Positions 1 to 32,478 of a stretch of DNA of 32,478 bases are shown here, in pieces. Positions within the stretch are counted from its first letter, which is position 1, and every line of letters starts with the position of its first letter. The notes beneath the pieces are model-generated. The model made no database searches and had not been told where the DNA came from. It saw only the letters and a program-made list of their open reading frames with translations. This DNA is from Falsirhodobacter sp. alg1 (GTDB taxonomy: Bacteria > Pseudomonadota > Alphaproteobacteria > Rhodobacterales > Rhodobacteraceae): NCBI RefSeq assembly GCF_000739715.2, contig NZ_BBJC02000005.1, positions 1-32,478 of the forward strand. The letters are read 5' to 3'. A program made the translations under genes and the position numbers.

Positions 1-60
1 TCGCCTACGCTATTTCGTGCGCGCGTAAGATTTGTATAAGGGACAGCCCCCGTACCGCAC

Positions 61-181
61 CAGACCTCTGCATGCGCGCCGATGAAACTTGATACGAAAG
101 CTCAGTTGGACCTGTCCAACCGGACTGAAAATTACCACGGCTTGTATACAGTGCTCGCACACAAAATGCGGCAGAGGTCTG
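61..181. promoter_or_regulatory. palindrome-rich upstream region of the GGT-like gene
   Basis: Three dyad elements are visible. An 11-bp perfect inverted repeat has arms at 61-71 (cagacctctgc) and 171-181. A 16-bp palindrome GTTGGACCTGTCCAAC lies at 105-120 (7-bp arms, 2-bp spacer). TTGTATACAG at about 141-150 contains the 8-bp palindrome TGTATACA; a second TTGTATA occurs near 33-39. Palindromes of the last two kinds resemble GntR/FadR-type operators in general form (inference). Bases 2-28 read RLRYFVRA-stop on the plus strand and may be the tail of a gene outside the window; this is too short to identify. No gene is seen in 29-371. Confidence 0.45.
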
Positions 182-371
182 CTGTGACTGCCCCCCTCAT
201 ATCCAGATTATGACAATCCTTTTGGGTCAGCGCGTCGTGAATTGGCCATCGCCTTGTAAAACTTGTGGGACCGCACTACTGCATAGCCGGAAAATCGGTG
301 CCGCAATCCGGCAGGCCGCTCCACGCAGCGCAGGATATCCGCAATCACTGCCATTCCATAAGGACGTTCGA

Positions 372-1961
372 ATGCATTTCCGCCATGATCCGCTGTATCC
401 GTCCCGCCGCTCTCCGGTTCTGGCTGATAATGTCGTTGCCACCTCACAGCCGTTGGCGACACAGGCCGGACTGCGCATTATGCAGCAGGGCGGCAATGCG
501 GTTGATGCTGCCATCGCAACTGCGGCGGCCCTGACAATCGTTGAGCCTACGGGCAACGGGCTGGGATCGGATGCATTCTGCATCCTGTGGGACGGCAAGG
601 AGCTACATGGATTGAATGCCTCTGGCCGCGCGCCTGCAGCTTGGAGCCCCGAGCGGTTTCCCGAAGGCATGCCTAAAAACGGCATCGACAGCGTTACAGT
701 ACCCGGCGCGATCAGCGCATGGATCACCCTGTCGGAACGGTTCGGCAAGCTGGATCTGTCTACGGTCCTGGCCCCTGCTATCCATTATGCCGAAAACGGG
801 TTTATCGTTTCCCCTGTCATCGCCAAACTCTGGGCAAATGCCGCCAGAACACTGGGGAATCAACCAGGGTTTGCAGACACATTCCTGCCGGATGGCCGCG
901 CACCGCTTGCGGGTGAGCGTTTCTGCAATCCCGGAGCTGCGCGCACCTTACGTGCAATTGCACAATCCGGGGGCGAGGATTTCTACGAAGGCACTATTGC
1001 GCGGGAAATCATCAGTTTCATGCAACAGCACGGCGGCACGATGACCTTGGATGATATGGCCACACATCGTGCCGATTGGTGCGGGACCATCAGCCAAGGC
1101 TTTGGTGAGACAGAGTTGCATGAAATTCCGCCCAATGGTCAGGGAATTGCCGCCCTCATGGCACTCGGGATATTGGAGCAAACGAGTATTCGGGAATACG
1201 GCCCTGATGATCTCCAGTCCATACATCTGCAGATCGAAGCCATCAAGCTCGCCTACCGTGATCTTCACGCCTATGTGGCCGATGCCGGGCATATGACTGA
1301 TGTCGACGAAAGCATGCTTCTTTCGCCTGCCTACCTGAAATCGCGGGCGGCCTTGATCGATCCGGCGCGGGCCGTTGACCATGCGGTTGGCGCGCCCAAA
1401 CGGGGCGGTACGGTTCTGCTTAATACAGCCGATGCTTCCGGCATGATGGTCAGCTTCATCCAGTCCAATTATGCTGGATTTGGGTCCGGCGTTACCATCC
1501 CCGGCTGTGGCATTTCCATGCAGAACCGGGGGGCGGGGTTCAACACCGCCATCGGCCATCCCAACTGCGTGGCGGGGGGCAAGCGGCCTTTTCATACGAT
1601 CATTCCGGGCTTTGTGATGTCCAAGGGGCAACCGGTTATGGCCTTCGGGATGATGGGAGGCCCGATTCAGGCGCAGGGCCACGTCCAGCTGTTCTTGCGT
1701 ACCCAGCTTTGGGGTCAGGATGTGCAAACGGCGGCAGACGCGCCGCGCTGGCGTATGCTGGACGGGCTGGACGTTGCCTGCGAACCGACGCTACCTGCGG
1801 ATGTCATCGAAGGGCTGCGGTCATACGGTCACAGGATCACTATAGAAACGCCCGATAACGCCTTCGGGTTTGGCGGCGCGCAACTGGTTCACCGCCTTCC
1901 GGGCGGTGGATATGCAGCAGGCTCGGATCATCGCAAGGATGGACAGGCTGCTGGATTCTGA
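372..1961 (+). CDS. gamma-glutamyltransferase family protein
   Basis: A 529-residue Ntn-hydrolase of the gamma-glutamyltransferase/acylase family. These proteins self-cleave before a catalytic Thr and transfer or hydrolyse gamma-glutamyl or related acyl amides. Residues 40-50 carry the GGNAVDAAIAT motif typical of the large subunit. Thr347 in GGTVLLNTAD aligns with the nucleophile at the start of the small subunit. The usual TTH at the cleavage site is replaced by TVL, so the protein is a divergent member, like the cytoplasmic YwrD type. I see no signal peptide. The start at 372 is preferred over upstream in-frame codons because AAGGA lies 8 bases before it and family similarity begins soon after. 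The gene is convergent with the FAH-family gene and separated from it by a terminator hairpin. The substrate cannot be told from sequence; glutathione is not assured. Confidence 0.85.
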   Translation: MHFRHDPLYPSRRSPVLADNVVATSQPLATQAGLRIMQQGGNAVDAAIATAAALTIVEPTGNGLGSDAFCILWDGKELHGLNASGRAPAAWSPERFPEGMPKNGIDSVTVPGAISAWITLSERFGKLDLSTVLAPAIHYAENGFIVSPVIAKLWANAARTLGNQPGFADTFLPDGRAPLAGERFCNPGAARTLRAIAQSGGEDFYEGTIAREIISFMQQHGGTMTLDDMATHRADWCGTISQGFGETELHEIPPNGQGIAALMALGILEQTSIREYGPDDLQSIHLQIEAIKLAYRDLHAYVADAGHMTDVDESMLLSPAYLKSRAALIDPARAVDHAVGAPKRGGTVLLNTADASGMMVSFIQSNYAGFGSGVTIPGCGISMQNRGAGFNTAIGHPNCVAGGKRPFHTIIPGFVMSKGQPVMAFGMMGGPIQAQGHVQLFLRTQLWGQDVQTAADAPRWRMLDGLDVACEPTLPADVIEGLRSYGHRITIETPDNAFGFGGAQLVHRLPGGGYAAGSDHRKDGQAAGF

Positions 1962-1985
1962 CCTTCCATGCGTATCATCAAGACA

Positions 1986-2021
1986 TCGGACATCAGGAAG
2001 CCCGGGCTGCCTGATGTCCGA
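1986..2021. terminator. bidirectional hairpin terminator
   Basis: Perfect 12-bp arms (1986-1997 and 2010-2021, core CGGACATCAGG) enclose a 12-base loop that itself contains the palindrome AGCCCGGGCT. It sits between the stop codons of two convergent genes (1961 and 2030). There is no clear T-tract on either side, so termination strength is inferred. Confidence 0.6.
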
Positions 2022-2029
2022 AGAGCCCG

Positions 2030-2737
2030 TCAGATAACAGCCACTTTCAAAGTGCCTACATTTGCAACGTGGGCCTCCATAACCTGACCTTTGCTAACAG
2101 GGCCTACGCCAGCCGGTGTACCTGCAAAAATCAGATCTCCTGGTGCAAGAACGAAATACTCCGAGAGATAAGAGATCATTTCTGGCGTTTTCCAGATCAT
2201 CTGGTTCAGATCCCCGGATTGCTTCCGTTCCCCATCAACCGCCAGCCAGATATCCCCCTCAGCCGGATGGCCGATTTCAGACGCAGGAACAAGCGCGGAG
2301 CATGGGGCCGAATGTTCGAAGGCCTTACCAATTTCCCATGGCCGGCGCATCTCCTTGGCTTCGGCCTGCAGATCACGGCGCGTCATATCCAGCCCGACAC
2401 CATAGCCGAATACATGGCCAAGCGCTTCATCCGGGGCGATATTCGCGCCCCCCTTTCCCAAGGCGATAACCATTTCCACCTCGAAATGCAGATCAGCGGT
2501 TTTTGGCGGATAAGGAAGGTCCTGCCCCTCGAGCAGGATATTGTCGGGGTTCTTCTGAAAGAAGAACGGCGGTTCGCGGTCCGGGTCATGCCCCATTTCC
2601 ACGGCATGAGCGGCAAAATTGCGCCCGATGCAATAGATGCGCCGAACGGGAAACAGTGCATCACTGCCTGCCACAGGAATGAGAACCGGTTGGGGCGGCG
2701 GAAGGACATAATCAGTGCGTTTGCTATCAAGAGCCAA
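2030..2737 (-). CDS. fumarylacetoacetate hydrolase family acylpyruvase
   Basis: A 235-residue member of the FAH superfamily, which cleaves C-C bonds in acylpyruvates using a divalent metal. The fold signature GRNFAAHAVEMG is at residues 39-50. The metal-binding residues are visible as E86 and E88 in HFEVEMV and D117 in GVGLDMTRRD. Length and motifs fit the short bacterial type that includes fumarylpyruvate hydrolases of gentisate breakdown. The start is TTG at 2737: AAGGA lies about 8 bases upstream and no suitable in-frame ATG precedes the conserved core. It diverges from a GntR/FCD regulator over a 141-bp gap with an operator-like repeat, so it is likely a target of that regulator (inference). 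FAH-family substrates are hard to predict, so I name no pathway. Confidence 0.85.
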   Translation of the reverse strand: MALDSKRTDYVLPPPQPVLIPVAGSDALFPVRRIYCIGRNFAAHAVEMGHDPDREPPFFFQKNPDNILLEGQDLPYPPKTADLHFEVEMVIALGKGGANIAPDEALGHVFGYGVGLDMTRRDLQAEAKEMRRPWEIGKAFEHSAPCSALVPASEIGHPAEGDIWLAVDGERKQSGDLNQMIWKTPEMISYLSEYFVLAPGDLIFAGTPAGVGPVSKGQVMEAHVANVGTLKVAVI

Positions 2738-2777
2738 GACCGGATTCCTTATCCAATATTACCTTATGACCAATGCT

Positions 2778-2797
2778 AACCAATATTATCATTGGTT
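2778..2797. promoter_or_regulatory. putative GntR-type operator
   Basis: Perfect inverted repeat AACCAAT-6-ATTGGTT between the divergent FAH gene and the GntR-family regulator. A near-perfect outer repeat flanks it (TGACCAATG at 2767-2775 against CAATGGTCA at 2798-2806, one mismatch). CCAATATTA is also directly repeated at 2753-2761 and 2780-2788. The position suggests autoregulation and control of the FAH gene; binding is inferred. Confidence 0.5.
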
Positions 2798-2878
2798 CAA
2801 TGGTCAGATCGAAAGATTGATTCAATACGCTTTTTCCCATTAGAATGGGATGTCCCTGCTATCTGTTTTGGAAGCCCT

Positions 2879-3592
2879 ATGGATAATGATCCGAACCCGG
2901 CAGGCAAATCATTCGGGTCTGATGGAAATGCTGCCTATACGCAACTTCAGGCGTTTCTGGCGCAATTCGACGCCGGTGTAGAGGGCAGGCTGCCCCCCGA
3001 ACGTGACCTTTGCCAGATGTTGGGGGTGTCGCGCGGGGCCTTGCGAAAGGCTCTGGCCCAAGCCGAGGCGCAGGGTCGCATCTGGCGGCATGTTGGAAAG
3101 GGAACGTTCTTCGGTCCAAGATCTGCCGCAGAGGAAACAGAACAGTCCGGTATCGCACTGCTGGCAAGCCCGATTGAGGTATTGCGTGCCAGATTGTTGC
3201 TGGAACCCATGCTGGCCAGAGAGGCCGCGCTTCATGCATCAGTGGCGGACATACAGGAAATGACCACCAGTCTGCAAAACGGACAGCGTGCAGATAGCTG
3301 GCGACAGTACGAAACATGGGATAACCGGTTTCACCGCGCAATCGCCAATGGGACCCGCAACCGCGTTCTGCTGATGATGTTCGACAATCTGAACAACGTA
3401 CGGCGGACAATGGCGTGGGCAAGACAAAGAGCAAACCCTGACGGACCACCGCCGGATCACCACAGCTTTGCCGAACACGCCCGCATCGTCGCCGCTATCG
3501 GAGCAAGAAATCCGGCAAAAAGTGAAAAGGCGATGCGGGATCATCTGGAGACGGTGACCCGAAAGCTGCTGCATCCCGAAACGGAGATGTGA
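2879..3592 (+). CDS. GntR family (FadR/FCD subfamily) transcriptional regulator
   Basis: A 237-residue regulator. Residues about 18-80 form the GntR winged helix, with the classic LPPERDLCQMLGVSRGALRKA segment split as helix-turn-helix and a wing ending in GKGTFFG. Residues about 95-230 are an FCD ligand domain; DNRFHRA, EHARIV and RDHLE supply the Asp/His residues that usually bind a metal and a carboxylate ligand. The start at 2879 has GGA about 8 bases upstream; a longer reading from 2792 would translate through the operator and is unlikely. It diverges from the FAH gene and precedes the importer operon by 167 bp in the same direction, so it may control either or both. The ligand is unknown. 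Confidence 0.88.
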   Translation: MDNDPNPAGKSFGSDGNAAYTQLQAFLAQFDAGVEGRLPPERDLCQMLGVSRGALRKALAQAEAQGRIWRHVGKGTFFGPRSAAEETEQSGIALLASPIEVLRARLLLEPMLAREAALHASVADIQEMTTSLQNGQRADSWRQYETWDNRFHRAIANGTRNRVLLMMFDNLNNVRRTMAWARQRANPDGPPPDHHSFAEHARIVAAIGARNPAKSEKAMRDHLETVTRKLLHPETEM

Positions 3593-3759
3593 TCTTTCCG
3601 GCTCGAAACTGCGGCACGGATTGACCGGATAACGATACCGCAACAACCACCCTGCTTGGCTGACATAAAACCTTGGCCGTCGTGTCGTCAAACTTTCAAG
3701 AACGATACGCAGTGTGCGCCTCAGAATTGGGCCACAGCGCCCCGCCTGAGGGAAAAATC

Positions 3760-5391
3760 ATGCACTTTACACGTCGCCATACACTGGGCCTGATGGGCGC
3801 AGCTGCCGGAACACTGATCCTGCCGCGTGGCATGCGCGCGCAAGGAAGCCGCAGATCGATCACGATCGCGGTGCAGAAAATCACGATCAACGGCACATTG
3901 GATATCTGGAACGAACAGTCCAACGTCGCCGAGCGCGTGATGCTGCCAAACCTGTGGGAAGGCCTGATCCTGCGCAACTGGATGGGCGATCAAGGCCCCC
4001 TGCCCGGCCTTGCTACAGAGTGGAAGCGGATTGACGATCGCACCATGGAGCTGAAGCTGCGGCAAGGTGTGCGTTTCCACAATGGTGACGAGCTGACCGC
4101 TGAGGATGTGGTTTTCTCCTTCTCCGACGAACGCCTGTTCGGAGGCAGCGAGCCTGCCGGGGGCAAGACGCTCTATGCCGAAAATTTCCGCCCCGATAAT
4201 GCGAAACAATTGCCGGCCAACATCCCCGGTGTTGCGCGTCGCATCTGGCCGGCCCTGCGCGGTGTGGAAGCGGTGGACAAATATACCGTCCGCTTCGTCA
4301 ACGCCACGCCCGACGTCACGATGGAAGGCCGCCTTTATTCCAGCGGTTCGCAAATCACGAACAAACGTGCATGGGATGAGGCGGGCAGTTATGCCGAATG
4401 GGCCTCGAAGCCCGTTACCACAGGCCCCTACCGCGTCGCCGATTTCCGCCCCGATGTATCCCTGACCCTCGAAGCCTTTGATGATTACTGGGGTGGTACA
4501 CCGCCGCTGCAGCAGATCCGCTTTGTCGAGGTGCCCGAGGTTGCAAGCCGCGTGAACGGCCTGCTGTCGGGTGAATACGATTTTGCCTGCGACCTGCCGC
4601 CGGACCAGATCGGCGCTGTAGCCAATGCGCCGGGGCTCGAGGTGCAATCCTCGACCATCTGGAACCACCGGATTTCGGTTTTCAACAAGCAGAACGAGAT
4701 TCTGGCAGATGCGCGTGTCCGTCAGGCCATGACACATGCAATCGATCGCAATGCCATCACGAAGGCGCTGTGGGATGACCAGACCGTCGTTCCCGCAGGT
4801 CTGCAATTCGATAGCTTCAAGACATCCGACATGTTCATCGAAGGATGGACCGTGCCCGAATTCAATCCGGCCCGCGCCCGTGAACTCTTGGCTGCGGCCG
4901 GCTACAAGGGCGATGCAATCCCCTATCGTTTGCTGAACAACTACTACACCAACCAGACGCCCACCGCGATGATCATGGTGGAGATGTGGAAGCAGGTCGG
5001 CCTGAACGTGGAAATCGAGATGCGCGAAAACTGGGCGCAGATCCACGAAAACAGCGGCGTGAAAGGGGTCCGCGACTGGTCCGCCTCAAACACCATCAAC
5101 GACCCGATTACACCGATGGTCGTGCAGTTCGGCCCGAACGGTGAGGTGCAGCAGAACCGCGACTACTGGAATGACGAGGTAAACCAGATGTCGGTCATCA
5201 TGGAAACCTCCACGAACCATGCCGAACGCAAGCGGGCCTTTGCACGGATGCTGGAAATCACCGAACGCGAGGACCCGGCCTATCAGGTTCTGCACCAGAA
5301 CGCGGTTTTCACCGGCATGAAATCCGAACTCAACTGGAAGGCAGCACCCGCCTTCGCAATGGATTTCCGCTCCGGCAACTGGAACGTCTGA
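3760..5391 (+). CDS. ABC transporter substrate-binding protein, SBP_bac_5 (Opp/Dpp) family
   Basis: A 543-residue periplasmic binding protein of the family that recognises peptides, nickel, and also opines and oligosaccharide-like ligands. The N-terminus MHFTRRHTLGLMGAAAG is a twin-arginine (Tat) signal, with probable cleavage after GMRAQ. The family signature is seen in GVRFHNGDELTAEDVVFS. The start at 3760 has GAGGGA 6-7 bases upstream; an upstream in-frame TTG at 3673 would place the signal peptide internally and is rejected. It is first in an operon followed by two ATPases, two permeases, a GDPD and a TIM-barrel protein. A stem-loop follows its stop and may raise its level over that of the downstream genes. 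The ligand is inferred only from neighbours: possibly a phosphodiester-containing compound. Confidence 0.9.
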   Translation: MHFTRRHTLGLMGAAAGTLILPRGMRAQGSRRSITIAVQKITINGTLDIWNEQSNVAERVMLPNLWEGLILRNWMGDQGPLPGLATEWKRIDDRTMELKLRQGVRFHNGDELTAEDVVFSFSDERLFGGSEPAGGKTLYAENFRPDNAKQLPANIPGVARRIWPALRGVEAVDKYTVRFVNATPDVTMEGRLYSSGSQITNKRAWDEAGSYAEWASKPVTTGPYRVADFRPDVSLTLEAFDDYWGGTPPLQQIRFVEVPEVASRVNGLLSGEYDFACDLPPDQIGAVANAPGLEVQSSTIWNHRISVFNKQNEILADARVRQAMTHAIDRNAITKALWDDQTVVPAGLQFDSFKTSDMFIEGWTVPEFNPARARELLAAAGYKGDAIPYRLLNNYYTNQTPTAMIMVEMWKQVGLNVEIEMRENWAQIHENSGVKGVRDWSASNTINDPITPMVVQFGPNGEVQQNRDYWNDEVNQMSVIMETSTNHAERKRAFARMLEITEREDPAYQVLHQNAVFTGMKSELNWKAAPAFAMDFRSGNWNV

Positions 5392-5399
5392 TCCCCCTT

Positions 5400-5424
5400 G
5401 GCGCGGCGGTATTCCTGCCGCGCC
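5400..5424 (+). repeat. intercistronic stem-loop after the binding-protein gene
   Basis: Perfect 8-bp arms GGCGCGGC (5400-5407) and GCCGCGCC (5417-5424) with a 9-base loop, 9 bases after the binding-protein stop and 21 bases before the first ATPase start. There is no T-tract. Hairpins at this place in ABC importer operons commonly stabilise the upstream mRNA or partly terminate transcription; that role is inferred here. Confidence 0.5.
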
Positions 5425-5444
5425 TGAATTTGCAGGAATACCGA

Positions 5445-6428
5445 ATGACCCTTGTCCGTATCCGCGATCTGCGCGTCGCCTTTGATGGCGTGCCCGTACT
5501 CCACGGGATCAACCTTGATATCAGCGCCGGAGAAACGGTGGGTTTGGTTGGGGAGTCCGGATGCGGAAAATCGGTGACCTGGCTTGCCGCACTGGGGCTT
5601 TTGCCAGCCAAGGCCCGGATTACCGGAACGGTGGAAACCGCAGGCAGCGATCTGGTCAGCGGCGGACGCAGCGTACTTGAAACCATACGCGGTGGTCGGA
5701 TCGCAATGATATTCCAAGACCCGTCATCGGCGTTGAACCCCGTGCGTCGTGTAGGGCAGCAGATCGCGGAGGCGCTGCGCCTCCATCGCGGACTGCGTGG
5801 GGCGGCAGCCCGCGCCGAAGCCATCAGCCTGCTGGACCGTGTGGGCATCCCGGACGCGGCCCGACGGCTGGACCTCTATCCGCATGAATTTTCCGGTGGC
5901 CAGTGCCAACGTGTCATGATCGCGATGGCGCTTGCAGGGCAACCCGATCTATTGATTGCCGATGAACCCACCACCGCGCTTGACGCCACGATTCAGGCCC
6001 AGATCCTTGCGTTGCTGACCGAAGTGCAGCGTGAAACCGGCATGGCGATGGTGTTCATCAGTCATGATCTGGGCGCGGTCGGGGCGGTATGCGATCGGGT
6101 TGCGGTGATGTATGCCGGCCGCATCGTAGAGGAAGCGCGGCGCGAACCCCTGTTTGCCGCACCGCGACACCCCTATACCCGCGGATTGTTTGACGCGATC
6201 CCACGGCTTGACGGTCCCCGCAGTCGATTGGTCCCCATTCCGGGCACCGTGCCCGATCCAAAAAATACCCCGGCGGGATGTGCCTTTTCGCCGCGCTGTG
6301 CCCGTGCCACATCCCTCTGCGCAAGTGAACGCCCAACATTATTGCCCCAATCCGACGGGCGGGCATTGGCCTGTTTCCACCCCGTCCCCGCAGCCACGCT
6401 CGTTTCTCGCGAAGGGGTGTTCGCATGA
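5445..6428 (+). CDS. ABC transporter ATP-binding protein (OppD/DppD type)
   Basis: A 327-residue nucleotide-binding subunit that powers the importer on the cytoplasmic face. Walker A is [11 protein letters not shown] (33-43), the Q-loop FQDP (90-93), the signature FSGGQ (149-153, a variant of LSGGQ) and Walker B LLIADE (169-174). The C-terminal oligopeptide-transporter extension with a CAFSPRC motif is present, typical of OppD/OppF. The start at 5445 has AGGA 7 bases upstream; a TTG 15 bases earlier would overlap this site. The stop overlaps the next ATPase start by ATGA, indicating translational coupling. Confidence 0.92.
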
Positions 6429-7384
6429 TGCTTCTGGAAGCGCACGGGTTGGTTCGCACCTATCTGACACGAAAAAGCATGTTTACCCCCCCCGAGGCCG
6501 TTCGCGCGGTGGACGGCGTGGATCTGGTGCTCGCTCCGGGCGAAGCACTCGGGCTGGTTGGCGAAAGCGGATCGGGAAAATCGACCTTGGGCAGAATGCT
6601 TCTAGGGATCGATCCACCTGACGCGGGTGAAATCCGCTTCAACGGCGCGCCCATGCCCGCATTGGGTACCGCAAGCTGGCGCAAATTGCGGGCGCAGATG
6701 CAGATGGTGTTTCAGGATCCGCTGGCGGCTTTGGACAGGCGCCTGCCCATAGCCGAACAGATTGCCGAACCGCTGGCAATCCACGGGATCGGCACCGCCT
6801 CGGAGCGCAACGACCGTGCCAGATCGTTGATGGCACAGGTGGGCCTTCGGGTTGATCAGGCAGGCCGATTTCCGCACGAACTATCTGGAGGACAACGCCA
6901 GCGCGTGGTGATTGCACGGGCGCTGGCCACCAGCCCCCGGTTATTGGTGTGTGACGAACCTGTCTCGGCGCTTGATGTGTCCATTCAGGCGCAGGTGGTC
7001 AATTTGCTGCGCGACCTACAGGACCGGCATGGCATTGCCATGGTCTTCATCAGTCACGACCTGAAGGTAGTCCGCAATATCTGCGACCGTGTCGCCGTCA
7101 TGTATCTGGGGCGCATCGTAGAGGAGGCGTCATCCGATGACATATTCTCTAGCCCACGCCATCCCTATACCCGTGCGTTGGCGGCATCCGTACCGATCCC
7201 GGGGGCCCGGCTGGATCCGAGCACGCTACTACAGGGGGAGCCGCCCAATCCGGCACGTCGGCCAGAGGGCTGTGCCTTTCACCCGCGTTGCACGTTGATG
7301 CGGCCGGGTTGCGCGGGCGCGGTACCCCGGCTTTTGCCGACTACACCTACCCGACGCAGCGCCTGTCCGGTCGTAGCGGCCTGA
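6425..7384 (+). CDS. ABC transporter ATP-binding protein (OppF/DppF type)
   Basis: A 319-residue second ATPase, expected to form a heterodimer with the preceding one. Walker A GESGSGKST is at 46-54, the Q-loop FQDP at 96-99, LSGGQ at 153-157 and Walker B LLVCDE at 173-178. It ends with the same Cys-containing C-terminal extension (CAFHPRC). Its start shares the ATGA overlap with the upstream gene. A canonical signature here against the FSGGQ variant in the partner suggests the two ATP sites may not be equivalent (inference). Confidence 0.92.
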   Translation: MMLLEAHGLVRTYLTRKSMFTPPEAVRAVDGVDLVLAPGEALGLVGESGSGKSTLGRMLLGIDPPDAGEIRFNGAPMPALGTASWRKLRAQMQMVFQDPLAALDRRLPIAEQIAEPLAIHGIGTASERNDRARSLMAQVGLRVDQAGRFPHELSGGQRQRVVIARALATSPRLLVCDEPVSALDVSIQAQVVNLLRDLQDRHGIAMVFISHDLKVVRNICDRVAVMYLGRIVEEASSDDIFSSPRHPYTRALAASVPIPGARLDPSTLLQGEPPNPARRPEGCAFHPRCTLMRPGCAGAVPRLLPTTPTRRSACPVVAA

Positions 7385-7404
7385 CCCCTATTCGGAATGA
7401 TCCC

Positions 7405-8334
7405 ATGATTTCCTTTGTTCTGATCCGCCTGCTTCGCGCCGTTCTGACCGTATTGCTGGTGATGACCTTTGCATTCTTCGTTCTGCGCCTTTCGGGTGAT
7501 CCGGCGTTGATCATGCTGGGGCCCGACGCCCCGACCGAAGCCGTGGCGGCTTTTCGTGCGGCATGGGGACTGGATGATCCGTTATGGCGCCAGTACCTGT
7601 CATATCTACATGGGATTGTGACCCTTGATTTCGGCGTTTCCATGCGGGACAGATCGCCCGCGCTGGATCTGGTGCTGGAACGCATTCCAGCGACGTTGGC
7701 CCTGACCATTCCTGCATTGATCCTGAAAGTCGCCATCGGCATTCCGGCAGGTGTCTATGCTGCCTTGCACCGTCAATCGATTGCGGACAGGGGTGTGATC
7801 CTGCTGTCGGTCATGGGCTTTACCCTGCCATCCTTCGTACTGGGGCTGTTGCTGGTTCTGGTGTTTGCCGTGCAGCTTGGCTGGTTTCCTTCAGGCGGCC
7901 AGGATAGCTGGCGGCACGCGGTTCTACCGGTCCTGACGCTCTCTATCGGTGGCATCGGTATCCTTGCCCGGTTTTCACGCTCTGCCATGATCGAGGTGCT
8001 GGGCCAGCCCTATATCCGAACCGCCCTTGCCAAAGGCGTAAGCTGGCGGGATGTGGTCTGGAAACACGCGCTGCCCAATGCATCGGTACCCATCGTCACA
8101 ATCATCGGTTTCATGATTGGCTCGCTTGTTGCAGGGGCCGTGGTGGTTGAAAGCATCTTTTCCTGGCCGGGCGTGGGAAGGCTGCTGATCGTATCGGTCG
8201 CGAACCGTGATCTGGCCGTGGTGCAGGCCATTCTGATGGTCATCGCGGCCACCATGGTGCTGGCAAATCTATGTGTCGACATTGCCTATGGCCTGCTGGA
8301 CCCGCGTTTGCGCGCCCGGACCACTGCCGCTTGA
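7405..8334 (+). CDS. ABC transporter permease (OppB/DppB type)
   Basis: A 309-residue inner-membrane permease. The N-terminus (FVLIRLLRAVLTVLLVMTFA) forms the first membrane helix, followed by the periplasmic segment with LGPDAPTEAV and five further hydrophobic segments, the usual OppB plan. The cytoplasmic EAA-type loop that contacts the ATPases is near ALAKGVSWRDVVWKHALPNA. The start at 7405, 20 bases after the previous stop, has GGA upstream; a longer in-frame reading from 7288 would overlap the ATPase gene by about 100 bases and adds no membrane sequence. Confidence 0.9.
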   Translation: MISFVLIRLLRAVLTVLLVMTFAFFVLRLSGDPALIMLGPDAPTEAVAAFRAAWGLDDPLWRQYLSYLHGIVTLDFGVSMRDRSPALDLVLERIPATLALTIPALILKVAIGIPAGVYAALHRQSIADRGVILLSVMGFTLPSFVLGLLLVLVFAVQLGWFPSGGQDSWRHAVLPVLTLSIGGIGILARFSRSAMIEVLGQPYIRTALAKGVSWRDVVWKHALPNASVPIVTIIGFMIGSLVAGAVVVESIFSWPGVGRLLIVSVANRDLAVVQAILMVIAATMVLANLCVDIAYGLLDPRLRARTTAA

Positions 8335-8344
8335 GGAGCATATC

Positions 8345-9196
8345 ATGACTGCAATTCCCCGACTGATACGCCTTCCGCGTGCCATGCCCCGTATGCCGAT
8401 CCTTGTATCGGTGGCCGCCATATGGCTGCTGGCGATGATCATCATCGCATTCGGGTCGGATATCCTGCGCCCCTATGACATTACGCAGATGGACCTATCA
8501 GCCAGGCTGTCGGCCCCCGGTACTGCCGGGCATTGGCTGGGCACCGACGAACTGGGCCGTGATGTGCTGTCACGTCTGCTGCAATCCATACGCGTCTCGC
8601 TTCTGATCGCCTTTGGCGCCACGATTCTTTCCGCGGTCTTCGGTACGACACTGGGGTTTCTGGCTGCGCAGTTTCGCGGCGGCGTGGAACACACGATTCT
8701 GGTCCTGGCCGATTTTCAGGCGGCACTGCCGTTTCTCATCCTTGCATTGGCGGTCCTTGCCTTCTTTGGCAGCTCCATGACATTGCTTGTATGTCTGATG
8801 GGGTTCTACGGCTGGGAACGCTACGCGCGGATTGCGCGCGGATTGGCCATCTCTGCCGGCGCACAGGGATATGCCTCGGCCGTGGTGCAACTGGGTGCGC
8901 GGCCATCGCGCGTCTATCTGCGCCACATTCTGCCGAATGTCGCCTCCACCCTTATCGTATCCATGACCCTGACATTCCCCGAAGTCATTCTTATGGAAAG
9001 CGGGCTTTCGTTTCTGGGGCTTGGCGTGCAACCCCCGGAAAGCTCGCTCGGAAACATGGTTGGTTTCGGACGCGATTACCTCACGCGCGCACCATGGATC
9101 ATGCTGGCGCCGGCTTTTGTCATCATGCTGACAACCCTCGCCATTTCGCTCTGCGGGGATTGGTTGCGCGATCGCCTTGATCCTACCCTTCGTTAA
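8345..9196 (+). CDS. ABC transporter permease (OppC/DppC type)
   Basis: A 283-residue partner permease. It has an N-terminal membrane helix, the OppC hallmark HWLGTDELGRDVLSRLL (about residues 60-80), and an EAA-type loop around ARPSRVYLRHILPNVASTL. The start at 8345 is 10 bases after the preceding stop and follows GAGGAG. It ends 9 bases before the phosphodiesterase gene. With the other permease it would form the channel of the importer. Confidence 0.9.
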   Translation: MTAIPRLIRLPRAMPRMPILVSVAAIWLLAMIIIAFGSDILRPYDITQMDLSARLSAPGTAGHWLGTDELGRDVLSRLLQSIRVSLLIAFGATILSAVFGTTLGFLAAQFRGGVEHTILVLADFQAALPFLILALAVLAFFGSSMTLLVCLMGFYGWERYARIARGLAISAGAQGYASAVVQLGARPSRVYLRHILPNVASTLIVSMTLTFPEVILMESGLSFLGLGVQPPESSLGNMVGFGRDYLTRAPWIMLAPAFVIMLTTLAISLCGDWLRDRLDPTLR

Positions 9197-9205
9197 GGAA
9201 GACCG

Positions 9206-9964
9206 ATGACACATATCCTGTCCCATCGTGGGGCCCGTGACCTATGGGCCGAAAATTCGGCACTCGGGTTCAAGCGTACCGCCGCCCTGGGGGTCGATGC
9301 GGTGGAATTCGATCTCCATCTCACCGACGACGGCCAGATTCTGGTGATCCATGATGCTACGCTGGATCGGAGCACCAGTGGCAGCGGCCCCGTATCCGCG
9401 CTTACTGGCAACGATCGCAGCCACTTGCGCCTGATCGGCCCGGGCGGCAAAATTGATGAAGGCATTCCGACCTTTGACGAGGTATTGGAGATCCTCGGGC
9501 CGCACAACAACATGAAGCTGTTTGTGGAACTGAAAGCAGGGGCTGGCGGTCGCCCCTATCCTGCCTTGCCACGCCTGGCCGCAGAGGCACTAGCACGTCG
9601 CGGGTTGGCGGACAGAGCCGTCCTGACAAGTTTCGACATCAGCGTTCTGCAGGCCTGTCGGGATGTGGCACCTGACATTCCGCGCCTGCTGTCGGTTGAC
9701 ACCCAATGGGCAGAACACCAGAGCGGCCTCGACGCCGTGATGGATAGCGCCGAGGGCCTGGCGACTTATCTGGCCGTCGAAGACCGGCTGTTCGAGGCGC
9801 AGTTCGATCGCATTACCGCCCGCTGGCCGCTGGATCGGTTGTGTGTCTGGACGGTGAATGATCCTACACGCATCCGTATGTGGCTGGAACGCAAGCCCGG
9901 ATATCTCACGACCGACAACCCCATTCTTGCAACAGAAATCGCACTTGCTCTCAAAAAGGACTGA
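9206..9964 (+). CDS. glycerophosphodiester phosphodiesterase family protein
   Basis: A 252-residue GDPD TIM-barrel enzyme that hydrolyses phosphodiesters such as glycerophosphodiesters to an alcohol and a phosphomonoester. Catalytic motifs are visible: HRG at 7-9, EN at 16-17, EFDLHLTDDG with E34, D36 and H38, and HDATLDR from H49. There is no signal peptide, so it acts in the cytoplasm on imported substrate. GAAG precedes the start, and it lies 9 bases after the permease and 2 bases before the next gene, so it belongs to the importer operon. Known parallels are UgpQ (with a different importer class) and AccF of agrocinopine catabolism, which is encoded next to an SBP_bac_5 importer. The parallel is an inference from family and context. 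Confidence 0.92.
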   Translation: MTHILSHRGARDLWAENSALGFKRTAALGVDAVEFDLHLTDDGQILVIHDATLDRSTSGSGPVSALTGNDRSHLRLIGPGGKIDEGIPTFDEVLEILGPHNNMKLFVELKAGAGGRPYPALPRLAAEALARRGLADRAVLTSFDISVLQACRDVAPDIPRLLSVDTQWAEHQSGLDAVMDSAEGLATYLAVEDRLFEAQFDRITARWPLDRLCVWTVNDPTRIRMWLERKPGYLTTDNPILATEIALALKKD

Positions 9965-9966
9965 CG

Positions 9967-10785
9967 ATGACCGATCTTCCACTTCTGGGGGCCGCAATGC
10001 CGGTTTCCACGCTTGCTACCCTGCAAGGTTTCATTCTGGAGCAGAACCGCGACCTTGAGTTACAGGATTTCATAACGGTCGATCTGCTCAATGGCGGCTG
10101 GCGGGAACGTGCAGACGAGGCGCGCGCATTGTTGCAAGGATATGAGGGCAGACTGGGTATCCATGGGCCGTTCTGGGGGCTGAACATATCGAACCCCGAT
10201 CCGGATATACGTACCATCGTGACCGGTCGGCTGATGCAGGGGCTGGAAGTCTGCGACCATCTGGGCGCCACGCAGATGGTCGTCCATTCGCCCTTTACTG
10301 CCTGGGACAACAACAATCTGGATAACCAGCCGGATGCGCTGGAACGCATTCATGCCTTGGCGCATGAAACATTGCGCGGACCCGTGGAATATGCAGCCGC
10401 GATCGGCGCAACCATGGTGATCGAGAATATCGATGACATGAACCCCGATCTGCGCGCCGCACTCGCTGACAGCTTCGGATCGGCGCAAATCGCACTGTCG
10501 GTCGATACAGGCCACGCCCATTACGCGCATGGAACGAATGGCGCACCACCGGTCGATTACTTCGTACGTCGGGCCGGCAAAAGGTTACAGCACATTCACC
10601 TGCAGGACGCAGATGGCCACGCCGACCGCCACTGGGCCATTGGCCACGGCAATATCCTGTGGGCTTCGGTCTTCAGTGCCTTGGCAGAGCTGACGTCCAA
10701 GCCCCGCCTGATCCTTGAACTGCGGGATAAGGCAGGAATACTACCTTCGGTCAAATATCTGAATGACCTAGGGTTGGCGCGTTAA
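9967..10785 (+). CDS. sugar phosphate isomerase/epimerase-like TIM-barrel protein
   Basis: A 272-residue protein of the xylose isomerase-like / AP endonuclease 2 superfamily. Metal-ligand motifs typical of the fold are seen in order: VVHSPF, VIENIDDMN, SVDTGHAHYAHG and HIHLQDADGHADRHWAIGHG, followed by LILELRDKAG. Members isomerise or epimerise sugars or act on related polyols. It starts 2 bases after the phosphodiesterase stop and ends the operon, so it may process the sugar or polyol part released there (inference). Its TAA stop lies in a TTAA that also holds the stop of the convergent DoxX gene. The start at 9967 is chosen over an in-frame codon at 9880 that lies inside the phosphodiesterase gene. 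Confidence 0.85.
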   Translation: MTDLPLLGAAMPVSTLATLQGFILEQNRDLELQDFITVDLLNGGWRERADEARALLQGYEGRLGIHGPFWGLNISNPDPDIRTIVTGRLMQGLEVCDHLGATQMVVHSPFTAWDNNNLDNQPDALERIHALAHETLRGPVEYAAAIGATMVIENIDDMNPDLRAALADSFGSAQIALSVDTGHAHYAHGTNGAPPVDYFVRRAGKRLQHIHLQDADGHADRHWAIGHGNILWASVFSALAELTSKPRLILELRDKAGILPSVKYLNDLGLAR

Positions 10786-11177
10786 GACATTCGTCCGGGG
10801 CGTTGCCCGATAGCAAAGCGCCCCGGCCCCTGAGCCGCCAGTACCAGAAGACCACCCGCGATGGACCAATTCTTGACGAAAATCGTGATCTGCCACGGGT
10901 CCGCTCGCAGCTGCCAATGAAACCAGCTGGTAAAGATGCAATAAGCTGCGAGAACTAACGCCCAGGCCCGAACGCCTGGACCGAAAACCAACCCCACAGC
11001 CGCAAGCAGGTTGAAAATTGCCACCGGCCAGATGATGGCTGAAGGCAGCCTGAGGGTGACGATCATCGCCTCCACCGGAACAGGATCCGCCATTTTCTGG
11101 GCCGCTCCCCCAAGAAACAGCAATGCCAGCAGAATGCGACCGGCAAGATTGACGATATCGTTCATCTGATCGGCCAT
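10782..11177 (-). CDS. DoxX family membrane protein
   Basis: About 131 residues with four hydrophobic segments (LAGRILLALLFLGGAAQK, WPVAIFNLLAAVGLVFG, WALVLAAYCIFTSWF and SIAGGLLVLAAQG), the layout of DoxX-like inner-membrane proteins. Biochemical roles vary and none can be assigned. The start is ATG at 11177 or ATG at 11165; neither has a strong ribosome site, so translation may be coupled to queF, whose stop is about 30 bases upstream. The GC-rich stem-loop at 10795-10826 lies within its 3' coding end. Confidence 0.75.
   Translation of the reverse strand: MADQMNDIVNLAGRILLALLFLGGAAQKMADPVPVEAMIVTLRLPSAIIWPVAIFNLLAAVGLVFGPGVRAWALVLAAYCIFTSWFHWQLRADPWQITIFVKNWSIAGGLLVLAAQGPGRFAIGQRPGRMS
10795..10826 (+). 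terminator. stem-loop terminator candidate after the importer operon
   Basis: Arms CCGGGGCG (10795-10802) and CGCCCCGG (10819-10826) are perfectly complementary, with an inner TTGC/GCAA extension (10803-10806 and 10813-10816) and a 2-base bulge. It starts 10 bases after the last operon stop and lies inside the convergent DoxX coding sequence. No T-tract follows. Confidence 0.45.
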
Positions 11178-11205
11178 GCCCCGTCGGCGCAGGTAGGCAA
11201 CGGGA

Positions 11206-11667
11206 TTACCCGCGCCCACGGTAGGGTGGTACGCCCTGATCCGGAATCCAGACACCAGTCGGCGCCGCACCGGTCTGCCAGAATACATCTATCGGAATAC
11301 CGCCACGGGGATACCAGTATCCACCGATGCGCAGCCACTGCGGCTCCAGAAACTCGACGAGACGGCGCGCGATCGAAATTGTGCAGTCTTCGTGGAATGC
11401 CCCGTGATTGCGGAAAGAGCCGAGATAGAGCTTCAACGATTTGCTTTCGACCAGCCATTCACCCGGCACGTAATCAATCACCAGATGCGCGAAATCCGGC
11501 TGCCCCGTCATCGGGCACAGCGACGTGAATTCCGGCGCGGCAAAACGCACCATATATGGCACATCCTGCGGGTTCTGAACCCGCTCCAGTTCGGCCTCTT
11601 CGGGAGACTCCGGCAGGATGGTTGCGCCACCCAGCTGGATCAGCCCGTCATAAATCGTCTTGGTCAT
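11206..11667 (-). CDS. queF: NADPH-dependent 7-cyano-7-deazaguanine reductase
   Basis: A 153-residue type I (unimodular) QueF, which reduces the nitrile preQ0 to preQ1 with NADPH in queuosine biosynthesis. The active-site Cys is in [14 protein letters not shown] and the conserved His-Glu in [21 protein letters not shown] near the end is also typical. The start at 11667 has AGAGG upstream and overlaps the queE stop by one base (TGATG), so translation is coupled. It is the last biosynthetic gene of the queC-D-E-F set and shares the leader with the preQ1-I-like aptamer. Confidence 0.95.
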
Positions 11668-12362
11668 CAAACGCCTCTTTTGTTTCCCCATAGGATAACG
11701 TGCAATTGCGGTAGGATGCGCGGGGTAAACCATCCGTCCGATACAGTTTTGTCAATGAGCCATAGCATCCGGTCGACGATGCCATTCTGGTCCACTGCCC
11801 TTGCTTCGTCTGTCATGGGGTTTCCCGGCTGCAGATAAAGCGGTAATTGCGGATATCGAGCCGCTGCGTCACGGGCATATGCGTAATCGGCATCGTCAAA
11901 GATTACAATTTTCATTACGATATCTGGCCCTTTTGTGATGCATTCATCAAAAGCGGCCCAATCGGTCACCTCCCCCGACGAGGGGGGTTTGGGTGACAGC
12001 ACTAGCGTATCGAGATTTGCAAACCAGTCCTTGGCGATCGAGCCTTGGGTTTCCAATGCAAAACGATAGCCTTCCGCATGCCCCATATCAATAAGCGGCC
12101 CGAAAGGCTGGATTGCCGGATTACCCCCGGACAGGGATACCATGATCGGTTTGTTCCCGGACAGCTCACGTATCCGCGCCATGATGCTGACAGCATCCAT
12201 CGGTGCCCAATTCGCACGAAATGCACTGTCCACCGCGTGCAGGCTGTCACACCACGAGCAGCGGTAATCACATCCGCCCGAACGCACGAATACCGTGGGC
12301 AAACCGATGAGAACGCCCTCTCCCTGAATGGTGGGGCCGAAAATTTCGGCAACGCGGATCAT
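11667..12362 (-). CDS. queE: 7-carboxy-7-deazaguanine synthase (radical SAM)
   Basis: A 231-residue radical SAM enzyme that converts 6-carboxytetrahydropterin to 7-carboxy-7-deazaguanine. The QueE entry motif [11 protein letters not shown] is at residues 6-16, followed by [10 protein letters not shown] carrying the CxxxCxxC cluster motif for the 4Fe-4S centre. The start at 12362 shares an ATGA overlap with the queD stop. A longer reading to 12440 would run into queD without added similarity. Confidence 0.95.
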
Positions 12363-12715
12363 GGCCGGTACTCCGCCCAGGTTTTCGGTGTTTCGGAGAC
12401 GCGTACGGCCGAAACCTCGGGCCAGCGGGCAGCGGACCATTCGTACAGATGGCGCGCAAGTTTTTCCGCAGTGACCATCGGATCATCCAGAACGTCGTTC
12501 AGATGGCGATGATCGAAACGATCATCAATGTAAGATTTGAGCGGGGCCAATTCCCCGTAATCGCGGACAAACCCGTTTGCATCCAGATCCCGGGCCGACA
12601 GTTCTATCAGCACGATGTAGTTATGACCGTGCAACCGCGCACATTGATGCTCGGGCGGCAGATCCATCAGCTGGTGTGAGGCCGAAAACGCGAATTCCTT
12701 GGTGATCCTGAACAT
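12359..12715 (-). CDS. queD: 6-carboxy-5,6,7,8-tetrahydropterin synthase
   Basis: A 118-residue QueD/PTPS-family enzyme that makes 6-carboxytetrahydropterin from dihydroneopterin triphosphate. Zinc ligands are His14 in FSASHQL and the two His of LHGHNY, and the catalytic Cys is in HQCARLHGH. The start at 12715 overlaps the queC stop by one base. No folE is seen in the window, so the GTP cyclohydrolase step must be encoded elsewhere. Confidence 0.95.
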
Positions 12716-13410
12716 CAGCCACGCTCCGCGATGGCAGATTTCCAGAAGTCCCTATCCGCGTATTCGGTAGGGTCCGGCACACCAGCAAGATCGAAGGCCT
12801 CCCGCCGCTCAACGCAGGTTCCACACCGTCCGCAATGGATCACACCACCCTTGTAGCAGGACCATGTATCGGCAAAGGGTGTGTTCACCGATGCCCCATC
12901 GACCACGATATCGGCCTTGGTGCGATGGACATAGGGTGTGCGCAATTCCACCGCTGCATACCCGTCAAGCGCCGCGTTCTGCATGGCAGAGAAAGCTTGG
13001 GTAAATGCCGGACGACAGTCGGGATAGATAAAATGATCGCCGCCATGAACTGCCGTTGCCACAGCATCGGCCCCGGCGGAGACGGCCACACCGAAGGCCA
13101 CCGTCAGCATGATCGCGTTGCGGTTCGGCACCACGGTGATACGCATCGATTCTTCGGCATAATGGCCGTCCGGTACGTCCAGATCATCGGTCAATGCCGA
13201 CCCTGTGAGGGCGGCGCCAATGGCCGTAAGATCGATGATCTGATGCGGGACATTCAACCGCTGTGCTGCACGCGCGGCGAATGAAAGCTCCTTGCGGTGA
13301 CGCTGTCCGTAATCGAAGGAAAGCAGACTGTGCAATTGCCCGTCCGCAGCAACGCGGTGCGCCAAAGACACGGAATCCAACCCGCCGGAGCAGATAACAA
13401 TAGTACCCAT
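12715..13410 (-). CDS. queC: 7-cyano-7-deazaguanine synthase
   Basis: A 231-residue QueC, which converts 7-carboxy-7-deazaguanine to preQ0 using ATP and ammonia. The PP-loop SGGLDS is at residues 8-13 and the C-terminal zinc site is in CYKGGVIHCGRCGTC. The start at 13410 has AAGGG 8 bases upstream; the same AAGGG is the 3' end of the preQ1-I-like aptamer. A longer reading from 13482 would begin upstream of the aptamer and translate through it, so it is rejected. queC is the first of four overlapping genes (queC-D-E-F). Confidence 0.95.
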   Translation of the reverse strand: MGTIVICSGGLDSVSLAHRVAADGQLHSLLSFDYGQRHRKELSFAARAAQRLNVPHQIIDLTAIGAALTGSALTDDLDVPDGHYAEESMRITVVPNRNAIMLTVAFGVAVSAGADAVATAVHGGDHFIYPDCRPAFTQAFSAMQNAALDGYAAVELRTPYVHRTKADIVVDGASVNTPFADTWSCYKGGVIHCGRCGTCVERREAFDLAGVPDPTEYADRDFWKSAIAERG

Positions 13411-13418
13411 TTTTATAA

Positions 13419-13455
13419 CCCTTGTTTTGATGATCCGGGTAGGCTGCGACCGGAT
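13419..13455 (-). ncRNA. preQ1-I-like riboswitch aptamer
   Basis: On the minus strand ATCCGG (13455-13450) pairs perfectly with CCGGAT (13438-13433) to form P1. The loop begins TCGCAG and ends with C just before the P1 3' strand, and the A-rich tail CATCAAAACAAGGG follows. This matches the known preQ1-I aptamer of Thermoanaerobacter, with its loop UCGCAG and tail ACAAAACAAGG; the loop here appears one base longer. The tail GG can form the H-type pseudoknot, and it is also the queC ribosome site 8 bases before the ATG. Preq1 binding would therefore block translation (inference from the family). Confidence 0.8.
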
Positions 13456-13457
13456 GG

Positions 13458-13478
13458 CCGCGCGATATACCCGCGCGG
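13458..13478 (-). repeat. stem-loop in the queC leader
   Basis: Perfect 7-bp arms CCGCGCG/CGCGCGG around a 7-base loop, just upstream of the aptamer and 25 bases downstream of the DUF4394 stop. It could end the DUF4394 transcript or be a leader structure. There is no T-tract. Confidence 0.35.
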
Positions 13479-13503
13479 TCAAAGTTACAAGCAGCGGGTG
13501 AAA

Positions 13504-14289
13504 TCACATTGCGGGCATGACGGCGATATCGCGGATCTCGCCAGACAGGCCGCCGATCTCTGCAACAGCCTCAGCTGCGCCGGTCTCCAGATCAACTTCG
13601 TAAAGGATGTTGTTCGTGACCAGCCATGCGTTGTTGTTCATCTCGGCATCCGATGCGATGTCGAAGCCATAGACGGCACCGGGGGTTTCAATGCCCAGCT
13701 TTCCGACAGCGGCCAGTGTCCCGTCGTTCGGCGAGGTCTGCTGGATCAACGCGACGATTGTGCTATCAATATCGAACATCGCGGTTGTATCCGGCTTGCC
13801 GTGGCTGTTGATATAGGCCGCAGCGGCGATCATGGGGGCTTCACCCGCGTGCATGTCGTTGCCCTCGAACGCCAGCGAACCATCTACCGTCACTTCGCCC
13901 GTATCCACGTTCACGCGGTGATTTGTGGTGCCGGACATGAAGCGTAGGCGATCAGCCATCGGGTTGAAATCGACGATGACGGGCGCCCCTTCGACCATTG
14001 GCAGGGGCGTATCCATCATCGACAGCTTCGATGCCGCACCCGTTGCGGTGTCGATCGTCACGATCTCGCCGTCAGGGGTGACACCTACCAGCGAATTGTT
14101 CGCCGGACGCAGGTCGATCCCCACCAGCGCATCCACGCCGGACACGGTTGTTGTCCCTGATACCGTCAGCGTCTCCGTATCGAACATCACCAGTGTCTTG
14201 TCACCCACAAGGCCCACGGCAGGTGCGGCAAATGCAGCGGGTGCGACTGTGCCCATCAATGTCGCGGTCAGAAGTGCGAAGCGTGTCAT
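13504..14289 (-). CDS. DUF4394 domain exported protein
   Basis: A 261-residue protein with a Sec signal peptide (MTRFALLTATLMGTVAPAAFA, cut here to the visible features: positive N-terminus, hydrophobic core, AFA-A cleavage site). The mature part has repeated beta-propeller-like blades such as LVGIDLRPANNSLVGVT and FEGNDMHAGE, matching DUF4394. Its function is unknown. The start at 14289 has GAGGA about 9 bases upstream. It diverges from an ECF sigma factor gene over a 170-bp region with strong inverted repeats, so it may be a member of that regulon (inference). Confidence 0.8.
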   Translation of the reverse strand: MTRFALLTATLMGTVAPAAFAAPAVGLVGDKTLVMFDTETLTVSGTTTVSGVDALVGIDLRPANNSLVGVTPDGEIVTIDTATGAASKLSMMDTPLPMVEGAPVIVDFNPMADRLRFMSGTTNHRVNVDTGEVTVDGSLAFEGNDMHAGEAPMIAAAAYINSHGKPDTTAMFDIDSTIVALIQQTSPNDGTLAAVGKLGIETPGAVYGFDIASDAEMNNNAWLVTNNILYEVDLETGAAEAVAEIGGLSGEIRDIAVMPAM

Positions 14290-14347
14290 GCGAATATCCT
14301 CTTCAACGATGAATATTGGCGGGCAATCTTCCCCGCTCTACCTCAAT

Positions 14348-14407
14348 GACACGCGTGTCGGGCAAATGGACGCAAGCCGAACGAAAAAAACTTTCGCGCT
14401 TGCATCC
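14348..14407. promoter_or_regulatory. inverted repeats in the DUF4394/ECF sigma intergenic region
   Basis: Two dyads lie in the divergent promoter region. GACACGCGTGTC at 14348-14359 is a perfect 12-bp palindrome. GGACGCAAGC (14368-14377) and GCTTGCATCC (14398-14407) form 10-bp arms with one mismatch, enclosing an A-rich centre with 7 consecutive A. They could be operators or a leader hairpin of the sigma gene; the sigma-specific promoter itself could not be fixed. Confidence 0.4.
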
Positions 14408-14459
14408 GTAGGGTAATCCGCGCTGTCTTTGGGGCAGGGATTGATGGAGGACCGAACGC

Positions 14460-15047
14460 GTGACCGCAGTATTAGAGGACAGTCGCGACCAGCACATTGA
14501 CCCTGTGGAGGGCCGCGTCGCAACAGCCCTTGGGGTATGTGCGGCGGGTGACCCGGCAGGGATCGACCAGATCATGGCCGAAGAGGGAGGACGTCTTCTG
14601 GGCGTCGCCCGCCGGATGCTGGGACGGGGCGCTCTGGCCGAGGAAGCGGTACAGGACGCCATGGTTCAGGTGTGGCGCAAGGCCGCAGCGTTTCGCGGTG
14701 ATGGAGGATCGGCGCGTGGCTGGGTCTATGCTATCCTGCGGAACCGTTGCCTGAATATTTTGCGCGATGAACGCCGGTTGAGTACGCTGAGCCATACCGA
14801 CCTTTCCACGCTTCAGGATGCGCGCCAGCATGTTGCTGAAACAGAAGCATGGGAATTGCTGCCCGGTTCAAGCCGCCTACGCGAATGTCTGGCAGAACTG
14901 GATGCACGCAGCCGTCATGCGATCCTGCTGGCCTATGCTGCCGGATACAGTCAGGGCGAGGTTGCTGCCTTTCAGGGTGTGCCGCTTGGAACGGCCAAGG
15001 CATGGATACGACGGGGACTGGTTTCATTGCGGGGATGTCTGACATGA
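14460..15047 (+). CDS. ECF-family RNA polymerase sigma factor
   Basis: A 195-residue extracytoplasmic-function sigma factor starting with GTG at 14460; GGAGG lies 9 bases upstream. Region 2 spans roughly residues 35-105 (AEEAVQDAMVQVWRKAAAF, then GWVYAILRNRCLNILRDERR) and region 4 roughly 130-190 (AYAAGYSQGEVAAFQGVPLG). Its partner is the next gene, overlapping by ATGA, which encodes an RskA-like membrane anti-sigma factor. This is the common SigK/RskA-type arrangement. The inducing signal is unknown. Confidence 0.92.
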   Translation: MTAVLEDSRDQHIDPVEGRVATALGVCAAGDPAGIDQIMAEEGGRLLGVARRMLGRGALAEEAVQDAMVQVWRKAAAFRGDGGSARGWVYAILRNRCLNILRDERRLSTLSHTDLSTLQDARQHVAETEAWELLPGSSRLRECLAELDARSRHAILLAYAAGYSQGEVAAFQGVPLGTAKAWIRRGLVSLRGCLT

Positions 15048-15745
15048 CCCAAGATCGACTGGATACTGTGGGCGAATATGTTCTGGGCCTGATGGACGCT
15101 GCCGAGCAGACGGCGTTCGAAGCCGAGATGGCGCGCGATGAGAAACTGCGTGGCCGTATGAACGATTTTCGCGATCACATGCTGGCGCTGGATCTGAGTG
15201 TACCGGCTGAACCCTTGCCGGGCGATCTGACCGATCGGATCCGGCGCGCCGTGTTGGAAGATACGCCCCCTCCAATTCCCACACCATTTGCAGCGAACCT
15301 GCCGCATGCGCCGATACGATGGAAAACAGCCGCGGCGATTTTCCTGACAGCCGGGCTGAGCCTTGGGGCGGGGCTTGGCGTGGGCAGGACCCTTTCAACG
15401 CAGGATCCGCAGGTTGTGGCGGTTCTGCTGGATGCACAGGGCGTACCGCAAGCGGTGGTAGAAGGATTTGGAAATGACACTGCCGAGGTGCGGTTCGTGG
15501 CCCCTGTGGATGTGCCCGAAGGTCATGTGATGCAGGTGTGGACGCTACCTTCTGCAGAACGCGGCCCGGTATCGCTGGGTCTATTGGCGGATGCAGCAGC
15601 AGGCCGTTTGCAGGGGCCGGAACTGCCGCCCCCCGCCGATCAGCAGTTGTATGAAATCACGCTGGAACCACAGGGCGGCTCCCCCACAGGGCGGCCAACC
15701 GGACCCATTCTGGGCAAAGGGCTGGCCGCGCTGCAGCGGAGCTGA
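15044..15745 (+). CDS. anti-sigma factor, RskA-like
   Basis: A 233-residue membrane anti-sigma factor. The N-terminus (DRLDTVGEYVLGLMDAAE) is a typical anti-sigma domain, cytoplasmic and sigma-binding. One membrane helix follows near TAAAIFLTAGLSLGAGLGVG, and the periplasmic part is RskA-like (GHVMQVWTLPS, then a late YEITLEP motif). No zinc-binding HxxxCxxC motif is seen, in line with the RskA class. The start at 15044 gives the ATGA overlap with the sigma gene; ATG at 15035 is an in-frame alternative. Confidence 0.88.
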   Translation: MTQDRLDTVGEYVLGLMDAAEQTAFEAEMARDEKLRGRMNDFRDHMLALDLSVPAEPLPGDLTDRIRRAVLEDTPPPIPTPFAANLPHAPIRWKTAAAIFLTAGLSLGAGLGVGRTLSTQDPQVVAVLLDAQGVPQAVVEGFGNDTAEVRFVAPVDVPEGHVMQVWTLPSAERGPVSLGLLADAAAGRLQGPELPPPADQQLYEITLEPQGGSPTGRPTGPILGKGLAALQRS

Positions 15746-15755
15746 GGGACCCTGC

Positions 15756-17924
15756 TTAGTTCAGCTTGCCGATGGTGAAGAACAGCGTTTCACCGGAACT
15801 GTCATCGACACCGTCGTTGTCCGTCACGATCCACGCATCCCCTTCGGGGGTAATGGCAAGGCTTTCGACCTTATCCACAACGTATCCATTTGTGCGGCCC
15901 AGGTCCGAGATCAGATCGTGAACTATTTCCTTGGGCATCACTGGCAGCTTTTCCGTCAACGGTGCGGGCTGCATATCGGCCAGGCTCACACGCGTGATGA
16001 CCTTCAGCTTGGCAGCTTCATCAATCAGATTGTCGCGTTCCAACACGTAGGCATTTCCGTTGTGGATGGTGATTTCCGACAATCCGACCCATCCCTGATC
16101 TGTCGTTTCCAGCGGATAGGAGACACCTCCAAGCCAGTCTTCGGCATCGGTGTCATAGGCCAGCAGCTTTACATGACCTTCGGCATCATCTGCCCATTCG
16201 CGCTGCACGGCAACCCACAGGGTATCACCATCGCGCCCCACACCTTCCAGCCCCGAGCGTGTGGCTCCGGCAACGATAGATGGGGGCAGGCCAACCTCTT
16301 CCATGATTACGCCGTCTGCATTCACGTGATACAAGGCGTTTGGGATCAGCTTTGCCGCATCTCCTTCGGACGCGAGCCAGAAACCACCTTTGCCATCCGT
16401 GGTGATCCCTTCAAGATCCAGCTTGTGCGCGGCGGCACCGTCGCGGCTTACGACCGTTTTGCCGATGATGCGGGCTGGCATTTCCGTGGCGTCGATCGTG
16501 AAGATGGCAGGTTCGGCATAATAAGCACTATCGGAGACGGCATAAAAGCGGCCTGCAACATTCTCATCCGCAACCATCCCGGACAAAGCCCCCCAGCCGA
16601 TCAACGGATCCGAACCTTCTGAGGTCAGCATGGGATAGGTTGCCGGCCCGTCGCCTGCCTGAAACACCATCACATGCGCACGTGCGCCACCGTCCTCACC
16701 CAGATCAGCCTCATTCGCCGTAACCATAAGGTTGCGCGATGGAATGGCTACGGCCCCTTCGGGGCTGATCCCCGAGGGAAGCATCTGCGTCAGAACCGGG
16801 GCAGCCGGATCGGTCACATCATAGACCCCGACCACCGAGCCGCGTTCCGACACCACAAAGACGTAGGGCGTGCCATCGAAGGTACCGATCTCGATCGTTT
16901 CCGGCTCCGAACCCTTGGCATCGGACCGTTTGTCCGGGTAATGCCCGATCATCGCGACGGCATGCTCGAAGCTGTTGCCGGAATCGTAAACAACACCTCC
17001 GTTACGATCAAAGATCGTCCAACCGCGTGAGCCGCCCTTCCAGTCACCCTCGTTTGCCGTGACGATGTAATCATTGCCAAGCCACTGTACCCCGTCAGGC
17101 TCACGCGGCAGATCCCGGGCATCATCTGTAAAATGCAGGGCACCGTCATCCTGCGTGTCGACGGCGGTCAGGCTGACAGTGCCAGCGCTGAAATGGCCCG
17201 AAACCGCGCCCTGATCGTCGATGACGACAATATGGTTGTTTTCCTGAAGCGTTACGACAATCTCACCCGCCTCGTTCACGTCGACATATTCCGGCTCGGG
17301 ATCCTCGGGTGCAATATCTGCAAGGCCGCTCATCTCGATCCGCTGCATATCGGCGCAATCGATAGCGCCATTGTTTATCGGCAGCTTGACCACAAAACCT
17401 GCGGGCATCTGTGGCAGGCCACCGTCCCCGAGATCCTCGTCCCGCTGATTTTCGATGGCGATTGCAAGGAAGCTGCCGTCGGGCGCCTTGGCAACGGAAT
17501 CCGGCTGCCCGCCCAGATCGCAGCTTTCGAGGACCTCCTCGGAATCAAGGTCGAGCATCCGCAATGCACCTGATGGAGCGGTAAAATTCCCGTCTGTAGT
17601 ATCAACCCCCACGAATACACGTTTACCGATAATGACGGCCGTTGTCGGCTCCCCCTCCATCGCCACATTTCCCAGCGGAGCGGGGGCAGCCGGATCGGTG
17701 ATATCTACGAACCCGAGTACACCGTGGGGGCTATCGGAATACACAAGCGTCATGCCATCATCGGAAACCGATATGATTTCCGCGGAAGAGGCTACGGTCC
17801 GATCCTCCCCCTCGGCCATGTTTTCGGTCGTGGCGAAGGAAGCAATGCGATTGAACGTCGTATCGGCAAATGCGGGAAATGCTGTTGCCAATGCCAGGAC
17901 GGAGGTGAGTGCGATTTTGTTCAT
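15756..17924 (-). CDS. exported phytase-like esterase/beta-propeller protein
   Basis: A 722-residue secreted protein with a Sec signal peptide (MNKIALTSVLALATAFPAFA). The N-terminal half has propeller repeats with FVDITDPAAPAPLG and YDVTDPAAPVLTQ, typical of choice-of-anchor I-like proteins. The C-terminal half (about residues 430-722) matches the 'esterase-like activity of phytase' family, with LEGITTDGKGGFWLASEG, LEGVGRDGDTLWVAVQ and VESLAITPEGDAWIVTDNDG. It may hydrolyse phosphate esters, but catalysis is not proven for many members. The start at 17924 has GGGGA upstream. Its stop lies 11 bases from the convergent anti-sigma stop. A Pho-box-like pair lies upstream. Confidence 0.82.
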   Translation of the reverse strand: MNKIALTSVLALATAFPAFADTTFNRIASFATTENMAEGEDRTVASSAEIISVSDDGMTLVYSDSPHGVLGFVDITDPAAPAPLGNVAMEGEPTTAVIIGKRVFVGVDTTDGNFTAPSGALRMLDLDSEEVLESCDLGGQPDSVAKAPDGSFLAIAIENQRDEDLGDGGLPQMPAGFVVKLPINNGAIDCADMQRIEMSGLADIAPEDPEPEYVDVNEAGEIVVTLQENNHIVVIDDQGAVSGHFSAGTVSLTAVDTQDDGALHFTDDARDLPREPDGVQWLGNDYIVTANEGDWKGGSRGWTIFDRNGGVVYDSGNSFEHAVAMIGHYPDKRSDAKGSEPETIEIGTFDGTPYVFVVSERGSVVGVYDVTDPAAPVLTQMLPSGISPEGAVAIPSRNLMVTANEADLGEDGGARAHVMVFQAGDGPATYPMLTSEGSDPLIGWGALSGMVADENVAGRFYAVSDSAYYAEPAIFTIDATEMPARIIGKTVVSRDGAAAHKLDLEGITTDGKGGFWLASEGDAAKLIPNALYHVNADGVIMEEVGLPPSIVAGATRSGLEGVGRDGDTLWVAVQREWADDAEGHVKLLAYDTDAEDWLGGVSYPLETTDQGWVGLSEITIHNGNAYVLERDNLIDEAAKLKVITRVSLADMQPAPLTEKLPVMPKEIVHDLISDLGRTNGYVVDKVESLAITPEGDAWIVTDNDGVDDSSGETLFFTIGKLN

Positions 17925-17965
17925 CTGTGATCCCCATGCGTTGGCGCGGGTCTGGCACCGGATCA

Positions 17966-17992
17966 TGACAGGGGCGTAATATTGCGGTGACA
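17966..17992 (-). promoter_or_regulatory. possible Pho-box-like direct repeat
   Basis: On the minus strand TGTCA occurs at 17992-17988 and 17970-17966, exactly 22 bp apart, two 11-bp PhoB units. The middle unit is degenerate. It is 42-68 bp upstream of the phytase-like start. The match is weak and may be chance. Confidence 0.2.
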
Positions 17993-18053
17993 ATTATACG
18001 ACGCGCCAAACTGTCGCCTTGACGTGGCGCAGGGGATCGGGCCCAAGAGTGTC

Positions 18054-19268
18054 ATGGAAAAAATTGCCCTTCCCGAACGCTCCGATTGGCCCGAAACGGC
18101 CAAAGCCCATGGCTTCACCTTTGCCGATATGCATGGCGAACCCTATTGGGACGAAACCTCGGCCTATGCCCTCACACTGGCCGAGATAGAAGGTGGCATT
18201 GAGGACCCTGCGACGGAACTGCACGGAATGGTCCGCGAAGCCGTCGCGGCGATTGTGGGCTCCGAAGAGCGGATGAAACGCATGGCCATCCCGCGTGCCC
18301 GCTGGGATCTGGTAGCCCAAAGCTGGCGAAATGAGGAGCCGGAGATCTATGGCCGGATGGATCTGGTCTATGATGGCAACGGCCCGGCAAAGCTGCTGGA
18401 GTATAATGCCGATACGCCGACCTCGCTGTATGAAACGGCCTCCCTTCAATGGGAATGGCTGGAACAACAAGTCGAGCGGGGCGTGTTGCAGGAAGGGGAT
18501 GACCAGTTCAACCGCGTGCATGAGGCATTGGTCGAGCGCTTTGCCGAAGTGTTTGCCCCTGCCACCGATATCCATTTTGCCGCAGTTGAAGGGAACGCCG
18601 AGGATTATGCCACTGTCGAGGCGATGGCATGGGCCGCGCGCGAGGCGGGGATGGGCGCGCATTATACCGATCTGGAAAAGATCGGTCTGACCGACGAAGG
18701 CCAGTTTGCCGATGCCGAAGACCGCGTGATCGGGACATTGTTCAAACTGTATCCATGGGAAGATATATTTTCTGATGACTTCGGCGCGGCTATCGCGCCC
18801 TCAGGATGCCGGTTCATTGAACCGGCATGGAAGGCATTGGTATCCAACAAGGCAATCCTGCCCGTATTATGGGATATGTTCGAAGGGCACCCGAACCTTC
18901 TGCCGGCGTTCTTTCTGGATGATATCGGTGCCGCAATGCGCGAAGGAACGGGCGGCAGTGCGCTGTTCGACCGGTCGCGGGATATCCTGTCTGAAGGGCA
19001 TGTGGTGAAGCCTGTGTTTTCCCGCGAAGGGGCCGGCGTCGATATCCTGACCGGCGGCAAGCCCTTGGAACGTTCGGATGATCGTGCCTATGACGATCAT
19101 CCGAAGATCGTGCAGGCCTATGCCCCCCTGCCCCTGTTCGACGGGTTCCACCCCATCATGGGTGCATGGGTGGTCGGGCACACCTGCGTGGGCCTCGGGA
19201 TCCGCGAGGACAGGTCGCGAATTACGCAGAACCTGTCACGGTTCAAGCCACACATCATTCGTGGCTGA
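18054..19268 (+). CDS. glutathionylspermidine synthase family ATP-grasp protein (YgiC-like)
   Basis: A 404-residue protein of the GSP_synth family, ATP-grasp amide ligases related to the synthetase half of glutathionylspermidine synthase. Typical segments are WDLVAQSWRNEEPEIYGRMD, KLLEYNADTPTSLYE, WKALVSNKAILPVLW, HPNLLPAF and VVKPVFSREGAGV. There is no amidase domain, as in E. coli YgiC/YjfC, whose substrates are unsettled. The start at 18054 fits the family; GTG at 18024 is an alternative because neither has a strong ribosome site. It precedes a ygiB-like gene by 69 bases, a pairing conserved in E. coli in the opposite order. Confidence 0.88.
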   Translation: MEKIALPERSDWPETAKAHGFTFADMHGEPYWDETSAYALTLAEIEGGIEDPATELHGMVREAVAAIVGSEERMKRMAIPRARWDLVAQSWRNEEPEIYGRMDLVYDGNGPAKLLEYNADTPTSLYETASLQWEWLEQQVERGVLQEGDDQFNRVHEALVERFAEVFAPATDIHFAAVEGNAEDYATVEAMAWAAREAGMGAHYTDLEKIGLTDEGQFADAEDRVIGTLFKLYPWEDIFSDDFGAAIAPSGCRFIEPAWKALVSNKAILPVLWDMFEGHPNLLPAFFLDDIGAAMREGTGGSALFDRSRDILSEGHVVKPVFSREGAGVDILTGGKPLERSDDRAYDDHPKIVQAYAPLPLFDGFHPIMGAWVVGHTCVGLGIREDRSRITQNLSRFKPHIIRG

Positions 19269-19337
19269 GGGGGAAGCTGCTTTCATTCCGGCCCCCGCCG
19301 CCCTATAAATACGACTATCTTAATCGAGGTGACCCTC

Positions 19338-19904
19338 ATGCGGAAACGCTCTTGCACTGTGGCCCTGACACTGATGGGGACTGCATTCATCCTTGCCGGA
19401 TGTAAGGAAGAAACCACGGACGCCGCGGCTTTTCCCGATGTTGCCTCTTGCCGGGCCGAAGCAGAGCGCGGCAACCTGAACTTTACTGCTGCGGATTGTG
19501 ACAATGCCTTCGCCACGGCGCAGGCGGATTATGCCGAGACAGCTCCCCGTTACGATGCACTGGCCGTGTGCGAGGAAGAGCATGGGGCAGGCAACTGCAC
19601 GCAAGCTGCGCAATCAGGGGGCGGGTTTTCATTCATGCCGCTTCTGGCCGGATTCATGATCGGACAGATGCTGGGTGGCCGGGGTGGGTTCATGAGCCAG
19701 CCGTTGGTCAAGACCCCTAACGGTCGCTTCTCCACCCCGGGTGGCACATCCGTTGCAACCAACAGTGGAACGGGCAAGATGAATGCCCAAGCGTTCCAGA
19801 AGGCCCCCACCACAGCAGGGCGCCCTGCCATGAGCAGGGCCGATGTCGCATCCCGCGGCGGGTTCGGATCCAGCTCTGCGGCGCGGTCCAGCTACGGCGG
19901 TTAA
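19338..19904 (+). CDS. DUF1190 (YgiB-like) lipoprotein
   Basis: A 188-residue lipoprotein: signal peptide ending in the lipobox LAGC (Cys about residue 21). The mature part resembles E. coli YgiB in order, with ASCRAEAERG, RYDALAVCEEEHGAGNC, SFMPLLAGFMIGQMLGG and the C-terminal RGGFGSS. The start at 19338 has GAGGT 6 bases upstream. It follows the YgiC-like ligase, probably in one operon. Its TAA stop lies in a TTAA shared with the convergent emrB-like gene. Function is unknown; an envelope role fits the lipobox. Confidence 0.85.
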   Translation: MRKRSCTVALTLMGTAFILAGCKEETTDAAAFPDVASCRAEAERGNLNFTAADCDNAFATAQADYAETAPRYDALAVCEEEHGAGNCTQAAQSGGGFSFMPLLAGFMIGQMLGGRGGFMSQPLVKTPNGRFSTPGGTSVATNSGTGKMNAQAFQKAPTTAGRPAMSRADVASRGGFGSSSAARSSYGG

Positions 19905-21460
19905 TGCCCGCCGCCCGCCGGCTTCTGCCCCGCCGCAGGCTTGGGTTTCCGCATGAGAACGGCGCTTAGCGCCAGACCGCCAAACAGAACCGCCAGCAGA
20001 AAGAAGACGTCGATAAACGACATGACCGTAGCCTGCTGACTGACCCTGGCCGCCATTTGCATCGTAGCCGCCGCCGGATCAACAATACCATTGGCCGCAA
20101 GAGATTGGCTAAGCAGGTCCATCTGGCGCAACGCTTCGGGGTTGGACCACGTTACGGATTCCGCCAGTCGCTCGTAGTGCAGGACATTCCTGTTCGTCAG
20201 CACGGTATTGATCAACGCCAGCCCCACAGCACCGCCAAGGTTACGCATCAGGTTGTAGAGGCCGGACGCCCCTTTCATTTTTTCTCGCGGCATTGTCCCT
20301 AGCGCGAGATTGTTGATGGGCACCATGCAGAGCATCAGCGACACACCGCGCAGCACCTGCGGAGGCAGCAGTTCCCAGAAATCCCAATCGGCCGTCATCC
20401 CTGTCAGCATCCAGGTAGACCCTGCAAAGCCGATAAACCCGATCAGAAGCATGAACCGTGGATCGACACGCCCGGACAACGCACCTGCAACGGGGGCTGT
20501 GGCAAACATCGCCAAGCCCGAAACGAACACCGTTTTGCCGATCATCAGACTATCGTAATCGCGGACTTCTGACAGATAGAGCGGGTAAAGATACGTCAGC
20601 CCGTAAAGTCCGATGCCGAGGACGAAGCTGAAAATCGACCCAAGCGCGAAATTTCCATTGAGAAAGGCCGTCAGATCGACAATCGGTTCATTCCGCGTCA
20701 ATGCCCTCCAGAAGGTGATAAGCGCACCGACCACCATCACCACGGTAAGGGCGGCCACTGCTTCGTCCTCCAGCCAGTCATTGGTCGGGCCTTCCTCGAG
20801 GATATATTGCAGCCCCCCTAGGAATGCCGCCAGTGCGAGCAACCCCCACCAATCGAACAGGCGCATCAATTTCCAGTTCGGCTTGTCAAAGTCGATAAGG
20901 AAATAGGCCCCGACCGTAACGCAGATACCGGGGATCACGTTGACGAGAAACAACCAGTGCCATGAAAACGTATGGCTCAGATAGCCGCCGACCGTTGGCC
21001 CGATGGTGGGCGCCAGCGTTGCGACCAATCCGATCATTGCCGAGATCATGCCACGGCGCGATGGAGGGAAGATGGTAAAGGCTGCCGCGAAGACCGAGGG
21101 GATCATTCCACCCCCAAGGAAACCCTGCACTGCGCGCCACAGGATCATCTGGTCGATGGAACTGGCGGTGGCGCACATGAAGCTGGCCATCGTGAAACCG
21201 GCCGCGGCCAGCGCGAAGAGGTAGCGGGTGGACATGACCCGCGCCAGAAACCCAGACAACGGGATCATGATCACCTCGGCAATCAGATAGGAAGTCTGGA
21301 CCCAGCTGATTTCATCCGGGCTTGCCGCAAGCCCTGCCTGGATATCGGGCAGTGAGGCCGAAACGATCTGGATGTCCAGAATGGCCATGAACATGCCGAA
21401 CACCATCACCAGAAAGGCGATGACGCGGCGTGTCGTAAGGGGCTGATCCTCATCGCTCAT
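19901..21460 (-). CDS. emrB: DHA2 family MFS multidrug transporter (EmrB/QacA type)
   Basis: A 519-residue inner-membrane drug/proton antiporter with about 14 hydrophobic segments. The N-terminus has LDIQIVSASLPDIQAGL and motif VQTSYLIAEVIMIPLSG typical of DHA2. The extension after helix 13 holds RVSQQATVMSFIDVFFLLA, common in EmrB. It overlaps the upstream emrA-like gene by ATGA, so the two are coupled and probably form a tripartite efflux system with an outer-membrane channel encoded elsewhere. Substrate range is unknown. Confidence 0.92.
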   Translation of the reverse strand: MSDEDQPLTTRRVIAFLVMVFGMFMAILDIQIVSASLPDIQAGLAASPDEISWVQTSYLIAEVIMIPLSGFLARVMSTRYLFALAAAGFTMASFMCATASSIDQMILWRAVQGFLGGGMIPSVFAAAFTIFPPSRRGMISAMIGLVATLAPTIGPTVGGYLSHTFSWHWLFLVNVIPGICVTVGAYFLIDFDKPNWKLMRLFDWWGLLALAAFLGGLQYILEEGPTNDWLEDEAVAALTVVMVVGALITFWRALTRNEPIVDLTAFLNGNFALGSIFSFVLGIGLYGLTYLYPLYLSEVRDYDSLMIGKTVFVSGLAMFATAPVAGALSGRVDPRFMLLIGFIGFAGSTWMLTGMTADWDFWELLPPQVLRGVSLMLCMVPINNLALGTMPREKMKGASGLYNLMRNLGGAVGLALINTVLTNRNVLHYERLAESVTWSNPEALRQMDLLSQSLAANGIVDPAAATMQMAARVSQQATVMSFIDVFFLLAVLFGGLALSAVLMRKPKPAAGQKPAGGGH

Positions 21461-22539
21461 GACGGGTCGGGGGCGGTACGGCTGTCAACGGAAACGACGG
21501 CGGATAGACCTGCGCGCAGTTGGTCCATTGCCTGCGCATCATCGGGGATGGAAATGCGGACGGGCACGCGCTGTACCACCTTGGTAAAATTGCCGGTCGC
21601 GTTTTCGGCGGGCAGCAACGAAAAAACCGCGCCGGTCGCGGGGGCGATGGATACCACATGGCCCTCGAATTCATGATCGGGAATTGCGTCGAATGTGATA
21701 TGGACCGTCGCGCCCACCACGACACCGGGCATCTGTGTTTCCTTAAAATTGGCCTCGATATACAGCCCGTTCGCGGGAACGACGGCGGCCAAACGTGTGC
21801 CCGCAGTCACAAGATCGCCCACTTCGGTTGCGGAATTGGCAAGCGTGCCATCCATCGGAGCACGCAGAACCGTCATGTCCAGATCGCGTTGCGCCTGATC
21901 GACAGCAAGTTCCAATTGGCGACGCTGGCCTTCGGATTCGGCGCGTTGGCCCTGAATGACGGCAACCTGGGCATTGGCGCTGGTGACCGCAGCCTCGGCC
22001 CGGGCAAGATTGGCTGCGGCAGTCGCCTCACCCTCGTTCGCGGTATCCAGTTGCGCTTGGGTCGCGACATTGTTCGCCGCAAGATTGCGTGTCCGTTCTG
22101 CATTGGTGCGCGCGGTTGTCGCCTGCGCTTCGGCAGAAGTGCGATCAGCCTCGGCCTGCCGGATGGCCGCGCGGGCCGCGTCAATTTGTGCATCGATACG
22201 TGCAAGGGTGGCGTCGGCCGTTTCGAACCGGCTTTGGGCCGTATCAAGTGCGATACGGTAATCTCCGTCATCAATACGCACGATGACATCGCCCGCCTTT
22301 ACCGCCTGGTTATCATCAAAGGGAATGTCCTGGACATATCCTTGGACGCGGCTGGAAATCAGAGCAACATCACCCTGGACATAGGCATCATCCGTTTCAA
22401 CCATGAACCGGCCTTCGGTGATATATTTATATCCGAAATAACCGCCCAACAGGATTGCGAGCCCGATGATGATTGTGAGGATAAGGCGCTTCTTAGTGCC
22501 TTTGCCTTCGGGTGTTCCCTGAGACGTTTGTTCGGCCAT
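21457..22539 (-). CDS. emrA: HlyD/EmrA family membrane fusion protein
   Basis: A 360-residue periplasmic adaptor anchored by one N-terminal helix (LILTIIIGLAILLGGYFGY). The EmrA core is seen in VETDDAYVQGDVALISSRV and VQDIPFDDNQAVKAGDVIV (biotinyl-lipoyl-like), followed by a long Ala/Arg/Glu-rich coiled-coil (about residues 120-215). The second lipoyl half has LRAPMDGTLA and a beta-barrel near LYIEANFKETQMPGV. The start at 22539 has AAGGA upstream. It diverges from a TetR gene across an operator-like inverted repeat. Confidence 0.92.
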   Translation of the reverse strand: MAEQTSQGTPEGKGTKKRLILTIIIGLAILLGGYFGYKYITEGRFMVETDDAYVQGDVALISSRVQGYVQDIPFDDNQAVKAGDVIVRIDDGDYRIALDTAQSRFETADATLARIDAQIDAARAAIRQAEADRTSAEAQATTARTNAERTRNLAANNVATQAQLDTANEGEATAAANLARAEAAVTSANAQVAVIQGQRAESEGQRRQLELAVDQAQRDLDMTVLRAPMDGTLANSATEVGDLVTAGTRLAAVVPANGLYIEANFKETQMPGVVVGATVHITFDAIPDHEFEGHVVSIAPATGAVFSLLPAENATGNFTKVVQRVPVRISIPDDAQAMDQLRAGLSAVVSVDSRTAPDPS

Positions 22540-22617
22540 GACAGAATCCTTCCGGTGCGGACCCGGTGGTCCGTTCATCCGGCAATTAGGTGAGTGCGAC
22601 GGACACATCAAGGCTTT

Positions 22618-22637
22618 ATCGAACCACCCGGTTCGAT
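22618..22637. promoter_or_regulatory. putative TetR-family operator
   Basis: Perfect inverted repeat ATCGAACC-4-GGTTCGAT in the divergent region, 13 bases before the TetR start and 79 bases from the emrA start. The size and position fit autoregulation and control of emrAB by the TetR protein (inference). Confidence 0.65.
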
Positions 22638-22649
22638 TATATCATAACC

Positions 22650-23294
22650 ATGAGTGATAAGACGCCCCCCTCGCCCCGCCGCCATCCGGCAGGGGCCAAT
22701 CCGCAGAAGCGCGCGCAGATCCTTGCGGGTGCCGAGACCGTTTTTCTAGAGAAGGGGTTTGAACAGGCAAGCGTGGCCGCGATCGCAGCAGCCGCCGGCG
22801 TGTCGAAGGGCACAATCTACGTATATTTCAGTGATAAAGAGGAAATGTTCCGCACACTTATCCAGGAGCGGCGCAGCAAAATGCTTGAAGGTAGCAGCAG
22901 CATTCTGCACAGTGATCGTCCGTTGCCGGAACGCATGGAATGGTATGGATGTCGCGTTGCGTCGGCTATCTGTTCAGACGCCTCGCTGCGCGCACAACAC
23001 ATCGTGATAGGTGCGATGGAAAGGAATCCGGCTTTCGGGCCAAGCTTTCTGGATACGGTCACAGCGCCGACCCTTCGGGAGATAGGGGAGATGCTGTCGC
23101 GGGCCGTGGATGAAGGAGAAATGTCTGTCCCGGATATCCCGCTTGCCGCCGCGCAATTTCTGGAGTTGTTGACCGCAGGTATCTGGCGACGCCGGTTGTT
23201 CGGGGCGCGCCTAAATCCCCCGACCGATGACGAGATACGCAGCACTGTGCAATCTGCGGTCACAATGATGCTGGCGGCCTATCGTGCCTGCTGA
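22650..23294 (+). CDS. TetR/AcrR family transcriptional repressor
   Basis: A 214-residue TetR-family protein. The N-terminal HTH spans about residues 20-65 (ILAGAETVFLEKGFEQASV, then AAAGVSKGTIYVYFSDKEEMF). The C-terminal part is helical and variable, as expected for a ligand-binding domain. The start at 22650 lies just after the operator and lacks a clear Shine-Dalgarno, so a short-leader or leaderless mRNA is possible. It probably represses the divergent emrAB pair. Its 3' end overlaps the convergent permease gene by 16 bases. Confidence 0.9.
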   Translation: MSDKTPPSPRRHPAGANPQKRAQILAGAETVFLEKGFEQASVAAIAAAAGVSKGTIYVYFSDKEEMFRTLIQERRSKMLEGSSSILHSDRPLPERMEWYGCRVASAICSDASLRAQHIVIGAMERNPAFGPSFLDTVTAPTLREIGEMLSRAVDEGEMSVPDIPLAAAQFLELLTAGIWRRRLFGARLNPPTDDEIRSTVQSAVTMMLAAYRAC

Positions 23295-24013
23295 GTGTAT
23301 TGCAGACGACGGATCACGAAAGAAAAAACTTCGGATATGAGGAGGGCCAAGGCGGCTGTAAGTATTCCGCCCTGCAGGATGAAGGCGAGGTTGTTTGAGT
23401 TGAGGCCCGCGATGATGACCTCTCCCAAGCTTCGCGCAGCAACTGTTGATCCGATTGTTGCCGTCGAAAGTGCGATGATTGTAGCAATACGCCCTCCTTC
23501 AAGGATCAGCGGCAGGGCCAACGGCAATTCCACACGCCATAAACGCTGGCGAGGGGTCATACCCATGGCAGCAGCAGCTTCGCGGACTGACGGTGACAAT
23601 GTAACAAAAGCTGCGAGCGTATTTTCAAAGATCGGCAACAGGCCGTAGAGAAACAGGGCAAGTAATGTTGGCCATAATCCGAATCCCAGAAGCGGCACCG
23701 TCAGCGCAAGCACTGCGACCGGCGGAAAAGTTTGCCCGAAATTGGTGAGGGCGCGGGAAAGGGGAAGGAACTCGGAGCCCGCTGGTCGGCTGACGAAGAT
23801 TGCCAAGGAAACGGCGAGTATAGCCGATGGTATGATTGCCGCGACGACCAAGCCGAGATGGGCCAACGTCAGCATTAACAGGTTTGCACGATCATAAATG
23901 GGCGGCATCCCCTCTGCGACCAGCGGTTGAAGCACCGGTCTGAACATATCTGGCATCAACAGAAATGCGAGAACCACAATGCAAAGGCACGCGACCGAAA
24001 TCCTCCGTATCAT
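23279..24013 (-). CDS. yehW: osmolyte ABC transporter permease (YehW type)
   Basis: A 244-residue permease of the OpuBB/YehW glycine betaine/choline class. Six or so hydrophobic segments are seen, and the EAA-type loop is near VREAAAAMGMTPRQRLWRVE. The start shares an ATGA overlap with the yehX-like stop. It is last in a four-gene operon in the E. coli order osmF-yehY-yehX-yehW, with very similar lengths. In E. coli this system is a low-affinity osmoprotectant-type importer, so the substrate here is not assured. Confidence 0.88.
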   Translation of the reverse strand: MIRRISVACLCIVVLAFLLMPDMFRPVLQPLVAEGMPPIYDRANLLMLTLAHLGLVVAAIIPSAILAVSLAIFVSRPAGSEFLPLSRALTNFGQTFPPVAVLALTVPLLGFGLWPTLLALFLYGLLPIFENTLAAFVTLSPSVREAAAAMGMTPRQRLWRVELPLALPLILEGGRIATIIALSTATIGSTVAARSLGEVIIAGLNSNNLAFILQGGILTAALALLISEVFSFVIRRLQYTQQAR

Positions 24014-24954
24014 CTGACCGCCCCGCTGCGCGGTGGTCCAGCGACCCCGATAAGCGAGTGACGCCGGATACAATGGTCCGCCATACCGGCAACCGGAAGT
24101 GTGTCCTGCCCTGACCAGATCATTCGGGCCAAGGCTTCGGACAAAGTGGCATCCGCAGGAATTGGAGGGCCATCGGCTGGCCCGTCTTCTACGAAATCCG
24201 CAACTGAGAATAGCGAAAGGTAACGGAATGGTCGGTCAGCCACTGCCACGAGTCCGCTTACAAATGAATTGGCTGGACGCGCGAGAATATCTGCGGGGGT
24301 GCCATATTGCTCGATCCTGCCAGCTCGCATCACCGCTATATGGTCTGCAAGAAAAATTGCCTCGGCCATATCATGGGTTATCAGCAGCACTGTGGTACCA
24401 AGCCGGACCTGCAATGCCTTGAGGTCGGATTGAGCCTGCGCACGAATGGCGGGATCTAGGGCGCCAAAGGGTTCATCCATCAGCAACAGTTCAGGCTCGG
24501 CGGCAAGCGCACGCGCCACCCCGACCCTTTGCGCCTGCCCGCCTGACAGCTGATGCGGATAACGTGCGCCTATGACCGCCGGATCAAGCTGCAATAGCGT
24601 CATCAGCTCCTGTACCCGCTGTTTCACCCGGGCCTTTGGCCAGCCGAGCAAATCAGGAACTGTCGCGATATTGCGCGCAGCAGTCCAATGCGGAAACAGC
24701 CCATGGTCCTGAATGGCGTAACCGATACGGCGGCGCAAATCATGTGAAGGGATTTTCCGCGTATCCCGTCCATTGATTTCCACATGCCCCGAGGTGGGCG
24801 TGACCAACCCGTTGACCAGGCGAAGAAGTGTTGATTTCCCCGAACCGGAGGCGCCGACGATGACGGTCACCGTACCGGTCGGGATCGTCAGCGTGACATC
24901 GTCCACCGCGCGGACCGTGTCATAGTGTTTGGAGAGACCGATCAGTTCAATCAT
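24010..24954 (-). CDS. yehX: osmolyte ABC transporter ATP-binding protein (YehX/OpuCA type)
   Basis: A 314-residue ATPase. Walker A is GASGSGKST (about residues 34-42), signature LSGGQAQRV (near 139) and Walker B LLLMDEPFGALD (near 159). The last 60 residues (ADATLSEALARMIWSGQD onward) look like a single degenerate CBS-type element. The start at 24954 has AGAGGA upstream and lies 8 bases inside the upstream permease end. Confidence 0.9.
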   Translation of the reverse strand: MIELIGLSKHYDTVRAVDDVTLTIPTGTVTVIVGASGSGKSTLLRLVNGLVTPTSGHVEINGRDTRKIPSHDLRRRIGYAIQDHGLFPHWTAARNIATVPDLLGWPKARVKQRVQELMTLLQLDPAVIGARYPHQLSGGQAQRVGVARALAAEPELLLMDEPFGALDPAIRAQAQSDLKALQVRLGTTVLLITHDMAEAIFLADHIAVMRAGRIEQYGTPADILARPANSFVSGLVAVADRPFRYLSLFSVADFVEDGPADGPPIPADATLSEALARMIWSGQDTLPVAGMADHCIRRHSLIGVAGPPRSGAVR

Positions 24955-26077
24955 CTGATCCTCTTTTTGACAGGTCGATAAGCGCGCCAAAGATCGTTGA
25001 GGCGGCAAAGGCCAGGGCTACGGTAGGTAAGGCCCCAAGAAGGATCAGATCGGGCGCGGTTTGCCCAAGGCCCTGAAATACGAAGCTGCCGAAGCCCCCT
25101 GCCCCGATAAGGGCACAGACAGTAGCAAGACCGATGTTCTGTACCAGAACGATCCGCGCACCGGTCAGGATTACCGGCATTGCCAGTGGCAGCTCTATCT
25201 TCCACAGGCGACCCCAGCGGGAGAAGCCGGTGCCATCGGCCGCTTCGATGACATGCGAAGAAACTGTATCCAGCCCCGCGGCCGTATTTCCGACCACGGG
25301 CAAGAGGGCGTATAGAAATAGTGCGATCATGGCCGGGGCCGTTCCAATTCCGCTGATCCCGAGAGCTTTGGCGAAATCGACATTCTGTGCCAACCAGCCG
25401 AGGGGCAGGATCAGCATTCCAAACAGCGCAATTGATGGGATGGTCTGTATCATCGTCAGCAGGTCGATAACGGGAGCGCGGAGGTTCCGTATCCGATGAC
25501 AGGCTATACCCAGCGGTATTCCCGCCAGTAGCGCAGCAACGAATGATCCGAATGCCAGTACGAGATGGCGCTGTCCCTCTGTCCAGAACAGCGTGCTACG
25601 GTTGCCATATTCCTGCATGATCGAAATGCGGTCCCATGCGCCACCTATCATCAGAAGCGATGTCAGGAGTATGGCACAGGACAGTAGTCCGAGGCGCAGC
25701 ATCGGACCAGGGCGGAGACGGGTCAGTGCGTCCAGCAGCAACAGCGCAAACCCCGCCGTCGTAATCCAGGCCCCTACGGCCGGAGACACCCGGGCAAATG
25801 AGGCCGCATTAGACGAGAGTTGCACTGCCCCCTGCCCCACGCTTATCAGAACCGCAATCAAACCCGCCATGCTCAGGACGGTTCGGATCAAAGGGTGACG
25901 TATGAAGATCAGCCCAATCGGGACAAGCAGGATCAGAAACGGGGGCCAGAACCCGAATACATCAGCAGTACTGAACGGTTGGGGCGGTGCAATCCGGTTT
26001 GCCCGGAGCCCTAGTAATGGCAGCCACATGCCCACCCCGATTGGAACCGCCAGGACCACGCTGAGGCGATCCAGCAT
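24947..26077 (-). CDS. yehY: osmolyte ABC transporter permease (YehY type)
   Basis: A 376-residue permease (378 if GTG at 26083 is used). Unlike YehW it has an extra N-terminal membrane region (four or five helices within residues 1-160) before the usual permease core, as in E. coli YehY. The core begins near WTEGQRHLVLAFGSFVAALL; the EAA-type loop is near VIEAADGTGFSRWGRLWKIE. ATG at 26077 is preferred because GAGGGG lies 8 bases upstream, while for GTG it would be only 2 bases away. The gene follows osmF with almost no gap. Confidence 0.88.
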   Translation of the reverse strand: MLDRLSVVLAVPIGVGMWLPLLGLRANRIAPPQPFSTADVFGFWPPFLILLVPIGLIFIRHPLIRTVLSMAGLIAVLISVGQGAVQLSSNAASFARVSPAVGAWITTAGFALLLLDALTRLRPGPMLRLGLLSCAILLTSLLMIGGAWDRISIMQEYGNRSTLFWTEGQRHLVLAFGSFVAALLAGIPLGIACHRIRNLRAPVIDLLTMIQTIPSIALFGMLILPLGWLAQNVDFAKALGISGIGTAPAMIALFLYALLPVVGNTAAGLDTVSSHVIEAADGTGFSRWGRLWKIELPLAMPVILTGARIVLVQNIGLATVCALIGAGGFGSFVFQGLGQTAPDLILLGALPTVALAFAASTIFGALIDLSKRGSDD

Positions 26078-26079
26078 TC

Positions 26080-26985
26080 TCACCCCTCAACAAACCCGTT
26101 TTCGGTCAGGTAGTCATGCGCCACCGTCGCGGCCGGAACGCCTTCGACCTGAACACGCCCGTTCAGGGTCTGCAGTGTCTCCAGCGTTAGTGATTGAAAC
26201 ACGGGAGCAAGGATATCTGCAATCTCTGGATGTTCGGTCAGGACATCCGCCCGTATGATAGGAGTCGGCTGGTATACCGGTTGAACAGCTTTATCATCCT
26301 CCAGCACGCTGAGGCCGGCGAATGGAATGGCGCCGTCGGTTCCATATACCATGGCCGCATTCACCCCGCTGGTTCCGTTTGCAGCAGCCTGAATCGTGGC
26401 AGCCGTATCCCCGCCCGAGAGAACCACCATCTGTGATGGGGAGAGAGTGAAGCCATAGGCGTCTTGGAATGCAGGTAAGGCAGATGCGGAATTTACAAAT
26501 TCTGAAGACGCCGCCAGTTTGACCTCACCGCCATGTGCCAGCCATTCGGCAAAGTCACTGAGGGTAATTATGGCATTCGGCCCGGCAATATCACCATGCA
26601 ATGCGATACCCCAGGTATTGTTCGCCGGAGCTGGCTGGAGCCATACAATGTTGTTGGCCTCAAGATCGAGATCCCGTGCCGCTGCATATGCTGTGGATGG
26701 ATCCTTCCAATACTGCTCTGAAGATTTATTGAAGAAATATGCGGCATTTCCGGTATATTCCGGGTAAATATCTATCTCTCCGGCAGTGATTGCCTGCCTG
26801 ACTACTGGTGTTGCCCCGAGCTGCAAACGATTTTCCGTATTGATACCGGCATTTTCCAGTACCTCGAGTATCATATTGCCAAGGACCCCGCCTTCGGTAT
26901 CAATTTTTGACGAAACGACAACTTGGGCGGAAGCATGGGCGGCCCCCAGCATGAAGACAAAGCCTGCGGTATGAAGAAGGCGCAT
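26080..26985 (-). CDS. osmF: osmoprotectant-type ABC substrate-binding protein (OsmF/YehZ)
   Basis: A 301-residue periplasmic binding protein of the OpuAC/OsmF class. The signal peptide is MRLLHTAGFVFMLGAAHASA. The family motif IDIYPEYTGNA is at about residues 72-82, preceded by KIDTEGGVLGNMI and followed by NNTWGIALH. It is first in the osmF-yehYXW operon. The stop overlaps GTG at 26083 and is 2 bases from the preferred permease ATG. It lies just beyond the replication gene (same strand, 79 bases), but no shared function is implied. Confidence 0.88.
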   Translation of the reverse strand: MRLLHTAGFVFMLGAAHASAQVVVSSKIDTEGGVLGNMILEVLENAGINTENRLQLGATPVVRQAITAGEIDIYPEYTGNAAYFFNKSSEQYWKDPSTAYAAARDLDLEANNIVWLQPAPANNTWGIALHGDIAGPNAIITLSDFAEWLAHGGEVKLAASSEFVNSASALPAFQDAYGFTLSPSQMVVLSGGDTAATIQAAANGTSGVNAAMVYGTDGAIPFAGLSVLEDDKAVQPVYQPTPIIRADVLTEHPEIADILAPVFQSLTLETLQTLNGRVQVEGVPAATVAHDYLTENGFVEG

Positions 26986-27064
26986 GTTCTGGTTTCCCTA
27001 ATGATACACTCGGTACAGAAATATACCGCGTTCCACATTCGACCAGTATTATTGGCAGATGGGC

Positions 27065-27730
27065 TCAACCGGCGACTTCAATCCTCAAGCTGGTAATTTC
27101 CGGCGAAACCAGCCTGCTGAGGCTGAGCAATCGTAACGACAGATGTGTTTCAACATATGATGCATGGAAACGCGACGGTGCAAGTAGCCTCATCTCACCC
27201 GCCTCTAACACCATGGGCTGCAGTTGCCGGGCCCAAGTGGTGTAGAGAAGGGGCGAGTCTGCGGCTAAGGCCTGCAGCAAACGGTCCCATGGGGTGCTGC
27301 CCTCTGGAGCAGGAAAGGGAATAACATTGAGCGTCCCCGTGGGGACAGACGTTTCGGAGAGACGGTTTACGAGATCGCTTCCCACAGCAGGCCAATGGGC
27401 GCGTGTGTCTTCGAGTAACTTTGCAATACCCAGACTATATTCGCTCACCCTACCCCTGGCACCCTGTCTGCGAAGTACCAACCACCCTTTTTCACGCAGC
27501 TTCGCCATTTGGCGTTTGACAGTCCGTTCGTCTACAGACCACAGAGCAGCAATTTCCCGTTGTCCTGTTGAAAGGCGATCAGCGCGCCAATCATATCTTG
27601 CTGTGATAAGTACCATCAATCGCAGCGCAGTTTGTCGGTCGGTGGTTTCACCGGCAAGACCGGCAGCGCCGAGCGCGGTGAGGAGATCGTATTTTCTTGA
27701 TGAAGCCCCCTGCCCCACAAGCCGTGCCAT
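27065..27730 (-). CDS. DnaA-like plasmid replication initiator
   Basis: A 221-residue probable replicase. Residues about 53-97 are a winged helix (STGQREIAALWSVDERTVKR and wing LRRQGARGRVSEYSL). Residues about 148-207 resemble DnaA domain I: WDRLLQALAADSPLLYTTWA, then LAPSRFHASYVETHL. There is no AAA+ or DnaA domain IV. Small replicases of this 'DnaA-like' kind define a plasmid group in Rhodobacteraceae and lie next to parAB, as here. The C-terminal part may recruit helicase and the winged helix bind the origin (inference). ATG at 27730 is preferred to 27736 because AAGG lies at good spacing only for it. A copy of the 16-bp palindrome lies in codons for VPTGT (129-133). Confidence 0.78.
   Translation of the reverse strand: MARLVGQGASSRKYDLLTALGAAGLAGETTDRQTALRLMVLITARYDWRADRLSTGQREIAALWSVDERTVKRQMAKLREKGWLVLRRQGARGRVSEYSLGIAKLLEDTRAHWPAVGSDLVNRLSETSVPTGTLNVIPFPAPEGSTPWDRLLQALAADSPLLYTTWARQLQPMVLEAGEMRLLAPSRFHASYVETHLSLRLLSLSRLVSPEITSLRIEVAG
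27332..27347. repeat. parS-like palindrome, copy A (in replicase gene)
   Basis: cGTCCCCGTGGGGACa: 14-bp core 27333-27346 with one central G/T difference from a perfect palindrome. Its first base differs from the other copies. Confidence 0.7.
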
Positions 27731-27959
27731 CGCCATGCCTTATGCCCACTCACTCTTAAAGCCTGCCGACATGACATCGGTAAGGCCGTTCCCTCGTTAC
27801 GCCCAGAATCGTCTCGTCCCGGTTTGGAATAACTTACTTCACCCCGCCCTTTGATGACAACGCTTTTTCTGTGCCAAAATTTATTAGCGTTGGATCAAGC
27901 GGTTTTGTTGATAGCAAGCGGACATGTGTCATCAAAATCAATAAGTGAGGTAATATAGG

Positions 27960-27990
27960 TATAGGGGGACACCATGAGTGTCCCCCTATA
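27960..27990. repeat. 31-bp inverted repeat with 13-bp arms
   Basis: TATAGGGGGACAC (27960-27972) and GTGTCCCCCTATA (27978-27990) are perfect complements around CATGA. The GGGGACA/TGTCCCC half-sites are the same as in the 16-bp palindromes but face the other way. No T-tract follows, so it is more likely a protein-binding or origin structure than a terminator. Confidence 0.7.
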
Positions 27991-28053
27991 GGACGGATAC
28001 TGTCCCGCAGTTGCGCTAGTTATGTAAATGTTTGTCCTATATTCGGACCCATA

Positions 28054-28069
28054 TGTCCCCGTGGGGACA
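28054..28069. repeat. parS-like palindrome, copy B (origin region)
   Basis: TGTCCCCGTGGGGACA in the gap before parA, with a G/T centre in place of G/C. Confidence 0.75.
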
Positions 28070-28161
28070 GAATTTCCATATCAATGTATATATTCTTTGC
28101 GTTATTTCTGAAACACGCTTAAATCGGTACTTACCGTATTTTAGCGTTGGCAGGAGCACGA

Positions 28162-29466
28162 ATGTTTACTCACGAAGATCTGGCGCGGCTGCAGGGGCAG
28201 TCATTGAAAATGCAGGGCTGGATCCGGCAGCAGACATACTCCCCGGATATGGAAAAAACCCTGCGGCGGTTTTCGAGTTGGGAGTTGGCAGAACTGATTT
28301 TGCGGGTGAACCAGTCAACGCTGCGAGGCCGCATGGCGACGGACCCTAGCCTGCCGCAGGGTCTGGTCGAAGAAGACGGGCGTCAGCGTTGGTACACCTT
28401 AGAGGAAATCAACGAAATCCGTCGTCGGTTAAAGATCAACAGGAAGTCGCTCCTGCCCCCTCGCCCGCAAGGCAAGCGGGCGATCCGTGCGGCAATTGCC
28501 AATTTCAAAGGGGGGGCAGGCAAATCGACCGTTGCGCTTCACTTTGCACATGCCGCTGCCTTGGATGGATACCGTGTATTGGCCGTCGATTTTGATCCGC
28601 AGGCAACCTTGTCCCATTCGATGGGTCTTTCGGATGTCGCGGAGGAGGTGACCGTCTGGGGTATCATGGCGCGCGATCTCATTCGCGAAACAGAGCGTAT
28701 GAATAATGCCGCGCGCGGCGCGGAAAGTGGCGTGGCCCTGCCCGAGCGTAAATTGCCAAGCTCTATTACTGGCATGGGCCTGACCGAGTTGAGGACCAAG
28801 GACTTCATCAAGCCAACGTCTTGGCCAACGGTTGATGTGATCCCCTCTTGTGCGAATGCTGCATTTGTCGAGTTTGCAAGCGCCCAGTATCGTAACCTTA
28901 ACCCAGAGTGGTCATTTTTTGCTGCGGTCTCGCGGTATCTCGATACCATCCCTGCCGATGATTATGACCTCGTCATCTTTGATTGCCCACCTGCCATTGG
29001 CTACCAGTCCATGAACGCCGTTTTTGCGGCGGACGTTCTCTATGTCCCGTCAGGCCCTGGCTATTGGGAGTATGATTCCACAACGTCATTTATCGGACAG
29101 CTAGCTGAGGCGTTGGCTGACCTGAGCCAATTCCAAGGGATTGTCCCCGCGGGGACAATGACTTTGCCAAAAACGTTTCTTGATTTGCGTTTCCTTCTCA
29201 CACGGTTCGAACCCAACAACGATCTGCATCGCGCCATGCACCAGGCATTCCGCAAGGTATTCGAGGGCCGCGTGGCCGAGCATCCGATTGAGATGACCCG
29301 TGCGGTCGAGCAGTCGGGCCGTTTCCTCGCTTCAATCTATGAAACTGACTACCGAGAAATGACCCGCGAGACCTGGCGACGCGCACGAGCTTCGTTTGAT
29401 CGTGCATATCTAGAGTTCCGCGATAATCTCGTCACCGCATGGGATAAACTGGAGGATGAAGCATGA
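28162..29466 (+). CDS. parA: ParA family plasmid partition ATPase
   Basis: A 434-residue partition ATPase. The N-terminal 100 residues carry a DNA-binding HTH-like region (ELAELILRVNQSTLRGRM, RWYTLEEINEIRRRL), as in RepA/type Ia ParA proteins, which can also repress their own operon. The deviant Walker A KGGAGKST is at 116-123, followed by VLAVDFDPQATLS, and the Walker B region is DYDLVIFDCPPAIGY. ATG at 28162 has AGGAG 6 bases upstream and is preferred over TTG at 28147. A 16-bp palindrome lies in codons for VPAGT (328-332). The stop overlaps the parB start by ATGA. Confidence 0.93.
   Translation: MFTHEDLARLQGQSLKMQGWIRQQTYSPDMEKTLRRFSSWELAELILRVNQSTLRGRMATDPSLPQGLVEEDGRQRWYTLEEINEIRRRLKINRKSLLPPRPQGKRAIRAAIANFKGGAGKSTVALHFAHAAALDGYRVLAVDFDPQATLSHSMGLSDVAEEVTVWGIMARDLIRETERMNNAARGAESGVALPERKLPSSITGMGLTELRTKDFIKPTSWPTVDVIPSCANAAFVEFASAQYRNLNPEWSFFAAVSRYLDTIPADDYDLVIFDCPPAIGYQSMNAVFAADVLYVPSGPGYWEYDSTTSFIGQLAEALADLSQFQGIVPAGTMTLPKTFLDLRFLLTRFEPNNDLHRAMHQAFRKVFEGRVAEHPIEMTRAVEQSGRFLASIYETDYREMTRETWRRARASFDRAYLEFRDNLVTAWDKLEDEA
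29142..29157. repeat. parS-like palindrome, copy C (in parA)
   Basis: TGTCCCCGCGGGGACA, a perfect palindrome that extends to 18 bp (29141-29158). Confidence 0.75.
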
Positions 29467-30545
29467 AACGACGCACATTCGACATAGATTTCCCGGAACC
29501 GTCTGTCCCCGCGGGGACAGATGTGGCCAAGGATCGCGATGTGCGACGGGGCCCCATGGCAACTGCCATTACCGAAAACGCAGATGCACTGCGCGAGCGG
29601 CAGGTCGCGGAAGCGAAAATCCGGGCAGAAAACGACCGTTTGGCGCATGAATTGGTGCGCCTCAAAAAGCTTGGCCTTATAACAGATCTGATATCACTAG
29701 ACCTTATCCATGCGGAAAAACTGACCAGAGATCGCGCAGTCGAGCGTGACCCGGACTTGGATGAACTCAAGAATTCAATTCTTGCTGTTGGCCTGTCGAA
29801 CCCAATTCGGGTGGAGGCTGATGGAAAGGGTGGATACGAACTCGTCCAAGGGTTCCGGCGATTGGCGGCTTATCGCGAGTTGTACGAGGATACTGGCGAA
29901 GATCGGTTCGCAACGATCCCGGCAGGACTCATCACTGCGGGTGAGACATTGGAATCTCTGTATCGGCGGATGGTTGATGAAAACCTTGTTCGCCGGGATA
30001 TCAGTTTTTCGGAAATGGCAGTTTTAGCAAAAAACTACGTGACTGATGTTGGCACTGCGGCGACGTCGCTGGATCAGGCGATTGCAACATTGTTCCAGTC
30101 GGCGGGGCGGCAGAAAAGGATCTACATCCGGAACTTCGCAACGTTGCTTGATCGCATAGGAATGCACCTGTCGTTTCCGCACGCTATGCCGCGGGCCTTG
30201 GGCCTGGATGTTCTAAAGCGGATGGAGCGTGAGCCTGGTGCTGCAAATATGCTCGCACGTCTTTTGACGCAGAATGTCGAAAAGACGGAAGCAGATGAAT
30301 TGCGCATTCTTCGGGATTTTGCCGCCGGGGCAGGGAAAGCGGCACCCGCCCGTACGCCGCGGGGTCCGGGAAACCCGGGTGCAAAAACTACGCTACGCGT
30401 CGCACGAGGTGAGGATGTAGCACGGTGCGTCGCAACGCATGGCCGCGTCGAACTGAGGATGGAACGCGATTTCAGTGTGATTGACCGACACCGGCTGGAG
30501 CAAGCAATCGAGGCGTTCCTCGAAGCACTCGATGAAAGATCCTGA
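29463..30545 (+). CDS. parB: ParB/RepB family plasmid partition protein
   Basis: A 360-residue centromere-binding partition protein. The N-terminus MKRRTFDIDFP resembles the ParA-interacting tail. Residues about 35-70 look like a charged coiled-coil. The ParB nucleotide/DNA domain begins near 77, with GFRRLAAYRELYEDTGE (130 on) as the CTP-binding-like box and NLVRRDISFSEMA as the second conserved box; the HTH is farther on (SLDQAIATLFQSAGRQKRIY). The C-terminal part likely dimerises. The start shares ATGA with parA. A perfect 20-bp palindrome lies within codons 14-20. Confidence 0.92.
   Translation: MKRRTFDIDFPEPSVPAGTDVAKDRDVRRGPMATAITENADALRERQVAEAKIRAENDRLAHELVRLKKLGLITDLISLDLIHAEKLTRDRAVERDPDLDELKNSILAVGLSNPIRVEADGKGGYELVQGFRRLAAYRELYEDTGEDRFATIPAGLITAGETLESLYRRMVDENLVRRDISFSEMAVLAKNYVTDVGTAATSLDQAIATLFQSAGRQKRIYIRNFATLLDRIGMHLSFPHAMPRALGLDVLKRMEREPGAANMLARLLTQNVEKTEADELRILRDFAAGAGKAAPARTPRGPGNPGAKTTLRVARGEDVARCVATHGRVELRMERDFSVIDRHRLEQAIEAFLEALDERS
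29502..29521. repeat. parS-like palindrome, copy D (in parB)
   Basis: The 16-bp core TGTCCCCGCGGGGACA (29504-29519) extends to a perfect 20-bp palindrome, 40 bases into parB. Confidence 0.78.
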
Positions 30546-30597
30546 ATAAATGTCGGGCGCCGAACCGATTAACGTCGCTATTCCGTGGAGGAAATGA

Positions 30598-31821
30598 ATG
30601 CCTATTGACCCTATGAAGCTTGATCGCTTGGCTGAGGTTGCAGTGAAGGTCGGCCTTAATCTGCAGCCGGGGCAGGATCTGCTTTTGACCGCCCCAATTG
30701 CGGCGCTGCCATTAGTGCGTCGGATTGCGGTACACGCCTATAAAGCAGGGGCCGGAAATGTAACGCCGTTATTTTCGGACGAGGAAATGATGCTTGCGCG
30801 TTATGAACACGCGTCAGATGCCAGCTTTGATAAAGCTCCTTCTTGGCTGTTCGACGGCATGGCTCAGGCATTCGATGCCAACACGGCCCGGCTTGCTGTA
30901 TCGGGGGACAACCCCATGCTTTTGGCAAATGAAGATGCAGAAAAAGTAGCGCGTGCAAACCGGTCACAGTCTCAGGCATATAAGCCAGCATTGGAAAAAA
31001 TTGCGGGCTTTGATATCAACTGGAACATCGTCAGCTACCCAAATGCATCTTGGGCGAAACACATGTTCCCTGAGTTGCCAGAGCATGAAGCGGTCACGCG
31101 GCTTGCCGATGCCATCTTTGCGGCATCACGTGTAGATCAGCCCGATCCCGTTGGCGCATGGGCCGAGCACAATTCGACGCTTCAAGCCCGATGTGATTGG
31201 CTAAATAGCCATAATTTCAGGGAGTTGCACTATACGGGGCCGGGCACAGACCTTACTGTCGGTTTGGCCGATGGCCATCTTTGGCAGGGCGGGGCATCGG
31301 TAGCCAAAAACGGTATTACCTGCAACCCCAACATCCCGACTGAAGAGGTTTTCACGACCCCACATGCTCATCGCGTGTCCGGCACCGTCGCGGCAACCAA
31401 GCCTCTTGCGCACCAAGGAACGCTGATTGAAGGCATTCAGGTGACCTTTGAGAACGGCCGGGCCATCAGCGCAACGGCAACAAAGGGCGAAGCCGTTCTG
31501 CAACGTATGATCGCCACAGATGAGGGGGCTGCCCGTTTGGGTGAAGTGGCTTTGGTAGCCCACAGTTCACCCATTTCAAAATCTGGATTGTTGTTCTTTA
31601 ATACGCTCTACGATGAAAATGCGGCATCCCATATTGCCTTCGGTCAATGCTACGCGAAGTGTTTTCGTGAAAACCTTAGCCCTGATGAAATTGCGGGGCG
31701 GGGCGGAAATAGCAGCTTGATCCATGTGGACTGGATGATTGGATCAGATCAAATCGATATTGATGGAATTACACATAGTGGCGAACGTGTTGCCGTAATG
31801 CGTAAGGGCGAATGGGCCTAG
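30598..31821 (+). CDS. M29 family aminopeptidase
   Basis: A 407-residue metallo-aminopeptidase of family M29 (AmpS/AmpT/PepS), which removes N-terminal residues using two divalent metals. The expected ligands fall at E250, E316, H345, H376 and D378, the positions known for the Thermus enzyme. The motif IPTEEVFTTPHAHRVSG holds E250 and SSLIHVDWMIGS holds H376 and D378. The start at 30598 has GGAGG 6 bases upstream. It lies 52 bases after parB in the same direction, but has its own ribosome site and no known role in replication. A terminator-like hairpin follows. Confidence 0.93.
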   Translation: MPIDPMKLDRLAEVAVKVGLNLQPGQDLLLTAPIAALPLVRRIAVHAYKAGAGNVTPLFSDEEMMLARYEHASDASFDKAPSWLFDGMAQAFDANTARLAVSGDNPMLLANEDAEKVARANRSQSQAYKPALEKIAGFDINWNIVSYPNASWAKHMFPELPEHEAVTRLADAIFAASRVDQPDPVGAWAEHNSTLQARCDWLNSHNFRELHYTGPGTDLTVGLADGHLWQGGASVAKNGITCNPNIPTEEVFTTPHAHRVSGTVAATKPLAHQGTLIEGIQVTFENGRAISATATKGEAVLQRMIATDEGAARLGEVALVAHSSPISKSGLLFFNTLYDENAASHIAFGQCYAKCFRENLSPDEIAGRGGNSSLIHVDWMIGSDQIDIDGITHSGERVAVMRKGEWA

Positions 31822-31835
31822 AGCTGACTTATCAC

Positions 31836-31860
31836 GTCTGCCCGTAGCCTGCGGGCAGAC
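31836..31860 (+). terminator. hairpin terminator candidate after the aminopeptidase
   Basis: Perfect 9-bp arms GTCTGCCCG (31836-31844) and CGGGCAGAC (31852-31860) with a 7-base loop, 14 bases after the stop. Only a weak ATAACATT follows. Confidence 0.6.
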
Positions 31861-31883
31861 ATAACATTGACCGAAGTCGACCG

Positions 31884-32478
31884 GTAGGTCTGTCCCGTCA
31901 ACTGTACGAGGCGATCATCCCACCTGAACGGCCGGGACACCGGATGATGGAAATATGGCATCCGCGTGGCGTGGTGGGTGTTATATCCGCATTCAGCTTT
32001 CCAGTGGTCGTATGGGCATGGAATACTACTTGGCATTGGTATGCGGCAATGCCGTTGTATGGATGCCTTTAGAAAAACGCGGCTGACGGCATTGGCATAG
32101 CTCGCTGTGTTGGAATGTGCGCTTCGTGCCGCAGCGGCTGTGGGGGGTGGTTCATGGCGGCGGTCGATACGAAACCGATGCTAATATGGCCTATTACGTC
32201 CGTCTTGCGCTGGTAGATATGCCGGGTGTGATCGGGCCGGTACAAGAGGAAACTGTTGTGCCGATCCTCTATGTCATGGGGGGGCGGATTTTGATGACGT
32301 CATCGCCCTGCACAATGATTTTGGTGCACGGCTCTTGTCTTCCATCTTCACAACAGATCTACGCGAAATGGAGATGTTCCTGTCGGAGGCAGGGTCCGAC
32401 TGCGGCATAGCCAACGTAAATATTGGCACATCGGGCGCGGAAATCGTCAGTGCCTTTGGCGGTGAAAAGGAAACCGGC
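31884..32478 (+). pseudogene. decayed ALDH7-type aldehyde dehydrogenase, runs off the right edge
   Basis: Broken remains of an ALDH7/AmaB-like (aminoadipate-semialdehyde type) dehydrogenase. Segments in order: GLSRQLYEA and [20 protein letters not shown] in one frame (31884-32027); [16 protein letters not shown] in another (from 32030); KTRLTALA then a stop in a third (about 32074-32100); [13 protein letters not shown] and [13 protein letters not shown] (about 32147-32280); then, after a run of seven G (32278-32284), [33 protein letters not shown] and [15 protein letters not shown] to the window end. There are at least three frameshifts and a nonsense codon, and the region between KTPLTALA and YYVR, which should hold the catalytic Cys, is missing (roughly 180 residues). 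The N-terminus is also absent. Confidence 0.85.

Follow-up and report, generated by a model that had tools for sequence, protein, structure and literature searches.

Four copies of a 16-bp palindrome accompany the replication and partition genes of the Falsirhodobacter sp. alg1 window (the whole stretch of 32,478 nucleotides analysed here), and three of them lie inside coding sequence. Judged from sequence comparison, these palindromes are, with a probability of about 0.93, the parS sites that together form the centromere of a Rhodobacteraceae replicon of DnaA-like type I. The sites keep their positions in related plasmids, their letters differ in concert from plasmid to plasmid, they constrain the codons of the genes that hold them, and they match a residue of ParB. 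The parS idea itself is probably known already; conserved palindromes were reportedly proposed as partition anchors by Petersen in 2011, for DnaA-like I modules of Rhodobacterales. A limited literature search yielded no account of coding positions or concerted change for such Petersen-type palindromes, and none of a concerted rewriting of coding copies, of the ParB residue rule or of the three genomes with 33-93 dispersed copies described below; a literal search for five palindrome strings gave no relevant match.

Palindromes and genes of the module

The module consists of a DnaA-like replicase gene (223 aa; 27065..27736, minus strand), parA for a Walker-type partition ATPase (434 aa; 28162..29466, plus strand) and parB (360 aa; 29463..30545, plus strand), which overlaps the end of parA by four bases. 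As in DnaA-like I modules, the small replicase, with weak similarity to the DnaA N-terminus (DnaA_N, 23.8 bits at a cut-off of 24.6) and sub-threshold helix-turn-helix matches, lies beside parAB, and parA and parB are adjacent, as expected for a ParABS system. A tblastn search with the replicase matched 289 plasmid records, the best of them, at 71% with 89% of the query covered, from Falsirhodobacter algicola. ParB combines ParB_N (25.0 bits, slightly below the cut-off of 26.3) with a helix-turn-helix, and its residues G130, R132, R133, E173, N174 and R177, which form the GxRR and ENxxR motifs, are invariant in both alignments. These motifs play a role in the ParB CTPase family, whose fold and motifs the protein carries, and CTP binding is predicted.

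A search for TGTCCCCGYGGGGACA at up to three mismatches found exactly four places in the window, namely 27332, 28054, 29142 and 29504 (8 matches with both strands counted; the maximum among 100 shuffles was 7). The predicted parS copies have no strand of their own. Copy A (27332..27347), which is imperfect, lies within the replicase gene (codons 131-135), copy B (28054..28069) in the intergenic stretch from replicase to parA, some 100 bp upstream of the parA start, the perfect copy C (29142..29157) within parA (codons 328-332), and the equally perfect copy D (29504..29519) at codons 15-19 of parB, where the N-terminus is variable. Self-complementary bases number 12, 14, 16 and 16 of 16 in A to D; copy B has an asymmetric centre (GT), and copy A has this too, plus a C replacing the first T. 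The coding copies read ETS-VPTGT-LNV on the replicase strand, QGI-VPAGT-MTL in ParA and EPS-VPAGT-DVA in ParB, all in one codon phase. Motif search and translation hence bear out the original prediction of four palindromes at these positions, two of them perfect, with three coding copies in one phase reading VP[A/T]GT. Elsewhere in the draft genome (154 contigs, 2,921,973 bases in all), the 16-mer has no match at up to one mismatch, and at two mismatches it has one, on one strand of contig C9; the many genome-wide copies named beforehand as speaking against a centromere were not seen.

Conserved positions, concerted letters and constrained codons

The comparison covered 188 loci, reduced to 169 by removing identical ParB matches; near-identical loci stay in the counts, the window (L248) is included, family counts omit eight outgroup loci, and the 80 named loci were the most similar among 458. 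Perfect-arm sites are present in 158 of 161 related modules, window included. They number 616 in the family modules; the reversed motif gives none, and none of 178 permuted half-site sets gives more than 4. Among the 158 loci whose parA match covers codon 328, a palindrome is found there in 149 (perfect arms in 132) and is missing in 9 wider relatives; L142 has no recognised palindrome site. At codon 15 of parB, 48 of 169 loci hold a copy with perfect arms in the window's phase, with ParB start codons in relatives picked automatically, and intergenic copies upstream of parA recur among relatives. The replicase copy at codon 131 is rarer (6 of 169 loci, 3 of these in the same genus as the window), with perfect arms in the window, L042 and L243 and one mismatch in L031, L032 and L150. 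Site loss, the second outcome that might have weighed against the prediction, was not observed in the closest homologous plasmids.

Of the perfect-arm copies in the interior of coding sequences family-wide, 248 of 264 stand in the window's phase. The preference also holds for 11 of 13 position bins, drawn crudely at three codons each and in some cases adjacent, and is partly forced, since TTACCC and TTATCC sets in the +1 phase would hold an in-frame TAA. One arm type per plasmid is the rule (seen in 144 of the 150 loci that have at least two sites; mixed types in 6 of 158), and the letters vary between plasmids. In L235, all six sites are half-and-half hybrids of two arm types. Because the palindrome letters are plasmid-specific, ParA reads VPAGT, FPAGK, LPTGK or LSADK accordingly.

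These coding copies could in principle reflect a protein motif, V/F/L-P-x-G-x, with the palindrome as a mere by-product, and Pro-x-Gly at ParA 329-331 is indeed frequent in the family. Such an origin is nevertheless most improbable. The peptide becomes LSADK in three of four TTATCC-type plasmids, the eight outgroup ParA proteins without palindrome have unrelated residues at that position, and identical letters also occur between genes. Moreover, among 195 conserved multi-codon positions of parA compared in 86 sequences, the four with the highest synonymous invariance are codons 328-331, in a test that is partly circular because the parA copy was itself among the sites that determined the type of each locus; the signal is weaker in the TTCCCC set. 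Glycine at the parA copy uses GGG, although GGC is the usual codon. The suggested selection on DNA at the protein's expense is thus supported by synonymous invariance and by residues that change with the palindrome letters: the copies in parA, parB and the replicase gene would be kept because their DNA letters are needed, so that the codons follow the centromere.

The alternative raised in the same prediction, a palindrome that spreads by insertion, found no support. A mobile or self-spreading REP-like repeat that landed in genes would explain copies both within and outside genes, and three other genomes do hold 33-93 copies, three of which, in G276, have a common 3' flank. We nonetheless consider this origin scarcely credible, as positions are homologous family-wide and letters switch in concert. 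In a scan of 384 genomes for exact 14-mers, with ParB co-occurrence tallied by reading, a family ParB (E 1e-90 or better) accompanied 36 of 40 GTCCCC and 39 of 45 TTCCCC genomes. The ten genomes without family ParB have single copies, except G024 with four dispersed ones, where no family ParB was found among the 5 of 24 candidates scored.

ParB, not the replicase, as the probable reader of the sites

Arm type needs 9 changes on the ParB tree, and none of 100 label shuffles gave fewer than 52. For the 138 loci having all three genes, it needs 7 changes on the ParB tree, 7 on the ParA tree and 11 on the replicase tree; some of the extra changes there may be noise, given how short the replicase is. 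Near parAB there are thus several conserved palindromes that co-vary with ParB, as expected of parS sites.

On the origin side, an iteron-like inverted pair, TATAGGGGGACAC-n5-GTGTCCCCCTATA (27960..27990, no strand assigned), is a probable replicase or ori site rather than parS. Iteron-like elements of the consensus TGTCCCCCAATA have 232 matches in 146 intergenic regions versus 18 in one letter shuffle. In classical iteron plasmids, inverted iteron versions serve as operator or handcuffing sites, and the palindromes might likewise be bound by the replicase for copy-number control, a reading favoured by the seven letters that half-site TGTCCCCG has in common with TGTCCCCCAATA and by the copy within the replicase gene. 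However, where the palindromes are of one of the other three arm types, the plasmid's iteron-like elements keep G before TCCC (67 of 67 matches), and as these elements ignore the palindrome letters, the latter point to ParB and not to the replicase. A replicase site also fits poorly with the closer tracking of ParB and ParA and with palindromes placed ahead of, within and past parA and parB, as many as 12 to a locus, and it leaves the ParB residue match unexplained. We therefore rejected an operator or iteron-derived repeat as improbable, since the letters follow neither iterons nor replicase. Of the proposed link to replication control, the TGTCCCC common to iteron-like elements and parS half-site stands and is suggestive only, whereas elsewhere iteron letters are independent.

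The class of ParB residue 216 (Arg or Lys for G, Tyr for C, Pro or Ala for T, classes defined after the data had been seen) matches the outer site bases in 158 of 158 loci, ahead of the next best column with 141; the outer base is the locus majority, which is weak in L163 (5 of 10), L188 (3 of 8) and L059 (4 of 8), and L203, with Arg and GTTCCCC, fits only if G at either outer position counts. Gln217 accompanies C at base 3 in 133 of 133 loci, and Ser217 is found with several site letters. Phylogenetically independent contrasts for residue 216 number only 3-4, all agreeing and too few for significance; those for residue 217 are likewise below significance. In the window, the Arg216-Gln217 codons (30108..30113, plus strand) encode the first residues of a modelled helix, 216-235, which is the putative recognition helix (model pTM 0.50; structure alignment built on 57 ParB sequences). 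In the PDB, the model comes closest to Noc proteins, led by the DNA complex 7ol9, and to Caulobacter ParB 6t1f, all with low TM-scores. A profile comparison with the host's chromosomal ParB aligned only the N-domain, and residues 216-217 were thus equated by eye with Caulobacter 171-172. Passages of PMC7383237 describe how Caulobacter ParB touches parS: Arg173 bonds to guanine 1, with further contacts by Lys171 and Ser172.

We propose that each 16-bp palindrome would be bound by a ParB dimer, with one helix-turn-helix per half-site, and that the bases read by Arg216 (and Gln217) may be the outer G and base 3. The predicted target of the window ParB is TGTCCCCGCGGGGACA, in preference to CTTCCCCGCGGGGAAG, TTTCCCCGCGGGGAAA, GTTCCCCGCGGGGAAC and CTTACCCGCGGGTAAG. 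By analogy with other ParB proteins and systems, ParB would load as a CTP clamp and ParA would then separate the plasmid copies. If ParB specificity shifted in a lineage, the dispersed copies would change too, and the proteins hosting them would be rewritten. The comparison across relatives strongly supports ParB-binding centromere sites, as had been predicted.

Known partition systems and dispersed copies

Like the window, Sulfitobacter pDSM110277_c and pDSM14862_b have adjacent parA-parB and a divergent DnaA_N-type replicase; Phaeobacter inhibens pPGA1_262 has adjacent parA-parB in a stretch that did not reach its replicase. The palindrome family is common to the window, pPGA1_262 (GTCCCC arms) and both Sulfitobacter plasmids (GTTCCCC, letters differing). 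Following the DnaA-like-I/-II typing in Table 1 of PMC9025767, the window replicase is 45.5% identical to the Sulfitobacter type I pair and 39% to one type II plasmid, and its ParB 47-53% to type I plasmids versus 31% to type II. Sulfitobacter pontiacus DSM 110277 holds both type I (GTTCCCCGCGGGGAAC) and type II (GTTACCCATGGGTAAC) plasmids (same typing, PMC9025767). No genome among the 384 holds both GTCCCCGCGGGGAC and TTCCCCGCGGGGAA in at least two exact copies each; in G080 and G331, one of the two is present several times and the other once.

In repABC plasmids, whose replicase is other than the window's, group-specific palindromes are bound by the ParB homologue, and groups 1 and 2 are set apart by a single symmetric exchange, as passages of PMC5613091 and PMC9040568 describe. 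In Rhodobacterales, their parS sites lie mostly between repB and repC and behind repC (ibid.), and selection on parS even inside coding sequences is suggested in part of PMC9040568. The repABC consensus given there, GTTNNNNGCNNNNAAC, also fits the Sulfitobacter DnaA-like sites GTTCCCCGCGGGGAAC, whereas the TGT..ACA ends of the window's sites do not fit it. Chromosomal ParB-parS and Noc-NBS resemble the window in the 16-bp palindrome and the ParB_N plus helix-turn-helix fold but differ in letters, and chromosomal ParB/Noc specificity is, as described in PMC7383237, set at DNA-contacting helices. The host's chromosomal parS, TGTTTCACGTGAAACA, lies on contig C1 beside a different ParB with the motifs GERR and ENIQR.

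The family palindrome is dispersed in three genomes, each with a family ParB: 33 copies in G064, 93 in G093 and 65 in G276, of which 15, 14 and 15 sites were read. These ParB proteins, read by eye, have no conserved N-terminal arm. Their residue 216-217 pair is as the plasmid rule expects, the loci having helped to derive it. No parA match was present within 5.8 kb around the ParB gene in two of the three; a Pfam search there covered 10 selected open reading frames next to the three ParB genes. Conceivably, the plasmid ParB-parS family became a chromosome-wide, Noc-like nucleoid-occlusion DNA-marking system in some Rhodobacteraceae, a suggestion that we put forward tentatively.

A centromere copy in parA that dictates five ParA residues across dozens of genera would be a DNA site overruling protein sequence. 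With letters common to the copies of a plasmid and a ParB residue that follows them, the family provides ready material for asking how a DNA-binding protein and its many dispersed sites shift specificity jointly. If the residue rule is true, parS letters, and perhaps plasmid compatibility, would be predictable from the ParB sequence.

The palindromes in the replication module

The palindrome TGTCCCCGYGGGGACA occurs in four copies in the window, at 27332, 28054, 29142 and 29504. One copy each lies in the DnaA-like replicase gene (27065-27736, minus strand), in the gap between replicase and parA (between 27736 and 28162), in parA (28162-29466) and in parB (29463-30545). GTC begins a codon in all three coding copies (replicase, parA and parB), which bears out the original observation that these share one codon phase. 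The proposed scan for the 16-mer across the whole draft genome (2.92 Mb; the window makes up the first 32,478 bases of a contig of 344,941) found no further match with up to one mismatch, and copies at this threshold are confined to the replication module; at two mismatches, one additional place in the draft genome appeared, on one strand only.

We gathered 188 related modules from contigs and genomes, the window included, of which 169 are distinct by ParB match. A tally of perfect 14-base palindromes that recur within a locus (two or more copies), made with no motif given, returned GTCCCCG as the commonest palindrome in 97 and TTCCCCG in 42 of the 188 loci. TTATCCG came first in 4 loci, TTACCC followed by A or G in 3 and two further motifs in one locus each, while 40 loci were without any. 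A second count, covering the four arm types (half-sites GTCCCC, TTCCCC, TTACCC and TTATCC) with perfect arms and any centre in the 169 loci (1.48 Mb), found at least one site in 158 loci and at least two in 150. The total of 616 perfect-arm sites compares with 0 for the reversed motif and with a median of 0 and a maximum of 4 for permuted half-site sets (n=178). Perfect sites are absent from 11 loci. Eight of these form the outgroup, with a ParB just 31-36% identical to that of the window; the others are L142, which has no recognised site, L224, with one-mismatch sites, and L235, with hybrid sites.

Conserved positions and altered letters

The parA match spans codon 328 in 158 of the 161 family loci (the 169 distinct modules except the outgroup), and a copy with no more than one arm mismatch sits at this codon in 149 of the 158, with perfect arms in 132. 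Other repeat locations are parB codons 15, 315 and 293-294, the gap ahead of parA and the region beyond parB, and members from Leisingera, Salipiger and Alloyangia hold up to 12 copies per locus. Among the 150 loci that hold two or more perfect copies, 144 keep to a single arm type; five of the six mixed loci are explained by a parA copy at codon 64. In these five (L162, L166, L173, L177 and L181) that copy is a TTACCC palindrome and the rest of the plasmid's copies are TTATCC.

Arm type varies between plasmids, and ParA residues 328-332 therefore vary by type, reading mostly VPAGT, FPAGK, LPTGK or LSADK; in outgroup ParA, which is without the palindrome, the residues at 328-332 are unrelated. 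When the 195 conserved multi-codon positions of the 86 GTCCCC-type sequences are ordered by single-codon use, codons 328-331 take the first four places, with glycine written GGG and threonine ACA; elsewhere in parA the usual codons are GGC (16 of 19 other glycine positions) and ACC (15 of 17 for threonine). The same codons also fill ranks 1-4 (ties included) among 206 positions in the 15 TTACCC-type sequences, and the signal is weaker in the TTCCCC set (45 sequences), where Ala330 ranks 1, Gly331 3 and Pro329 19 of 185. This codon-invariance test, which had been proposed as a check on DNA-level selection at the coding copies, favours selection on the DNA letters at the parA copy; it is partly circular because loci are typed by their own sites, the parA copy among them, and most loci have several others.

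ParB and the choice of site letters

Either ParB or the replicase might read these sites. Arm type changes 9 times on the ParB tree, versus at least 52 times in 100 label shuffles; for the 138 loci that have replicase, parA and parB, the ParB and ParA trees need 7 changes each and the replicase tree 11, the replicase being a shorter protein with a noisier tree. Iteron-like elements resembling TGTCCCCCAATA are abundant in the intergenic regions (232 matches versus 18 in one letter shuffle), with an inverted pair at 27960-27990 in that of the window, and they keep the G before TCCC in plasmids of the TTCCCC (39 of 39 matches), TTACCC (22 of 22) and TTATCC (6 of 6) types. The tree changes, together with iteron letters that are independent of arm type, argue that the palindromes belong with ParB.

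In GTCCCC-type plasmids, the parS half-site and the TGTCCCCCAATA element have seven letters in common (TGTCCCC), which leaves room for cross-talk between the two. The replicase-parA gap of relatives also holds a block, CGATTCTGTCAAG, whose 10-mers occur in 114-118 of 146 regions; its minus strand reads CTTGACAGAATCG, perhaps the -35 region of the replicase promoter. By eye, the block is absent from the window's intergenic sequence.

When ParB columns were scanned against the site letters, residue 216 stood out. With Arg216 the outer two bases, taking the commonest outer base in each locus, are TG in 85 loci, CG in 5, GG in 1 and GT in 1; Tyr216 goes with CT (44/44), Pro216 with TT (15/15), Lys216 with GT (4/4) and Ala216 with TT (3/3). 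Grouped as G, C or T, a grouping set after viewing the data and with some weak outer-base majorities, residue 216 fits the outer base in 158 of 158 loci (next best column 141), and it is backed by just 3 to 4 independent contrasts, every one in agreement. The third base is C in all 133 loci with Gln217 and A in all 13 with Thr or Val, and is mixed in the 12 with Ser or Asn. Both residues begin the recognition helix (216-235) of the predicted structure (mean pLDDT 82.5, pTM 0.50), whose best solved matches are Noc proteins, the Noc-DNA complex 7ol9 first, with Caulobacter ParB (6t1f) also among the top matches, all at low TM-scores. In Caulobacter ParB, Lys171, Ser172 and Arg173 touch parS and Arg173 bonds guanine 1 (PMC7383237). 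The pairing also fits P. inhibens pPGA1_262 (RQ with GTCCCC), the R. pomeroyi megaplasmid (YT with TTACCC) and two Sulfitobacter type I plasmids (KQ with GTTCCCC), and we propose as a rule that residues 216-217 would predict the site letters.

One plasmid, L235 (genome G301, Rhodobacteraceae), has TTCCCC in one arm and TTACCC in the other at six of six sites, in both orientations. Its ParB falls within the TTACCC clade, and its closest plasmid relative found, Antarctobacter pSMS3-1 (ParB 68% identical), has symmetric TTACCC sites. This single case may be a plasmid caught between types.

Dispersed copies and known systems

Exact 14-mers were found in 40 (GTCCCC) and 45 (TTCCCC) of 384 family genomes scanned; tallied by reading the lists, 36 of the 40 and 39 of the 45 encode a family ParB with an E-value no higher than 1e-90, and all but eight of the genomes hold 1-9 copies. 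Genome G064 has 33 family palindrome copies, 32 of them on a 4.15 Mb contig (C1), and the pattern KTCCCCRYGGGGAM occurs 93 times in G093 and 65 times in G276 (exact GTCCCC 14-mer: 89 and 64), with 0 for the reversed-motif control in all three. Taking the chromosomal parS of G064 as origin, 17 of 23 clusters lie in the nearer half (KS p 0.008), or 16 of 22 excluding the parB locus (binomial p 0.026). Flanks of the dispersed copies inspected (15 of 33 in G064, 14 of 93 in G093 and 15 of 65 in G276) are mostly unrelated, the exceptions being AAAC/GTTT, which extends many G064 sites symmetrically, and a common 3' flank in three G276 copies. The conserved N-terminal arm was unseen by eye in the family ParB frames of G064, G093 and G276. 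No parA match lies in the 5.8 kb examined around the G064 and G093 ParB genes, and a divergent ParA gene adjoins that of G276. Five further genomes (G007, G111, G067, G295 and G118) have at least 14-17 exact copies among the matches listed, some of them on other contigs far from the plasmid module; in G024, which has four dispersed copies, scoring 5 of its 24 candidates revealed no family ParB. A Noc-like chromosomal role of the family ParB in G064 (C1), G093 and G276 (loci L204, L205, L207, L249-L263 and L287-L306) is possible, and the dispersed copies are a lead in this direction rather than a demonstration.

Petersen and colleagues (2011) reportedly proposed conserved palindromes as partition anchors in DnaA-like plasmids. 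The DnaA-like II plasmid pDSM110277_b (L312) and six of the eight outgroup loci (L213-L218) have repeated palindromes of their own, unlike those of type I (GTTACCCATGGGTAAC, GTAACCC-type and GTTACCG-type). In RepABC plasmids, group-specific palindromes are established ParB anchors (PMC5613091), and for the same plasmids PMC9040568 suggests that parS sites are selected even where they lie in coding sequence; the repABC consensus GTTNNNNGCNNNNAAC given in the latter paper is also met by the GTTCCCCGCGGGGAAC sites of Sulfitobacter DnaA-like plasmids. A search with the literal palindrome sequences gave no relevant literature match, and keyword searches, as far as listings and selected passages show, found no statement of them; a search for Noc-like proteins in Alphaproteobacteria listed a single review. 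Against this background, the palindromes form a well-supported putative centromere of a type already known, with evolutionary detail that we did not find described in the literature searched.
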